Positions 1-64,000 of a stretch of DNA of 64,000 bases are shown one piece after another (position 1 is the first letter of the stretch; every line of letters starts with the position of its first letter). Position numbers and translations under genes: made by a program. The DNA comes from Cellulomonas marina (GTDB lineage: Bacteria; Actinomycetota; Actinomycetes; Actinomycetales; Cellulomonadaceae): assembly GCF_900111925.1 (NCBI RefSeq), contig NZ_FOKA01000001.1, positions 372,001 to 436,000 of the forward strand, written 5' to 3'. Below the pieces are notes generated by a model. That model was not told the origin of the DNA. It ran no database searches and was given only the letters and a program-made list of their open reading frames with translations.

Positions 1-2
1 GG

Positions 3-2666
3 CTGCTCGGCACGGATGAGCCCGCGCGCGGGGCCGGCCAGGACCCGGACGACCTCGACGCCCAGGCGGACCGGGCACGACGGGCCGAGGGCGCGGCCGC
101 CCAGGAGGTCGAGGGCGCCCGCGCGGCGCTGGCCGCGGCGGTGGCCGCGCGGGACGCGGCCGAGGGCGCGGCCGACGTCGCGGAGCGCGAGCTCGCCGCC
201 GCGCTGCGCGCCGCGGCCGACCGCCGCGAGGGCGTCGCGCGGCTGGCGGGGCAGGTCGCCGCCCGCCGCAGCCGCGTCGAGGCGACGGAGGCGGAGATCG
301 GCCGCCTGCGGGCCGCGCACGAGGAGGCCGAGCGCCGGCACGCCGCGGCGACGGCCCGGTTCGCCGCGCTCGAGGCCGAGGCCGTCGGCGCCGAGGCGGG
401 CGAGGAGGACCTCGACGCGGAGCACGAGGCGGCGCTGGAGGCCCTCGAGGCGGCGCGCGAGCGGGTGGAGCACCTGCGGGCGACGGCGGCCGACGCGGAT
501 CGTGACCGGGCGGCCCTCGTGGCGCGCGCCGAGACGCTGGAGCTGTCCCTCACGCGCAAGGACGGCGCCGGCGCCCTGCTCGGCGCGGAGGACCTGCCCG
601 GCCGGCTCGGCAGCGTCGCGGCGCTGCTGGGCGTGGCGCCCGACGACGAGGAGGCGGTCGTCGCCGCGCTCGGGCCGCTGGCCGACGCCGTCGCCGTGGA
701 GTCCGTCGACGCGGCCGTCGACGCGCTGCGCTGGCTGCGGGACCAGGACGCCGGGCGGGCCGTCCTGCTGGTGGGCGGGGGGCGCAGTGGGGGCCAGGGC
801 GAGGGGCGCGCCGACGTCGACGTCCGCGCCGTCGCGGGGCTGGAGGAGGACGTCGTGGCCGCCCTCGACCTGGTGCGGGCGCCGGAGGCCGTGCGCGACG
901 CCGTGGCGGCCGCCCTGGCCGGCGTGGTCGTGGTCGACGACCTCGCTCGCGCCCGGGCGCTCGTCGCGGCGCACCCCGGGCTCGTGGTGGCGACGCGGGC
1001 GGGGGACCTCGTCGGGAGGCACCGCGCCGCCGGCGGGTCAGCCGGGGCGCCGAGCGCGCTGCACCTGCAGCAGGCGCTGGACGCGGCGCGCACCGGCGCC
1101 GCGGCCGCCGCCGCCGCGGCGGAGCGCGCACGGTTCGCGCTCGTCGGGGCGACGGCCGAGCGGGACGCCGCGGCGGCACGGCACGCGGCCGCGCTGGACC
1201 GGCTGCACGAGTCCGACGCCGCCCTCGCCGCCGTCGCCGAGCAGCTCGGCCAGCTGGGGCAGACGGCCCGCGCCGCACGGGCGGAGGCGGAGCGGCTCGG
1301 CGGGTCGCTCGAGGCGGCCACCCGGCAACTCGCCGAGCACGGGGCGGAGCTGGCGGACCTCGCCGCCCGGCTCGCCGCGGCGGAGGAGGCTCCCGAGGTC
1401 GGGGAGCGCGTCCTCGTCGAGGGGGCGGCCCGGCGGGACGCGCTCGCGCGCGCCGCGACGGAGGCGCGGGCGGCGGAGACGGAGGCGCGGCTGGCCCTGC
1501 GGACCGGGGAGGAGCGCGCCCGGTCGGTGGCGGGCCGCGCGGCCGCCCTCGAGCGGGCGGCGGCGACGGAGCGGCAGGCGCGCGCACGGGCGGCCGAGCG
1601 CGAGCGCGCGCGGCGGCGGCAGGCGGCCCTCGCCTCGTCGGTCGCGGACGGTGCCCGGCGCGCCCTCGCCGCGCTGGAGGTCTCGCTCGAGCGGGCCGGT
1701 GCCGAGCGCGCCGCCGCGGAGGCCGACCGCGCCGACCGGGAGGCGGCCCTCGTCGAGGTCCGGGCGCAGGTGGACGCCACGGCCCGCGAGCTGGCCGAGC
1801 TCACGGACGAGGCGCACCGCGACGAGGTGGCGCGGGCCCAGCAGCGCCTGCGCGTGGAGACGTTGCGCCAGCGGGCGGTCGACGAGCTCGGCACGGACCC
1901 CGACGTGCTGCTGGAGGAGTACGGCCCCGACCGGCCCGTCCCGGTGGTGCCCGCGCCGGGGGAGGAGGCGGACCCCGGGGCGCCGACCACCGTGCCGTAC
2001 GTGCGCGACGAGCAGGAGAGGCGGCTGCGGGCCGCCGAACGGGCGCTCGCCCGGCTCGGACGCGTCAACCCGCTGGCCCTCGAGGAGTTCGCGGCCCTGG
2101 AGGAGCGGCACGGCTTCCTCGTGGAGCAGCTCGCGGACCTGCGGCGGACGCGTGCCGACCTGCTGCAGATCGTCAAGGACGTCGACGAGCGCGTGGAGCG
2201 GGTCTTCGCCGAGGCCTTCGCCGACACCGCGGCGCAGTTCGACCGCGTCTTCCCCCGGCTGTTCCCCGGCGGCGAGGGGCGGCTGGTGCTGACGGACCCG
2301 GACGACATGCTCACCACGGGCATCGAGGTGGAGGCGCGGCCGGCGGGCAAGAAGGTCAAGCGGCTGTCCCTGCTGTCCGGCGGGGAGCGGTCGCTGACCG
2401 CCGTCGCGCTGCTCGTGGCCATCTTCAAGGCCCGGCCGAGCCCGTTCTACGTCATGGACGAGGTCGAGGCGGCGCTCGACGACGTGAACCTCGGCCGGTT
2501 GCTGGACGTCTTCCGCGAGCTCCGGGAGGACTCCCAGCTCATCGTCGTGACGCACCAGAAGCGGACGATGGAGATCGCCGACGCCCTCTACGGCGTGACG
2601 ATGCGCGGGGACGGGGTCACGACCGTCATCAGCCAGCGCCTCCGCGAGCCGGCGGCCACCGGGTAG
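3..2666 (+). CDS. smc: Chromosome segregation ATPase SMC (5' end outside window)
   Basis: SMC compacts and segregates the chromosome with ScpA/ScpB. The reading frame is open from the window edge, so the N-terminal Walker A head is missing. What remains is Ala/Glu/Arg-rich coiled coil, a globular hinge around nt 560-1040 (GRLGSVAALLGVAPDDEEAV region), a second coiled coil to about nt 2050, and the C-terminal ATPase head. The head carries the ABC signature LSGGERSLTAVALL (near nt 2374-2415), Walker B FYVMDEVEAALDD and the switch His in VVTHQK. The 888 visible codons fit the distal three quarters of a roughly 1200-residue protein. No frameshift is visible. ftsY follows after a short membrane-protein gene, the usual actinobacterial order. 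Confidence 0.97.
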   Translation: MLGTDEPARGAGQDPDDLDAQADRARRAEGAAAQEVEGARAALAAAVAARDAAEGAADVAERELAAALRAAADRREGVARLAGQVAARRSRVEATEAEIGRLRAAHEEAERRHAAATARFAALEAEAVGAEAGEEDLDAEHEAALEALEAARERVEHLRATAADADRDRAALVARAETLELSLTRKDGAGALLGAEDLPGRLGSVAALLGVAPDDEEAVVAALGPLADAVAVESVDAAVDALRWLRDQDAGRAVLLVGGGRSGGQGEGRADVDVRAVAGLEEDVVAALDLVRAPEAVRDAVAAALAGVVVVDDLARARALVAAHPGLVVATRAGDLVGRHRAAGGSAGAPSALHLQQALDAARTGAAAAAAAAERARFALVGATAERDAAAARHAAALDRLHESDAALAAVAEQLGQLGQTARAARAEAERLGGSLEAATRQLAEHGAELADLAARLAAAEEAPEVGERVLVEGAARRDALARAATEARAAETEARLALRTGEERARSVAGRAAALERAAATERQARARAAERERARRRQAALASSVADGARRALAALEVSLERAGAERAAAEADRADREAALVEVRAQVDATARELAELTDEAHRDEVARAQQRLRVETLRQRAVDELGTDPDVLLEEYGPDRPVPVVPAPGEEADPGAPTTVPYVRDEQERRLRAAERALARLGRVNPLALEEFAALEERHGFLVEQLADLRRTRADLLQIVKDVDERVERVFAEAFADTAAQFDRVFPRLFPGGEGRLVLTDPDDMLTTGIEVEARPAGKKVKRLSLLSGGERSLTAVALLVAIFKARPSPFYVMDEVEAALDDVNLGRLLDVFRELREDSQLIVVTHQKRTMEIADALYGVTMRGDGVTTVISQRLREPAATG

Positions 2667-2778
2667 GCGGCCGACCGGGAGCCCGGCCGCGCGACCTCCG
2701 GGTGGCGCGCGTGTGAAGGCTCTGTGGCGGTCGGCGCGTCGGCGCGTGTCCGACCTCTCGTCATGGGACGACCCGGCC

Positions 2779-2784
2779 GATAAT
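2779..2784 (+). promoter_or_regulatory. -10 hexamer GATAAT of a probable leaderless promoter
   Basis: GATAAT is an unusually AT-rich hexamer here and sits 6 bases before a GTG at 2791. That spacing would place the transcription start on the start codon. I see no convincing -35 element. It supports starting the next gene at 2791 rather than at the upstream in-frame GTG at 2713. Confidence 0.5.
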
Positions 2785-2790
2785 GGGGAC

Positions 2791-3177
2791 GTGGCCATCG
2801 CACTCACGCTCCTGCTCGTCCTGCTCGTCGCCGCCCTCGTCCTCGTCGGGGTCAGCGCCGTCCTCCCCGACGACGAGGGCCACCGCCCCTGGACCGGCCT
2901 GCGCGAGGGGTGGGCCGCGCGTCGGGCGGCCCGCTCGGGGCACGACGCGGACGCGGCGGGCACGCCGGGGACCGGGGCGGACGCGGCGTCAGCCGGCGAC
3001 CGCGAGCTCGTCCTCGCGGACCCCGTGGACGTGTCGCTGGCCGAGCTCCTGCGGTCCACGGTCGAGCGCGGCGACGCCTACGTGCGCGTCGACGAGCTCG
3101 CCACCGGCCTGCAGCGGGTGACCGAGCGGGCGCAGGAGCGGACCTCGGGGCTGCTGCAGCACGTGCGCCGCGGCTAG
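2791..3177 (+). CDS. Small membrane-anchored protein of unknown function
   Basis: A 128-residue protein if translation starts at GTG 2791; an in-frame GTG at 2713 would add 26 basic residues before the membrane segment. The N-terminus is a single hydrophobic stretch (about residues 2-24, MAIALTLLLVLLVAALVLVG), followed by a hydrophilic charged domain. The domain ends with a short helix-like region rich in Glu/Arg (LLRSTVERGDAYVRVDEL onwards). I do not recognise a family. The topology suggests a membrane-anchored cytoplasmic or extracytoplasmic domain. It lies between smc and ftsY, 23 bp upstream of ftsY. I prefer start 2791 because of the GATAAT hexamer 6 bp upstream and because neither GTG has a clear Shine-Dalgarno. 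Confidence 0.6.
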   Translation: MAIALTLLLVLLVAALVLVGVSAVLPDDEGHRPWTGLREGWAARRAARSGHDADAAGTPGTGADAASAGDRELVLADPVDVSLAELLRSTVERGDAYVRVDELATGLQRVTERAQERTSGLLQHVRRG

Positions 3178-3199
3178 GCCGCCCTGACAGACTGACCCC

Positions 3200-4450
3200 G
3201 TGATCGAGGACCTGCTCCCAGAGCTGCTCGCCGTCGGCCTGCCCGTGGCCGCCGTCGTCGGCGTCGCCGCGACCCTGCTCGTCCGCCGTCGGGGTCCGGG
3301 GGGCGGCGACGCCGACCGGACCGACCGCACGGGGCGCGGCACCGGCACCGGCACCGGCACCGGCACGTCGACCCTCGAGCGGCCCGGCACGGCGCCGCTG
3401 CCCCCGGACCCGGCCGGCACGGCCACCCCGGGCCTGGCCGACCCCGACGTGCTGCCGCCCCCCGTCCTCGACGAGGACGTCCTGGCGGCCCCGCCGCTCG
3501 AGGTCCCCGCGCCGGTGGCCGGGCGCTGGGTGCGCCTGCGCGAACGCCTGGCGCGCTCGGGGTCCCCGCTCGGCTCGCGCCTGCTGTCGGTCCTCTCCCG
3601 CGACCACCTCACGGAGGACGACTGGGACGAGCTGGAGGAGACCCTGCTGCTCGCCGACGTCGGCGCGGGCCCGACGGGGGAGATCGTCGACCGGCTGCGC
3701 ACCCGCGTGCGGGTGCAGGGCGTCCGGGAGCCCGCGCAGGTGCGCGCGGTCCTGCGCGAGGAGCTGCTGACGCTCGTCGACCCGTCCCTCGACCGGTCCC
3801 TGGCCGTCGCGCCCGGCACGTCGGCCGACGGGGCCCGGGTGCCCGCGGTCGTGCTCGTCGTCGGGGTCAACGGCACCGGCAAGACGACCACGGTCGGCAA
3901 GCTCGCCCGGGTGCTCGTCGCCGAGGGCCGCAGCGTGGTGCTCGGCGCTGCCGACACGTTCCGCGCGGCGGCGGCGGACCAGCTCGAGACGTGGGGCAGC
4001 CGCGTCGGCGTGCCGACGGTGCGCTCCGACCGCGACGGCGCCGACCCTGCGGCGGTGGCCTTCGACGCCGTGCGCACGGGGCGGCAGGCCGAGGTCGACG
4101 TCGTGCTCGTCGACACCGCGGGCCGCCTGCAGAACAAGGCCGGGCTCATGGACGAGCTGGGCAAGATCACGCGGGTCATCACGCGCGAGGCGCCGCTGTC
4201 GGAGGTGCTGCTCGTCCTCGACGCGACCACGGGGCAGAACGGCCTGCAGCAGGCGAAGGTCTTCGGCGAGGTCGCGGGCGTCACGGGCATCGTCCTGACG
4301 AAGCTCGACGGCACCGCCAAGGGCGGGATCGTCGTGGCCGTGCAGCGCCAGCTCGGCGTGCCGGTCAAGCTCGTCGGCCTGGGGGAGGGGCCCGACGACC
4401 TGGCGCCCTTCGACCCTGAGGCCTTCGTCGACGGACTGCTCGGGGCCTGA
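3200..4450 (+). CDS. ftsY: Signal recognition particle receptor FtsY
   Basis: GTPase receptor that docks Ffh/4.5S RNA-bound ribosomes at the membrane. The 416-residue product begins with a hydrophobic anchor (about residues 9-28), then a Gly/Thr/Pro-rich linker containing a Gly-Thr repeat coded by GGCACC hexamers (3338-3367). The NG domain follows. Visible GTPase motifs are G1 GVNGTGKTTT (residues 222-231), DTFRAAAADQL, DTAGRLQNK and TKLDGTAKGG. The transmembrane start plus NG domain fits actinobacterial FtsY. GTG 3200 is preceded by CAGACT and 6 bases, so a leaderless start is possible. Its partner ffh lies downstream at 8193. Confidence 0.97.
   Translation: MIEDLLPELLAVGLPVAAVVGVAATLLVRRRGPGGGDADRTDRTGRGTGTGTGTGTSTLERPGTAPLPPDPAGTATPGLADPDVLPPPVLDEDVLAAPPLEVPAPVAGRWVRLRERLARSGSPLGSRLLSVLSRDHLTEDDWDELEETLLLADVGAGPTGEIVDRLRTRVRVQGVREPAQVRAVLREELLTLVDPSLDRSLAVAPGTSADGARVPAVVLVVGVNGTGKTTTVGKLARVLVAEGRSVVLGAADTFRAAAADQLETWGSRVGVPTVRSDRDGADPAAVAFDAVRTGRQAEVDVVLVDTAGRLQNKAGLMDELGKITRVITREAPLSEVLLVLDATTGQNGLQQAKVFGEVAGVTGIVLTKLDGTAKGGIVVAVQRQLGVPVKLVGLGEGPDDLAPFDPEAFVDGLLGA
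3338..3367 (+). repeat. GGCACC hexanucleotide tandem repeat inside ftsY
   Basis: Four perfect GGCACC units followed by one GGCACG unit encode alternating Gly-Thr in the FtsY linker. Six-base units keep the frame, so copy-number change would only lengthen or shorten the linker. Confidence 0.85.
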
Positions 4451-4476
4451 GACGCCGGTCTCACCCGCGGGGGTGA

Positions 4477-6285
<1,809 letters not shown>

Positions 6286-6298
6286 GGGCCCGCACCGG

Positions 6299-8092
<1,794 letters not shown>

Positions 8093-8103
8093 GGCCGGGG
8101 GCT

Positions 8104-8120
8104 CCCGGCGCAGCGCCGGG
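8104..8120 (+). terminator. GC-rich inverted repeat after glnD
   Basis: An 8-bp complementary stem (CCCGGCGC / GCGCCGGG) around a single A lies just after the glnD stop. The real RNA loop would be at least three bases. No U-run follows, so it may be a weak terminator or only a structured ffh leader. Confidence 0.3.
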
Positions 8121-8192
8121 GCCACCGCGGACGCGGACCGGCCCGCGTGCCGCCGGACCGGCGGCCGACCCCCGAGACCCCAGGAGCACCCG

Positions 8193-9791
8193 GTGTTCGC
8201 CACCCTGTCCGACCGGCTGACGTCGACCTTCCGCAACCTGCGCAGCAAGGGGCGGCTGTCCGAGGCCGACATCGACGCCACGGTGCGCGAGATCCGCCGC
8301 GCCCTGCTCGACGCGGACGTCGCCGTCCCCGTCGTGCGGGCCTTCACCGGCGCGGTGCGCGAGCGGGCGCTGTCGGCGGAGGTCAGCGGCGCGCTGAATC
8401 CGGCGCAGCAGGTCGTCAAGATCGTCAACGACGAGCTCGTGGGCGTGCTGGGCCGCGAGACGCGCACCCTGCGGTTCGCGAAGACCGGCCCGACCGTCAT
8501 CCTGCTCGCGGGCCTGCAGGGTGCCGGCAAGACGACGCTCGCCGGCAAGCTCGCGCTGCACCTCAAGGGCCAGGGGCACACCCCCCTCCTCGTGGCCGCC
8601 GACCTGCAGCGGCCCAACGCGGTGACGCAGCTCCAGGTCGTCGGGGAGCGCGCGGGCGTGCCGGTGTTCGCCCCGCACCCGGGCAACCAGGGCCTCGACG
8701 ACGTGCTGCCGGCCGGGGCCGACCCCGTCGCCGTCGCCCGCGCGGGCCTGGAGGCCGCGCGGCAGCGCCACCACGACGTGCTCGTCGTCGACACCGCCGG
8801 CCGTCTGGGCGTCGACGGCGGGCTCATGCAGCAGGCCGCCGACATCCGCGACGCCGTCGACCCCGACGAGATCCTCTTCGTCATCGACGCGATGATCGGC
8901 CAGGACGCGGTCACGACCGCGCAGGCCTTCGCCGACGGCGTCGGCTTCACCGGCGTCGTGCTCTCCAAGCTCGACGGCGACGCCCGCGGTGGTGCGGCCC
9001 TGTCGGTCGCGAGCGTCACCGGCCGGCCCATCCTCTTCGCCTCCACGGGCGAGAAGCTCACGGACTTCGAGGTCTTCCACCCGGACCGCATGGCGTCCCG
9101 GATCCTCGACATGGGCGACGTGCTCACGCTCATCGAGCAGGCCGAGAAGGCCTTCGACGCCGAGCAGGCCGAGCGGATGGCGGGCAAGCTCGCCAGCGGC
9201 CAGGACTTCACGCTGGGCGACTTCCTCGTGCAGATGCAGCAGCTGCGCAACATGGGCTCGATCAAGAAGATGTTCGGCATGCTGCCCGGCATGGGGCAGA
9301 TGCGGGAGGCCCTGGACAACTTCGACGAGCGCGAGGTCGACCGGATCGAGGCCATCATCCGCTCGATGACGCCCGCCGAGCGCGAGACGCCGAAGATCAT
9401 CAACGGCTCGCGCCGCGCGCGCATCGCCAAGGGCTCGGGCACGACGCCGGCGGAGATCAACCAGCTCCTCGAGCGCTTCGACGCCGCCCAGAAGATGATG
9501 CGGACCATGGCGCGCGGCGGCGGCATGCCGGCCATGGGCGGCATGGGCAGCCTGCCCGGCAGCGGCAAGAAGTCCCGCGGCCGCCAGGCGCCGGCCCCGG
9601 CGCGGAAGGCGAAGGGGAAGAGCGGCAACCCGGCCAAGCGCGCCGAGCAGGAGCGGCTCGGCGCCCAGCGCCCGGCGGCGCCGGCGGGGTCGGCCTTCGG
9701 GCTCGGCGCCGGCGCCGCGCAGGAGCCCGAGGGCGTCGACCCGTCGGCCCTGCAGCTGCCCGCCGGCCTGGACCGGTTCCTGAGGCGCTGA
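8193..9791 (+). CDS. ffh: Signal recognition particle protein Ffh (SRP54)
   Basis: GTPase subunit of the signal recognition particle; binds 4.5S RNA and signal sequences of nascent membrane proteins. The 532-residue protein has an N domain, a G domain with G1 GLQGAGKTTLAGKLA (Lys113), DTAGRLGVDG and SKLDGDARGGAALS. The Met-rich M domain contains MGSIKKMFGMLPGMGQM and the SGSRRARIAKGSG-like RNA-binding helix (NGSRRARIAKGSGTT). The tail is Gly/Ala/Lys-rich. GTG 8193 follows AGGAG with good spacing. TACCCT at 8074-8079, inside the glnD end, is a candidate -10 element. The stop is only 5 bases before the next gene. Confidence 0.98.
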   Translation: MFATLSDRLTSTFRNLRSKGRLSEADIDATVREIRRALLDADVAVPVVRAFTGAVRERALSAEVSGALNPAQQVVKIVNDELVGVLGRETRTLRFAKTGPTVILLAGLQGAGKTTLAGKLALHLKGQGHTPLLVAADLQRPNAVTQLQVVGERAGVPVFAPHPGNQGLDDVLPAGADPVAVARAGLEAARQRHHDVLVVDTAGRLGVDGGLMQQAADIRDAVDPDEILFVIDAMIGQDAVTTAQAFADGVGFTGVVLSKLDGDARGGAALSVASVTGRPILFASTGEKLTDFEVFHPDRMASRILDMGDVLTLIEQAEKAFDAEQAERMAGKLASGQDFTLGDFLVQMQQLRNMGSIKKMFGMLPGMGQMREALDNFDEREVDRIEAIIRSMTPAERETPKIINGSRRARIAKGSGTTPAEINQLLERFDAAQKMMRTMARGGGMPAMGGMGSLPGSGKKSRGRQAPAPARKAKGKSGNPAKRAEQERLGAQRPAAPAGSAFGLGAGAAQEPEGVDPSALQLPAGLDRFLRR

Positions 9792-9796
9792 CCCCC

Positions 9797-10903
9797 GTGG
9801 GCCGCGAGGGCGCGGCGCCCGTGCTCCACGTGCGCGGGCGCGTCCTGCTCGACGACGAGCGAGTGCTCGACGAGCTGTGGGTCGTCGACGGGCGCGTCAC
9901 CACGACGCGTCCCGCCCGCGAGCCCGACGCCGTGCTCGAGGGCTGGGCCCTGCCGGGGCTCGTCGACGTGCACTGCCACATCGGCCTGGGCGCCGACGGT
10001 GCCGTGGACCGCGCGACGGCTTGCGCGCAGGCGGAGGCCGACCGGGACGCGGGGGTCCTGCTGGTCCGGGACGCCGGGTCGCCCGCGGACACCGCGTGGG
10101 TGCACGACGAGGAGGACCTGCCGCGGCTGCTGCGGGCCGGCCGGCACCTGGCGCGGCCGAAGCGGTACCTGCGGCACTACGCCCGCGAGCTCGACGACGT
10201 CGCCGACCTGCCCGCCGCCGCGGCCGAGGAGGCCCGACGGGGCGACGGCTGGGTCAAGCTCGTCGCGGACTGGATCGACCGCGACCTCGGGGCGGCGGGG
10301 GACCTGCGTCCGCTGTGGCCGCGGGACGTGCTCGCAGAGGCCGTGGCGGCCGCCCATGCCGCGGGTGCCCGCGTCACGGCGCACACCTTCGCCACGGAGG
10401 CGCTCGACGACCTGCTCGACGCGGGGATCGACTGCCTCGAGCACGCCACGGGGGCCGACGCGCGTCAGATGGACCGGATCGCGGCGGCGGGGGTGCCGGT
10501 GACGGCGACGCTGCTGCAGGTCGCGCAGTTCGAGGCCATCGCCGCCCAGGCCACGCGCTACCCGGTGTACGCGGCGCGGATGCGCGCGATGCACGGCCGC
10601 CGCCACCAGCACGTGCGCGACCTGCACGAGGCCGGCGTGCGGGTGCTCGTCGGCACGGACGCGGGCGGCACCATCGGGCACGGACGCATCGTCGAGGAGA
10701 TGGCCGAGATGGTCGCGGCCGGGCTGCCGGCGGCGGACGTCGTGGCGTCCGCGAGCTGGCGGACGCGCGCGTGGCTCGGCGTTCCGGGCCTGGAGGAGGG
10801 CGACCCGGCGGACCTCGTCGTCGTCCCGGCCGACCCGCGCCACGGGGTGGAGGTCCTGGCGGCCCCGTCGGCCGTGGTGCTGCGCGGGCGCCGGGTGCGC
10901 TGA
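9797..10903 (+). CDS. Amidohydrolase-family metal-dependent hydrolase
   Basis: A 368-residue amidohydrolase of the imidazolonepropionase/prolidase-like type. Family motifs visible are the N-terminal beta-sandwich start, the metal-binding HxH in GLVDVHCHIGLGADG, a Lys in GWVKLVADWID that may be a bridging carboxylated Lys, later His residues in VTAHTFATEALDDLL and CLEHATG, and the metal Asp in VLVGTDAGGTIGHG. The C-terminal strand region returns to the sandwich (DPADLVVVPADPRHG). The substrate cannot be read from sequence. GTG 9797 begins 5 bp after the ffh stop, suggesting co-transcription. It converges with the reverse MFS gene after a 53-bp gap. Confidence 0.85.
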   Translation: MGREGAAPVLHVRGRVLLDDERVLDELWVVDGRVTTTRPAREPDAVLEGWALPGLVDVHCHIGLGADGAVDRATACAQAEADRDAGVLLVRDAGSPADTAWVHDEEDLPRLLRAGRHLARPKRYLRHYARELDDVADLPAAAAEEARRGDGWVKLVADWIDRDLGAAGDLRPLWPRDVLAEAVAAAHAAGARVTAHTFATEALDDLLDAGIDCLEHATGADARQMDRIAAAGVPVTATLLQVAQFEAIAAQATRYPVYAARMRAMHGRRHQHVRDLHEAGVRVLVGTDAGGTIGHGRIVEEMAEMVAAGLPAADVVASASWRTRAWLGVPGLEEGDPADLVVVPADPRHGVEVLAAPSAVVLRGRRVR

Positions 10904-10956
10904 CCCGTCGCCGTCCTCGTCGTCGTCCTCGTCGACGCCGCTGCCCCGGGCCGCGG

Positions 10957-12324
10957 TCAGGGCGTCGGGTGCCGTGCGTCGTAGGCGCGGAAGCCCGGCT
11001 GCCGCGCCAGCAGCACGGCGAGGGCGACGACGACGAGCGCGCCGCCGAGCAGGGGCGGGAGCCAGACGGCCAGCAGCGTCGCCAGGACCCCCGTCCAGAG
11101 GTCGCCGACGCGCGGACCGCCCGTGACGACGACGATGAAGATGCCCTGGAGCCGCCCGCGCAGGTGGTCCGGGACCGCCTGCTGCAGCACGGCCTGGCGG
11201 AAGATCGACGAGACGTTGTCGGCGGCGCCCGCGACCGCCAGCAGCAGCGCCGCCGCCGCGACGGGCACCGGCCGCAGGCCCTCGGCGCGCAGCACGCTGC
11301 CCGTGCCCGCGGCGGGATCGGTGGCGGCCGCGACCGCCAGCACCACGCCGAAGGCGGCGACCGCGGCGCCGTACACCTGGATGGCGCGGGCGATGGCCAC
11401 GCCCTGCCGCCGGGTGCCGGTGAGCCGCCCCGAGAGCAGCCCGGACAGCACCGCGCCCACCGCGCCGGCCGCCGTGAGCACGCCGACCGTGACCGCCCCG
11501 CCGCCGAGCACCGCCGCACCGGCCGCCGGGAACAGCACGCGCGGCTGCGCCAGCGCCATCGCCGCGATGTCCGCCACGAAGGAGGCACGCACGGTGGGCG
11601 CGGTCGCCAGGAACCGCAGCCCCTGCACGACGGACCCCATCCCGGCGCGCACGCGCTCGCCCTCGGGGCGCACGGGCGGCAGCTGCACGATGCCGAGGAA
11701 GGCGCCGAGGAACAGCACGACGTCGACGGTGTAGGTGAGCGGGAACCCCGCCGTGGCGACGAGGACGCCGGCCAGGGCCGGGCCGGCCGTCACCGCCAGG
11801 CCGCCGGTGATGCCGCCCAGCGCGGCCGCGGCGGGCAGCAGGTGCGGCGGCAGCAGCCGCGGGACCACGGCCATCCGGGTCGCGCCGAGGACGGTGCCGG
11901 CGGTGGCCGTGAGCGCAGTCAGGGCGTAGAGCGCGCCGACGCCCTCGTGCCCCGCCCAGGCGAGCCCGGCGATCGTCGCCGTGGCGCACCAGGCGACGAC
12001 GGCGGCGACGAGCAGGAGCCGTCGGCGGTCGAGCGCGTCGGCGAGCACGCCGCCGTACAGCCCGGCCAGCACGGTCGGCACGAGCGCGGCGAGGCCGACG
12101 CCGGAGACGGCCAGCGTCGAGCCGGTCAGCTCGTAGACCTGCAGGCCGACGGCCACCACGGTCAGCTGGGTGCCGACGGTCGACACGGCTGTCCCGGCCC
12201 ACATCCGCGCGAACGACGGGCTCGCGCGCAGCGGCGACAGGTCGACGAGGTGCCCGCGTCGCCGGGGCGGTGCGACCACCGGACCGGCGGTCAGGTCGTC
12301 GTCGTCCGCGTCCCCGTGCTGCAC
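10957..12324 (-). CDS. MFS transporter, EntS-like exporter
   Basis: A 455-residue major facilitator protein with about 12 hydrophobic segments. After a short acidic N-terminus it shows FARMWAGTAVSTVGTQLT, the cytoplasmic loop ADALDRRRLLLVAAVV typical of the MFS A-motif position, and a central RPEGERVRAG loop followed by GLRFLATAPTVRASFVAD. These match the siderophore/drug exporter branch that includes EntS. Substrate unknown. The start is GTG with no clear Shine-Dalgarno. It is transcribed away from rpsP, sharing a 257-bp intergenic region, and its 3' end faces the amidohydrolase gene. Confidence 0.87.
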   Translation of the reverse strand: MQHGDADDDDLTAGPVVAPPRRRGHLVDLSPLRASPSFARMWAGTAVSTVGTQLTVVAVGLQVYELTGSTLAVSGVGLAALVPTVLAGLYGGVLADALDRRRLLLVAAVVAWCATATIAGLAWAGHEGVGALYALTALTATAGTVLGATRMAVVPRLLPPHLLPAAAALGGITGGLAVTAGPALAGVLVATAGFPLTYTVDVVLFLGAFLGIVQLPPVRPEGERVRAGMGSVVQGLRFLATAPTVRASFVADIAAMALAQPRVLFPAAGAAVLGGGAVTVGVLTAAGAVGAVLSGLLSGRLTGTRRQGVAIARAIQVYGAAVAAFGVVLAVAAATDPAAGTGSVLRAEGLRPVPVAAAALLLAVAGAADNVSSIFRQAVLQQAVPDHLRGRLQGIFIVVVTGGPRVGDLWTGVLATLLAVWLPPLLGGALVVVALAVLLARQPGFRAYDARHPTP

Positions 12325-12419
12325 CCGCTCGCCCCTCGTCGTCGTCCCGCTCCCGCCGGTCCTCGTGCGGAGGGGCCCGGTGAGGCTAACCGTCGGGCCG
12401 ACCAGGCGCTCGCAGGCGG

Positions 12420-12449
12420 TTGGGTGCCGGGCCGCGCGTCTGGCACAAT
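12420..12449 (+). promoter_or_regulatory. Promoter of the rpsP operon
   Basis: TTGGGT (12420-12425) and CACAAT (12444-12449) are separated by 18 bases, a good SigA-type arrangement in this GC-rich background. It would give a leader of about 125 nt before rpsP. The remaining bases of the 257-bp gap with the divergent MFS gene hold no other clear element. Confidence 0.55.
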
Positions 12450-12581
12450 GGCCGGCTGTACTCGTCGGCCCGCAGCCCCTCTACCTGCGCCCGGCGCGTC
12501 CTCGGCCCGCGTCGCACGCCCGCACCCCACTGGGCACGGCGCCGCGGAGCCACCTCAGCAGACATCAGGAGACACCACACC

Positions 12582-13013
12582 GTGGCCACCAAGATCCGCC
12601 TCAAGCGCCTGGGCAAGATCCGCGCGCCGTACTACCGCATCGTCGTCGCCGACTCCCGCACGAAGCGCGACGGTCGCGTCATCGAGGAGATCGGGAAGTA
12701 CCACCCCACCGAGGAGCCCTCGCTCATCGAGGTCACCTCCGAGCGCGCGCAGTACTGGCTCGGCGTCGGCGCGCAGCCGACCGAGCAGGTCCTCGCCCTG
12801 CTCAAGGTCACCGGCGACTGGCAGAAGTTCAAGGGCCTGCCGGGCCAGGAGGGCACCCTGCGGACGAAGGCCGGCAAGGCCGACACGAAGGCGGCCGTCG
12901 AGGCGGTCGCCGCCGACGCGGAGAAGGCCAAGGCGCGCGCCGCCGAGGCGAAGGCCGCCGCCCCGGCCGCGGACGCCGACGCCGCCCCGGCCGCCGAGGA
13001 CGAGCAGGCCTGA
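12582..13013 (+). CDS. rpsP: 30S ribosomal protein S16
   Basis: Component of the small ribosomal subunit. The N-terminal 85 residues match S16: [36 protein letters not shown] and [12 protein letters not shown]. The 143-residue length includes an Ala/Lys/Asp-rich C-terminal tail of about 45 residues, common in actinobacterial S16. GTG 12582 follows AGGAG at 12567-12571. An upstream in-frame start at 12420 is part of the promoter and rejected. The stop overlaps the khpA start (TGATG). rpsP-khpA-rimM-trmD is a conserved ribosome-biogenesis operon. Confidence 0.98.
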
Positions 13014-13249
13014 TGGTCGCCGACGCGCTCGAGCACCTGGTGCGGGGCATCGTCGACCACCCCGACGACGTGCGCGTGGAGCACTCCACGGGCCGCCGGG
13101 GCGAGCTGCTCGAGGTGCGCGTGCACCCCGAGGACCTCGGCCGGGTCATCGGGCGCAACGGCCGCACGGCCCGCGCGCTGCGCACGGTCGTCGGCGCGCT
13201 GGCCGACGGTCCCGTGCGGGTCGACGTCGTCGACGTCGACCGCCGCTGA
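13013..13249 (+). CDS. khpA: KH-domain RNA-binding protein KhpA
   Basis: A 78-residue single-KH protein (YlqC/KhpA family). It contains the KH GxxG-type loop in GRVIGRNGRTARALRTVVGA at about residues 44-63. KhpA binds RNA and in other bacteria works with KhpB in cell growth and division. The ATG overlaps the rpsP stop. It is the second gene of the rpsP operon, and a strong hairpin follows before rimM. Confidence 0.95.
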   Translation: MVADALEHLVRGIVDHPDDVRVEHSTGRRGELLEVRVHPEDLGRVIGRNGRTARALRTVVGALADGPVRVDVVDVDRR

Positions 13250-13273
13250 GCAGCGCGAGCCGGACACCGGCGC

Positions 13274-13303
13274 AGGCCCGGCCCCCGACCGGGGGCCGGG
13301 CCT
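13274..13303 (+). terminator. Strong hairpin between khpA and rimM
   Basis: A perfect 13-bp stem (arms 13274-13286 and 13291-13303) with the loop GACC is followed by TTCG rather than a long U-run. It lies inside a conserved operon, so it may attenuate transcription or set mRNA ends rather than stop all transcription. Confidence 0.65.
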
Positions 13304-13384
13304 TCGCCGTCCGTGCCGGGCGCGAGCGGCGCGGGCGGCCGAGGGCGGCCGGCGCCACCACCGACGAGAAGGGACGGGCCGGGC

Positions 13385-13936
13385 ATGCGGCTGACGGTCG
13401 CGCGCGTGGGACGCGCGCACGGACTGCGGGGCGAGGTGGCCCTGGACCTGCGCACGGACGCGCCCGAGGAGCGGCTCGCGGTGGGCAGCGTCCTGCTCAC
13501 CGAGCCCGTGGGGCGCGGCCCCCTGACGGTGGCGCGCACGCGGGTGCAGCAGGGCCGGTGGTACGTCGCGTTCACCGGGGTCGAGGACCGGACGGCCGCC
13601 GAGGCGCTGGCGGGCACCGCCCTCGTGCTCGAGACCGAGGGGTCCGACGAGGAGGACGCCTGGTACCCGTACGAGCTGGCCGGGCTGCGGGCGGAGCTCG
13701 CGGACGGCACGGTCGTCGGGGAGGTGATGGGTCTGGAGCACCTGCCGGCGCACGACGCGCTCGTGCTGCGCGAGACCGGCGGCGAGCGGACGCTCGTGCC
13801 GTTCGTCCGGGCGATCGTGCCCGTGGTGGACGTGCCGGGCGGACGCGTCGTCCTCGACCCGCCCGGCGGGCTGCTGGCGTCGGACGCCGCGAACCTCGTC
13901 GTGTCGCCGGAGACGCAGGACCGGGCCGAGGGCTGA
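13385..13936 (+). CDS. rimM: 16S rRNA processing protein RimM
   Basis: Ribosome maturation factor that binds S19 and the 30S head. The 183-residue protein has the N-terminal RimM barrel ([20 protein letters not shown]) and the C-terminal PRC-barrel ([18 protein letters not shown], then [20 protein letters not shown]). ATG 13385 has an AAGGGA-like Shine-Dalgarno about 10 bases upstream; an in-frame start at 13313 lies before the probable site and is less likely. The stop is one base before the trmD start. Confidence 0.96.
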
Positions 13937-13937
13937 C

Positions 13938-14765
13938 GTGCGGATCGACGTCGTCTCCATCTTCCCGGCCTACCTGTCGTCGCTCGGGCTGTCCCTCGTC
14001 GGGCGGGCTGCCCGGACGGGGCTGCTCGACCTGCGGGTGCACGACCTGCGGGACTGGACGGACGACCGGCACCGCACGGTCGACGACACGCCGTTCGGCG
14101 GTGGCGCGGGCATGGTCATGCGCCCCGACGTGTGGGGTGCGGCGCTGGACGACGTCATGCGGCCGGGCCCCGGGCTCCCGGTCGACGCCCACCTGCTCGT
14201 GCCGACCCCGTCCGGGCAGCCGTTCACGCAGCGGCTGGCGGAGCGGCTGACCGACGAGAGCCACCTCGTCATCGCCTGCGGGCGCTACGAGGGCATCGAC
14301 GCGCGGGTGGCGCAGCACGTGGGCGCGCAGCACCCCGTGACGGAGCTGAGCATCGGCGACTACGTGCTCAACGGCGGCGAGGCCGCGGCGCTCGTCGTCG
14401 TCGAGGCCGTGGTGCGGCTCCTGCCCGGCGTCGTGGGGAACCCGCAGTCGCTCGTCGAGGAGTCGCACGGCGCCGCCGGGCTGCTGGAGTACCCGGTCTA
14501 CACGAAGCCGCCGGTGTGGGAGGGCCTGGAGGTGCCCGAGGTGCTGCTGTCGGGCCACCACGGCCGCGTCGCGCGCTGGCGGCGGGACCAGGCGCTGGAG
14601 CGGACGGCACGGCGGCGACCGGACCTGCTCGCCGCTCTCGACGTCGCCGCGCTCGACCGCGCGGACCGCGCCCTGCTCGCGGGCCTCGGGTGGACCGTGC
14701 TCGGCGACCGCCTGGTGGCGACGGGGGAGGGGCACGCGGGCGAGGGGCCGGACCCCGTGCGGTGA
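13938..14765 (+). CDS. trmD: tRNA (guanine-N1-)-methyltransferase TrmD
   Basis: Methylates G37 of tRNAs to prevent frameshifting. The 275-residue SPOUT enzyme starts [19 protein letters not shown]. It has the substrate loop [15 protein letters not shown], the trefoil-knot cofactor site [14 protein letters not shown] and [18 protein letters not shown], and the C-terminal helical domain after [19 protein letters not shown] 13938 begins one base after the rimM stop. It ends 245 bp before rplS, a longer gap than usual, which contains an inverted repeat. Confidence 0.98.
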
Positions 14766-14804
14766 TCCCGTGACGCAGGGCCGGGTTCCAGGACGGGCCG
14801 TGCG

Positions 14805-14853
14805 TGTGGCAGACTCGTGCGCTGGTGCGCGCGCAGGCCGCGTCTCTGCCACA
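14805..14853 (+). promoter_or_regulatory. rplS promoter region with a 9-bp inverted repeat
   Basis: TGTGGCAGA (14805-14813) and TCTGCCACA (14845-14853) are perfect reverse complements. The left arm overlaps CAGACT (14810-14815), a plausible -10 hexamer. If that promoter is used, only the right arm is transcribed, so the repeat may be a DNA operator; in read-through transcripts from trmD it could fold as RNA. The rest of the 245-bp gap shows no open frame or recognised RNA. Confidence 0.4.
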
Positions 14854-15010
14854 GGGGAGACGGCCGACGGCCCCACCGGTGCACGACGGCCCTCGGCCGG
14901 CTGCCCGGTCCGCCACCACCCCGTGACGGGGACCCCCGAGAGATCGCCGGGCGCACGCGCGCCCACGACGACGCCGCCGACCTGTGGCGGGGACGAGGAA
15001 GCGAACCACC

Positions 15011-15385
15011 ATGCAGACGCTCGACCAGCTCGACGCCGCCTCGCTGCGGACCGACATCCCGGACTTCCGCCCCGGGGACACGCTCAAGGTCAACGTCAAG
15101 GTCGTCGAGGGCAACCGCTCCCGCGTCCAGGCGTTCCAGGGCGTCGTGATCGCCCGCCAGGGCGACGGTGTCCGCGAGACCTTCACGGTCCGCAAGATCA
15201 GCTTCGGCGTCGGCGTGGAGCGCACGTTCCCGCTGCACGCGCCGACGATCGACACGGTCGACGTCGTCACCCGCGGTGACGTGCGCCGCGCGAAGCTGTA
15301 CTACCTGCGCTCCCTGCGGGGCAAGAAGGCCAAGATCAAGGAGAAGCGCGAGTCGGTCCCGGCCAAGGCCGCGAAGACGAGCTGA
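15011..15385 (+). CDS. rplS: 50S ribosomal protein L19
   Basis: Large-subunit protein at the 30S/50S interface. The 124-residue product contains the L19 signatures [35 protein letters not shown] and [17 protein letters not shown], ending with [21 protein letters not shown] chose ATG 15011 because L19 begins [12 protein letters not shown] in relatives and GAGGAA lies 10 bases upstream. An in-frame start at 14984 would add nine residues over the Shine-Dalgarno. A strong terminator hairpin follows. Confidence 0.98.
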
Positions 15386-15404
15386 CCCTCCGGCACCGCA
15401 CCGT

Positions 15405-15442
15405 CGACGGGCGGCCACCCCACCTGGGGTGGCCGCCCGTCG
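15405..15442 (+). terminator. Terminator hairpin after rplS
   Basis: A perfect 17-bp stem (15405-15421 with 15426-15442) closes the tetraloop ACCT, 20 bases after the rplS stop. There is no U-run, which is common for actinobacterial terminators. Confidence 0.75.
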
Positions 15443-15526
15443 TCGTCCCGCCGCGGCCCCCGTGCCCGATCCGTCCCGCACACCTGGGCGGCACGAGCAC
15501 ACCGCCGCGCGTGCGACCCTGGACCG

Positions 15527-16360
15527 GTGACGCAGCACGCCGCCGGGCTCCCCGAGGACCGGTCCGAGCCCTCGGCGCCCGCGGCGGCGTCGGCGCCCCC
15601 GCCCTCGTTCCCGCCGCTCCCGCGCGACGACGGGAGCGGGCACGGCGACGAGGGACCCGACCACCACGCCGGCCACCACCACGGCGACGAGGACCACGGC
15701 CACCGGGGCGTCCTCGGCTGGGTCCGGGAGACCGCCATCGTGCTCGTGAGCGCGCTGGTGCTCTCGTGGCTGGTCAAGACGCTGCTCGTGCAGGCCTTCT
15801 ACATCCCCAGCCCGTCGATGCACGACACGCTGATCGAGGACGACCGCATCCTCGTCAGCAAGCTCACGCCCGGACCGTTCGACCTGCACCGCGGGGACGT
15901 CGTCGTCTTCGCGGACCCGGGGGGGTGGCTGCCCGCGCCGGTCGAGACGGACCCGGGCCTCCTGCAGGAGGTCATGACCTGGGTCGGGCTGCTGCCGTCG
16001 GACTCCGACGAGCACCTCGTCAAGCGCGTCATCGGGCTGCCGGGCGACCGCGTGGCCTGCGCCGGTCCGGGTGCGCCCGTGACGGTCAACGGGGTCGCCC
16101 TCGACGAGCCCTACCTGGCCCCCGGCTCCCAGCCCAGCGAGTCGGGATTCGACCAGGTGGTCCCGGACGGCATGCTGTGGGTCATGGGCGACAACCGGCA
16201 GCAGTCGTCCGACTCGCGGTTCAACCTCGGCAGCCGCGGCGGGGGGTTCGTGCCGATCAGCGACGTCGTCGGCGTCGCCTTCGTCACCGTGTGGCCCCTC
16301 GACCGGGCGACGATCCTGCGCAACCCGTCCGCGACCTTCGCCGAGGTCCCCGCACCGTGA
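15527..16360 (+). CDS. lepB: Signal peptidase I LepB
   Basis: Membrane serine protease that cleaves signal peptides. The 277-residue protein has a long polar N-terminus rich in His/Asp/Pro (residues 1-60), one transmembrane segment ([20 protein letters not shown]), then the catalytic Ser in [12 protein letters not shown] and the Lys in [16 protein letters not shown]. The C-terminal signature is [16 protein letters not shown] 15527 lies 6 bases after GACCCT and lacks a Shine-Dalgarno, so it may be leaderless. The stop overlaps the rnhB start as GTGA. Confidence 0.96.
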
Positions 16361-17442
16361 GCGCGTCCGTGCCGACGCGCACGGGCGGGGTCGCGCGCAC
16401 GCCGGGCCCGTCCCGGCCCGGGCCGCACCTGCGCCACGAGCGGGCCGCGCTGCGCGAGGGGGCCGTGCGCGTGGCCGGGATGGACGAGGTGGGGCGCGGC
16501 AGCCTCGCCGGGCCCGTCAGCGTGGGCGTGGTCGTGGTGGACGCGACGACGCGGACCGCGCCGCGCGGCGTGGCCGACTCGAAGCTCCTGACGCCGGCCG
16601 CGCGCCGGGCGCTGCTGCCGGCCCTCGGACGCTGGGGCCTGGCGCGGGCGGTCGGGCACGCGAGCGCGGCGGAGATCGACGCCCTGGGCATCGTGGCCGC
16701 GCTGCGGCTGGCCGGGACGCGCGCGCTCGTCGCCGCGACGGCGGTGAGCGGCCCGGTCGACCTGGTGATCCTCGACGGGTCGCACGACTGGCTGACGCCC
16801 CCTGCGGACCTGTTCAGCGCCGCCGACCCGCCGGCGGACGAGGCGCCGCCACCGGCCGCGACGGGTCCTCGGGCGTCGGTGCCGACCCTCCTGCCGGCCC
16901 TCCTGCCGGCCCCGGTGGCGCTCCCCGTGCCGGACCCGGTGCCGGACCCCGGCACGAGGCCAGTGCCGGCCTCCGTGCCGCCCGTCGCCCCGGGCCTGCC
17001 CGCAGGCTTCGTCGTGCCGCGGGTGCGGATGAGGGTCAAGGCCGACCGCTCCTGCGCGTCCGTGGCCGCCGCGAGCGTGCTGGCCAAGTGCGAACGTGAC
17101 GCGCTCATGGTGGCGCTCGCGCCCGACCACCCGGCGTACCGCTGGGAGGACAACAAGGGCTACGCGGCGCCGGAGCACGTCGACGCGCTCCGCAGGCTCG
17201 GACCCAGCCCCTGGCACCGGCGCTCCTGGCGGCTGCCCGGCCTACCGCACGACGACGGGTCCGGCCCCGGCCCCGACGTGGCGGTGCCCGACGGCCTCGT
17301 CGGGGCGTCCGTCACTCCCGGGCTGCTGGATGACGGGCTGCTGGACGACGAGTTGGTGGACGACGGGCTGCTCGACGGCGACCTGCTGCCCGACGAGGAG
17401 CCGTCCGACGGGCGTGCGGCATGGGGGATGATGGGCGCGTGA
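16357..17442 (+). CDS. rnhB: Ribonuclease HII with a large insertion and acidic tail
   Basis: Removes RNA from RNA:DNA hybrids and misinserted ribonucleotides. Catalytic motifs are present: [52 protein letters not shown] and [17 protein letters not shown]. The 361-residue length exceeds the usual 200-260. About 75 Pro/Ala-rich residues (roughly 149-225) sit between the ILDGSHDW strand and the VKADRS strand. A C-terminal tail (from about residue 305) is acidic and Leu/Asp-rich, coded partly by 15-bp repeats. GTG 16357 overlaps the lepB stop. The 3' end overlaps the next gene by four bases. Confidence 0.95.
16887..16950 (+). repeat. Two 12-bp tandem duplications in the rnhB insert
   Basis: CCTCCTGCCGGC occurs twice in tandem (16887-16910). 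GTGCCGGACCC plus G or C then occurs twice (16927-16950). Both pairs lie in the Pro-rich insert of RNase HII and are in frame. Confidence 0.8.
17320..17379 (+). repeat. Four imperfect 15-bp repeats in the rnhB tail
   Basis: Four consecutive 15-base units, starting GGGCTGCTGGATGAC, encode [15 protein letters not shown] and GLLDG. They build most of the acidic RNase HII tail. Confidence 0.8.
17427..17432 (+). promoter_or_regulatory. GATGAT hexamer before the DUF2469 gene
   Basis: GATGAT followed by 6 bases and GTG 17439 fits a leaderless promoter placed inside the end of rnhB. The same arrangement (GATGAT, GGCCGC, GTG) occurs before ispG at 47568. Confidence 0.4.
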
Positions 17443-17765
17443 GCGCCGAGGACCTCGAGAACTACGAGACGGACATGGAGCTCGCGCTCTACCGCGAGTA
17501 CCGGGACGTGGTCGGCCTGTTCTCCTACGTGGTCGAGACCGAGCGTCGTTTCTACCTCGCCAACCACGTCGACCTGCAGGTGCGGTCGGCCGCGGGCGAG
17601 GTCTACTTCGAGCTGACCCTCGCCGACGCGTGGGTGTGGGACGTCTACCGGTCCGCGCGGTTCGTCAAGTCCGTGCGCGTGGTCACCTTCAAGGACGTCA
17701 ACGTCGAGGAGCTGGCGAAGGCCGAGCTGGACCTCGGCGGCTCCACCGCCTTCCCCGCCCGCTGA
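17439..17765 (+). CDS. DUF2469 family protein
   Basis: A 108-residue protein conserved next to rnhB in actinobacteria. It starts [20 protein letters not shown], the usual start of this family, and continues [20 protein letters not shown] and [20 protein letters not shown]. The function is unknown. GTG 17439 overlaps the rnhB stop as GTGA; an in-frame ATG at 17421 would add six non-conserved residues and is rejected. The 136-bp gap downstream holds only the yraN ribosome-binding site. Confidence 0.93.
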
Positions 17766-17901
17766 CCGACGGCACCACGCGGTCGCCCTGCGGCCACCGA
17801 GCCGTCCCCAGCCCCGCCGTGCGCGCTCGTATCCCGGGCCGGCGTCCGCACCGCCTCTCGGCCGATGCCTGCGCGGCAGCCTCGGGCGCGGAGGTGGTCG
17901 C

Positions 17902-18261
17902 ATGGCGGTCAAGGACGTGGTGGGACGGTACGGGGAGGACCTGGTCGAGGCGCACCTGCGCGCCGCGGGCTGGTCGGTGCTCGACAGGAACTGGCGGTGC
18001 CGCGCCGGCGAGCTGGACCTCGTGGCGCGCGACGGCGAGGAGCTCGTCGCGGTCGAGGTCAAGACGCGCCGGTCGCAGCGGTACGGGTCGCCCGCGGAAG
18101 CGGTGACCGCGGTGAAGCTGGCGCGGCTGCGCCGACTGCTGGCGCTGTGGCTCGCGGAGCACGACGAGCACGCGCGTGCCGTGCGGGTCGACGTCGTGTG
18201 CGTGGTGCTGCCGCGGACCGGGGCGCCGCGGTTGGAGCACCTCGTCGGGGTGACGCCGTGA
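17902..18261 (+). CDS. yraN: YraN family (UPF0102) endonuclease-like protein
   Basis: A 119-residue protein of the restriction-endonuclease-like fold. Motifs visible are GRYGEDLVEAHLRAAGWSVL, the ELDLVARDG strand and the VAVEVKTRRSQRYGSPAEAV segment, equivalent to the D-ExK nuclease core. The biological role is not settled. ATG 17902 follows GGAGGTGG. The stop overlaps the comM start (GTGA). yraN-comM-dprA is a conserved trio linked to DNA processing. Confidence 0.93.
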   Translation: MAVKDVVGRYGEDLVEAHLRAAGWSVLDRNWRCRAGELDLVARDGEELVAVEVKTRRSQRYGSPAEAVTAVKLARLRRLLALWLAEHDEHARAVRVDVVCVVLPRTGAPRLEHLVGVTP

Positions 18262-19892
18262 GCGCCGCGTCGGTCCCGGCGTCGCTCCCTGCGTCGGTCT
18301 GCGTGCCGGTCTCCGCGCCGGCCCCGGTGCCGGTCCCGGTGCCGGTCCCGGTGCCGGTCCCGATGACGAGCCCGGACCTGGGGCGCAGCCGGGCCGTCGG
18401 GCTGGTCGGCCTCGAGGCGCACCTCGTGGACGTCGAGGCGTACCTGGCGCCGTCCCTGCCGGGCTTCGTGCTCGTCGGGCTGCCCGACGCCTCCCTCGCG
18501 GAGGCGCGCGACCGGGTCCGGGCGGCGGTGGCCGCCTCGGGCATCGCCTGGCCGAACCGTCGCATCACCGTCAACCTCTCGCCGGCCGGGCTGCCCAAGT
18601 CCGGCACGGGCTTCGACCTCGCCGTCGCCGTGGCCGTGCTGGCCGCCGCCGGCGTGCTCGCCCCGGTGGCCGCCGCACGCACCGTGCACCTGGGCGAGCT
18701 CGGGCTCGACGGACGGCTGCGGCCGGTGCGCGGCGTGCTGCCCGCCGTCGTGGCGGCGGTGGCAGCCGGTGTGCCGGACGTCGTCGTGCCCGAGGCCAAC
18801 GCGGCCGAGGCAGCCCTGGTGCCCGGGGCGCGGGTGCGCGGCGCGGCCACGCTGGCGCAGGTGGCCGCCTGGCACGGCGCCGACGTCCGGGTCCCGGACG
18901 TCGTCCCCGTGCCCGCCGGGCACCGCGCGCCGGCTGCGGCACCCACGCTCGACCTCGTCGACGTCGTGGGGCAGGCGGAGGCCCGCACCGCGCTCGAGGT
19001 CGCGGCCGCGGGCGGGCACCACCTGCTCATGGTCGGCCCGCCGGGAGCCGGCAAGACGATGCTGGCGGCCCGCCTGCCCGGGCTCCTGCCGGACCTCGAC
19101 GAGGCGGCGGCGGTGGAGGTGACGGCCGTCCACTCGGTCGCCGGCACGTTCGACCCCGGCCAGGGACTGCTGCGCCGCCCGCCCTACGAGGACCCGCACC
19201 ACACCGCCACCCCGGCGAGCATCGTCGGCGGCGGGGCGGGGCTGCCCCGTCCCGGCGCCGCGTCTCGTGCCCACCGCGGCGTGCTGTTCCTGGACGAGGC
19301 GCCCGAGTTCGGCACCGCGGTCCTCGAGACGCTGCGGCAGCCGCTCGAGCACGGGGAGCTCGTGCTGCACCGGGCGGCAGGGGCCGCGCGCTACCCGGCA
19401 CGGTTCCAGCTCGTGCTGGCCGCCAACCCCTGCCCCTGCGGCCAGGGCGTCGGCAAGGGCCTGGCCTGCACCTGCCGGGCGGAGCAGCGACGGCGGTACT
19501 TCGCCAAGCTCTCCGGGCCGCTGCTGGACCGCGTCGACCTGCAGGTGGAGGTGCTGCCCGAGCGGTCGGGCGCCGTCCCCGGCGACGCGACGGCGGTCGT
19601 GGCCGCCCGGGTCGAGGGAGCCCGTGCGACCGCCGCGGAGCGCCTGCGCGGCACGCCCTGGCGCACGAACGGCGAGGTCCCCGGCCCGTGGCTGCGTGCC
19701 CGGTGGCGTCCCGAGGCCGCGGTCCTGGCGGAGCTGGACCGGGCGGTGGACCGCGGCACGCTGAGCCTGCGCGGGGTCGACCGGGTGCTGCGCGTGGCGT
19801 GGACGCTGGCCGACCTGGCCGGACGCGTGGCGCCCGACCGCGCCGACCTCGGCCGTGCGCTGTGGCTGCGGACGCGGGGGCAGGGCGCATGA
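18258..19892 (+). CDS. comM: YifB/ComM family Mg-chelatase-like AAA ATPase
   Basis: A ComM-like branch-migration helicase that aids recombination of incoming DNA. The N-terminal Lon-like fold (GRSRAVGLVGLEAHLVDVEA) is followed by AAA Walker A GPPGAGKTML (Lys266) and Walker B LFLDEAPEF (Asp346-Glu347). The Cys-rich NPCPCGQG...CTCR segment and a C-terminal helical domain come next. GTG 18258 overlaps the yraN stop and gives 544 residues with a Pro-Val repeat head. ATG 18363 gives the family-typical start (MTSPDLGRSRAVGLVGLE) and is a serious alternative. The stop overlaps dprA (ATGA). Confidence 0.93.
   Translation: MSAASVPASLPASVCVPVSAPAPVPVPVPVPVPVPMTSPDLGRSRAVGLVGLEAHLVDVEAYLAPSLPGFVLVGLPDASLAEARDRVRAAVAASGIAWPNRRITVNLSPAGLPKSGTGFDLAVAVAVLAAAGVLAPVAAARTVHLGELGLDGRLRPVRGVLPAVVAAVAAGVPDVVVPEANAAEAALVPGARVRGAATLAQVAAWHGADVRVPDVVPVPAGHRAPAAAPTLDLVDVVGQAEARTALEVAAAGGHHLLMVGPPGAGKTMLAARLPGLLPDLDEAAAVEVTAVHSVAGTFDPGQGLLRRPPYEDPHHTATPASIVGGGAGLPRPGAASRAHRGVLFLDEAPEFGTAVLETLRQPLEHGELVLHRAAGAARYPARFQLVLAANPCPCGQGVGKGLACTCRAEQRRRYFAKLSGPLLDRVDLQVEVLPERSGAVPGDATAVVAARVEGARATAAERLRGTPWRTNGEVPGPWLRARWRPEAAVLAELDRAVDRGTLSLRGVDRVLRVAWTLADLAGRVAPDRADLGRALWLRTRGQGA
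18324..18359 (+). repeat. 12-bp tandem repeat (three copies) at the comM start
   Basis: Three perfect copies of CCGGTGCCGGTC encode alternating Pro-Val and end just before the alternative ATG 18363. If translation starts at 18363, the repeat lies in the leader. Confidence 0.85.
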
Positions 19893-21175
19893 GCGGGAGC
19901 GTGACGCCCCTGCGGGCGGGCAACGGCTCGGTTGTCAGGCCGGTGCGGGAGGACCGGCGGGCGCTCGACGGGGACGACCGAACGGCCCGCGCGGTGTGGA
20001 GCGCGCTCGTCGAGCCCGGGGACCGGGCGGCCGGCCTGCTCCTCGCGGCGCACGGCGCGCCGGCGGCGCTCGCCGGGGTCCGCGCGGCCGTGGGGGCCGC
20101 CTCGGGTGCCGGCTCCCCCGAAGGGGTGGTGGCCCGCCTCGTCGAGCCCCTCGGGGAGGACGATCGGCGCGGCGCACGGCGCGCCCTGGCGCGGTGGGCG
20201 GTCCGCCTGCCCGGCCTCGCGCCCGACGGTGGTCTCCGGGACCATCTCACAGCCGGCGGGCGCCTCGTGGTCCCCGGTGACGAGGACTGGCCGCCCGGGC
20301 TCGACGACCTGCGGGAGACCGCACCCCCGGCGCTCTGGGTGCGCGGCACGCTGCCGGCGGCCGGGCGGCGGGCCGTCGCGCTGGTCGGCGCCCGCGCCGC
20401 CACCCCGTACGGCGAGCACGTGGCGAGCCGGCTGGCCGGCGACCTCGCGCGGGCCGGCCTCGTCGTCGTCTCCGGCGGCGCGTACGGCATCGACGCGGCG
20501 GCGCACCGCGGAGCGCTGGCCGCCGGCGGCACGACGCTCGTCGTCGTCGCCGGCGGGGTCGACCGCCCGTACCCGGCCGGGAACGCGCGGCTGCTCGCGG
20601 CGGCCGTCGAGCAGGGCGGGGCCGTCCTCGCGGAGGTGCCGCCCGGCGCGCTGCCGACCCGCACACGGTTCCTGCAGCGCAACCGGCTCATCGCGGCCAT
20701 CGCCGGCGCGACCGTCGTGGTCGAGGCGGCGTGGCGGTCCGGGGCCCTCAGCACCGCACGCCACGCGGCTGGCCTCCTGCGGCCCGTCGGCGCGGTTCCC
20801 GGACCGGTCACGTCGGCGGCGTCGGCGGGCTGCCACCGCATCGTCCGGGAGGAGGCGGCCACGCTCGTGACGGACGCCGACGACGTGCGCGAGCTCGTCG
20901 AGCCCGTCGGTACCGTGGACGCGCCGGACGCACCGCCGGACACCGGCGCGCCCCTCACGGGTGCCCCCGCGACGACCAGGGGGCCGGAGGACGTGGACCC
21001 CGTCGCCGCCCGGGTGCACGACGCGCTGCCCCGTCGGGTGGCGCGCCCGGACGGCGACGTCGCCGCTGCGGCCGGTGTCACGCTACGGGAGGCGCAGGAC
21101 GCGCTGGCGGTCCTCGAGCTCGGCGGCTGGGCGCAGCGGACCGCCACCGGGTGGCGCGCGGCCGTCCCGACGTGA
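19889..21175 (+). CDS. dprA: DNA processing protein DprA
   Basis: Loads RecA onto incoming single-stranded DNA. The 428-residue product has a variable Ala-rich N-terminal region. The Rossmann-like DprA core follows from about residue 163: VALVGARAATPYGEHVASRL, VVVSGGAYGIDAAAHRGAL, VVAGGVDRPYPAGNARLL and RTRFLQRNRLIAAIAGATVV. A C-terminal winged-helix region is present (VAARVHDALPRRVARPDGDV). ATG 19889 overlaps the comM stop. Together with comM and yraN it suggests retained DNA-uptake or recombination functions. Confidence 0.96.
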   Translation: MSGSVTPLRAGNGSVVRPVREDRRALDGDDRTARAVWSALVEPGDRAAGLLLAAHGAPAALAGVRAAVGAASGAGSPEGVVARLVEPLGEDDRRGARRALARWAVRLPGLAPDGGLRDHLTAGGRLVVPGDEDWPPGLDDLRETAPPALWVRGTLPAAGRRAVALVGARAATPYGEHVASRLAGDLARAGLVVVSGGAYGIDAAAHRGALAAGGTTLVVVAGGVDRPYPAGNARLLAAAVEQGGAVLAEVPPGALPTRTRFLQRNRLIAAIAGATVVVEAAWRSGALSTARHAAGLLRPVGAVPGPVTSAASAGCHRIVREEAATLVTDADDVRELVEPVGTVDAPDAPPDTGAPLTGAPATTRGPEDVDPVAARVHDALPRRVARPDGDVAAAAGVTLREAQDALAVLELGGWAQRTATGWRAAVPT

Positions 21176-21280
21176 CGCGCCGTCAGGGCGGGTCGTCTCG
21201 GGTCGCGCGGGCGGGGGAGCTGACGTGGCCCGTCCGCGCGCCTCCGTGGTGGGGCGGGGGAGGCGGTCCACAGTGACCCC

Positions 21281-22213
21281 GTGTCCGACGTCCCCCTGCT
21301 GCCGGGCGACCCCGCGCGCGCGCGCCTGCTGGCGGATCTGGCCGAGCACCTCGGCGCCGAGCGGGGCCTGGCACGCCACACCGTGCGCGCCTACCGGGCG
21401 GACGTCGACCACCTGCTGTCCCATGCGTTCCGTCGCGGGAGCGCCACGCTGGCCGACGTGGACCTCGCGGTGCTGCGCTCGTGGCTCGCCGCCATGGCGG
21501 CGGCGCACCTCAGCCGGGGCACGCTCGCCCGGCGGACGGCGGCGGCGCGCACCTTCTTCGCCTGGGCGCAGCGCACGGGCCGCGTCGCCGTCGACCCCGC
21601 CGCCCGCCTGGCCAGCGCCCGGCCCCGCGTGACGCTGCCCACCGTGCTGCCGGCCGCGCAGGTGGCCGCGCTGGTCGACGGCGCGCGCGACCGGGCGGCG
21701 GGCGACGACCCCCTCGCCCTGCGGGACTGGGTCGCCCTCGAGCTGCTCTACGGCACCGGGGTCCGCGTGGGGGAGCTGTGCGCGGCCGACGTCGACGACG
21801 CCGACCTCGTGGGACGGCTCCTGCGGGTCGTCGGCAAGGGTGACAAGGAGCGGGTCGTGCCGTTCGGCAGGCCTGCCGCCGTGGCGCTCGAGCGGTGGCT
21901 CTCGCGCGGCCGGCCCCACCTGGCCGTCGCGGGCTCGCCACCGGCGCTGCTCCTGGGGACGCGGGGCGGGCGCGTGGACCAGCGGCGCATCCGGGCCGTC
22001 GTGCACGCGGCCGCCGCCGGTGCCGCCGTCCCCGACGTGGCCCCGCACGCCCTGCGGCACGCGGCGGCCACCCACCTGCTCGAGGGGGGCTCGGACCTGC
22101 GGTCGGTGCAGGAGGTCCTCGGGCACGCGTCGCTGGCGACCACGCAGCGGTACACGCACGTGTCCGCCGAGCGCCTGAGGGCCGCCTATCGGCTCGCGCA
22201 CCCGCGGGCTTGA
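21281..22213 (+). CDS. xerC: Tyrosine recombinase XerC
   Basis: Site-specific recombinase that resolves chromosome dimers at dif with XerD. The 310-residue protein has an N-terminal SAM-like core-binding domain (HLGAERGLARHTVRAYRADV) and the catalytic domain. Catalytic residues are Arg162 (TGVRVGEL), Lys186 (VGKGDKERVVPF), His256 and Arg259 (PHALRHAAATHLLE), His282 (LGHASL) and nucleophile Tyr291 (TTQRYTHVS). The location beside dprA and far from any integrase-type neighbours supports a housekeeping role. GTG 21281 follows CACAGT by 6 bases, with no Shine-Dalgarno. Confidence 0.95.
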   Translation: MSDVPLLPGDPARARLLADLAEHLGAERGLARHTVRAYRADVDHLLSHAFRRGSATLADVDLAVLRSWLAAMAAAHLSRGTLARRTAAARTFFAWAQRTGRVAVDPAARLASARPRVTLPTVLPAAQVAALVDGARDRAAGDDPLALRDWVALELLYGTGVRVGELCAADVDDADLVGRLLRVVGKGDKERVVPFGRPAAVALERWLSRGRPHLAVAGSPPALLLGTRGGRVDQRRIRAVVHAAAAGAAVPDVAPHALRHAAATHLLEGGSDLRSVQEVLGHASLATTQRYTHVSAERLRAAYRLAHPRA

Positions 22214-22276
22214 GCCGCGTCATCCCAGGTGCACCGCCCGGCGCGGGTGAAACCACCGTTCGGTGGGGACAGACCA

Positions 22277-22305
22277 TTGCTCCTGGCTGTGCGGTCGCCT
22301 AGAGT
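22277..22305 (+). promoter_or_regulatory. Promoter of the riboswitch-sigma transcript
   Basis: TTGCTC (22277-22282) and TAGAGT (22300-22305) are 17 bases apart. The predicted start is around 22311-22313, exactly where the aptamer begins. Confidence 0.55.
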
Positions 22306-22310
22306 CCTCA

Positions 22311-22397
22311 CTGTCAGCGAAACGGCAAACCCTCCGCGAGGGGGGGACGCAAAGCCACGGGACCCTTGAGGTCAGCCGGGCCACCGAACAGACAGGA
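22311..22397 (+). promoter_or_regulatory. Cyclic-di-GMP-I (GEMM-I) riboswitch
   Basis: The leader carries the GEMM-I core. GGCAAACC (22324-22331) precedes a short stem closed by the GNRA tetraloop GCGA (22336-22339). The conserved GGGACGCAAAGCC block (22344-22356) is next. A second hairpin pairs GACC (22361-22364) with GGTC (22370-22373), then AGCCGGGCCACCGA (22374-22387). Terminal pairing CTGTC (22311-22315) with GACAG (22391-22395) is possible, though the register is uncertain. The Shine-Dalgarno AGGA (22394-22397) overlaps that arm and lies 6 bases before ATG 22404. There is no room for a terminator, so control is probably at translation. c-di-GMP is the family ligand; a cGAMP-selective variant cannot be excluded by eye. 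Confidence 0.85.
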
Positions 22398-22403
22398 TCG
22401 ATC

Positions 22404-23330
22404 ATGCCGCAGCCCGGTTCCCTCCTGACCGTGTCCGCCCCGGTCGGGATGTCCCGTGAGACCGCCGCTCTCTCCGTCGCCGCCCGCGTGGCGCCCGCGG
22501 TGACCGCGCCGGCCGGCGTCATCCCCGCCCAGCGCACCCCGGCCGAGCTGCCGACGCCTGACGCCCCGCGCTCGGAGGTCGACACGCTCTGGGCGACGTT
22601 CAAGGAGACGGGCTGCCGCCGCTCCCGCGAGCAGCTGATCCTCCACTACGCGCCGCTGGTCCAGTCCGTGGCCGGGCGCCTCGGCATGCGGCTGCCGAGC
22701 AGCGTCGAGCAGTCCGACCTCGTCTCCTACGGCATGTTCGGCCTCATCGACGCGATCGAGAAGTACGAGACGGACCGCGCCGTGAAGTTCGAGTCGTACG
22801 CCGCCGCCCGCATCCGCGGCGCGATCATCGACGAGCTCCGCTCGCTCGACTGGGTCCCGCGGTCCGTCCGCTCGAAGGCGCGCACGCTCGACCGCGCCGT
22901 GGCCGACCTCGAGGCGCGCCTGCACCGCACGCCGACGCTGCCCGAGATCGCCGCCGAGCTCGAGCTCCCCGTCGCCGAGGTCCGCGCGACCTACAGCCAG
23001 CTCGCCACGACGAACGTGGCCGCGCTCGACGAGCTGCTCGGCGGCGAGGACGGCTCCTCGGCCGCCTCGCTGGGCGACGCCCTGCGCGACGCGCGGGCGG
23101 AGGACCCGGCCGGCTCGGTCGAGCAGCAGGAGCAGGCCTTCCTGCTGTCGCGGGCCGTCGAGCAGCTCAGCGAGCGCGAGCGCCTCGTCGTGGTCCTGTA
23201 CTACTTCGAGGGCCGGACCCTCGCCGAGATCGGCCGCGTCCTCGGCGTGACCGAGTCGCGGATCTCGCAGATGCACACCGCCGCCATCGGCCGGCTGCGC
23301 ACGCGGCTGACGGACGCCGAGGCGGCCTGA
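22404..23330 (+). CDS. whiG: WhiG/FliA-type RNA polymerase sigma factor (sigma-28 family)
   Basis: A 308-residue sigma factor of the WhiG/FliA group. An Ala/Pro-rich N-terminus is followed by region 2 (LILHYAPLVQSVAGRLG, DLVSYGMFGLIDAIEKYE, SYAAARIRGAIIDELRSLDW), region 3 (RTPTLPEIAAELELPV) and region 4 (ERERLVVVLYYFEGRTLAEI, GVTESRISQMHTAAIGRLR). Position between xerC and an M23 gene then rpsB matches the whiG locus of Streptomyces. In a motile unicellular actinobacterium it would drive flagellar and chemotaxis genes; in a sporulating one, sporulation. ATG 22404 is set by AGGA at 6 bases. The upstream c-di-GMP riboswitch is its likely main control. Confidence 0.93.
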   Translation: MPQPGSLLTVSAPVGMSRETAALSVAARVAPAVTAPAGVIPAQRTPAELPTPDAPRSEVDTLWATFKETGCRRSREQLILHYAPLVQSVAGRLGMRLPSSVEQSDLVSYGMFGLIDAIEKYETDRAVKFESYAAARIRGAIIDELRSLDWVPRSVRSKARTLDRAVADLEARLHRTPTLPEIAAELELPVAEVRATYSQLATTNVAALDELLGGEDGSSAASLGDALRDARAEDPAGSVEQQEQAFLLSRAVEQLSERERLVVVLYYFEGRTLAEIGRVLGVTESRISQMHTAAIGRLRTRLTDAEAA

Positions 23331-23345
23331 CCCGCGACCGGTAGT

Positions 23346-23393
23346 GGGTCGGCGCACGGATCGGCGCACGGTTCGGCGAACGGATCGACGCCG
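23346..23393 (+). repeat. Four imperfect 12-bp tandem repeats between converging genes
   Basis: Units GGGTCGGCGCAC, GGATCGGCGCAC, GGTTCGGCGAAC and GGATCGACGCCG fill most of the 90-bp gap between the sigma gene and the reverse M23 gene. No ORF or hairpin explains them. Confidence 0.75.
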
Positions 23394-23420
23394 CCCGCAC
23401 CGACGGGCCGTGCCGGGCGC

Positions 23421-23984
23421 TCACCAGGGCAGCAGGACCACCCGCGGCAGCCGTACCACGAGGGCGCCGGGGTCGAGGTAGCGGTCGCCCTCGCGCACGC
23501 CCCAGTGCACGCACCGGTCCGCGCAGTGCGAGGCGCCGGCGGTCGTGACCGTACCCGCCACCGTGCCCACCTCGTCCCCGACCTCCACCACGGTCCCGAT
23601 CGGGACCGTCGCCGTGACGGGCTCCAGCGTGCTGCGCAGGCCGCCGTCGTGCCGCACCACCACGACCGCGCGCCCCGCGACGACACCCGCGAAGCCGACC
23701 GTGCCGGTCGCGGGAGCGCGCACCACCGTGCCGGGGTCCGCGCGCACGTCCAGGCCCCGGTGCCCGGCGGCCCACGGCTGCGGCGGGCGCACGAAGGGCG
23801 CCAGGACCGCCGACGCCACCGGCAGCCGCCAGCCCTCGGCGGCCGACGCGGTCGTGGCCGGCGCCGCGACGGTCGTCGTCGAGCTCCCTCCGTAGGCCGG
23901 TGCCGCGAGCAGCGGCAGGGCCACGCCGGCGACGAGGAGCGCGGCCATCAGCAGGGGGGTGGCGGGGGAGCGGCGGGGATCCAT
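23421..23984 (-). CDS. Secreted M23/LytM-like peptidase-fold protein, possibly inactive
   Basis: A 187-residue exported protein. A signal peptide (TPLLMAALLVAGVALPLLAA, cleaved near APAYG) precedes an M23 domain. The first zinc motif is present, His75 and Asp79 in AGHRGLDVRADPGTVVRAP, and GTVGFAGVVAGRAVVVVRH follows the fold. The final HxH motif of active LytM enzymes is reduced to CVHWGV with only His160, so the catalytic histidine appears replaced by Cys. This HWG variant is common in actinobacteria; catalysis is doubtful. I chose ATG at 23984 because the signal peptide starts there. Upstream starts would run into the rpsB promoter. A whiG-M23-rpsB order is conserved in Streptomyces. Confidence 0.85.
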   Translation of the reverse strand: MDPRRSPATPLLMAALLVAGVALPLLAAPAYGGSSTTTVAAPATTASAAEGWRLPVASAVLAPFVRPPQPWAAGHRGLDVRADPGTVVRAPATGTVGFAGVVAGRAVVVVRHDGGLRSTLEPVTATVPIGTVVEVGDEVGTVAGTVTTAGASHCADRCVHWGVREGDRYLDPGALVVRLPRVVLLPW

Positions 23985-24113
23985 GGCCGGCACCGTGCCT
24001 GGCCGCAGGCCTCGCAGCAGCGCGCCCCCGCCGGGGCCGTGGGCGAGCACCGCACGACCGGGGCTGGGGACGGATCGGCGACGGGGCCGGTACGGGCACG
24101 GCCTGGCGTCCGG

Positions 24114-24146
24114 TACCCTGGTGACGCGACCGGCCCTCGCCGGTCG
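24114..24146 (+). promoter_or_regulatory. rpsB promoter and 5' leader hairpin
   Basis: TACCCT (24114-24119, in GGTACCCTG) is a plausible -10 hexamer. A perfect 8-bp hairpin (24127-24134 with 24139-24146, loop CCTC) begins about where the RNA would start. The whole 395-bp gap from 23985 to 24379 has no gene; the roughly 250-nt leader may carry ribosomal-protein feedback control, but I do not recognise a described leader. Confidence 0.45.
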
Positions 24147-24379
24147 ACTTCGCACGCCGTCATCCGGTCGCCGTCACCGTCGGGCCCTGCCCGACCACGC
24201 GGTCCGGAACTGGTGCAGGCAACGGTCCGGGTCCGCCCGGCGCCTGCCCGGCTCGGCGTCAGGGGCCCCGGCCGTCCGGTCGGGCCGACAACCGAGACCG
24301 CAGGTCCCGTGCGCGCGACGCGTGCGGGCTCCTGCACGAGTGCGCGTGCCCCGACGGGCGCGCGACGGAAGGACGTGCC

Positions 24380-25333
24380 ATGGCCGTCGTGACCATGCGC
24401 CAGCTGCTCGAGAGCGGTGTCCACTTCGGGCACCAGACCCGCCGCTGGAACCCCAAGATGAAGCGCTTCATCTTCACCGAGCGCAACGGCATCTACATCG
24501 TCGACCTGCAGCAGTCGCTCACCTACATCGACCGGGCCTACGACTTCGTCTCCCAGACGGTCGCGCACGGCGGGTCGATCCTCTTCGTCGGGACGAAGAA
24601 GCAGGCGCAGGAGCCCGTGGCCGAGCAGGCCGCGCGCGTGGGCATGCCCTACGTCAACCAGCGCTGGCTCGGCGGCATGCTGACCAACTTCTCCACGGTC
24701 CACAAGCGCCTGCAGCGCCTCAAGGAGCTCGAGCAGATCGACTTCGACGACGTCGCGGGCTCGGCCCTGACGAAGAAGGAGCTGCTCGTCCTGCGTCGCG
24801 AGAAGGACAAGCTGAGCAAGACCCTCGGCGGCATCCGCGACATGGCCAAGGTCCCCTCGGCCGTGTGGATCGTGGACACCAACAAGGAGCACCTCGCCGT
24901 CGACGAGGCGCGCAAGCTCGGCATCCCGGTCGTGGCGATCCTCGACACGAACTGCGACCCGGACATGGTCGACTACCCGATCCCGGGCAACGACGACGCC
25001 ATCCGCGCCGTGCAGCTGCTCACGCGCGTGATCGCCGACGCGGCCGCGGACGGCCTCGTCCGTCGCTCCGGCGGCGGGCGTGCGGACGACGCCGCGACGG
25101 CCCAGGCCGAGCCGCTGGCCGAGTGGGAGCGCGAGCTGCTCGCCGGCACCGAGGCGCCCGCCGCCCCGGCCGCCGACGTCCCGGACGCCGCCCCCGCCGA
25201 CGCCGTCGTCTCCGAGGCCACGCCGGCCGCGGGCGCGGGCGCCGAGACGGTCGTCGATGCCGAGCCCGCGACGCCGGGCCAGGACGCCGCGCCGGCCGTC
25301 GAGGCCGCCCCCGCCGAGCCCTCCCAGGCCTGA
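24380..25333 (+). CDS. rpsB: 30S ribosomal protein S2
   Basis: Small-subunit protein needed for S1 and mRNA handling. The 317-residue product begins [20 protein letters not shown] and carries [36 protein letters not shown] and [18 protein letters not shown]. The conserved S2 part ends near residue 230. The remainder is an Ala/Pro/Glu-rich tail, longer than the usual 240-300 residue range. ATG 24380 follows GGAAGGA. It is followed by a strong hairpin and then tsf, the usual pair. Confidence 0.98.
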
Positions 25334-25340
25334 CGTCCCC

Positions 25341-25376
25341 GGCCCGGGTCGCCCGCACCTGCGGGTGGCCCGGGCC
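25341..25376 (+). terminator. Hairpin between rpsB and tsf
   Basis: A 16-bp stem with two G-U pairs (arms 25341-25356 and 25361-25376) closes the loop ACCT, just after the rpsB stop. There is no U-run. It probably reduces read-through so that rpsB is expressed above tsf. Confidence 0.65.
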
Positions 25377-25453
25377 GCACCACGCATCCCGGCACCCACG
25401 GGTGCCACCGGGCCCGTGCCGCGGGCCCCGACGAGAAGGACGGAAGCACTCCT

Positions 25454-26299
25454 ATGGCGAACTACTCGCTGGCCGACATCAAGGCGCTCCGCGAGAAGAC
25501 CGGCGCCGGCATGATGGACGTCAAGAAGGCGCTCGAGGAGGCCGCCGGCGACGCCGACAAGGCCCTCGAGATCATCCGCGTCAAGGGCCTCAAGGGCGTC
25601 GGCAAGCGCGAGGGCCGCTCGGCCTCGGACGGCCTCGTCGCCGCGCACGTCGCCCCCACCGGCGACGGCGAGGGTCAGACGGGCGTGCTCGTCGAGGTCA
25701 ACTCCGAGACGGACTTCGTCGCCAAGAACCAGGCGTTCATCTCCCTGGCCGACCGCGTGCTGGCCGCCGCCGTCGCCTCCGGCGCCCGCGACGCCGACGC
25801 GCTGCTGGCCGCCGACTCCGACGGCACCCCGGTGCAGACGGTGGTCGACGAGACGGCCGCGACGCTGGGCGAGAAGGTCGTCGTGCGCCGCGTGGCCCGT
25901 GTGGCCGGCGAGCACGTCGAGGTCTACCTGCACAAGGTCAACAAGGACCTGCCGCCGCAGGTCGGCGTCCTCGTCGCCACCGACGCCGCAGGTGCCTCGG
26001 TCGCCCGCGACGTCGCCACGCACATCGCCGCGTACTCCCCGCAGTACCTCACGCGCGACGAGGTGCCGGCGGACGTCGTGGAGTCCGAGCGCAAGATCGC
26101 CGAGGAGACGGCCCGCAACGAGGGCAAGCCCGAGGCCGCGCTGACGAAGATCGTCGAGGGTCGCCTCAACGGGTTCTTCAAGGAGAACGTCCTGCTCGAC
26201 CAGGCGTTCGCCCGCGACCCGAAGAAGTCGGTCGGCCAGGTGCTGACCGAGGCCGGCGGCACGGTCACCGCCTTCGTCCGGTACCGCGTCGGCGCCTGA
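25454..26299 (+). CDS. tsf: Elongation factor Ts
   Basis: Guanine-nucleotide exchange factor for EF-Tu. The 281-residue protein starts with the UBA-like domain (YSLADIKALREKTGAGMMDV, KKALEEAAGDADKALEIIR). It contains the EF-Tu contact motif ETDFVAKNQAF and the core repeats ending FVRYRVGA. ATG 25454 lies after GAGAAGGACGG. Length and domain order are normal. A terminator-like hairpin follows, separating it from pyrH. Confidence 0.98.
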   Translation: MANYSLADIKALREKTGAGMMDVKKALEEAAGDADKALEIIRVKGLKGVGKREGRSASDGLVAAHVAPTGDGEGQTGVLVEVNSETDFVAKNQAFISLADRVLAAAVASGARDADALLAADSDGTPVQTVVDETAATLGEKVVVRRVARVAGEHVEVYLHKVNKDLPPQVGVLVATDAAGASVARDVATHIAAYSPQYLTRDEVPADVVESERKIAEETARNEGKPEAALTKIVEGRLNGFFKENVLLDQAFARDPKKSVGQVLTEAGGTVTAFVRYRVGA

Positions 26300-26311
26300 C
26301 GCCCGGCGGCC

Positions 26312-26344
26312 GTGGCCCCGTCCCTCCGTGAGGGGCGGGGCCAC
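26312..26344 (+). terminator. Terminator hairpin after tsf
   Basis: Arms 26312-26324 and 26332-26344 pair over 13 positions, including one U-G pair. The loop is about seven bases. It starts 13 bases after the tsf stop. Confidence 0.7.
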
Positions 26345-26387
26345 CGCCGCGTACGGCGCCGGTCGCCCGGCGCCCGGCGGTGCGCGG

Positions 26388-26393
26388 TACCGT
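26388..26393 (+). promoter_or_regulatory. -10 element before pyrH
   Basis: TACCGT within GGTACCGTG resembles the TACCCT elements before ffh and rpsB. It predicts a leader of about 35 nt before GTG 26435. No clear -35 is visible. Confidence 0.4.
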
Positions 26394-26434
26394 GCGCCCA
26401 GCCCCCAGACCGACCCAGCACCGGAGGACCGCCC

Positions 26435-27277
26435 GTGACCGACCCCGCCACGCACGTCCCGTCCCCGTCCGCGGCGGCCGGGCCGCTCACCGGCACCACC
26501 GGCGCCGGCGCCGGCACCGGCGCCGGCGCCGGCACCGGCACCGACGCGCGCCACGTCGGCGAGGCGCCGGCCTCCCGCCGCGTGCTGCTCAAGCTCTCGG
26601 GCGAGACGTTCGGCGGTGGCGAGGTCGGCCTCGCGGCGGACGTGGTCCAGCGCATCGCGGCCGAGATCGCGGTGGCCGTGCGCTCGGGCGTGCAGGTCGC
26701 GATCGTGTGCGGCGGCGGCAACTTCTTCCGCGGCGCGGAGCTGTCGCAGCGCGGCCTGGACCGCGCGCGGGCCGACTACATGGGCATGCTCGGCACGGTG
26801 ATGAACTGCCTGGCGCTCCAGGACTTCCTCGAGCAGGCCGGCGTCACCACGCGGGTGCAGACCGCGATCACCATGGGCCAGGTCGCGGAGCCGTACATCC
26901 CGCTGCGCGCCATCCGGCACCTGGAGAAGGGGCGCGTGGTCATCTTCGGCGCCGGCGCGGGGATGCCCTACTTCTCCACGGACACGGTCTGCGTGCAGCG
27001 CTCCCTCGAGACGCACTGCGACGAGGTGCTCATGGGCAAGAACGGCGTCGACGCGATCTACACCGCCGACCCGAAGAAGGATCCGGACGCCCAGCGCCTG
27101 GATCACGTGACGTACACGGACGCGCTCGTGCGCGGGCTGGCCGTCATGGACGCCACGGCGCTGAGCATGTGCCGCGACAACGACGTGCGCATGCGCGTCT
27201 TCGGGCTCGAGGAGCCCGGCAACGTCACCCGCGCCCTGCAGGGTGAGAAGATCGGGACGTCGGTCACGGCGTCCTGA
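26435..27277 (+). CDS. pyrH: Uridylate kinase (UMP kinase)
   Basis: Phosphorylates UMP to UDP in pyrimidine synthesis. The amino-acid-kinase fold is clear: [73 protein letters not shown] and [18 protein letters not shown]. The 280-residue length includes a roughly 45-residue N-terminal extension absent from most relatives, containing a Gly-Ala/Gly-Thr run coded by hexanucleotide repeats. No in-frame start lies nearer the core, and GTG 26435 has GGAGGA at 6 bases, so the extension is probably translated. Confidence 0.96.
26501..26542 (+). repeat. GGCGCC/GGCACC hexamer repeats in pyrH
   Basis: Seven consecutive 6-bp units form an 18-bp higher-order repeat (two GGCGCC then one GGCACC). They encode Gly-Ala and Gly-Thr pairs in the N-terminal extension of UMP kinase. 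Confidence 0.85.
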
Positions 27278-27353
27278 CCCGCCCGTCCCGGGCACCCGGG
27301 ACCCGCCGGGCGGCACACCCCGCCACACCGACCCACGGACAAGGGAGCACCCT

Positions 27354-27911
27354 GTGATCGACGAGACCCTCTTCGAGGCCGAGGAGAAGATGGACAAGGC
27401 CGTGGAGGTCGCCAAGGAGGACTTCGCGGCGATCCGCACGGGCCGCGCCAACGCCGCGATGTTCGCCAAGGTGTTCGTCGACTACTACGGCGCCCCGACG
27501 CCGCTGCAGCAGCTGGCCTCCTTCAACGTCGTCGAGGCGCGCACCGTGCTCGTGGCGCCGTTCGACAAGTCGTCCATGACCGCGGTCGAGAAGGCGCTGC
27601 GCGACTCCGACCTCGGCGTCAACCCGACGAACGACGGCTCGGTCATCCGGGTCGTCCTGCCCGCCCTGACCAGCGAGCGCCGGCGCGAGTTCGTCAAGCT
27701 CGCCAAGACGAAGGCGGAGGACGCCCGCATCTCCGTGCGCTCGGTCCGCCGGCGCGCGAAGGACACGCTCGACCGCCTCGTCAAGGACGGGGAGGCCGGC
27801 GAGGACGAGGTGCAGCGCGCGGAGAAGGAGCTCGAGGCCCTCACGAAGCGGCACGTCGACACGATCGACGCGCTGCTGCAGGGCAAGGAGAGCGAGCTGC
27901 TCGAGGTCTGA
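27354..27911 (+). CDS. frr: Ribosome recycling factor
   Basis: Splits post-termination ribosomes with EF-G. The 185-residue product is a standard [43 protein letters not shown], the middle domain [20 protein letters not shown] and the C-terminal helix [23 protein letters not shown] 27354 follows GGGAG; the long upstream open frame is rejected. The stop overlaps the cdsA ATG (TGATG). Confidence 0.98.
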
Positions 27912-28762
27912 TGATCGAGCAGACCGCGCCCGCCGTGACCGGCTCCACCGTCCGCACCGGCCGCGACCTCCCGCTCGCGGTCGGGGTCGGGGTCGCGCTG
28001 ATCGCGCTGGTCCTCGCGTCCCTGCTCGTGCGCAAGGAGGCCTTCGGCCTCGTGCTCGTGCTGGCCGTCGGCGCCTCGTTGTGGGAGCTGGCGCAGGCGT
28101 TCCGGCGGCGGGACCTGCACCTGCCGCTCGTGCCGCTGCTCGCGGGCACCATCGGCATGGCGGTCTCGGCCTGGACCGGCGGGCTCGAGGCGCTGTTCGT
28201 CGCGTTCCTGCTGACCGTGGGCGGCTGCGTGGTGTGGCGGCTGCTCGACGGATCGGGGACGGCGGCGCTACGGGACGGGACGGCGGCGGCGTTCGCCGCG
28301 GCGTACCTGCCCTTCCTGGCCGGGTTCGCGATGCTCATGCTCGCGGCGCCCGACGGGGCGTGGCGGGTCCTGCTGTTCATCCTGCTGGGGGTCGCCAACG
28401 ACACCGGCGGGTACACCGCCGGCGTCCTGTGGGGCAGGCACCCGCTGGCCCCCTCGATCAGCCCCAAGAAGACCTGGGAAGGTCTGGGGGGGTCCGTGGT
28501 GTTGGCAGTGGTGGTCGGGGTCCTCGGCGCCACGTTCCTGCTGGACGCCCCGCCGCTCGTCGGCGTCGTCGTCGGGCTCGCGGCGGTCGCCGCAGGGACC
28601 CTCGGGGACCTGGGGGAATCGCTCCTCAAGCGTGACCTCGAGCTCAAGGACATGGGCCGGCTGGTGCCGGGCCACGGCGGGCTGCTCGACCGCCTCGACA
28701 GCCTGCTGCTGACGGCGCCCGTCACCTGGGCCGTGCTGGCCGTCCTCGTCCCCGTGGGCTGA
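27911..28762 (+). CDS. cdsA: Phosphatidate cytidylyltransferase (CDP-diglyceride synthase)
   Basis: Membrane enzyme making CDP-diacylglycerol from phosphatidic acid and CTP, the branch point for phospholipids. The 283-residue protein has about eight membrane segments. The C-terminal family signature is LLKRDLELKDMGRLVPGHGG followed by LLDRLDSLL. The ISPKKTWEGLGGS motif is also present. ATG 27911 overlaps the frr stop, so the two are co-translated. Confidence 0.96.
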   Translation: MIEQTAPAVTGSTVRTGRDLPLAVGVGVALIALVLASLLVRKEAFGLVLVLAVGASLWELAQAFRRRDLHLPLVPLLAGTIGMAVSAWTGGLEALFVAFLLTVGGCVVWRLLDGSGTAALRDGTAAAFAAAYLPFLAGFAMLMLAAPDGAWRVLLFILLGVANDTGGYTAGVLWGRHPLAPSISPKKTWEGLGGSVVLAVVVGVLGATFLLDAPPLVGVVVGLAAVAAGTLGDLGESLLKRDLELKDMGRLVPGHGGLLDRLDSLLLTAPVTWAVLAVLVPVG

Positions 28763-28828
28763 GGCGTCCGGCCGCACCGGACCCCGCCACCGCACCGCAC
28801 CACCCACACGTCCCGGGAGGGATCCTCG

Positions 28829-29947
28829 ATGTCCACGCCCGTCCCGCTGGTCATGGCCCCGCCGAAGGGCCGCGGCAAGCCGCCGCGCCACTTCGTCGAC
28901 CTCACGCCCGAGGAGCGCCGAGCCGCGGTCGTCGAGCTGGGCGAGAAGCCGTTCCGCGCCAAGCAGCTCGCGACGCACTACTTCACGCACCTCACCGCCG
29001 ACCCGGCGCGCATGACCGACCTGCCCGAGCGCACCCGCGAGACGCTCGTGGGGGCGCTGTTCCCCGAGCTGCTCACGCCCGTGCGCACGCTCAGCGCGGA
29101 CGGCGGCACGACGGTCAAGACCCTGTGGCACCTGTTCGACGGGGCCAAGGTCGAGTCCGTGCTCATGCGCTACCCGGGCCGCGCCACGCTCTGCGTGTCG
29201 AGCCAGGTCGGCTGCGGCATGGCCTGCCCCTTCTGCGCGACGGGACAGCTCGGCCTCACGCGCAACATGTCGACGGCGGAGATCGTCGAGCAGGTCCGTA
29301 CCGCGGCCAGCTCCCTGGCGGCCGGTGAGCTCCCCGGCGGCCCCGGCCGGCTCAGCAACGTCGTGTTCATGGGCATGGGTGAGCCCATGGCCAACTACAA
29401 GGCGGTCATCGAGACGGTGCGGCGGCTCGTCGCACCCGTCCCGGACGGCCTGGGCATGAGCGCCCGCAACATCACGGTGTCCACCGTGGGCCTCGTGCCC
29501 GCGATCGACAAGCTCGCCGCGGAGGGCATCCCCGTCACCCTCGCGGTGTCGCTGCACGCGCCCGACGACGAGCTGCGCAGCGAGCTCGTGCCCATCAACA
29601 CGCGCTGGACGGTCGACGAGGCGCTCGACGCGGCGCGCCGGTACTTCGACGCCACGGGCCGCCGGGTCTCCATCGAGTACGCGCTCATCCGCGACATGAA
29701 CGACCACGCGTGGCGGGCCGACCTGCTCGGGGAGAAGCTGAACGCGCGCGGCAAGGGCTGGGTGCACTGCAACCCCATCCCGCTCAACCCGACGCCGGGG
29801 TCGAAGTGGACGGCGAGCGACCCGGCGGTCGAGGACGAGTTCGTGGCACGCTTGCGCGCGCACGGCATCCCGACGACGGTGCGGGACACCCGGGGCAGCG
29901 ACATCGACGGAGCCTGCGGGCAGCTGGCGGCCGAGGAGGAGCAGTGA
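28829..29947 (+). CDS. rlmN: 23S rRNA (adenine-2503-C2)-methyltransferase RlmN
   Basis: Radical SAM enzyme methylating A2503 of 23S rRNA and A37 of some tRNAs. The 372-residue product has the CxxxCxxC cluster Cys129, Cys133 and Cys136 ([16 protein letters not shown]). The mechanistic Cys122 lies in [10 protein letters not shown], and its partner Cys is near the C-terminus in [11 protein letters not shown]. Other motifs are [13 protein letters not shown] and [19 protein letters not shown] 28829 follows GGGAGGG. The stop overlaps the next gene as GTGA. Confidence 0.97.
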
Positions 29948-30498
29948 GCGACGGCATGTTCCGGACCGTCCCCGGGCTGCGGCGCGGGTACGACCCGGGC
30001 GAGGTCGACGCCTTCTTCTCCCACGCCCGCACCGTGTACGAGTCGGGGCCGGCCGGCGCGCTGTCGGGCAAGGACGTGCGCGGCGCCGCCTTCGAGCTCG
30101 TCCGCGGCGGCTACTCCACCGCCGCCGTCGACGCCGCGCTCGACCGCCTCGAGGCGGCCTTCGTCGCCCGGGCGCGGGCGGAGTTCGTCGCCGAGCACGG
30201 GCAGACGGCGTGGATGGACCGGCTCGGCGAGCAGGCGCGGACGCTGTACCCGCGGCTGGGGCGACCGGACGGACAGCGGTTCGCGCCGCCGCCCGGACGG
30301 CAGGCCGGGTACGAGTCCGCGGACGTGGACGCCCTGTGCCACCGCCTCGTGGACTACTTCGACGAGGGCGTGCCGCTGACGGCCGCCGAGCTGCGCACCG
30401 CCACCTTCCGTGCCCGCCGCGGCCGCACCGCGTACGCCGAGGGGCCCGTCGACGCGTTCCTCGCCCGTGCGGTCGAGGTCCTGCTGGGCGTCGAGTGA
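29944..30498 (+). CDS. DivIVA-repeat domain protein
   Basis: A 184-residue protein built from short repeats related to the DivIVA N-terminal domain. Four copies of a GYxxxxVDAxL-like motif are visible: [36 protein letters not shown] and [12 protein letters not shown]. Alternating segments read [14 protein letters not shown] and [14 protein letters not shown]. The long coiled coil of true DivIVA/Wag31 is absent. Actinobacterial proteins of this repeat type are known as families but not functionally defined; a link to the cell pole or envelope is inference. GTG 29944 overlaps the rlmN stop and the gene ends overlapping dxr. Confidence 0.8.
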
Positions 30499-31757
30499 CA
30501 GGCGGACCGGCGGGCGCCGCCGAGGGCCTCGGCTCCGGCACGGGCGGGGTGACCTCCGCCCCCCGGCGCGTCACGGTGCTGGGCAGCACCGGCTCCATCG
30601 GCACGCAGGCCGAGGACGTGGTGCTCCACAACCCCGACCGGTTCGTCGTCACCGGGCTGTCGGCCGGTGGGCGGGACCCGGGGGCGCTCGCGCGCCAGGC
30701 CGCGACGCTCGGCGTCGAGGTGGTCGCGGTCGCCGACCCCGCCGCGGCCGCCCCCCTCCGTGCGGCACTGGTGGCGCAGGACGGCGGCGAGGGCGCGCGC
30801 CCCGGATGGTCCGGAGCCGCGGTGGAGGTGCTCGCCGGACCCGACGCGGCGACGGAGCTCGCCGGACGCCCGGCCGACGTCGTCCTCAACGGCATCACGG
30901 GATCGGTCGGCCTGCGCCCGACGCTCGCCGCGCTGACGGCCGGCAGCACCCTGGCGCTGGCCAACAAGGAGTCCCTCGTCGTGGGCGGGCCGCTCGTGCA
31001 GGCCGCCCGGCGCCGCGCCGACCAGATCGTCCCGGTCGACTCTGAGCACTCCGCCATCGCGCAGGCCCTGCGCGCGGGGGCTCGTGGCGAGGTCCGCCGC
31101 CTCGTCCTGACGGCGTCCGGCGGGCCGTTCCGGGGCTGGGACGCCGACGCGGTGAAGGCGGTGACGCCCCAGCAGGCGCTGGCGCACCCGACCTGGTCGA
31201 TGGGGCCGGTCGTCACGGTGAACTCGGCGACCCTCATGAACAAGGGCCTGGAGCTCGTCGAGGCGCACCTGCTGTTCGACGTGCCCGAGGACCGGATCGC
31301 CGTGGTCGTCCACCCCCAGTCCGTCGTGCACTCGATGGTGGAGTTCGTCGACGGCTCGACGATCGCGCAGGCCTCTCCGCCCGACATGCGGCTGCCCATC
31401 GCGCTCGGCCTCGGCTGGCCCGACCGCGTGCCCGGGGCGGCGCCGGCCAACGACTGGACGGCGCCCGTGGCGTGGACGTTCGAGCCGCTCGACGAGGAGG
31501 TGTTCGGCGCGGTGCGCCTGGCCCGGGCGGCCGTGAGGGCGTCGGCCACGCACCCGGCCGTGCTCAACGCTGCCAACGAGGAGTGCGTCGAGGCGTTCCT
31601 CGCCGGCCGCATCGGTTTCGGCGACGTCGTCGCCACGGTGGAGCGTGTGCTCGACGAGCACCCCGGCACGCCCGCGTCCGCGCTCACGCTGGAGGCGGTG
31701 CTCGACGCGGAGGACGCAGCCCGGGTGCGGGCGCGCGAGCTCCTGGCGCGCCGGTGA
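30495..31757 (+). CDS. dxr: 1-deoxy-D-xylulose 5-phosphate reductoisomerase
   Basis: Second enzyme of the MEP isoprenoid pathway, reducing DXP to MEP with NADPH. The 420-residue product has the NADPH site [18 protein letters not shown], then [15 protein letters not shown], the metal site [22 protein letters not shown] and [15 protein letters not shown] Gly-rich N-terminal stretch of about 25 residues precedes the fold; GTG 30549 is an alternative start. GTG 30495 overlaps the upstream stop (GTGA). ispG of the same pathway lies at 47580, separated by the polyamine cluster. Confidence 0.96.
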
Positions 31758-32230
31758 GCCGGCCCGTCGTCGTCGCCCGCACGGTGGCGCTCCCGCTCGG
31801 GGAGGCGTGGGCCACGGCCGTGGACCCGCGCAACCGGCCGCGATGGGTCCCGCTCGTGCGCACCGCCGTCGACGGCCTGCCGCTGGGCGTCGGCACCCGC
31901 GTCACGGCGCTCCTCGGGCCGTTCACCGCGCGCGGCGTGCCGGGCCTGCCCGACCGGCAGACGGTGGAGACGTTCGAGCCGCCACAGGACGGCCGGCCCG
32001 GACGGGCCGTCCTCGTGCGGACCGGGCCGGTGCTGCGCGGCGCGACCACCGTGGAGGTCGCACCGGCGGGGGCGGGCGCGAGCACGGTGACGTGGTCCGA
32101 GGAGGTGCACCTGGCCGGCCCGCTGCCGGTCGGCCTGACCTCGGCGCTCCTCGCGCCGGTGGTGCACCTCGTGGTGCGCCGGCTGCCCGGCGGCCTGGGC
32201 CGCGAGGCCGCCCGCCGCGTCCGCCGGTAG
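31754..32230 (+). CDS. SRPBCC (START-like) family protein
   Basis: A 158-residue protein resembling polyketide cyclase/START-like proteins: [20 protein letters not shown] at the start, a central beta-rich segment and the C-terminal long helix [20 protein letters not shown]. These proteins bind small hydrophobic ligands in an internal cavity; the ligand is not predictable here. GTG 31754 overlaps the dxr stop, so it is co-translated with dxr. It is the last forward gene before the polyamine cluster. Confidence 0.72.
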
Positions 32231-32270
32231 CACCCGGTCGCCGCGGCCCGGCCGCGGCCCGGTGGGCGCC

Positions 32271-32306
32271 GGCTCGGTGCCCGGCTCAGTGCCCGGCTCA
32301 GTGCCC
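32271..32306 (+). repeat. Three 12-bp tandem repeats at the 3' end of the flavoprotein gene
   Basis: GGCTCGGTGCCC and two copies of GGCTCAGTGCCC run through the gap between two converging genes. The reverse-strand stop codon (32298-32300) lies inside the third unit, so copy number could shift the C-terminus. Confidence 0.8.
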
Positions 32307-33761
32307 GGTGAGGCGTCCCAGCAGCGCGGCGACCCGGCTCGGGCGCCCGGTGCGGTCCTCGACCCGGTCCGCGAGGGCCGCCCCGCGCAGCCCCGCGGTG
32401 ATGCCGGCCCAGCGCAGCGGCTCGCGCTCCCAGTCCGGGGAGCGGTGGTCGACCCACGGCAGACGGACGAGCTCCGAGTCGGCCCCCGTGACGAGGTCGG
32501 CCAGCGTGCGGCCGGCGAGGTTCGTCGTCGCGACGCCGTCGCCGACGTAGCCGCCGGCCCACCCGAGGCCCGTGGCGCGGTCGAGGCCGACCGAGGCGTG
32601 CCAGTCCCGCGGGACGGCCAGCGGCCCGCCCCAGGCGTGCGTCATGTCCACCCCGCGCAGCACCGGCAGCAGCGCGACGAGCTCGGCGCGGAGGTGGGCG
32701 AACACCGCCTCGTCGCGGTCGAACGACGGACGCACGCGCGAGCCGAGGTGGTAGGGGGCTCCGCGGCCGCCGAAGGCGATGCGGTCGTCGGTGGTGCGCT
32801 GCCCGTAGACGATGAGGTTGCGGCCGTCGGTGAAGGTCTGGCCCCGCTCGAGCCCGATCTCCTCCCACGCGGCGGCCGGCAGCGGGGCGGTCGCGACCAT
32901 GAGCGAGTAGACGGGGGCGACGGCCCGACGGCTGCCGGGCAGGTCCGGCGTCCACGCCTCGGTCGCGCGCAGCACGTGGCGCGCCCGCACGGTGCCGTGG
33001 TCGGTGACGACGGCGCCGGGGGACAGGCGCAGGGCCCGGGTGCCCTCGACGAGCCGCACGCCGCGCTCCTCGAGGACGCGGACCAGGCCGCGGACCAGGC
33101 GGGCCGGCTGCAGGCGGGCGCAGTCCGGCGTGAAGGCCCCGCCGACGACGCCCGCGGCGCGCACGTGCGCGGCGAAGCCCGGCGCGTCGAGGAGCTCGGA
33201 CTCGTCGCCCCAGGCCGCGTCCTCGGCGACGGACGCCCGCACGCGCGCGAGCTGGGCCGCCGACCGGGCGAGGGTGACCGTCCCGCCGTACGCGAAGCCG
33301 CAGTCGATCTCCTCCGCGGCCGCGACGCCGCCGACCTCGACGACGGTGTCGCGCATCGCGGCCCGCAGCGCGAGTGCACCCTCGCGCCCGTGGCGACGGG
33401 CGAGCGCCGCCGCGGACGTGGGGAACAGGGCCGAGCACCAGCCGCCGTTGCGGCCGCTGGCCCCGTAGCCCGCGACCTCCCGCTCGACGAGCACGACCTC
33501 CAGCGACGAGTCGGCCTCGAGCAGGTAGTACGCCGTCCACAGACCGGTCAGCCCGGCACCGACGACGGCGACGTCCGCGGTGGTGTCGCCGTCGAGGGGC
33601 GGCCGGGGCACGAGGGCGCCGGGGTCCTCGTCGGCGACCTGGTCCCACCACAGCGACAGGCCGCGCAGGTCCTCGCGGGCGGCGGGGCCGGCGGTGGACC
33701 GGCCACCGCCGGCACGTCCCCCGGGCCGTCCCGGCGCGCCGCTCCCCGCCGGCGGCGTCAC
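32298..33761 (-). CDS. FAD-dependent amine oxidoreductase (PuuB-like, DAO fold)
   Basis: A 487-residue flavoprotein of the D-amino-acid-oxidase fold. The FAD dinucleotide site is ADVAVVGAGLTGLWTAYYLL, followed by the REVAGYGASGRNGGWCSALF motif typical of PuuB-like gamma-glutamylputrescine oxidases. C-terminal cofactor contacts are in TGLGWAGGYVGDGVATTNLA. PuuB oxidises glutamylated putrescine, but no glutamyl-polyamine synthetase or PuuD hydrolase is seen in the window, so the substrate may be another amine. The GTG start overlaps the stop of the aminotransferase gene (GTGA), and both follow the Lrp gene as one operon. Confidence 0.85.
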   Translation of the reverse strand: MTPPAGSGAPGRPGGRAGGGRSTAGPAAREDLRGLSLWWDQVADEDPGALVPRPPLDGDTTADVAVVGAGLTGLWTAYYLLEADSSLEVVLVEREVAGYGASGRNGGWCSALFPTSAAALARRHGREGALALRAAMRDTVVEVGGVAAAEEIDCGFAYGGTVTLARSAAQLARVRASVAEDAAWGDESELLDAPGFAAHVRAAGVVGGAFTPDCARLQPARLVRGLVRVLEERGVRLVEGTRALRLSPGAVVTDHGTVRARHVLRATEAWTPDLPGSRRAVAPVYSLMVATAPLPAAAWEEIGLERGQTFTDGRNLIVYGQRTTDDRIAFGGRGAPYHLGSRVRPSFDRDEAVFAHLRAELVALLPVLRGVDMTHAWGGPLAVPRDWHASVGLDRATGLGWAGGYVGDGVATTNLAGRTLADLVTGADSELVRLPWVDHRSPDWEREPLRWAGITAGLRGAALADRVEDRTGRPSRVAALLGRLTGH

Positions 33762-35191
33762 AGGCGGGTCCAGGCCTCGCTGAGCACGCCGCGCAGGATC
33801 TGCTCCATCTCGTCGAACTCGGGCTGGCCGATGGTCAGCGGCGGGGCGAGCTGCACGACGGGGTCACCGCGGTCGTCGGCGCGGCAGTACAGCCCGGCCT
33901 CGAACAGCGCCTCGGACAGGAACCCGCGCAGCAGGTGGTCCGACTCGGCCTCGTCGAACGTCTCCCGCGTCGCCTTGTCCTTGACGAGCTCGATCCCGTA
34001 GAAGTACCCGGCCCCGCGCACGTCGCCGACGATGGGCAGGTCGAGGAGCTTCTCCAGCGTGCGGCGGAACGCCGGGGCGTTCTCCTGCACGTGCGCGTTG
34101 AGGCCCTCGCGCTCGAAGATGTCGAGGTTGGCCATCGCCACGGCGGTCGAGACGGGGTGCCCGCCGAACGTGTAGCCGTGGAGGAACGTCGCGGCGCCGC
34201 TGCGGAACGGCTCGTGCACCCGGTCGGACACGATCATCGCGCCCAGCGGGGAGTACCCCGAGGTCAGCCCCTTGGCGCACGTGATGATGTCGGGCACGTA
34301 CCCGAAGTCGTCGCACGCGAACATGGACCCGATCCGGCCGAACGCGCAGATGACCTCGTCGGACACGAGCAGCACGTCGAGCTCGTCGCAGATCTCCCGG
34401 ACCCGCTCGAAGTACCCCGGGGGCGGCGGGAAGCAGCCGCCGGCGTTCTGCACGGGCTCGAGGAACACGGCCGCGACGGTCTCGGGCCCCTCGAACTCGA
34501 TGGCCTCGCGCACGCGCTCCGCCGCCCACCGCCCGAACGCCTTCGGGTCCTCGCGCAGGCCGTCCTCCGCCCGGTAGATGTTGGTGTTCGGCACCTTGTG
34601 CGCGCCGGGGACGAGGGGCTCGAACGGCGCCTTCATGCCGGGCAGGCCCGTGATGGACAGCGCCCCCTGCGGGGTGCCGTGGTAGGCCAGCGCGCGGGAG
34701 ATCACCTTGTGCTTGCCGGGCTTCCCGACGAGCTTCCAGTACTGCTTGGCCAGCTTCCAGGCGGACTCGACGGCCTCGCCGCCGCCGGTGGTGAAGAAGA
34801 CGTGGTCCAGGTCGCCCGGCGCGTAGGACGCGACGCGCTCGGCCAGGTCGATCGCGCCGGGGTGGGCGTAGGACCACAGCGGGAAGAACGCGAGCTGCTC
34901 CGCCTGCTTGCGGGCGGCCTCGGCGAGCTCCTCCCGGCCGTGCCCCACCTGCACGACGAACAGCCCGGCCAGACCGTCGATGTACCGGCGGCCCTCGTCG
35001 TCCCAGATGTGGTGGCCCTTGCCGCGCACGATCGTCGGGACGTCGTGGTCCCACTGGCTGGCGGTGGTGAAGTGCCCCCACAGGTGCCGGCGGGCGGCCT
35101 CGTCGCGGGGCGTGCCCGCGGGCGTGCGGTGCTCGGCCGGGTGCTCGTCCCGGTGCTCCACGGCCGGGACGGCGGGCAGCGTGCTGGTCAT
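33758..35191 (-). CDS. Class III aminotransferase, putrescine/polyamine:pyruvate type
   Basis: A 477-residue PLP enzyme. Motifs include ARRHLWGHFTTASQWDHDVP at the start, FFTTGGGEAVESAWKLAKQY, the PLP Asp in LLVSDEVICAFGRIG, and Lys307 in CAKGLTSGYSPLGAMIVSD. The N-terminal pattern is close to SpuC-type putrescine or taurine:pyruvate aminotransferases. The gene context (PotABCD, aldehyde dehydrogenase, GabT) favours putrescine as amino donor, giving 4-aminobutanal. ATG at 35191 overlaps the Lrp stop (ATGA). The open frame extends much further upstream, but only this start leaves the regulator gene intact. Confidence 0.9.
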   Translation of the reverse strand: MTSTLPAVPAVEHRDEHPAEHRTPAGTPRDEAARRHLWGHFTTASQWDHDVPTIVRGKGHHIWDDEGRRYIDGLAGLFVVQVGHGREELAEAARKQAEQLAFFPLWSYAHPGAIDLAERVASYAPGDLDHVFFTTGGGEAVESAWKLAKQYWKLVGKPGKHKVISRALAYHGTPQGALSITGLPGMKAPFEPLVPGAHKVPNTNIYRAEDGLREDPKAFGRWAAERVREAIEFEGPETVAAVFLEPVQNAGGCFPPPPGYFERVREICDELDVLLVSDEVICAFGRIGSMFACDDFGYVPDIITCAKGLTSGYSPLGAMIVSDRVHEPFRSGAATFLHGYTFGGHPVSTAVAMANLDIFEREGLNAHVQENAPAFRRTLEKLLDLPIVGDVRGAGYFYGIELVKDKATRETFDEAESDHLLRGFLSEALFEAGLYCRADDRGDPVVQLAPPLTIGQPEFDEMEQILRGVLSEAWTRL

Positions 35192-35676
35192 CGGGTCCCC
35201 CAGTTGTAGAGCTGCTTGTGCAGCTTGAGGTAGACGAAGGTCTCGGTGGACCGCACGCCGGGCAGCGGGCGGATCTTGCGGTTGAGCACCTCGAGCAGGT
35301 GGTCGTCGTCCTCGCACACGACCTCGGCGAGGACGTCGAAGCCGCCGGCGGTGACCACGACGTAGTCCACCTCCGGCATCTCGGCCAGTGCCGCCGCGAG
35401 CGCCTCCGTGTCGCCGTCCGCGCGCACCCCGATCATCGCCTGCCGGGCGAACCCGACGCCGAGCGGGTCGGTCACCGCGACGATCTGCATGACGCCGGAC
35501 TCGACGAGCCGCTGCACGCGCTGCCGGACCGCCGCCTCCGACAGGCCGACGGCCTTCCCGATGGTGGCGTAGGCCCGGCGGCCGTCCTCCTGCAGCTGCT
35601 CGATGATCGCCTTGGAGACGTCGTCCAGCACCGGGCGGGCGGCGGGCCGGGCGGCGGGGCCGGGGCGGTGGCTCAC
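35188..35676 (-). CDS. Lrp/AsnC family transcriptional regulator
   Basis: A 162-residue regulator. The N-terminal HTH reads LDDVSKAIIEQLQEDGRRAY and IGKAVGLSEAAVRQRVQRLV. The C-terminal RAM ligand domain reads MIGVRADGDTEALAAALAEM then DYVVVTAGGFDVLAEVVCED. It is the first gene of the reverse polyamine arm and is divergent from the aldehyde dehydrogenase gene, so it likely controls both arms. The start is GTG at 35676; GAGCAT lies 7 bases upstream, suggesting a leaderless transcript. The effector is unknown and is plausibly a polyamine or its product. Confidence 0.9.
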   Translation of the reverse strand: MSHRPGPAARPAARPVLDDVSKAIIEQLQEDGRRAYATIGKAVGLSEAAVRQRVQRLVESGVMQIVAVTDPLGVGFARQAMIGVRADGDTEALAAALAEMPEVDYVVVTAGGFDVLAEVVCEDDDHLLEVLNRKIRPLPGVRSTETFVYLKLHKQLYNWGTR

Positions 35677-35734
35677 GGCGACGATGCTCCCCCAGGGGCG
35701 CGCCGCTGGCAAGCGATTCCGTCGTCGTGGCCCC

Positions 35735-35778
35735 CCTCCACCGCGTATTCCGCCGGCCCCGGTCCCAGGTCGTGGAGG
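35735..35778 (+). promoter_or_regulatory. Inverted repeat in the lrp/aldehyde dehydrogenase intergenic region
   Basis: CCTCCAC (35735-35741) and GTGGAGG (35772-35778) are perfect complements in the 188-bp divergent region. Two related blocks, GCGATTCCGTCG (35713) and GCGTATTCCGCCG (35743), lie nearby. They are candidate sites for the divergent Lrp/AsnC regulator; assignment is inference. Confidence 0.3.
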
Positions 35779-35823
35779 AAACAGGTGTCCCCCGGAGTCT
35801 CCCGCTCCGGCCGTCCCGGCGGC

Positions 35824-35829
35824 TAGCCT
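35824..35829 (+). promoter_or_regulatory. -10 element of the aldehyde dehydrogenase promoter
   Basis: TAGCCT fits TANNNT and predicts a start near 35836, leaving a leader of about 29 nt with GGAGG before GTG 35865. No -35 is evident, consistent with regulated expression. Confidence 0.45.
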
Positions 35830-35864
35830 GCCGGTCGTCCACCCCGTCGACGCCGGAGGCACGC

Positions 35865-37361
35865 GTGAGCCAGACGACCACCGCCACCACCCCCGCGACC
35901 GGCGACCCCTCGCCGGCCGTGCCCGCCACGCCCGACGTCACGTTCACGAACGTGGTCGGCGGGCAGGAGGTGCCGTCCGTGTCGGGCCGGACGACACCGG
36001 TCGTCGACCCGTCGACGGGGCGCGTCTACGCGCACGCGCCGCTGTCCGACGGGCAGGACGTCGACCGCGCGTACGCGGCCGCGTCCGAGGCCTTCGCGAC
36101 CTGGGGGCGGACCACGCCGGCGGAGCGTCAGCTCGCGCTCCTGCGGCTCGCCGACGCGCTCGAGGAGCGGGCGGAGGAGTTCGTCGCCACCGAGTCGCGG
36201 GACACGGGCAAGCCGCTGCACCTCACGCGCACGGACGAGGTGCCCCCGTGCGTCGACCAGCTGCGGTTCTTCGCCGGCGCGGCCCGCGTCCTGGAGGGGC
36301 GCTCGGCGGGGGAGTACCTGGCCGGGCACACCTCCTGGGTGCGGCGGGAGCCCGTCGGCGTCGTCGGGCAGGTCACGCCGTGGAACTACCCGCTCATGAT
36401 GGCGATCTGGAAGATCGCCCCCGCGCTCGCGGCCGGCAACACGGTGGTGCTCAAGCCGTCCGACACCACGCCCGCCTCCACGGTCCTGCTGGCCCGGGTG
36501 GCCGCCGAGGTGCTGCCGGCGGGGGTGCTGAACGTCGTGTGCGGCGACCGGGACACGGGCCGTGCGCTGGTGGCGCACCCGCGGCCCGACATGGTCGCCA
36601 TCACGGGGTCGGTGCGCGCCGGCGCGCAGGTGGCGGAGGCCGCGTCGGCGCAGGTGAAGCGGGTGCACCTCGAGCTGGGCGGCAAGGCCCCGGTGGTCGT
36701 GTTCGACGACTGCGACGTCGCCGCAGCGGCGGAGGGCATCGCGGGGGCGGGGCTCTACAACGCGGGCCAGGACTGCACCGCCGCGACGCGCGTGCTCGTG
36801 CACGAGCGCGTGCGCGCGGACTTCACGGCGGCGCTCGCGGAGGCGGCCCGGGCGCAGCGCACCGGCGCGCCCGACGACGAGGGGGTGGCGTTCGGCCCGG
36901 TGAACAACGAGACGCAGCTGGGCCGCGTCACGGGGTTCCTCGACCGGCTGCCCGACCACGCCGAGGTGCTGACGGGCGGGCACCGGCAGGGGGACGTCGG
37001 GTACTTCGTCCAGCCGACGGTCGTCGGCGGGCTGCGCCAGGACGACGAGGCCGTCCAGGAGGAGATCTTCGGCCCGGTCCTCACCGTCCAGGGCTTCACC
37101 GACGAGGACGAGGCCCTGCGCCTGGCCAACGGCGTGCGCTACGGCCTGTCCAGCTCGGTGTGGACCCGGGACCACTCCCGGGCGCTGCGCGTGTCCCGTG
37201 CGCTCGACTTCGGCGTCGTGTGGATCAACACGCACATCCCGTTCGTCGCGGAGATGCCGCACGGCGGCTTCAAGCAGTCCGGCTACGGCAAGGACCTGTC
37301 CATGTACGGGTTCGAGGACTACACGCGCGTCAAGCACGTGATGTCGGCCTTCGAGGGGTAG
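35865..37361 (+). CDS. Gamma-aminobutyraldehyde dehydrogenase-like enzyme
   Basis: NAD(P)-dependent aldehyde dehydrogenase of 498 residues. Glu270 lies in HLELGGKAPVVV and the catalytic Cys304 in YNAGQDCTAATRVLVH. The GQDC context is characteristic of 4-aminobutyraldehyde dehydrogenases such as PatD/YdcW. Other motifs are GQVTPWNYPLMMAIWKIAPA, LKPSDTTPASTVLLA and GVVWINTHIPFVAEMPHGGF. The first 35 residues are a Thr/Pro-rich extension. It would oxidise 4-aminobutanal from putrescine to GABA. GTG 35865 has GGAGG upstream. The PotD gene follows after 166 bp. Confidence 0.92.
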   Translation: MSQTTTATTPATGDPSPAVPATPDVTFTNVVGGQEVPSVSGRTTPVVDPSTGRVYAHAPLSDGQDVDRAYAAASEAFATWGRTTPAERQLALLRLADALEERAEEFVATESRDTGKPLHLTRTDEVPPCVDQLRFFAGAARVLEGRSAGEYLAGHTSWVRREPVGVVGQVTPWNYPLMMAIWKIAPALAAGNTVVLKPSDTTPASTVLLARVAAEVLPAGVLNVVCGDRDTGRALVAHPRPDMVAITGSVRAGAQVAEAASAQVKRVHLELGGKAPVVVFDDCDVAAAAEGIAGAGLYNAGQDCTAATRVLVHERVRADFTAALAEAARAQRTGAPDDEGVAFGPVNNETQLGRVTGFLDRLPDHAEVLTGGHRQGDVGYFVQPTVVGGLRQDDEAVQEEIFGPVLTVQGFTDEDEALRLANGVRYGLSSSVWTRDHSRALRVSRALDFGVVWINTHIPFVAEMPHGGFKQSGYGKDLSMYGFEDYTRVKHVMSAFEG

Positions 37362-37463
37362 CAGGGCAGGAGGCGCGGCAGGAAACGTGGGCGACACGCA
37401 CCGTTGACGCAGGTTTTTCGTCGCCCGGACGGGTGATGGGCACGGAATCCGCCCGAACCGCAC

Positions 37464-37469
37464 CATACT
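37464..37469 (+). promoter_or_regulatory. Candidate -10 element before the potD-potC operon
   Basis: CATACT lies 58 bases before ATG 37528. The 166-bp gap also contains a T5 run (37414-37418) flanked by GGGCGAC (37389-37395) and GTCGCCC (37420-37426), which may be a weak structure after the aldehyde dehydrogenase gene. Confidence 0.35.
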
Positions 37470-37527
37470 GACCACGCAGGACCGCCAGACCACGCGCCCC
37501 GTGCCGGGGCGACCGAGAGGAGCGCCC

Positions 37528-38778
37528 ATGCCCCGCCCCCTGCCGCCCGGGACCGACCCGGTGGTCGCCGCCCTCGTCGCGCACGGCCGTCGGGCGGCAC
37601 GCGCCCGCCGGGCCGCGTCCGCGGGTCTGTCCCGCCGGCAGTTCCTCCTCGGTGCGGCGGGCACCGCCGGCACCGCGGCCCTGCTGGCCGCGTGCGGCAC
37701 GGGTGGCGGCACGCCGGGCGCCGGTGGGACGTCGGGCGGCGGGGGCGGCGCGGGCGACGCCCTGCGCTGGGCCAACTGGACCCTCTACCTCGACCAGGAC
37801 GACGCGGGCGGCTACCCGACGCTGCAGGCCTTCACCGAGCAGTCGGGCATCGAGGTGGAGTACAGCGAGGACGTCGACGACAACGACACCTTCTACGGGA
37901 AGGTGCAGGGGCAGCTCGCGAACGGCCAGGACATCGGCTACGACCTCGTCACGCTGACCGACTGGATGGCCGCGCGGTGGATCCGGATGGGGTACGCGCA
38001 GACCCTGGACCGGGAGGCGATGCCGAACACCGCGAACATCCTGCCCGGGCTCGCCGACGTGGACTTCGACCCGGGCCGCACCCACTCGCTCACGTGGCAG
38101 TCCGGCTTCGGGGGCCTCGCCTGGGACACGGAGAAGGTCCCCGGCGGCATGGCCACGGTGTCGGACCTGTGGAACCCGGAGTACCGCGGGCGCATCGAGG
38201 TCCTCTCCGAGATGCGCGACACGATCGGGCTCATCATGGCCGAGCAGGGCGTCGACATCGCCGGGCCCGACTGGGGCGACGCGGAGTTCGGCGCGGCCCT
38301 GGAGGTGCTGCGCGAGCAGATCGCCAACGGGCAGATCCGGCAGGTGCGCGGCAACTCCTACGCCCAGGACCTCGTCTCGGGCGACGCGGTCGCGGTCATC
38401 GGCTGGTCCGGGGACGTGACCGCGCTGAACTTCGAGAACGACGGGCGCTTCGGGTTCGCGATCCCCGAGTCCGGCGGCACGCTGTGGAGCGACAACCTCC
38501 TGGTGCCGACGCCGTCGTCCCGGGTCGAGGACGCGCAGACGCTCATCGACCACTACTACGACCCGGTGGTCGCGGCCCAGGTGGCGGCGTACGTCAACTA
38601 CATCACTCCGGTCCAGGGGGCCCAGGAGGCGATGGCGGACGTCGACCCCTCGCTCGTGGAGGAGCAGCTCATCTTCCCGGACGAGGCGACGCTGTCGCAG
38701 GTGAAGGTCTTCCGGACCCTCACGCCCGAGGAGGAGGAGAGGTACAACCGCGACTTCCTCGACGTGATCGGCGCGTGA
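37528..38778 (+). CDS. Spermidine/putrescine ABC transporter, substrate-binding lipoprotein (PotD-like)
   Basis: A 416-residue extracytoplasmic solute-binding protein. The N-terminus has a twin-arginine signal ([20 protein letters not shown]) ending in the lipobox LLAACG, so it is probably Tat-exported and lipid-anchored. The mature part resembles PotD: ALRWANWTLYLDQDDAGGYP, VEYSEDVDDNDTFYGKVQGQ, SLTWQSGFGGLAWDTEKVPG and WSGDVTALNFEND. ATG 37528 follows AGGAG. The stop overlaps the ATPase gene (GTGA). Confidence 0.92.
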   Translation: MPRPLPPGTDPVVAALVAHGRRAARARRAASAGLSRRQFLLGAAGTAGTAALLAACGTGGGTPGAGGTSGGGGGAGDALRWANWTLYLDQDDAGGYPTLQAFTEQSGIEVEYSEDVDDNDTFYGKVQGQLANGQDIGYDLVTLTDWMAARWIRMGYAQTLDREAMPNTANILPGLADVDFDPGRTHSLTWQSGFGGLAWDTEKVPGGMATVSDLWNPEYRGRIEVLSEMRDTIGLIMAEQGVDIAGPDWGDAEFGAALEVLREQIANGQIRQVRGNSYAQDLVSGDAVAVIGWSGDVTALNFENDGRFGFAIPESGGTLWSDNLLVPTPSSRVEDAQTLIDHYYDPVVAAQVAAYVNYITPVQGAQEAMADVDPSLVEEQLIFPDEATLSQVKVFRTLTPEEEERYNRDFLDVIGA

Positions 38779-39917
38779 GCGTGGCGCAGGGTGCGGCGCT
38801 GCAGGTCGAGCGCGTGACCAAGGCGTTCGGTGGCTTCACGGCCGTCGACGACCTCGACCTGGAGGTGCCGTCGGGGTCCTTCTTCGCACTGCTCGGCCCG
38901 TCCGGGTGCGGCAAGACGACGACGCTGCGCATGGTCGCCGGCCTCGAGCAGCCGACCGCGGGGAGCATCACGATCGGCGGCCGGGACGTGACCGGGACGC
39001 GCGCGCACCAGCGGCCCGTCAACACGGTCTTCCAGAGCTACGCGCTCTTCCCGCACCTGACGGTGGGCGAGAACGTCGCGTTCGGGCTGCGGCGCCGGCG
39101 GGAGCGGGACGTCGACCGGCGCGTCGCGGAGGCGCTCGAGCTCGTCGAGCTGGGGCACGTGGCCGACCGCCGGCCGGCGCAGCTGTCCGGTGGCCAGCAG
39201 CAGCGCGTCGCGCTGGCCCGGGCGGTCGTCAACCGACCGGCCCTGCTGCTGCTCGACGAGCCGCTCGGCGCTCTCGACCTCAAGCTGCGCCGGCAGATGC
39301 AGCTCGAGCTCAAGCGCATCCAGGACGAGGTCGGCCTCACGTTCGTGCACGTCACGCACGACCAGGAGGAGGCCATGACCATGGCCGACACCGTCGCGGT
39401 GATGAACCACGGCCGGATCGAGCAGCTCGGCGCCCCCGCGGACCTGTACGAGCTGCCGCGCACCGCGTTCGTCGCCAACTTCCTCGGGCAGTCCAACCTC
39501 GCACCTGGCACGGTCGTCGAGGGGCCGGACGGGCACGGTCTGCTCGGCGTCGACGTCGGCGGTTCGCGGGTGCGGCTGCCGGCGGCGCGGGCCGTCGCCG
39601 CCGCCGGACGCGTGCTCGTGGGCGTGCGCCCGGAGAAGGTGCGCATCCTCGTGCCGGGCCAGGAGCCCGGGCCGGGGGAGAACGTGCTGGGCCCCGGGGT
39701 CGTCACGGACGTCTCGTTCGCGGGCGTCAGCACGCAGTACCGGGTCGAGCTGACCGGGGTGGGCACCTTCGGCGTCTTCGCGCAGAACCTGCTGGGCGGG
39801 GCGACGGTCGCGCACGGCGCGGTCGTGCGGCTGGCCTGGTCCGCGCAGCACACGTTCGGCCTGTCGGGCGACGAGGACGTGGCGGCCGGCGCCGCCGACC
39901 TGGACGGCGAGCCGTGA
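38775..39917 (+). CDS. potA: Spermidine/putrescine ABC transporter ATP-binding protein (PotA-like)
   Basis: A 380-residue ATPase energising polyamine import. Walker A is GPSGCGKTTT (Lys47), the Q-loop TVFQSYALFPHLTVGENVAF, the signature QLSGGQQQRVALARAVV, Walker B LLLLDEPLGALD and the switch VHVTHDQEEAMTMAD. The C-terminal TOBE domain (about residues 240-370) is typical of PotA/MalK-type proteins. The GTG start overlaps the PotD stop and the gene ends overlapping the permease. Confidence 0.94.
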   Translation: MSVAQGAALQVERVTKAFGGFTAVDDLDLEVPSGSFFALLGPSGCGKTTTLRMVAGLEQPTAGSITIGGRDVTGTRAHQRPVNTVFQSYALFPHLTVGENVAFGLRRRRERDVDRRVAEALELVELGHVADRRPAQLSGGQQQRVALARAVVNRPALLLLDEPLGALDLKLRRQMQLELKRIQDEVGLTFVHVTHDQEEAMTMADTVAVMNHGRIEQLGAPADLYELPRTAFVANFLGQSNLAPGTVVEGPDGHGLLGVDVGGSRVRLPAARAVAAAGRVLVGVRPEKVRILVPGQEPGPGENVLGPGVVTDVSFAGVSTQYRVELTGVGTFGVFAQNLLGGATVAHGAVVRLAWSAQHTFGLSGDEDVAAGAADLDGEP

Positions 39918-40831
39918 GCCTGCTGACCGGCCTGGGGGCGGGCGGGGCGGTGACCGCCGCGCCGACGCGGCGGCCGCCGTCGCGCGCGTACTGGTGGCTG
40001 CTGCTGCCGGGGCTGGTCTACCTCGCGCTGTTCTTCGTGGTCCCGGTCGGGGCGCTGCTGGGCACGTCGCTGTACGTGCCGGTCCCGGGCGGGGACGTCG
40101 GGCAGTACCAGCCGGCGTTCGCGGTGGGCAACTACGCGGACGCCCTCGCGCAGTTCTGGCCGCAGCTCGTGCGGTCGTTCGTGTTCGCGTTCCTCGCCAC
40201 GGTCGTGACGCTCGTCGTCGGGTACCCCGTCGCGTACGCGATCGCGGTGCGGGCGCGGGGGCGCCCGGTCCTGCAGGGCCTGCTGCTCGTGCTGGTCGTG
40301 GCGCCGTTCTTCACCTCGTTCATCCTGCGCACCATCGCGTGGCGGCAGATCCTCGCCGACGACGGCTTCGTCGTGGCGTCGCTGCAGTGGCTGCACCTGC
40401 TGCCGGAGGGCGCCCGCCTCACCGCCACGCCGTTCGCCGTCGTGTGCGGCCTGGCCTACAACTTCCTGCCGTTCATGATCCTGCCGATCTACGCGAGCCT
40501 CGAGCGTCTCGACCCGCGGCTCGTCGAGGCCGGGGCGGACCTGTACGCGTCCCCGATGACGACGTTCCGCACGGTGACGTTCCCGCTGTCGCTGCCCGGG
40601 GTCGTGGGCGGCACCCTGCTCGTCTTCATCCCGGCCTCGGGCGACTACGTCAACTCGAGCCTGCTGGGCAACAACACGAACACCGCGATGATCGGGCAGG
40701 TCGTCGACGCACGGTTCTTCCGCCTCCTCGACTACCCGACCGCGGCCTCGCTGTCGGTGGTCCTCATGCTGGCGATCCTCCTGCTGGTGGCCGCCTACGT
40801 CCGCCGGGCCGGGACGGAGGAGCTGCTGTGA
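39914..40831 (+). CDS. potB: Spermidine/putrescine ABC transporter permease (PotB-like)
   Basis: A 305-residue inner-membrane permease with about six transmembrane segments: YWWLLLPGLVYLALFFVVPV, VRSFVFAFLATVVTLVVGYP and others. The ABC-permease EAA loop lies in EAGADLYASPMTTFRTVTFP, which contacts PotA. The sequence FLPFMILPIYASLERLD is typical of PotB. GTG 39914 overlaps the PotA stop (GTGA). Confidence 0.93.
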   Translation: MSLLTGLGAGGAVTAAPTRRPPSRAYWWLLLPGLVYLALFFVVPVGALLGTSLYVPVPGGDVGQYQPAFAVGNYADALAQFWPQLVRSFVFAFLATVVTLVVGYPVAYAIAVRARGRPVLQGLLLVLVVAPFFTSFILRTIAWRQILADDGFVVASLQWLHLLPEGARLTATPFAVVCGLAYNFLPFMILPIYASLERLDPRLVEAGADLYASPMTTFRTVTFPLSLPGVVGGTLLVFIPASGDYVNSSLLGNNTNTAMIGQVVDARFFRLLDYPTAASLSVVLMLAILLLVAAYVRRAGTEELL

Positions 40832-41697
40832 CCACGTTGACCCGCCCCGTCGCGACGGCGGCCCCGCACCCACCGGAGCGGCCGGCAGCACGACGGCGTC
40901 CGCGGCTGCGGCTCGGCGACGCGCTCGTCCCGGTGTTCGCCGCGCTGGCGTTCCTCTACCTGCTGGTGCCGATCGCCTACACCGTCGCGTTCTCCTTCAA
41001 CGACGGCGGCAAGACGAACCTCGTGTGGCGGGGGTTCACCCTCGACGCCTGGCGGAACCCGTGCGGCGCGCCCCAGGTGTGCCAGGCGTTCGTCAACTCC
41101 CTGCAGGTCGGGGTCGTGTCGACGCTCCTCGCCACCGCGCTGGGCACGCTGCTGGCGATCGCGCTGGTCCGGTTCACCTTCCGGGGGCGGACCCTGGCCA
41201 ACCTCCTCATCTTCCTGCCGATGTCCACCCCCGAGGTCGTCCTCGGGGCGGCCCTGCTGGCGCAGTTCCTCACGGTCCGCGTGCCGCTGGGCTTCTGGAC
41301 CGTGGTGGCGGCCCACGTCATGTTCTGCGTGAGCTTCGTGGTGGTGACCGTCAAGGCACGGGTGGCGGGCCTCGACCCGGCGCTGGAGGAGGCGGGCGCG
41401 GACCTGTACGGCAGCCCCTGGCAGGTGTTCTGGCGCGTGACGTTCCCGCTGCTGCTGCCGGGCATCGCGGCCGCGGCGCTGCTCGCGTTCAGCCTCAGCT
41501 TCGACGACTTCATCGTCACGAACTTCACGTCGGGCTCGTTCGACACCTTCCCGAAGTTCGTCTACGTCTCGGCGACCCGGGGGATACCGCCGCAGGCGAA
41601 CGTCATCGGGTCCTTCATGTTCGTGCTCGCCCTGGTGCTCGTCCTCGCCGTGCAGGTCGTCGGTGCGGCCCGCGCCCGGCGGCGACGCGCCGCCTGA
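40828..41697 (+). CDS. potC: Spermidine/putrescine ABC transporter permease (PotC-like)
   Basis: A 289-residue second permease. After a polar Pro/Arg-rich N-terminus it shows PVFAALAFLYLLVPIAYTVA, NDGGKTNLVWRGFTLDAWRN, LPMSTPEVVLGAALLAQF, the EAA loop EEAGADLYGSPWQVFWRVTF and FSLSFDDFIVTNFTSGS. These features are typical of PotC. GTG 40828 overlaps the PotB stop (GTGA). With PotD, PotA and PotB it makes a complete importer. Confidence 0.93.
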   Translation: MTTLTRPVATAAPHPPERPAARRRPRLRLGDALVPVFAALAFLYLLVPIAYTVAFSFNDGGKTNLVWRGFTLDAWRNPCGAPQVCQAFVNSLQVGVVSTLLATALGTLLAIALVRFTFRGRTLANLLIFLPMSTPEVVLGAALLAQFLTVRVPLGFWTVVAAHVMFCVSFVVVTVKARVAGLDPALEEAGADLYGSPWQVFWRVTFPLLLPGIAAAALLAFSLSFDDFIVTNFTSGSFDTFPKFVYVSATRGIPPQANVIGSFMFVLALVLVLAVQVVGAARARRRRAA

Positions 41698-41760
41698 CCG
41701 GCGCGAGCGGTGCAGGACGGTGCGCGACGGTCGCGCACCGTGGTGGTGGGAGGGGTCGTC

Positions 41761-43086
41761 GTGCGGGTGCTCGTGGTCGGCAGCGGGGGCGTCGGGGACG
41801 CGGTGGCGCGCATCGCGGCGCGGCGGGACTTCTTCGAGGCGATGGTCGTCGCGGACGTCGACGTCGCCCGCGCGGAGAAGACGGTGGCCGCGGCGCGGGA
41901 GCACGACGTGGGCGCCGACCGGTTCGACGCCGCGGCCGTCGACGCGTCCTCGGCCGGGGCGGTCGCCGCGGCGGTGCGCGAGCACCGCGCCACGCACGTG
42001 CTCAACGCCGTGGACCCGCGGTTCGTCCTGCCGATCTTCGAGGGAGCCCTGGCCGCCGGTGCGGACTACCTCGACATGGCGATGTCCCTGTCGACGCCGC
42101 ACCCCGAGCGACCGTACGAGCTGCCCGGGACGAAGCTGGGCGACGAGCAGCTCGCGCAGGACGGACGGTGGCGGGACGCCGGCCGCCTGGCGCTGCTCGG
42201 CATCGGGGTCGAGCCGGGCCTCTCGGACGTCTTCGCCCGGTACGCCGCGGACCACCTGTTCTCCGCCATCGACGAGCTCGGGGTGCGCGACGGGGCGAAC
42301 CTCGTCGTGCGCGGCGAGGACGGCGAGCCCGTGTTCGCCCCGTCCTTCTCCATCTGGACGACGATCGAGGAGTGCCTCAACCCGCCGGTCATCTTCTCCG
42401 CGGACCGGGCCGAGGCGGCCGGCAGCAGGGAGGCCGGCTGGTACACGGTGCCGCCGTTCCACGAGCCGGAGGTCTTCGACTTCCCGGCGCCCATCGGGCC
42501 GGTGGAGTGCGTGCACGTCGAGCACGAGGAGGTGCTCCTCATGCCGCGGTGGCTCGACGCGCGGCGGGTCACCTTCAAGTACGGGCTGGGCGAGGAGTTC
42601 ATCGGCGTCCTGCGCACGCTGCACACGCTCGGCCTGGACCGCACGGCGCCCGTGCGGGTGCGCGGCGTGGAGGTGAGCCCGCGCGACGTCGTCGCGGCCG
42701 TGCTGCCCGACCCCGCCACGATCGGCCCACGGATGGAGGGCGCCACCTGCGCGGGTCTCCTCGTCACGGGCACGAACACCGACGGCCGCCCGCGGGAGGT
42801 GTACCTCCACCACGTCGTGGACAACGCGTGGTCGATGGCCGAGTACGGGGCGCAGTGCGTCGTGTGGCAGACCGCGGTCAACCCCGTGGTCGCGCTCGAG
42901 CTCCTGGCCGCCGGCACGTGGTCCGGCTCCGGGGTCCTGGGTCCCGAGGCCTTCGACGCCGTGCCCTTCCTCGACCTGCTGGCCGCGCCGGCGCCCCAGG
43001 GGTACGGCTCGCCGTGGGGGATGCAGGAGCGGACGCCGGCGGGCGCACAGGCCTCCGGGGCACCGGCTCGACAGGCGTCCACCTGA
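41761..43086 (+). CDS. Saccharopine dehydrogenase-like oxidoreductase
   Basis: A 441-residue NAD(P)-binding enzyme of the saccharopine/carboxynorspermidine dehydrogenase family. The N-terminal Rossmann motif is VRVLVVGSGGVGDAVARIAA. Family features are THVLNAVDPRFVLPIFEGAL, GIGVEPGLSDVFARYAADHL and a C-terminal catalytic half (TNTDGRPREVYLHHVVDNAW). Related enzymes form secondary amines from an aldehyde and an amino acid, which fits a polyamine setting, but the true substrate is unknown. GTG 41761 has GGGAGG at 7 bases. It follows potC by 63 bp and probably belongs to that operon. Confidence 0.82.
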   Translation: MRVLVVGSGGVGDAVARIAARRDFFEAMVVADVDVARAEKTVAAAREHDVGADRFDAAAVDASSAGAVAAAVREHRATHVLNAVDPRFVLPIFEGALAAGADYLDMAMSLSTPHPERPYELPGTKLGDEQLAQDGRWRDAGRLALLGIGVEPGLSDVFARYAADHLFSAIDELGVRDGANLVVRGEDGEPVFAPSFSIWTTIEECLNPPVIFSADRAEAAGSREAGWYTVPPFHEPEVFDFPAPIGPVECVHVEHEEVLLMPRWLDARRVTFKYGLGEEFIGVLRTLHTLGLDRTAPVRVRGVEVSPRDVVAAVLPDPATIGPRMEGATCAGLLVTGTNTDGRPREVYLHHVVDNAWSMAEYGAQCVVWQTAVNPVVALELLAAGTWSGSGVLGPEAFDAVPFLDLLAAPAPQGYGSPWGMQERTPAGAQASGAPARQAST

Positions 43087-43099
43087 CGCACGTCCACCC

Positions 43100-43128
43100 G
43101 ACGGGCGCCGGCCGGTCCGGCGCCCGTC
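43100..43128. terminator. Bidirectional terminator between converging genes
   Basis: A perfect 12-bp stem (43100-43111 with 43117-43128) closes a five-base loop CCGGT. It serves the forward dehydrogenase gene and overlaps the stop codon of the reverse aminotransferase gene. Confidence 0.75.
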
Positions 43129-44500
43129 AGGCGGTGAGCGCCCCCGCGGCCGCGGCGAAGGCCTCCGTGTGCCGGTCGACGTCCGCGTCCGTCGTCGCCG
43201 GGCACATGAGCGCCATGTTGTGGAACGGCGTGAGCAGCAGGCCGCGGTTGAGCGCGTGCAGGTGCAGGAGCTGCTGGAGCGGGAAGTCGTCCTCAGCGGC
43301 CGCCTCGGCGCCGTGCCGCGGCGGCACCGGGGCGAACGCGTACTCGGCCCGGGCGCCGAGCCGGGTCACGTGCCACGGCAGGCCCGCGTCGTCGAGCACC
43401 GCCTGCACCCCGTCCGCCCAGCGGTCCGCGCGCGCGGTCATCCCCGCGAAGGCCGCCGGCGTGAGCACCTCCGTGAGCGTGGCCCGCGCGGCCGCCGTCG
43501 ACAGCGCGTTGCCGGCGAGCGTGCCGCCCACCCCGCCCACGTCGATGTCCTCCAGCTCGACGCGGTGCTCGATCGCGGACGCCAGCTCGGGCACCAGCCC
43601 GAAGGCCGCCACGGGCACGCCGCCGCCGATGGTCTTGCCGACCACGACGACGTCGGGCTCGAGCGCCCACGCCGCGGTGCATCCGCCCGGGCCCGCGCAC
43701 AGCGTGTGCGTCTCGTCGACGACCCACCACGCGCCGGCGGCGCGGGTGAGCGCCCGGACCGCGTCGAGGTACCCGGGTTCGGGCAGGACGATCCCGATGT
43801 TCGTCAACGCCGGCTCCATGAGGACCGCGGCGACGTCACCGCCGTCGAGCGCCGCCCGCAGGGCGTCGACGTCGTTGAACGGCACGACGAGCGTCGTCAG
43901 CGACGGTGGCACGGGGGCGCCGATGCTGCCGCGGCGCTCCACGACGCGCCCCGCGGGGTCCAGGGTGGCGAACGCCTCGTCGACGGTGCCGTGGTAGCAG
44001 AAGTCCATGACGACGACCTTCGTCCGGCCCGTGAGGTGCCGGGCGTAGCGCAGGACGTGCCGGTTGGCGTCCGTGGCCGTGAGCGTCAGCTGCCAGCGGG
44101 ACACCCGCGACGGCCCGGCGCCGAAGCGCGCGGTGAGCTCCGCGCCGACGGCCGCGGCGTCGGGCGTCGGCAGCATCGCGGTGAGCCCCCGCGCCGCCTG
44201 GCGCGCGACGGCGGCGACCGTGGCGGCGGGTGCGTGCCCGCACATCGCGCCCGTGTCGCCCAGGCAGAGGTCGACGTGCTCGACCCCGTCGAGGCAGGTG
44301 AAGTGCGCGCCCGCGGCCTCCCGGACGACCGGCGGGAAGGGCCCCGGCCACTTCGCCATCCACGACATGGGCACCCCGTAGGTGAGGTGCTCGCGGGCGG
44401 TCGTCGCCTCCGCCGCGCACGCCGGGTGCGCGGCGACGAAGGCCGCCGTCTCGGCCGCCGTGAGCGCCGCGACCCGGGCCGGGTCGACCGTGGCGCTCAC
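43127..44500 (-). CDS. Class III aminotransferase, glutamate-1-semialdehyde aminomutase-like
   Basis: A 457-residue PLP enzyme. It has [20 protein letters not shown] at the start, [20 protein letters not shown], the PLP Asp in [17 protein letters not shown] and Lys289 in [19 protein letters not shown]. The overall pattern is nearest the GSA-aminomutase-like branch often annotated as aspartate aminotransferase family, not HemL itself. The substrate is unknown; its overlap with gabT (GTGA) implies a role in amine or amino-acid catabolism. The GTG start at 44500 is set by this overlap. Its gene ends at a bidirectional terminator. Confidence 0.85.
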
Positions 44501-45957
44501 GCGTCCCGCCCCCCGCCGACCGCCGGACCCGGACGGGACCCGGCGAGGGTCGTCGCGCTCGCCTCGCCCGGCGCAGGGGGCGGCTCCTGCCCCCGCAGCG
44601 CGGCGACGAGCACGTCCAGCGCGTCGTCGAGCAGGGCGGGGTCGATCACGAGCGGCGGGAGCAGCCGGACCACGTTGCCCCACGTCCCGCAGGTGAGGAC
44701 GATGACGCCCGCGGCGGCGCACGCCGCCGCGACCCGCGCCGCCGCCGCACGGTCCGGCACGAGGCCGTCCCCGGGCTCGACGAGCTCGACGGCGAGCATC
44801 GCCCCGCGCCCGCGCACCTCCGCCACCCCCGGCACCGTGCCGACGAGCGGCTCGAGCCGGCCGCGCACCTGCGCCTCGATCCGGCGCGCGGCGGCGGCCA
44901 GGTCGTCGCGCTCGTACACCTCGATCGCGGCGAGAGCGGCGGCGCACGCGACGGGGTTGCCGCCGTACGTCCCGCCGAGGCCGCCGGGGTGCACGGCGTC
45001 CATGAGCTCGGCCCGGCCCGTCGCGGCCGCCAGCGGCAGACCCCCGGCGATCCCCTTGGCCGTGGTGACGAGGTCCGGCACCACGCCCTCGTGCTCCAGG
45101 GCGAACATCGCCCCGGTCCGCGCGAAGCCCGTCTGCACCTCGTCGGCGACCAGGACGACGCCGTGCTCGGCGCACCAGCGCGCGAGCGCCGGCCAGAAGC
45201 CGGGCGCCGGCACGACGAAGCCCCCCTCGCCGAGCACGGGCTCGGCGACGAGCGCCGCCACCCGGTCCGCGCCCACCTGCCGCGTGGCGACGTCGACGAG
45301 GCGCGCCGCGGCCTCCTCGCCCGTCATGCCGACGGGGTCCCGCAGCGGGTAGGAGGCCGGGACGCGGTACACCTCGCCGGCGAAGGGCCCGAACCCGGCC
45401 TTGTAGGGCATCGCCCGCGCCGTCATCGCCATCGTGAGGTTCGTGCGCCCGTGGTAGGCGTGGTCCAGGACGAGCACGGCGTCCCGACCCGTGGCGCGTC
45501 GGGCGACCTTGACCGCGTTCTCGACCGCCTCGGCGCCCGAGGTGACGAGCACGCTGCGCTTGGCGTGGTCCCCGGGGGTCAGTCGGGCCAGCGCCTCGGC
45601 GACGGCGACGTACGGCTCGTAGGGCGTCACCATGAAGCAGGTGTGGGTGAAGGCCGCCGCCTGGGCGGCGACGGCGGCGACCACGTCCGGGTGGCTGACG
45701 CCGACCGAGGTCACGGCGATCCCCGCGCCCAGGTCCACGAGCCGGTTGCCGTCCACGTCCTCGACGACACCGCCGCCGGCGCGGGCGGCCCACACGGGGA
45801 CCGCCGAGCCGACCGCGGGCGGGACCACCTGCGCACGCCGGGCGGTCAGGGCCAGCGAGCGCGGGCCCGGGACGGCCGTGCGGAGGAGGCGGGACTGCTC
45901 GAGCGGCGCGTCGCCGTCGACGTCGGGGACGGCTGGTGGTGCGGAAATCGCGGTCAC
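44497..45957 (-). CDS. gabT: 4-aminobutyrate aminotransferase GabT
   Basis: Transfers the amino group of GABA to 2-oxoglutarate, giving succinate semialdehyde. The 486-residue product has [60 protein letters not shown], the PLP Asp in [17 protein letters not shown] and Lys301 in [18 protein letters not shown], all typical of GabT. No succinate-semialdehyde dehydrogenase lies in the window. GTG at 45957 is 6 bases from TACCGT on the reverse strand, so the mRNA is probably leaderless. An inverted repeat covers that promoter. The frame stays open upstream, but this start has the promoter. Confidence 0.93.
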
Positions 45958-45992
45958 GGCAGCACGGTAGTGCGCGGACGTGCTGCCCGGAA
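45958..45992 (-). promoter_or_regulatory. gabT promoter with a 9-bp inverted repeat operator
   Basis: On the reverse strand TTCCGG (45992-45987), 17 bases and TACCGT (45969-45964) form a -35/-10 pair ending 6 bases before the GTG. GGCAGCACG (45958-45966) and CGTGCTGCC (45979-45987) are perfect complements with a 12-base spacer, 21 bp centre to centre. One arm covers the -10 and the other touches the -35, a typical repressor arrangement. Confidence 0.5.
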
Positions 45993-46137
45993 GGTCTGCA
46001 CCGACGGATGTCGTCGTCGGGACGCGCAGCACCCCCGTCACCCGGCCGCAGTGCCCAGCGGGGACCCAGCCACCGGCGCGATGATGTCCCGCGTCGACCC
46101 CGGCCGCGGGTCGCCGGGGTCGGGGACGAGGGGTCGC

Positions 46138-47436
46138 ATGGCGTACGTGGTCGGGGTGCTCGTCGTGGTCGTGGTGCTGCTCGCCTCGATCGCGCTGCAC
46201 GAGGTCGGGCACCTGGTGCCGGCCAAGCGGTTCGGCGTGCGCGTCAGCCAGTACATGGTCGGGTTCGGGCCGACGCTGTGGTCGCGGACGCGCGGCGAGA
46301 CCGAGTACGGGCTCAAGGCGGTCCCGCTCGGCGGCTACGTCCGGCTGGTCGGCATGTACCCCACCGCCGCGGCCGTGGGCGACCCGCCGACGCGCTCCGC
46401 CTGGGGACGGCTCGCCGCCGAGGCGCGGGAGGCCTCGGCCGACGAGATCCGGCCCGGCGAGGACCACCGCGCCTTCTACCGGCTGTCGACGCCGAAGAAG
46501 CTCGTCGTCATGCTCGGCGGACCGGTGATGAACCTGCTCATCGCGGCCGTCCTCCTGGCCGTCGTGTACGTCGGCATCGGCGTGCCGGCGGCCTCGACCA
46601 CCGTCGCCACGGTGTCCTCCTGTGTCCTGCCCGCCGACGCGGCGGCAGACGCCGCGTGCACCGACGACGACCCCGTCGCCCCCGCGGCCGCGGCGGGCGT
46701 GCGGCCGGGCGACACGGTCGTCGCCTACGACGGGCAGGACGTCACGTCCTGGGACCAGCTGTCCGGGCTCATCCAGGCCAGCGGCGGTGAGGCGGACGTG
46801 CCCCTCGTCGTCGAGCGGGACGGGCGGCGCGTGACGCTCGCCGTCACGCCGGTCGTCGCCGAGCGTACGCTCGTCGCCGACGACGGCTCGACGCGGACGG
46901 CGCAGGTGGGCTACCTCGGCGTCGGGCCGACCCAGGTCACCGAGCGCGTGGGCGTGGGGGCGGTCCCCGGGCTGGTGGGGGAGCGCACGTGGGGGACGGT
47001 CAGCGTCGTCGCGACGCTCCCGGCCAGCGTCGTCGACCTCGTCCGCGTGACCGTCACCGGCGAGGAGCGTGACGCGACGAGCGTCGTCGGGCCCGTCGGC
47101 ATCGGCCGCTTCGCCGGCGAGATCGCCTCCGCCGACGGGGCGGGCGTCGACGACGGCCTCAAGGTGGCCTCCCTGCTCGACCTCATGGCCAGCCTCAACA
47201 TCGCCCTGTTCGTCTTCAACCTCGTCCCGCTGCCGCCGCTCGACGGCGGTCACGTGGCGGCGGCCCTGTGGGAGGGCGCACGCCGGCAGGTCGCGCGCGT
47301 GCGGGGCCTGCCGCGGCCGCGGCCCTTCGACACCGCGCGGCTCGTCCCGCTGGCCTACTCCGTCTTCGTGGTGCTCGGCGGCGTCGGCCTGCTCCTGGCC
47401 TGGGCGGACCTGGTCAACCCCGTGCGCCTCGGGTGA
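46138..47436 (+). CDS. rseP: Site-2 (M50, RseP-like) intramembrane zinc metalloprotease
   Basis: Cleaves membrane-bound anti-sigma factors or signal-peptide remnants. The 432-residue protein has the zinc motif HEVGH at residues 21-25 in the first membrane segment, [20 protein letters not shown], a PDZ domain ([20 protein letters not shown]), and the NxxPxPxLDG motif in [20 protein letters not shown] Cys-containing acidic stretch before the PDZ ([18 protein letters not shown]) is unusual. ATG 46138 follows GAGGGG; upstream in-frame starts would add a Pro/Arg-rich head. rseP usually lies directly between dxr and ispG in actinobacteria. Confidence 0.94.
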
Positions 47437-47474
47437 CGACGGCCGGCGACGTCGGACGACGGCCGCCGACGCCC

Positions 47475-47496
47475 GGCACTGTGCCGGCACTGTGCC
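47475..47496 (+). repeat. Two 11-bp tandem GGCACTGTGCC units
   Basis: Each unit is itself an inverted repeat around T, and the two together span two helical turns. They lie between rseP and ispG, 40 bp before a strong hairpin, and could be a protein-binding site or a weak terminator. Confidence 0.5.
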
Positions 47497-47534
47497 GGCG
47501 CTGAGACGACCGTCACCCGCACGCGCCGGGCGGG

Positions 47535-47563
47535 CGCCCCGCGGCGGGTGCCGCCGCGGGGCG
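47535..47563 (+). terminator. Perfect hairpin upstream of ispG
   Basis: A perfect 13-bp stem (47535-47547 with 47551-47563) closes the loop GTG, about 100 bp after the rseP stop. The right arm ends 4 bases before the GATGAT hexamer of the ispG promoter, so it may end rseP transcription just before ispG initiation. Confidence 0.6.
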
Positions 47564-47567
47564 GTGG

Positions 47568-47573
47568 GATGAT
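47568..47573 (+). promoter_or_regulatory. GATGAT hexamer of the leaderless ispG promoter
   Basis: GATGAT is followed by GGCCGC and GTG 47580, the spacing of a leaderless start. No Shine-Dalgarno precedes the GTG. Confidence 0.45.
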
Positions 47574-47579
47574 GGCCGC

Positions 47580-48740
47580 GTGAGCACTCCGATCAGCCTC
47601 GGCATGCCGGAGGCACCCGCGCCCGTCCTGGCCCCCCGCCGCCCGACCCGCAGGATCCGGGTGGGCAAGGTCGAGGTGGGCGGTGGCGCCCCCATCAGCG
47701 TCCAGTCGATGTGCACCACGCCCACGACGGACGTGAACGCGACCCTCCAGCAGATCGCCGAGCTGACGGCCGCCGGCTGCGACATCGTCCGCGTCGCGGT
47801 GCCGAGCCAGGACGACGCCGACGCGCTGCCGGCCATCGCGCGCAAGAGCCAGATCCCCGTCATCGCGGACATCCACTTCCAGCCGAAGTACGTGTTCGCA
47901 GCCATCGACGCCGGCTGCGCGGCGGTGCGGGTGAACCCCGGCAACATCCGCAAGTTCGACGACCAGGTCAAGGAGATCGCGCGCGCCGCGACCGACGCGG
48001 GCTGCTCCATCCGCATCGGCGTCAACGCCGGCTCCCTCGACCCGCGGCTGCTGGCCAAGTACGGGAAGGCCACGCCGGAGGCGCTCGTCGAGTCGGCGGT
48101 GTGGGAGGCCTCGCTCTTCGAGGAGCACGGCTTCCACGACTTCAAGATCTCGGTCAAGCACAACGACCCCGTCGTCATGGTGCGCGCCTACGAGCTGCTG
48201 TCGGAGCGGGGCGACTGGCCCCTGCACCTCGGCGTGACCGAGGCCGGGCCGGCCTTCCAGGGGACCATCAAGTCCGCGACGGCCTTCGGCGCCCTGCTGA
48301 GCAAGGGCATCGGCGACACCATCCGCGTCTCCCTGTCGGCGCCGCCGGTGGAGGAGGTCAAGGTGGGCATCCAGATCCTGCAGTCGCTCAACCTGCGGCC
48401 GCGGAAGCTGGAGATCGTCTCCTGTCCCTCGTGCGGACGCGCGCAGGTCGACGTGTACTCCCTGGCGGAGAAGGTGACCGCCGGGCTGGAGGGCATGGAG
48501 GTGCCGCTGCGCGTGGCCGTCATGGGCTGCGTCGTCAACGGCCCGGGGGAGGCCCGCGAGGCCGACCTCGGCGTCGCGTCGGGCAACGGCAAGGGGCAGA
48601 TCTTCGTCAAGGGCGAGGTCGTCAAGACGGTCCCGGAGTCGAAGATCGTCGAGACCCTCGTCGAGGAGGCCATGCGCCTCGCGGAGGACATGGAGCCCGC
48701 CGACGAGGGGTCCGGCCGGCCCGTCGTCACCGTCGGCTGA
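47580..48740 (+). CDS. ispG: 4-hydroxy-3-methylbut-2-en-1-yl diphosphate synthase IspG (GcpE)
   Basis: Iron-sulfur enzyme of the MEP pathway converting MEcPP to HMBPP. The 386-residue protein shows [60 protein letters not shown] and [16 protein letters not shown]. Cluster ligands are Cys282 and Cys285 (SCPSCGRAQ) and Cys317 ([11 protein letters not shown]). The start is GTG with a GATGAT hexamer 6 bases upstream. dxr of the same pathway is 16 kb away, across the polyamine cluster. Confidence 0.97.
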
Positions 48741-48790
48741 CGGGTCGGGGGTCCTGCGTGCCCCGTCGGGCCGTCCCTCGTGCCGTCGGG

Positions 48791-48796
48791 CATGAT
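48791..48796 (+). promoter_or_regulatory. CATGAT hexamer before the GNAT gene
   Basis: CATGAT plus 6 bases precedes ATG 48803. This matches the leaderless pattern found at ispG, and there is no Shine-Dalgarno. Confidence 0.4.
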
Positions 48797-48802
48797 GCCG
48801 TC

Positions 48803-49687
48803 ATGACGCCCACACGCGGGTCGCTGCTGTCGAAGCGCTCGGGTGCGCGCGAGCTGGGCGACGAGGACGTGGCCGCAGCCCTGGCCGTCTGCCGGCGCGA
48901 CCCGGTGGCCTCCGTGCTCGCCACGACCCGGCTCGAGGACGCCGCGCAGCGCGGGCTGCGCGCCGCGGGCGGACGGCTGTGGGGCTTCATCCGCGACGAC
49001 GCGCTCGTCGGGATCTGCTGGGTGGGTGCGAACCTCGTGCCCGTGCTGCCCGCCGGCGACGAGGAGGCGGTCGAGGCCGTGGCCCGGCTCGCCCGGGCGC
49101 ACGGCCGTTGGTACTCCTCGGTCGTCGGCCCGGCCGAGGTCGTCTTGCCGCTGTGGGCGCGGCTCGAGGAGGAGTGGCGGGCGCGGGAGGTGCGCCCCGA
49201 CCAGCCCTCGATGGCGATCGCCGGCGAGCCCCTCGTCGCTCCCGACACGCAGGTGCGGCCGTCCCGGCCCGCGGAGTACGGGGTGGTCCTGCCGGCGTGC
49301 GTGCGCATGTTCACGGAGGAGGTCGGCTACTCGCCCGTCAGCGGGCCGGCCGGACCGTACGAGCAGCGCGTGCGGACCCTCGTCGAGCGGGGCCGGTCGT
49401 ACGTGCGGATCACGCACGACGCCGCCGCGGAGCCGCGGGTGGTGTTCAAGGCGGAGATCGGCGCGGTGGGCGGCGGCGTCGCACAGGTGCAGGGCGTGTG
49501 GGTCGACCCGCAGGACCGGGGCCGGCACCTGTCGGAGCCCGGCATGGCGGCCGTCGTGCGGCTGGCCCGCGAGCGGTGGGCACCCACGGTGTCCCTCTAC
49601 GTCAACGCCTACAACCACCGGGCGGTCGCGGCCTACGAGCGCGTCGGGTTCCGGCAGGTCGGCACGTACGCGACCGTCCTGTTCTGA
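48803..49687 (+). CDS. GNAT family N-acetyltransferase with DUF4081
   Basis: A 294-residue protein. The N-terminal half (SLLSKRSGARELGDEDVAAA, CRRDPVASVLATTRLEDAAQ, GRLWGFIRDDALVGICWVGA) matches the DUF4081 region found in actinobacterial acetyltransferases beside ispG and proS. The C-terminal half has the acetyl-CoA fold: VVFKAEIGAVGGGVAQVQGV, WVDPQDRGRHLSEPGMAAVV and SLYVNAYNHRAVAAYERVGF. The target is unknown. It converges with the reverse fpg/nei gene over a 58-bp gap. Confidence 0.9.
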   Translation: MTPTRGSLLSKRSGARELGDEDVAAALAVCRRDPVASVLATTRLEDAAQRGLRAAGGRLWGFIRDDALVGICWVGANLVPVLPAGDEEAVEAVARLARAHGRWYSSVVGPAEVVLPLWARLEEEWRAREVRPDQPSMAIAGEPLVAPDTQVRPSRPAEYGVVLPACVRMFTEEVGYSPVSGPAGPYEQRVRTLVERGRSYVRITHDAAAEPRVVFKAEIGAVGGGVAQVQGVWVDPQDRGRHLSEPGMAAVVRLARERWAPTVSLYVNAYNHRAVAAYERVGFRQVGTYATVLF

Positions 49688-49745
49688 CGGCGGGCCCGTT
49701 CGGACCGCCGGCCCGTCCTGCCGGCCGCCGGGGGCGGGGTGGCCC

Positions 49746-50636
49746 TCAGCGCAGCAGCCGGGACAGCCGTCGGTCGGCGAGGGGCTGACCACCGGTCTGG
49801 CACGTCGGGCAGTACTGGAGGCTGCGGTCGGCGAAGGACACCTCGTGCACGGTGTCGCCGCACGGCACGCCGTCCCAGCCCGGGCACGGCTCGCCCGTGC
49901 GGCCGTGCACCCGCATGCCCCGGCGCTTGGCGTCCTTGAGCTCGGCCGCCGGGCGGCCGGCCGCGGCGGCGACCGCCTCGGTGAGCACGCCGACGGTGGC
50001 CGCGTGCAGCCGGGCCGTGCGCGCGGCGTCGAAGCCCTTGGTGGGCGCGAAGGGGCTGGTCCGGGCGGCGTGCAGGATCTCGTCGGAGTAGGCGTTGCCG
50101 ATGCCGGCGATGGTGCCCTGGTCGCGCAGCAGCCCTTTCACCTGCTGGTTGCGCACCGCCAGGAGCGCGGACAGCCGCTCGGCCGTGAACTCCGGCGACA
50201 GCGGCTCGACGCCCAGCGTGGCGATCGGGCCGATCGACGTCGGGTCGGCGACGACGTGCACCGCGAGGCGCTTCTTCGTGCCCGCCTCGGTGAGGTCGAA
50301 GCCGGACCCGTCGTCGAACCCCACGCGCAGCGCGATCGGGGAGCGGCCCGGCCGGACCGGCGTCGCCGGCAGGCGCTCCGACCAGCGCACCCAGCCGCCG
50401 CGGGACAGGTGCCACACGAGGTGCAGGTCGTCCTCCTGCGGCGCCGAGGCGACGAGGTCGAGCCACTTGCCGTGCCGCCGCACGTCCGTGACCGTCCGGC
50501 CGACGAGCGCGTCGGGCGGGGGCGCGAAGGTCTTCAGCGCGCTGATGGCGCCCACGGCGACGGCGGTGACGCTCCGGCCGCCGGCGCGCCCCCGCAGGAA
50601 CTGCGCCAGCGCCTCGACCTCGGGCAGCTCCGGCAT
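49746..50636 (-). CDS. Fpg/Nei family DNA glycosylase
   Basis: Base-excision enzyme removing oxidised bases with an AP-lyase step. The 296-residue product starts PELPEVEAL after Met, with Pro2 as catalytic nucleophile and Glu3. The beta-clamp Lys lies in [10 protein letters not shown], the H2TH segment in [19 protein letters not shown], and the zinc finger reads [10 protein letters not shown] then YCPTCQTGG. The finger has the FPG type spacing; whether it prefers 8-oxoG or oxidised pyrimidines cannot be decided. ATG at 50636 is preceded by CACGAT and 6 bases. It is divergent from proS. Confidence 0.93.
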
Positions 50637-50642
50637 GGGGCC

Positions 50643-50712
50643 ATCGTGGCACCCCGGCAGCTCCCGGCACCCCGGGGGCGCCCGCGGCGACGCGCGCGCC
50701 GCCCACTAGGCT
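50643..50712. promoter_or_regulatory. Divergent leaderless promoters of fpg/nei and proS
   Basis: On the reverse strand CACGAT (50648-50643) is 6 bases from the fpg/nei ATG. On the forward strand TAGGCT (50707-50712) is 7 bases from the proS ATG 50720. The 83-bp gap therefore holds two back-to-back leaderless promoters. Confidence 0.5.
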
Positions 50713-50719
50713 CGCGCCC

Positions 50720-52513
50720 ATGCTCCTGCGCCTGTCCACGCTGTTCGTCCGCACCCTGCGCGAGGACCCCGCCGACGCCGAGGTGGCCAGCCACCGCCTG
50801 CTGGTCCGCGCCGGGTACATCCGCCGCGCCGCGCCCGGCATCTACACGTGGCTGCCGCTGGGCCTGCGGGTGCTGGCGAAGGTCGAGGCCGTCGTCCGCG
50901 AGGAGATGGCCGCGGCCGGCGCGCAGGAGGTGCACTTCCCGGCGCTGCTGCCGCGCGAGCCCTACGAGGCGACGGGCCGCTGGACGGAGTACGGGCCGAA
51001 CCTCTTCCGGCTGCGGGACCGCCGCGGGGGGGACTACCTGCTCGCGCCCACGCACGAGGAGATGTTCACGCTCCTGGTCAAGGACCTGTACTCCTCGTAC
51101 AAGGACCTGCCGCTGACGCTCTTCCAGATCCAGACGAAGTACCGCGACGAGGCGCGGCCGCGCGCCGGGCTCATCCGCGGCCGCGAGTTCGTCATGAAGG
51201 ACGCGTACTCCTTCGACGTCGACGAGGCCGGGCTCGAGGCCAGCTACGCGGCCCAGCGGGCCGCCTACCAGCGCGTCTTCACGCGCCTGGGCCTCGAGCA
51301 CGTCGTCGTCGCGGCCACCTCGGGCGCCATGGGCGGGTCGCGGTCGGAGGAGTTCCTCTACCCGACGTCGATCGGCGAGGACACCTTCGTGCGCTCGCCC
51401 GGCGGCTACGCCGCGAACGTCGAGGCCGTCACCACGGTCGTGCCGCCCGCCCTCGACTGGTCGGACGCCCCCGCCGCGCACGTCGAGGACACGCCGGGGA
51501 CGCCGACCATCGAGTCGCTCGTCGCGCTGGCCAACGAGCGGTTCCCGCGCCCGGACCGGGCCTGGACCGCGGCGGACACGCTGAAGAACGTCGTCGTCGC
51601 GGTCGTCGCGCCGACGGGGGAGCGGGAGGTGCTCGTCGTGGGCCTGCCGGGCGACCGGGAGGTGGACCTCAAGCGGCTCGAGGCCGGGGTCGCGCCGGCC
51701 GAGGTGGAGACGGCCGGCGACGCCGACTTCGCGGCGCACCCCGAGCTCGTCAAGGGCTACATCGGGCCCGGGGCGCTCGGTCCCAACGCCCCCGTCGCCG
51801 AGGGGGCGGAGCGCACCGCCGTCCGGTACCTCCTGGACCCGCGCGTGGTGCCCGGGACGCGGTGGATCACGGGCGCCGACGCCCCCGGCCGGCACGTCTT
51901 CGACCTCGTGGCGGGGCGGGACTTCACCGCGGACGGCACGGTCGAGGCCGCGGAGGTGCGGGCGGGCGACGAGGCGCCGGACGGCTCCGGCCCGCTCGAG
52001 CTGGCCCGCGGCATCGAGATCGGTCACATCTTCCAGCTCGGCCGTAAGTACGCGCAGGCGCTGGGGCTGACCGTGCTGGACCAGAACGGCAAGGCCGTGA
52101 CGGTCACGATGGGCTCCTACGGCATCGGTGTGACGCGCGCCGTGGCCGCCCTGGCGGAGGGCAACCACGACGAGAAGGGGCTGGCCTGGCCCGCCCACGT
52201 CGCGCCGGCGCACGTGCACGTCGTCGCCACGGGCAAGGACGCGTCCGTGCTCGAGGCCGCCGAGGCGCTCGCGCTCGAGCTGTCCGGGCGCGGCGTCGAG
52301 GTGCTGCTCGACGACCGGCCGAAGGTGTCGCCCGGCGTGAAGTTCGCCGACGCCGAGCTGTTCGGCATCCCGCTGGTCGTCGTCGTCGGCCGCGGGCTGG
52401 CCGACGGGCTCGTCGAGGTGCGGCCCCGCACGGGCGGCGACGCGGAGCAGGTGCCGGTGGCGGAGGCGGCGGACCGCGTGGCGGCGCGCGTCGCGAGGCT
52501 GCTGGCCGGCTGA
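50720..52513 (+). CDS. proS: Prolyl-tRNA synthetase (bacterial type)
   Basis: Class II synthetase charging tRNA-Pro. The 597-residue length with an insertion domain (about residues 225-400) matches the bacterial type with an editing (INS) domain. Motifs are [80 protein letters not shown] and [20 protein letters not shown]. The anticodon-binding domain follows. ATG 50720 has TAGGCT 7 bases upstream and no Shine-Dalgarno. It converges with the DUF4439 gene. Confidence 0.98.
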
Positions 52514-52571
52514 GGCGACGCGGGCGGGCCGTGGCCGGCGCTCGACCCCGGCCGGCTCGGGGAGGCCGGGA

Positions 52572-53747
52572 TCAGCCCAGGTCGGGCCGGCCCGGGAACG
52601 ACGTCGGCGGCGCCCCCCAGGCGGCCGCGGCGTCGGTCGCGGCGCGGAGGCGCTCGAGAGGCTCGGGCCGGGCGGCTGGTCGGTCGGCCCGCGCGAGCGC
52701 GGCGGCGTACGCGGCCGCCACGCCGCCCTCCGCGTCCCGGGCGACGGCCTGGGCGACCGCGGCGTCCTCCACGTCGGCCGGCAGGGCGTAGGCGACCCGC
52801 CGGGGGTCCTGCGCGGTCCCCGCGACCTCGGCCGCGCGGGCCCACGCCTCCGCGCGGTCCCGGTGCACCCGGGCGTCGGCGAGCGCGCGGGCCCGCTCGT
52901 CGCCGCCGAGGACGGCGGCCACGACCTCCAGCGCGTACCCCGCGGCGTCCTCGGCGCGCGCGAGGGCGACGGCGTCGGCGTCCCGCACGCCGGCGGCGGC
53001 CGCGGGGCCCGGCGTGGTCGCCGGGTCGGGCCCGACCGTCGAGGCGGGCGTCGGCGCGGTGTCGGGGGTGGGGGTCGGCGAGGGCGTGGCGCCGCGGACG
53101 GGCAGCACCCAGGACGGCTCGGGTGCGCCCGCCGCGGCGGCCAGCGCGCGGGCGCTCGACCACCGCGACACCGCGACGGACGCGACGAGGCCGGCCAGAC
53201 CGCCGTCGGGCACGTCGAGCGCGTCGGCGCCCGCGGTCCCCGCCGCGGTCGCCAGCAGGGAGACGACGTCGGCCGGTGACGGGGTGGGCGCGGCGGTGCT
53301 CGTCGTGCCAGCCGTCCCGCCGTCCGTCGTGCCGGTCGGTGCGGGCGACGGGCCCCCCGTGGCGCCCGTCGCCGGCGATGCGTCCCCCCCGAGCGCCGAC
53401 ACGTGCGCGGCCGCGGCCCCCACCACCTGCGCGAGCGCCGCGCGCAGCGGTTCCTCCGCGGCGAGGGCGGCGACGGCGGGCGCGGCGGCCGCGGCCGTGG
53501 CGGTCCCGGCGAGCGCGCGCGCGTCCGCGAGCGTGCGGGCGCGGACCGTCTCGTCGGCGGTCGGGGTGCGCGCCGGGGGAGGCGGCGTCTCCAGCCGCAG
53601 GTCGCACCCCCCGAGCAGGCCTGTCAGGAGACCGGCGAGCAGGGTCAGCACGACCACCCGGACGGGGCCGTGCCGGCCGTCGCGCCGAGCTGCACGAGGG
53701 CGCCGACCGCGCTCGTCGGCCGCACGGGAGGGCTGGTCGGGTCGCAC
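52572..53747 (-). CDS. DUF4439 (ferritin-like) domain lipoprotein
   Basis: A 391-residue predicted lipoprotein. The signal sequence (VRVVVLTLLAGLLTGLLGGC) ends in a lipobox. A long Ala-rich helical region and a Thr/Pro-rich linker with a Pro-Thr-Pro run follow. The C-terminal 130 residues (AVALARAEDAAGYALEVVAA, DARVHRDRAEAWARAAEVAG) match the ferritin-like DUF4439 pattern. The function is unknown. The gene is conserved between proS and rimP in related actinobacteria, as far as I recall. GTG at 53747 has CAGGAT 7 bases upstream on the reverse strand, suggesting a leaderless start. Confidence 0.8.
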   Translation of the reverse strand: MRPDQPSRAADERGRRPRAARRDGRHGPVRVVVLTLLAGLLTGLLGGCDLRLETPPPPARTPTADETVRARTLADARALAGTATAAAAAPAVAALAAEEPLRAALAQVVGAAAAHVSALGGDASPATGATGGPSPAPTGTTDGGTAGTTSTAAPTPSPADVVSLLATAAGTAGADALDVPDGGLAGLVASVAVSRWSSARALAAAAGAPEPSWVLPVRGATPSPTPTPDTAPTPASTVGPDPATTPGPAAAAGVRDADAVALARAEDAAGYALEVVAAVLGGDERARALADARVHRDRAEAWARAAEVAGTAQDPRRVAYALPADVEDAAVAQAVARDAEGGVAAAYAAALARADRPAARPEPLERLRAATDAAAAWGAPPTSFPGRPDLG

Positions 53748-53796
53748 CGTCGCGATCCTGCCACGGCCGACGGGCGGCCCGGCCGCGGGGCGGGTC

Positions 53797-53840
53797 CCGG
53801 TCGGCCCGGTCGGCCCGGTCGGCCCGGTCGGCCGGTCGGC
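53797..53840 (+). repeat. 9-bp tandem repeat upstream of rimP
   Basis: Four perfect copies of CCGGTCGGC (53797-53832) and a fifth copy missing one C end 10 bases before the rimP -10 hexamer. The array covers where a -35 would sit. Confidence 0.85.
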
Positions 53841-53850
53841 GCGGACTCGT

Positions 53851-53856
53851 TAGGCT
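53851..53856 (+). promoter_or_regulatory. -10 element of the rimP-nusA-infB operon
   Basis: TAGGCT fits TANNNT and gives a leader of about 65 nt before ATG 53926. The -35 position falls in the CCGGTCGGC repeat array. Confidence 0.5.
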
Positions 53857-53925
53857 GGTGCCACAACGTCACAGGGTCGGAGCCGGCAGGTGCTCGCCCC
53901 CCGGCACACGCCAAGGAGGCGATCG

Positions 53926-54600
53926 ATGGTCGCGCCAGCGCCCCCCGCCGTCCGCGAGGACCTCGACGCCGTCCTCCGCGCCGCCGGCTACGTGCTGGAG
54001 GACGTCCGGCTCACGCGCAGCGGTGCCCGCCACGTCCTGGAGGTCGTCGTCGACCTCGACGAGGCGACGCCCGGCGACCTGGACCTCGACCGTGTGGCGG
54101 AGGCGACGCGGCTCCTGTCCGAACGGCTCGACGCGCACGCCGACGCCCTGCCCGACCGGTACGACCTCGAGGTCTCGAGCCCCGGCGCCTCGCGCCCGCT
54201 GACCGAGCGCCGGCACTGGGTGCGCGCGGTCGGCCGCACCGTCCGCCTCGAGCGCACGGACGGCACCGTGCTCGTCGGGGTGCTGCGGGCCGTGGACCTG
54301 GCGGTCGGGGACCCGGGGGCGGTCGAAGAGCCGGGCACCCTCGTCGTCGTCCCCGAGGAGGACCGCGGCAAGGGCCGCCCGCCCCGCGTCGGCCCGCCGG
54401 TCGCCGTGCCGCTGGGCGACGTGCGTCGGGGCCGGGTCGAGGTCGACCTGCGGGGCCTGGGCCCCGTGGCGCCCGACGAGGAGGTGCCCGACGACGACGA
54501 GGACGACGACATCGTCGACGAGCAGGTCGACGAGCAGGTCGACGAGCAGCAGGACGAGCAGCAGGACGAGGGCGGCGGGGCCGCCCGGGGGAGGGACTGA
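53926..54600 (+). CDS. rimP: Ribosome maturation factor RimP
   Basis: Assists 30S assembly. The 224-residue protein carries the RimP core: [40 protein letters not shown], and [20 protein letters not shown]. The C-terminal SH3-like domain follows. An extra acidic tail of about 45 residues ([16 protein letters not shown] and similar repeats) exceeds the usual 150-190 residue size. ATG 53926 follows AAGGAGG. nusA begins one base after the stop, a classic pair. Confidence 0.96.
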
Positions 54601-54601
54601 C

Positions 54602-55717
54602 GTGGACATCGACATGGCGGCGCTGCGGCTCCTGGAGCGCGAGCGCGAGATCCGGCTCGACGTCCTCGTCGCGGCGATCGAGGAGGCCCTGCTGTCGGCC
54701 TACCAGCGCACGCCGGACGCGCAGCCGTCGGCACGGGTGCAGGTCGACCGGTCCACCGGGCACGTGACGGTCTGGGCCCGCGAGCGCGTCCCGGCGCCGG
54801 TGGGCGAGGACGGCGAGCCGACCGGGCCCGCGTCCTTCGGGCCCGAGTACGACGACACCCCCGACGGCTTCGGCCGCATCGCCACCGCCACGGCCCGTCA
54901 GGTCATCGTGCAGCGGCTGCGCGACGCGGAGGACGACCAGGTGCTGGGCCAGTTCCGCGGCACCGAGGGCCAGGTGCTCGGCGGCGTGGTCCAGCAGGGC
55001 CGCGACCCGCGGACGGTGCTCGTCGACGTCGGCGGCACGGAGGCGGTCCTCCCGCAGCACGAGCAGGTGCCCACCGAGCGCTACGTGCACGGCGAGCGGC
55101 TGCGCGCGCTGGTCGTGCAGGTGGCGCGCGGGCCGCGCGGTGCCCAGGTGACGCTGTCGCGGACGCACCCCGCGCTCGTGCGGCAGCTGTTCGCCCTCGA
55201 GGTGCCGGAGGTCGCCGACGGCACCGTCGAGATCACGGCCCTGGCGCGCGAGGCGGGCCACCGCACGAAGATCGCGGTGAAGGCCACGGTGCCGGGCGTC
55301 AACGCCAAGGGCGCGTGCATCGGCCCGATGGGCGGCCGCGTCCGTGCCGTCATGGCGGAGCTGCAGGGCGAGAAGATCGACATCGTCGACCACTCCGACG
55401 ACCCGGCGGAGATGGTGGCGCACGCGCTGTCGCCGGCCCGGGTCCTGTCGGTGACGGTCGTCGACGAGGCGACGCGCGCGGCGCGGGTCGTCGTCCCGGA
55501 CTTCCAGCTCTCGCTCGCCATCGGCAAGGAGGGGCAGAACGCCCGGCTCGCGGCCAAGCTGACGGGCTGGCGGATCGACATCCGATCCGACGCGGAGCCC
55601 GACGGCGGGCCGGGTGACGAGCCCGACGAGGGGCCGGGCGACAGGCCCGGCGGCGGGTCGAGCGGCGGGTCGGGCAGTGCGTCGGGGGCCGGCGGAGCGG
55701 CCGGCACCGCGCGGTGA
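54602..55717 (+). CDS. nusA: Transcription termination/antitermination factor NusA
   Basis: Binds RNA polymerase and nascent RNA. The 371-residue product has the N-terminal domain ([20 protein letters not shown]), an S1 domain ([20 protein letters not shown]), and two KH domains ([60 protein letters not shown]). It lacks the acidic C-terminal repeats of proteobacterial NusA, as is normal for actinobacteria. A Gly/Asp/Ser-rich tail ends the protein. The GTG start lies one base after the rimP stop. The stop overlaps ylxR (GTGA). Confidence 0.97.
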
Positions 55718-56205
55718 CCCGCCGGGGTGACGCGTCCCGCAGCGGCGCGGACGCCGGACGGGGTAGACTGCCCACGGCTGGGCCGGATGCCCGGTTCCCC
55801 GCGCCCGCACCGCGGACCCCCGAACCTGCAGCGCACGTCGCGCTGCCCGTTCCGGGCCCGCAGCGGACCTGCGTGGGGTGCCGGACGACCGGCCCGAGGT
55901 CGGCCCTGCTGCGGGTCGTCGCCCCGAGGGCCGGCACCACGGATGCACCCGTGCTGCTGGTGCCCGACGAGCGGCGGCGGCTGCCGGGCAGGGGTGCCTG
56001 GCTGCACCCCGACCTGCACTGCCTCGGGCTCGCCGAACGGCGGCAGGCGTTCGGGCGGGCCCTGCGGACAGTGGGCCCGGTGGACGCCTCCGCGCTGCGC
56101 GCGCTGCTGGAGGAGGCAGGACGGCCGGATCACACCGACCCCGGGAACGGCCCGGGGCGGACGTCGGATGGGAAGCGGGTCGAGAAGCCGATGGCTGCCC
56201 GATGA
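55714..56205 (+). CDS. ylxR: YlxR family (DUF448) RNA-binding protein
   Basis: A 163-residue protein. The YlxR core reads [20 protein letters not shown] and [20 protein letters not shown] followed by [13 protein letters not shown]. YlxR proteins are nucleic-acid binding and lie between nusA and infB in many bacteria. The first 48 residues are a Pro/Ala-rich extension. GTG 55714 overlaps the nusA stop, and no later in-frame start is obvious. The extension contains the TAGACT promoter-like hexamer at 55764-55769, so a shorter second transcript is possible. Confidence 0.9.
55764..55769 (+). promoter_or_regulatory. Internal promoter-like hexamer inside ylxR
   Basis: TAGACT within GGGTAGACTG is an excellent TANNNT match. 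It would start transcription near 55776 and could supply extra infB mRNA. Confidence 0.4.
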
Positions 56206-56286
56206 GCACGCACCGATGAGTGCGCGATGAGCACCCAGCACTAACGACGGTCCACCCTGTCCCGGGCGGGCCGAGACAGGAGAGAT

Positions 56287-59250
56287 GTGCCCAAGGTCCG
56301 CGTCTACGAGCTCGCCAAGGAGCTCGGAGTCGACAGCAAGACCCTCATGACGAAGCTCACCGAGCTCGGTGAGTTCGTCCGCTCGGCGTCCTCGACGATC
56401 GAGCCCCCGGTGGTCCGCAAGCTGCGGGACACCTACCCGGCCGGTGGCGGCGCCCCCGCTGCCGCCGCGCGTCCTGCGCCCGCCCCGGCGGCGCGCCCCG
56501 CGGCCCCCGCCGCCCCGGCCCCGGCGGCCCCCGCCGCCGCGGCGCCCTCCGCCCCGGCTCCTGCTGCGGCGGCACCGGCCCCCGCGCCCGCCGCCCCGGC
56601 GCCCGCGCCCGCCGCCCGTCCGGACGTGCCCGCACGTCCGGCGGCCGCCTCGGCCACCCCGGGTGCGCCCGCGGCGGCCCGTCCGGGCGCCCCGCGCCCG
56701 GCCGTCCCCGGCCGCCCGTCACCCGCCAACCCGACGGGCCCGGGCGCCACGGAGAACGCCCCGCAGCGGCCCGGCGCCCCGCGCCCGGGCGCCCCGCGTC
56801 CCGGCAACAACCCGTTCGCGCCCTCCCAGGGGATGGGCCGCGGCGGCGAGCGGCCGGACCGCGGCGGCGACCGCCCGGCCCCCGCGGGCGACCGCGGCGA
56901 CCGTGCCGGTGGACCCCGTCCCGGCGGTCCGCGTCCGGGCAACAACCCGTTCGCGCCGTCGCAGGGCATGCCCCGTCCGGGCGAGCGCCGCGCGCCGGCC
57001 GGCGCCGGTGCGGCCGAGGCGTCCGCGGGCGACCGTCCCGGTGGGCCCCGTCCCGGTGGGCCCCGTCCCGGTGGGCCCCGTCCCGGCGGCCCCCGCCCCA
57101 ACCCCGGCATGATGCCCGGCCGCACGTCCTCGGGCGTCGGCCGTCCCGGTGAGCGCCCCGCGGGTGCGGGCCGTCCCGGCGGTGCCGGCGGCGGTCGCGG
57201 CGGCTTCGGCCCCAACCGCCCGGGTGGCGGCACCGGTGGTCCTGGCGGCGGTGGCGGCTACGGCCCCGCACGTCCCGGTGGTGGCGGCCGTCCCGGCGGT
57301 GCCGGTCGCGGCTCGACGCAGGGCGCCTTCGGGCGCGCCGGCGGGCGTCCCGTCCGCGGGCGCAAGTCCAAGCGCGCGAAGCGCCAGGAGTTCGAGCAGA
57401 TGCAGGCGCCGTCGCTCGGCGGCGTCAGCGTCCCCCGCGGCAACGGGCAGACGGTCGTCCGCCTGCGCCACGGCTCGTCCCTCAACGACTTCGCCGACAA
57501 GATCGACGCCAACCCGGCCTCGCTCGTCACCGTCCTGTTCCACCTCGGGGAGATGGCCACGGCCACGCAGTCCCTCGACGAGGACACGTTCGGCACGCTC
57601 GCCCAGGAGCTGGGCTACCGCATCGAGATGGTCTCGGCCGAGGAGGAGGACCGCGAGCTGCTCGGGTCCTTCGACATGGACCTGGACGCCGAGCTCGAGG
57701 CGGAGGGCGACGACGAGCTGCAGGCGCGGCCGCCGGTCGTCACCGTCATGGGTCACGTCGACCACGGCAAGACCAAGCTCCTCGACGCCATCCGCTCCAC
57801 GGACGTCGTCGCGGGCGAGGCCGGCGGCATCACCCAGCACATCGGTGCCTACCAGGTGCGGGCCGAGCACGAGGGTGTCGAGCGTCCCATCACGTTCATC
57901 GACACCCCGGGCCACGAGGCGTTCACCGCCATGCGTGCCCGTGGTGCGCAGGTCACGGACATCGCGATCCTCGTGGTCGCGGCCGACGACGGCGTGATGC
58001 CCCAGACCATCGAGGCGCTCAACCACGCGCAGGCCGCCAACGTGCCGATCGTCGTGGCCGTCAACAAGGTGGACAAGGAGGGGTCGAACCCCGCCAAGAT
58101 CCGCCAGCAGCTGACGGAGTACAACCTCGTGGCGGAGGAGTACGGCGGCGACACGATGTTCGTCGACGTCTCGGCCAAGCAGGGCCAGGGCATCGACAGC
58201 CTCCTCGAGGCCGTCCTCCTCACGGCGGACGCGGCGCTCGACCTGCGGGCGAACCCCGACAAGGACGCGCGCGGCGTGGCCATCGAGGCGAACCTCGACA
58301 AGGGCCGCGGTGCGGTCGCGACCGTGCTGGTCCAGTCCGGCACGCTGCGCGTCGGTGACGCGGTGGTCGCGGGCACGGCCCACGGCCGCGTGCGCGCCAT
58401 GTTCGACGAGCACGGCGAGACCGTGACCGAGGCGGGCCCGGCCCGTCCGGTCCAGGTCCTCGGCCTCACGTCGGTGCCCAGCGCCGGTGACACGTTCATC
58501 GTCGCCCGCGACGACCGCACGGCCCGTCAGATCGCGGAGAAGCGCGAGGCCGCCGAGCGTGCCGCCCTCCTGGCCAAGCGCCGCAAGCGCATCAGCCTCG
58601 AGGACTTCACGCAGGCCCTCCAGCAGGGCAAGGTGGAGACGCTCAACCTGGTCCTCAAGGGCGACGTGTCCGGTGCCGTCGAGGCGCTCGAGGACGCGCT
58701 GCTCAAGATCGACGTGGGCGACGAGGTCGACCTGCGCGTCATCCACCGCGGGGTGGGTGCCATCACGCAGAACGACGTCAACCTCGCCACGGTCGACAAC
58801 GCGATCATCATCGGCTTCAACGTGAAGTTCGCGGAGCGCGTGGAGGACCTGGCGGACCGCGAGGGCGTCGACGTGCGCTTCTACTCGGTCATCTACCAGG
58901 CCATCGACGACGTCGAGGCGGCCCTCAAGGGCATGCTCAAGCCGGAGTACGAGGAGGCCCAGCTCGGCACCGCCGAGGTGCGCGAGGTGTTCCGCTCCTC
59001 GCGGTTCGGCAACATCGCCGGCTCGCTGGTCCGCTCGGGCACGATCGTGCGCAACTCCAAGGCGCGCGTCACCCGCAACGGCAAGGTCGTCGGGGACAAC
59101 CTGTCGATCGAGTCGCTCAAGCGGTTCAAGGACGACGCGACCGAGGTCCGCGAGGGCTTCGAGTGCGGCATCGGCCTGGGGTCGTTCAACGACCTCGAGA
59201 TCGGCGACGTCATCGAGACGTGGGAGATGCGCGAGAAGCCGCGCTCCTGA
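56287..59250 (+). CDS. infB: Translation initiation factor IF-2
   Basis: GTPase bringing fMet-tRNA to the 30S subunit. The 987-residue protein has the IF2_N domain ([20 protein letters not shown]), then about 340 residues of low complexity: an Ala/Pro block (residues 56-130) and an Arg-Pro-Gly-rich block with RPGGP repeats. A second IF2_N domain ([20 protein letters not shown]) and the GTPase follow, with G1 [14 protein letters not shown] (Lys495), DTPGHEAF and NKVDKEG. Domains II-IV end at [20 protein letters not shown] 56287 follows AGGAGAG. The length is typical of actinobacteria. Confidence 0.98.
57034..57093 (+). repeat. 15-bp repeats encoding RPGGP in infB
   Basis: Three perfect copies of CGTCCCGGTGGGCCC and one variant encode four Arg-Pro-Gly-Gly-Pro units in the IF-2 linker. 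Confidence 0.85.
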
Positions 59251-59304
59251 CGCCGGCGGCACCGACCACCGGCACCACCGGCACCACCAGCACCACCAGC
59301 ACGA

Positions 59305-59344
59305 CGGGCGGCGGCACCTGCAGACCTGCGGGTGCCGCCGCCCG
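59305..59344 (+). terminator. Very strong hairpin between infB and rbfA
   Basis: Arms 59305-59318 and 59331-59344 are perfectly complementary over 14 bp. An inner stem (59319-59322 with 59327-59330) extends it. It is preceded by CACCACCGG-like short repeats (59266-59302). There is no U-run, and rbfA starts 54 bases later. Confidence 0.7.
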
Positions 59345-59397
59345 GCGCGTCCCACCGCGCGCGCCCGGGACGGGCCGCGCCACGCAGAGGAGGACCC

Positions 59398-59889
59398 ATG
59401 GCCGACACGCCGCGGGCACGCAAGATCGCCGACCGCATCCAGCAGGTCGTGGCCCAGCTGCTCGACACCCGGATCAAGGACCCGCGCCTGGGGTTCGTCA
59501 CCATCACCGACGTGCGCGTGACGGGCGACCTGCAGCACGCCGACGTCTTCTACACGGTCCTCGGCGACGACGAGGCGCGCACGGGCTCGGCCGCCGCGCT
59601 CGCGAGCGCCCGGGGTCTCATCCGGTCCGAGGTCGGCAAGGCCGTGGGCATCCGGCTCACGCCCACCATCGACTTCCACCTGGACGCCGTGCCCGAGACG
59701 GCCGCACACCTCGAGTCCGCCCTCGCCGAGGCGCAGCGCCGGGACGCCGAGGTCGCTGCCCTCGCCGCCCGCGCGGCGTACGCGGGCGAGGCCGACCCCT
59801 ACCGCCGGCCGGCCGACGAGGACGACGACGCAGCCGACGACGCGGCCGACGACGCGGCCGACGACGAGGACGCGACGGACCCCCGCTGA
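59398..59889 (+). CDS. rbfA: Ribosome-binding factor A
   Basis: Late 30S maturation factor. The 163-residue protein starts [20 protein letters not shown] after Met and has the KH-like core [40 protein letters not shown] and [22 protein letters not shown]-terminal acidic tail (about residues 140-163) is built from DDAA repeats coded by 12-bp units. ATG 59398 follows GAGGAGG; an in-frame ATG at 59332 lies in the hairpin and is rejected. Confidence 0.96.
59824..59859 (+). repeat. 12-bp tandem repeat in the rbfA tail
   Basis: GACGACGCAGCC and two copies of GACGACGCGGCC encode three Asp-Asp-Ala-Ala units of the acidic RbfA tail. Confidence 0.85.
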
Positions 59890-59908
59890 GCCCGGCCCAC
59901 CCGCGTGG

Positions 59909-59914
59909 GACAGT
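59909..59914 (+). promoter_or_regulatory. GACAGT hexamer before truB
   Basis: GACAGT plus 7 bases precedes GTG 59922. The start has no Shine-Dalgarno, so a leaderless transcript is likely. Confidence 0.4.
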
Positions 59915-59921
59915 GGCGCCC

Positions 59922-60863
59922 GTGAGCACCTCCCCGCCCCGTCCGCGGCGCCCCACCGCGCCCGACGGCATCGTCGTCGTCGACAAACCCGCCGGCTGGA
60001 CCAGCCACGACGTCGTCGCGCGCATGCGGCGGCTGGCCGGGACCCGCAAGGTGGGCCACGGGGGCACGCTGGACCCCATGGCGACGGGCGTGCTCGTCGT
60101 CGGGGTCGGTCGTGCCACACGCCTGCTGACCTGGGTGTCCGGCGCCGACAAGGAGTACACGGCCACGGTCCGGCTGGGCGTGGCGACGACGACGGACGAC
60201 GCCGAGGGCGAGGTCGTCACGGCACCCGGGGCCGGCGGCGTCGTCCGCGCGGACGTGGAGTCGGCCGTGCTGCCCCTCACCGGCGCCGTCCTGCAGGTGC
60301 CCAGCGCCGTCTCCGCGATCAAGGTCGACGGGCAGCGGGCCTACGCCCGCGTCCGTGCCGGTGAGGCGGTCGAGCTCGCGGCCCGGCCCGTGACGGTCAG
60401 CGCCTTCGACGTCGGCGAGGCCCGCCCGGGCGACGCCGCGGGCACGCCCGTGCTCGACGTGGACGTGCGGGTGGTCTGCTCCTCGGGCACCTACGTGCGG
60501 GCGCTGGCCCGCGACCTCGGCGCCGCGCTCGGCACCGGCGGTCACCTGACCGCCCTGCGCCGCACCCGCCTGGGCGGGTTCGACCTGTCCGCCGCGCGCA
60601 CGCTCGAGGACCTCGCCGCGGTGCCGGACGACGTGCCGCTGGACGTCGTGGACCCCGCGGCCGCGGCCGCCGCGACGCTGCCGGTGCGCCCGCTCGACGA
60701 GGCCGAGGCGCGCGCCCTGTCCTACGGGCAGGCGGTCGCGCTCGTGCCCGGTCGCGACGGGCCCGCGGCGGCCGTGGGCCCGGACGGCGTCCTCGTCGCC
60801 GTCGTCGAGCCCCGGGACGGGCGCGACCGGCCGCTGCTCGTCCTGGCGCCCGCCGGCGGCTGA
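59922..60863 (+). CDS. truB: tRNA pseudouridine(55) synthase TruB
   Basis: Makes pseudouridine 55 in the T-loop of tRNAs. The 313-residue product has GIVVVDKPAGWTSHDVVARM, the catalytic Asp in GHGGTLDPMATGVLVVGVGR, KEYTATVRLGVATTTDD, VPSAVSAIKVDGQRAYARVR and CSSGTYVRALARDLGAALG. A C-terminal PUA-like segment (DEAEARALSYGQAVALVPGR) is present. GTG 59922 is 32 bp after the rbfA stop. Confidence 0.97.
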   Translation: MSTSPPRPRRPTAPDGIVVVDKPAGWTSHDVVARMRRLAGTRKVGHGGTLDPMATGVLVVGVGRATRLLTWVSGADKEYTATVRLGVATTTDDAEGEVVTAPGAGGVVRADVESAVLPLTGAVLQVPSAVSAIKVDGQRAYARVRAGEAVELAARPVTVSAFDVGEARPGDAAGTPVLDVDVRVVCSSGTYVRALARDLGAALGTGGHLTALRRTRLGGFDLSAARTLEDLAAVPDDVPLDVVDPAAAAAATLPVRPLDEAEARALSYGQAVALVPGRDGPAAAVGPDGVLVAVVEPRDGRDRPLLVLAPAGG

Positions 60864-60959
60864 CCGGGAGCCCGTCGCGTCCGGTGGTGGGGCCACGAGG
60901 TGGCACCCTTGACCGCTGGGCCGCACGACGCGGCGTGCGGACGGGGAGGGCGGGCGGGC

Positions 60960-61985
60960 GTGCAGGTCTGGCGAGGTCTGGACGAGGTGCCGACGGGCTG
61001 GGGCCCGTCGGTGGTGACGCTGGGCAACTTCGACGGCGTCCACCGGGGGCACGCCGGCGTGCTGGCGGAGATGGCCACGGACGCCCGTGCCGCCGACCTG
61101 CGGTCCGTCGCCGTCACGTTCACGCCGCACCCGGCGCAGGTGCACCGCCCGCAGACCGCGCCGCCGCTCCTGACCGGGGACGCCGACCGGCTCGAGCTGC
61201 TCGCCGCGTGCGGCCTCGACGCGGTGCTGCTCGAGCACTACACGCTGGCCTTCGCGCGGCAGTCGCCCGAGGAGTTCGTCCGGCGCTACCTCGTCGAGGC
61301 CCTGGGCGCCCGGGTCGTCGTCGTGGGCCGTGACGTGCGCTTCGGCTGGCAGAACAGCGGCGACCTGGCCACGATGCGGGCCCTGGGCGAGGGGCTGGGC
61401 TTCGTGGTCGACGTGGTCGACGACCTCGTCGACGAGGCGCCGGCCGACCCGGCGGACGGCCGGCGGCGCCTCTCCTCGACCTGGGTCCGCGAGCTGCTGG
61501 CAGCCGGCGACGTGGCCGCCGCGGCCGCGCTCCTCGGCCGGCCGCACCGGCTGCGCGGCCTCGTCGTGCACGGCGACGCGCGGGGCCGCGAGCTCGGCTA
61601 CCCCACGGCCAACCTGGCGCAGGACGCGTCGGGCATGGTGCCCGCCGACGGGGTCTACGCCGGGCGGCTGCGCCGCGTGCGCCGTGCCGACGGGACCGCG
61701 TACGACCCGGCGGCGCCCGACGTGCTCCTGCCGGCCGCCGTCTCGATCGGCACGAACCCCACCTTCGACGGCGTGCAGCGCCGCGTGGAGGCGTACGTCC
61801 TGGACCGCACGGACCTCGACCTCTACGACGAGGAGGTCGTCGTCGAGCTCGTGGAGCGGCTGCGGCCCACGCTGCGCTTCGACGGCGTGGAGCCGCTCCT
61901 GGCGCAGATGGTCCGGGACGTCGAGCAGGCGCGGGCGCTGCTCGACGTCCCGCCGTCGGCGGCGCGCCCCGGGCCGTACGCCTAG
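60960..61985 (+). CDS. ribF: Bifunctional riboflavin kinase/FAD synthetase RibF
   Basis: Converts riboflavin to FMN and then FAD. The 341-residue protein has the nucleotidyltransferase site SVVTLGNFDGVHRGHAGVLA, then VGRDVRFGWQNSGDLATMRA and STWVRELLAAGDVAAAAALL. The kinase domain follows: GRELGYPTANLAQDASGMVP, VSIGTNPTFDGVQRRVEAYV and LDLYDEEVVVELVERLRP. I prefer GTG 60960 because GGGGAGGG precedes it; GTG 60900 would add 20 residues and overlap a CACCCT promoter-like hexamer. The stop TAG overlaps the opposite-strand stop in a shared CTAG. Confidence 0.95.
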   Translation: MQVWRGLDEVPTGWGPSVVTLGNFDGVHRGHAGVLAEMATDARAADLRSVAVTFTPHPAQVHRPQTAPPLLTGDADRLELLAACGLDAVLLEHYTLAFARQSPEEFVRRYLVEALGARVVVVGRDVRFGWQNSGDLATMRALGEGLGFVVDVVDDLVDEAPADPADGRRRLSSTWVRELLAAGDVAAAAALLGRPHRLRGLVVHGDARGRELGYPTANLAQDASGMVPADGVYAGRLRRVRRADGTAYDPAAPDVLLPAAVSIGTNPTFDGVQRRVEAYVLDRTDLDLYDEEVVVELVERLRPTLRFDGVEPLLAQMVRDVEQARALLDVPPSAARPGPYA

Positions 61986-63313
61986 CCCTCCCGGACGCCC
62001 TCCCGGACCGCGTCCCCGCCGACGGCGGCCAGCGCCGCGTCGAGGTCGGCGACGAGGTCGCCGACGTCCTCGATGCCGACGGACAGCCGCACGAGGTCGT
62101 CGGGCACCTCCAGCGCGGACCCGGCGACGGACGCGTGCGTCATGGCTGCGGGCAGCTCGACGAGGGACTCGACGCCGCCGAGGGACTCGGCCAGCGTGAA
62201 CAGCCGGGTCGCGGCGCAGAAGGCCCGGGCCCGGTCGGCGCTGCCCAGCCGGAACGCCACCATCCCGCCGAAGGCCGTCATCTGCCGGGCCGCGACGGCG
62301 TGGCCCGGGTCGTCGGGCAGCCCGGGGTAGTGCACCGCGGTCACGGCCGGGTGCGCGCGCAGGTGCTCGGCGACGACGGCGGCGTTCGCGCTGTGCCGGG
62401 CCATGCGCACGTCGAGGGTCCGCAGCCCCCGCATCGTGAGCCAGGCGTCGAAGGGGCCGGCGACCGCGCCCGCCGCGTTCTGCAGGAACCCGACCGCGTC
62501 CGCGACGAGGTCCGTGCCCGTCGGCCCGACGAGCCCCAGCGGCAGCCGCGCGCCGGCGCCCACGACGACCGCGCCGCCCACGACGTCCGAGTGCCCGCCG
62601 ATGTACTTCGTCGTCGAGTGCACGACCACGTCGGCCCCGAGCTCCAGCGGCCGCTGCAGCGCGGGGGAGGCGAAGGTGTTGTCGACGACCAGCAGGGCTC
62701 CGGCGGCGTGCGCGATCTCCGCCAGCCGCGCGATGTCCGCGACGCCCAGCAGCGGGTTCGTCGGCGTCTCCACCCACACGACGCCGGTCTGCCCGGGCCG
62801 CACCGCCGCGGCCACCGCGTCGGGCTCCCCGAGGCGCGCCGGCGTGTGCTCGATCCCCCAGGGCTGCAGCACCCGTGCCACGAGCCGGTAGGTGCCGCCG
62901 TAGGCGTCGTCGGGGATGACGAGGTGCCGGCCGGGCGTCAGCGTGGCCCGCAGCAGCACGTCCTCGGCCGCGAGGCCGGAGGAGAACGCGAAGGCGCGCT
63001 CGCCGCCCTCGACCGCCGCCAGCGCGGTCTGGAGCGCGTCGCGGGTGGGGTTGCCCGAGCGGGAGTACTCGTAGCCGTTGCGCAGGCCGCCGACGCCGTC
63101 CTGGGCGTAGGTCGAGACCTGGTAGATGGGCGGGACGACCGCACCCGTCGTCGGGTCGGGCTCGAGGCCCGCGTGCACGGCGCGGGTGGCGAAGCCGCTC
63201 GGGCCCCCGCCGGGCGACACGGTGCTGGCGTCGGGGGTGCCGCCGGTGCTGGTGCCGGCGTCCGTGCCCCGCCCCTCCTGCGGCTCGCGGTCGGCGGTGG
63301 GCTCGGTGGTCAC
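61982..63313 (-). CDS. metB: Cystathionine gamma-synthase (trans-sulfuration PLP enzyme)
   Basis: PLP enzyme joining an activated homoserine to cysteine, or working as cystathionine gamma-lyase. The 443-residue product has TRAVHAGLEPDPTTGAVVPP, YEYSRSGNPTRDALQTALAA, FSSGLAAEDVLLRATL, VVWVETPTNPLLGVADIARL, Lys236 in VVHSTTKYIGGHSDVVGG and FTLAESLGGVESLVELPAAM. The first 55 residues are a Gly/Thr-rich extension. The start is GTG at 63313 with AGGAGG upstream. The cystathionine beta-synthase gene lies directly upstream on the same strand, which would also suit a reverse trans-sulfuration (gamma-lyase) role. Confidence 0.92.
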   Translation of the reverse strand: MTTEPTADREPQEGRGTDAGTSTGGTPDASTVSPGGGPSGFATRAVHAGLEPDPTTGAVVPPIYQVSTYAQDGVGGLRNGYEYSRSGNPTRDALQTALAAVEGGERAFAFSSGLAAEDVLLRATLTPGRHLVIPDDAYGGTYRLVARVLQPWGIEHTPARLGEPDAVAAAVRPGQTGVVWVETPTNPLLGVADIARLAEIAHAAGALLVVDNTFASPALQRPLELGADVVVHSTTKYIGGHSDVVGGAVVVGAGARLPLGLVGPTGTDLVADAVGFLQNAAGAVAGPFDAWLTMRGLRTLDVRMARHSANAAVVAEHLRAHPAVTAVHYPGLPDDPGHAVAARQMTAFGGMVAFRLGSADRARAFCAATRLFTLAESLGGVESLVELPAAMTHASVAGSALEVPDDLVRLSVGIEDVGDLVADLDAALAAVGGDAVREGVREG

Positions 63314-63330
63314 GGGGGTCCTCCTGGGCG

Positions 63331-63390
63331 GGTGGGTCCTGCACTGGGTCCTGCGGTGGGTCCTGGGGTGGGTCCTGCGGTCAGTCCTGC
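63331..63390 (+). repeat. Five imperfect 12-bp tandem repeats between CBS and metB genes
   Basis: Units of the form GGTGGGTCCTGC fill half of the 115-bp gap between the two reverse-strand genes. They lie just upstream of the metB Shine-Dalgarno and would be part of its leader RNA. Confidence 0.8.
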
Positions 63391-63428
63391 GCTGGGGCGG
63401 GTGCACGAGCGAGCCGGCCGGAGCGGGG

Positions 63429-64000
63429 TCAGCGGGCGGCGTGCTCCAGCAGGTCGGCGCGCGTGAGCACGCCGGTCGGCCGGCCCTCGTCGACGACGAG
63501 CAGCGCGTCGCCGTCCTGCAGCGCGGCGGTGGCGGCGGCCACGGGCTCACCCGCCCCGACCTGGGGGAGCGGGTCGGCCAGGTGCTTGCGCACGGGGTCG
63601 GACAGGCGCGCGGCGCCGGTCCACAACGCGTCGAGCAGCACCCGCTCGGTCACGGCGCCGAGGACCTCGCCGAGCGTGACCGGCGGCTCCTGCGTGACGA
63701 CCGGCAGCTGCGAGACGCCGTACTCGCGCAGGATGCCGATGGCGTCGCGCACCGTCTCGTTCGGGTGGGTGTGCACGAGCGCGGGGAGGTCCCCGCTCTT
63801 GCCGCGGAGCACGTCGCCGACGGTCGTCGTCGCGCCCTCGTCGCGCAGGAAGCCGTAGGAGCGCATCCACGGGTCGGAGAAGATCTTCGACAGGTACCCG
63901 CGGCCGCTGTCCGGCAGCAGCACGACGACGACCGCGCGGGCCGCGGCCGCCGGGTCCTCGCGCTCGAGCCGCTCGGCGACGCGCAGCGCCGCGACGACCG
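63429..64000 (-). CDS. Cystathionine beta-synthase, C-terminal part (5' end outside window)
   Basis: PLP enzyme condensing serine with homocysteine to cystathionine. Only the C-terminal 190 or so residues are present. The end of the catalytic domain reads VVVVLLPDSGRGYLSKIFSD and DPWMRSYGFLRD. It is followed by a pair of CBS motifs: THPNETVRDAIGILREYGVS and PVGAGEPVAAATAAL-like (PLPQVGAGEPVAAATAALQD), ending RPTGVLTRADLLEHAAR. In this direction it precedes the metB-like gene, so both probably form a sulfur amino-acid operon. The frame runs open to the window edge. Confidence 0.93.
   Translation of the reverse strand, partial: VVAALRVAERLEREDPAAAARAVVVVLLPDSGRGYLSKIFSDPWMRSYGFLRDEGATTTVGDVLRGKSGDLPALVHTHPNETVRDAIGILREYGVSQLPVVTQEPPVTLGEVLGAVTERVLLDALWTGAARLSDPVRKHLADPLPQVGAGEPVAAATAALQDGDALLVVDEGRPTGVLTRADLLEHAAR

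Follow-up and report, generated by a model that had tools for sequence, protein, structure and literature searches.

Why does a predicted c-di-GMP riboswitch stand directly in front of a WhiG-type sigma factor gene in Cellulomonas marina, what would it do there, and how would it have arrived? Within the window, by which we mean the whole 64 kb stretch of DNA that was analysed, the question turns on the following features.

21281-22213, forward strand: xerC (TIGR02224 XerC, 283.5 bits, below the cut-off of 335.15)
22277-22305, forward strand: probable promoter from sequence reading, with -35 TTGCTC at 22277-22282, a 17 nt spacer and -10 TAGAGT at 22300-22305
22311-22315, forward strand: 5' arm of the outer P1 stem, CUGUC, complementary to 22391-22395 and located where the transcript probably starts or immediately 3' of that point
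22316-22389, forward strand: c-di-GMP-I riboswitch aptamer (RF03167, 59.2 bits; RF01051, 61.2 bits), with contact bases G20 = 22324 and A47 = 22351
22391-22395, forward strand: 3' arm of the outer P1 stem, GACAG, read from the sequence and present in both whiG leaders described below
22394-22397, forward strand: Shine-Dalgarno (SD) sequence AGGA, 6 nt before the start codon and overlapping the P1 arm
22404-23330, forward strand: whiG, FliA/WhiG-family sigma factor of 308 aa (TIGR02479, NF004935, 6pfj/6pfv)

The answer that we favor, with moderate confidence, is that this is a classical c-di-GMP-I riboswitch whose leader was copied in front of whiG from a small-ORF gene and which acts as a translational OFF switch.

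Evaluation of the ORF at 22404-23330 revealed 261.3 bits with the FliA/WhiG subfamily model TIGR02479 (cut-off 189.6) and 340.5 bits with the WhiG equivalog model NF004935, 2.5 bits short of that model's cut-off of 343. Its best solved structures are 6pfj (E = 4e-89) and 6pfv (E = 5e-89), with chains named FliA following at 5e-48, and the assignment of a WhiG/FliA-type sigma gene behind the aptamer, made by an earlier note on this DNA, is upheld by the TIGR02479 score and these two top structures. Gene order across the locus runs dprA, xerC, aptamer, whiG, an oppositely oriented M23-like peptidase gene, rpsB, tsf, pyrH and frr, and the nearest named records are from Cellulomonas. This peptidase gene occupies minus-strand positions 23421-24152 of the window, and its NCBIfam matches are weak.

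Rfam searching revealed a single match within the 64 kb window, at 22316-22389 on the forward strand, for which the top model was RF03167 (c-di-GMP-I-GGC) at E = 2e-11 and a score barely above the gathering score (59.2 versus 59 bits). The earlier note had proposed a GEMM-I core and a check of it with the RF01051 (c-di-GMP-I) covariance model, which matches the aptamer above its curated cut-off (61.2 versus 35 bits), and the core letters that it had read are all in place, with GGCAAACC at 22324-22331, GGGACGCAAAGCC at 22344-22356, AGCCGGGCCACCGA at 22374-22387 and the GNRA loop GCGA at 22336-22339. The bases that contact c-di-GMP in the Vibrio cholerae RNA Vc2 are G20, A47 and C92, as given in the available part of PMC4744006, and placing the positions named there in the window by the C-G-C-A spacing and by the consensus of the model makes G22324 the equivalent of G20 and A22351 that of A47, such that both of these canonical c-di-GMP-I contact bases are present. 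The ACCG at 22383-22386 further puts a C where C92 is expected, with 22384 or 22385 as the candidate.

The top-scoring model differs from the window at one of these bases: the RF03167 consensus, GACGCGAA, has a G at position 47, which is the middle letter of the "GGC" name as we interpret the consensus, whereas the window reads GACGCAAA, with an A there. A GGC-type variant with another ligand was rejected on this base. That the aptamer senses some other dinucleotide, whether the ligand of the GGC variant or 3'3'-cGAMP, would agree with the GGC variant being the top-scoring Rfam family, yet we regard it as very improbable, given the A where the GGC consensus has a G and the G at window position 20, where cGAMP-binding GEMM-I RNAs carry A20. 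Because the GGC signature base is missing and G20 and A47 are present, the window RNA is, judged by its contact bases, a classical c-di-GMP-I aptamer that is predicted to bind c-di-GMP, though the GGC model ranks first. Judging from its 39 GGDEF matches, some of which are fragments of one gene, this genome is probably able to produce the ligand.

Extending the comparison to 81 genomes of the genus revealed 78 whiG hits in 76 genomes. The region upstream was scanned for 77 of these hits (that of genome G053, whose contig begins at the match, was left out) with an aptamer-core pattern that recovered 96 of 97 aptamer loci, and the core was found upstream of whiG at two of the 77, namely the window and C. 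endophytica (NZ_RWJX01000021.1, genome G013). Among 64 named whiG loci, likewise, the aptamer occurs only in C. endophytica. Riboswitch control of WhiG is thus not a general arrangement in the genus, where whiG is a rare and not the usual target of this aptamer family. In C. endophytica the aptamer occupies the same place before whiG, scores 62.2 bits and is identical to that of the window at 70 of 74 bases, at a locus where the two WhiG proteins share 72-77% identity and the DNA upstream of the aptamer has diverged. Such conservation of the aptamer against diverged flanks argues for function.

The probable promoter of the window, TTGCTC-17-TAGAGT, agrees with the consensus at 8 of 12 positions and is weak; a sigma-70 consensus scan at 9 of 12 returned no promoters in the whiG leader region. 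C. endophytica has a -10-like TAACGT at equal distance from its aptamer. The proposed order of promoter, aptamer and sigma gene holds for the aptamer and the gene, and its promoter is a weak candidate that the consensus scan missed. This weakness, together with an aptamer at just two of the 77 whiG hits read, would suit a relic of duplication, in which the aptamer is decaying and non-functional and whiG is transcribed from xerC. We think this highly unlikely in view of the near-identity of the two aptamers between diverged flanks and of the SD and GACAG arm, both of which are conserved in the two species.

If whiG is the exception, Cellulomonas aptamers of this family usually stand before bldC or before the gene of a small protein. 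RF03167 matches were present in 79 of the 81 Cellulomonas genomes, and an aptamer precedes the best bldC hit in 77 of the 81. The bldC count takes the best hit per genome and was obtained by cross-matching coordinates with the 152 aptamers among the matches listed (including two from the C. marina genome), which put one of these aptamers no more than 300 nt upstream in 65 of the 77, while the other 12 were read directly and all have an aptamer; genomes G004, G053, G063 and G070 were omitted, their sole hit resembling a second copy, for which the listing has no aptamer. The BldC of C. marina itself scores 100.8 bits with NF033787 (cut-off 77), and its aptamer locus (L003) lies at C19:16269-16586.

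Behind the 87 other aptamers among those listed, a small ORF was found in 72 cases, all 72 with a [VIL]PxQ motif. The encoded protein, for which we found no prior description, has 38-58 aa and 61 distinct sequences, typically of the form MDQRG...R-x-x-W-A...VPAQRExAA, and three of these proteins that were run against Pfam and NCBIfam returned no match. Median dN/dS of the small ORF was 0.25, with 96 of 97 pairs below 1, these 97 being the subset of all pairs that passed filters on length, identity and dS. The Ala-Ala end of the protein is reminiscent of a degradation tag, and C. marina retains a small-ORF aptamer locus (L004) at C11:174963-175037. The remaining 15 of the 87 aptamers include those of the two whiG leaders, along with others that precede secreted-looking proteins and some further genes. 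To these side cases belongs the fourth aptamer of the C. marina genome (L001, C14:131136-131210), which by eye precedes a secreted-looking protein with PKD-like repeats that has a GTG start and a weak SD; in two near relatives, G048 and G028 (loci L202 and L207), an aptamer has an altered 5' arm and is followed by a gene starting MELH in place of the usual small ORF. A [VIL]PxQR motif was also seen in all three riboswitch-controlled products (29 of 67 WhiG loci, 28 of 30 BldC C-termini and 51 of 61 small ORFs), and its sharing may reflect chance or ancestry.

Which of the two common leaders does the whiG leader resemble? Scored against one profile made from 63 small-ORF leaders and another from 42 bldC leaders, the two whiG leaders favored the former by +30.5 and +33.2 bits, next to control means of +31.3 for small-ORF leaders (one of 63 below zero) and -34.1 for bldC leaders (one of 42 above zero). 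The coding start tells the same way: an M-x-Q-x-G start is shared by both aptamer-linked WhiGs and 41 of 61 small ORFs, and is found in no other of the 67 whiG loci, which are those with an SD-supported ATG and in some cases represent one genome counted twice. Between the xerC stop and the whiG start lie 190 nt in the window and 373 nt in C. endophytica, as compared to 8-23 nt at 36 and 59-259 nt at 8 of the 44 further distinct loci where a start was called. From the small-ORF type of leader and the common M-x-Q-x-G start, it looks as if whiG had captured a copy of a small-ORF leader. The simplest account would be one copying event, in which the leader was placed between xerC and whiG in the common ancestor of the window species and C. 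endophytica. Only the first WhiG codons look borrowed from the small ORF. Fusion of a whole small ORF to the WhiG N-terminus was also considered and rejected, since a GVIPxxR N-terminal extension is common in WhiG of the genus.

How, then, would the ligand reach the sigma gene? The aptamer ends 14 nt before the whiG ATG at 22404, and within this interval the SD AGGA and the closing-stem arm GACAG overlap, where the earlier note had read them as abutting or overlapping. The P1 arm, which the ligand would be expected to stabilize, overlaps the SD and pairs at least two of its bases in both whiG leaders, and pairing of at least two SD bases recurs in 58 of 63 small-ORF and 30 of 42 bldC leaders. 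The SD of bldC leaders thus often lies inside or adjoins the P1 arm. With the SD within the P1 arm, the simplest model is translational OFF at high c-di-GMP. Transcription would begin at about 22310, making the P1 arm CUGUC the 5' end of the mRNA; bound c-di-GMP would close P1 (CUGUC with GACAG) and hide the SD AGGA; and at low c-di-GMP P1 would stay open and WhiG would be made. A start 3' of 22315 would give a whiG transcript that lacks the P1 5' arm, which, given the weak promoter, counts against the model. The earlier proposal of such an OFF switch fits the anatomy, in that the arm overlaps the SD and a scan of the whiG leader found no terminator-like site, and the direction of switching is predicted from this anatomy.

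To what extent the outer stem is a conserved pairing was evaluated from duplexes between the 10 nt preceding the aptamer and the SD region, which gave mean energies of -7.2 kcal/mol for small-ORF (n = 63), -7.5 for bldC (n = 42) and -7.0 for whiG leaders (n = 2), versus -4.2, -4.8 and -4.0 kcal/mol, respectively, with shuffled 5' arms. Taken individually, only 26 of 63 small-ORF leaders, 15 of 42 bldC leaders and one of the two whiG leaders fell within the best 5% of their own shuffles; a plain GUC/GAC core was present in 33 of 63, 34 of 42 and both, respectively. Swapping arms within a leader class showed no significant difference, with 31 of 200 and 51 of 200 swaps reaching the observed mean, and because such swaps are nearly equal in energy, the outer stem has no covariation support beyond its conserved arms. 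In C. endophytica this stem consists of three contiguous pairs (GUC/GAC), then mismatches and a second short block.

Two other modes of action bear on the same leader. Ligand-free folding of 22310-22425 gives a structure other than the aptamer (z-score +0.96), and the minimum-energy fold holds an anti-P3 hairpin in which approximately 22374-22382 pairs with early codons and the SD and start codon lie in the loop. The same aptamer could on this basis work with reverse sign, c-di-GMP turning whiG translation ON by, for example, blocking the hairpin. We judge this unlikely, if worth keeping in mind: the pairing codons GCCCGG are not conserved in C. endophytica, and we found the hairpin unconvincing for that reason; the folding z-score is positive; the SD lies in a P1 arm that the ligand should stabilize, which predicts OFF; and the riboswitch of the Clostridioides difficile flgB operon, which includes the gene of the FliA-family sigma-D, is described as an off switch in the available parts of PMC4744006 and PMC11477304. 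The riboswitch might instead act mainly on transcription or mRNA stability (through pausing, Rho or RNase access), with the SD overlap being incidental. Transcriptional routes other than intrinsic terminators do exist, and the overlap is not universal in bldC leaders, with at least two SD bases paired in 30 of the 42. The leader nonetheless has no terminator-like site, its aptamer stands only 14 nt from the start codon and the overlap of arm and SD recurs in most leaders examined, all of which make this mode distinctly improbable next to translational OFF control.

Beyond the genus, RF01051 matches were found at order level in 41 of 396 genomes and 16 of 109 genera, the own genus included, and at phylum level in 155 of 396 genomes. 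The aptamer family targets bldC once more in G222 and G338, two further genera of the family to which Cellulomonas belongs, through three leaders (L255, L271 and L272), and small-ORF-like genes stand, by eye, behind an aptamer there as well (L267 and L268). Elsewhere, also by eye, the genes behind aptamers encode secreted proteins, response regulators or, in one case, a pilin-like protein. The related genus G338 was seen to hold six c-di-GMP-I aptamers in one genome (L268-L273), of which two precede bldC-like genes and one, by eye, an EAL-like gene. WhiG was not found by tblastn in 79 aptamer loci, a part of all matches that comprised 30 phylum-level loci and 49 further ones, some of the latter from Cellulomonas.

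What a switch on WhiG would govern depends on the work of this sigma factor, which the earlier note took to be flagellar or developmental. Flagellin is encoded in 60 of the 81 genomes; the 21 without it all have whiG, and the five genomes with no whiG hit all carry flagellin, such absences being soft where several genomes are drafts in many contigs. A sigma-28-like CTCA...CCGAT(A/G) element, pre-selected in that it was found by seeking CCGAT near the start, precedes flagellin genes in five genomes read; the exact flagellar consensus TAAAN14-16GCCGATAW had no matches in the C. marina genome. The element is in keeping with a flagellar role, in which a sigma factor of the WhiG type may drive flagellin, yet to regard the role as purely flagellar would be unsafe because whiG persists in genomes that lack flagellin. 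WhiG should have other work besides flagella.

Putting these lines together, we lean toward an RNA-level c-di-GMP regulon in Cellulomonadaceae with bldC and the 38-58 aa protein at its core, from which the small-ORF leader (aptamer, SD and first codons) would have been copied before whiG in one lineage. The copied leader would have given whiG its own promoter behind xerC and would have subjected it to the signal that bldC and the small protein also receive. In Streptomyces, c-di-GMP acts on development via the proteins BldD and RsiG. If our reading is correct, BldC and WhiG, two classic Streptomyces developmental regulators, are both under RNA control by c-di-GMP here, and riboswitch leaders can spread within a genome by copying; the small protein family is a further object of study. 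The open-access literature, searched at the level of titles and abstract starts and with subscription papers mostly outside its scope, held no report of a c-di-GMP riboswitch on whiG or bldC. As far as these searches show, what is new is the pair of targets WhiG and BldC, the direct placement of an SD-overlapping leader on a sigma gene and the probable capture of that leader.

Comparison with known systems places the locus between several precedents. With the RF01051 family, the window shares the aptamer, the G20 and A47 contacts and the GNRA loop, and it differs in its target gene whiG, with no other such whiG among the loci read apart from that of C. endophytica. Riboswitch control of a FliA-family sigma is already known in kind, since a c-di-GMP-I riboswitch controls the C. 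difficile flgB operon including the FliA-family gene sigD (available text of PMC11477304). Both are c-di-GMP-I RNAs upstream of a FliA-family sigma gene, and the C. difficile one is described as an off switch, as is proposed here. The C. difficile RNA, however, is transcription-terminating and stands ahead of a 29-gene flagellar operon according to the same available text (PMC11477304), whereas the leader in the window lies directly on the sigma gene and has no terminator-like site. The closest parallel in the regulator itself is the RsiG-(c-di-GMP)2-WhiG switch, for which the available part of PMC8325347 describes Streptomyces WhiG as held by RsiG with c-di-GMP and the RsiG-WhiG switch of Rubrobacter as one that seems to control pili. 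The sigma factor belongs to the same family (6pfj/6pfv), and high c-di-GMP lowers WhiG output there (PMC8325347), as it would in our proposal, in which the earlier note saw a possible second route from c-di-GMP to WhiG beside RsiG. RsiG acts on the protein after its synthesis (available part of PMC8325347), whereas the proposed Cellulomonas switch would act at the RNA level, and if so, one messenger has reached the same regulators by different means, through RNA in one case and through protein in the other.
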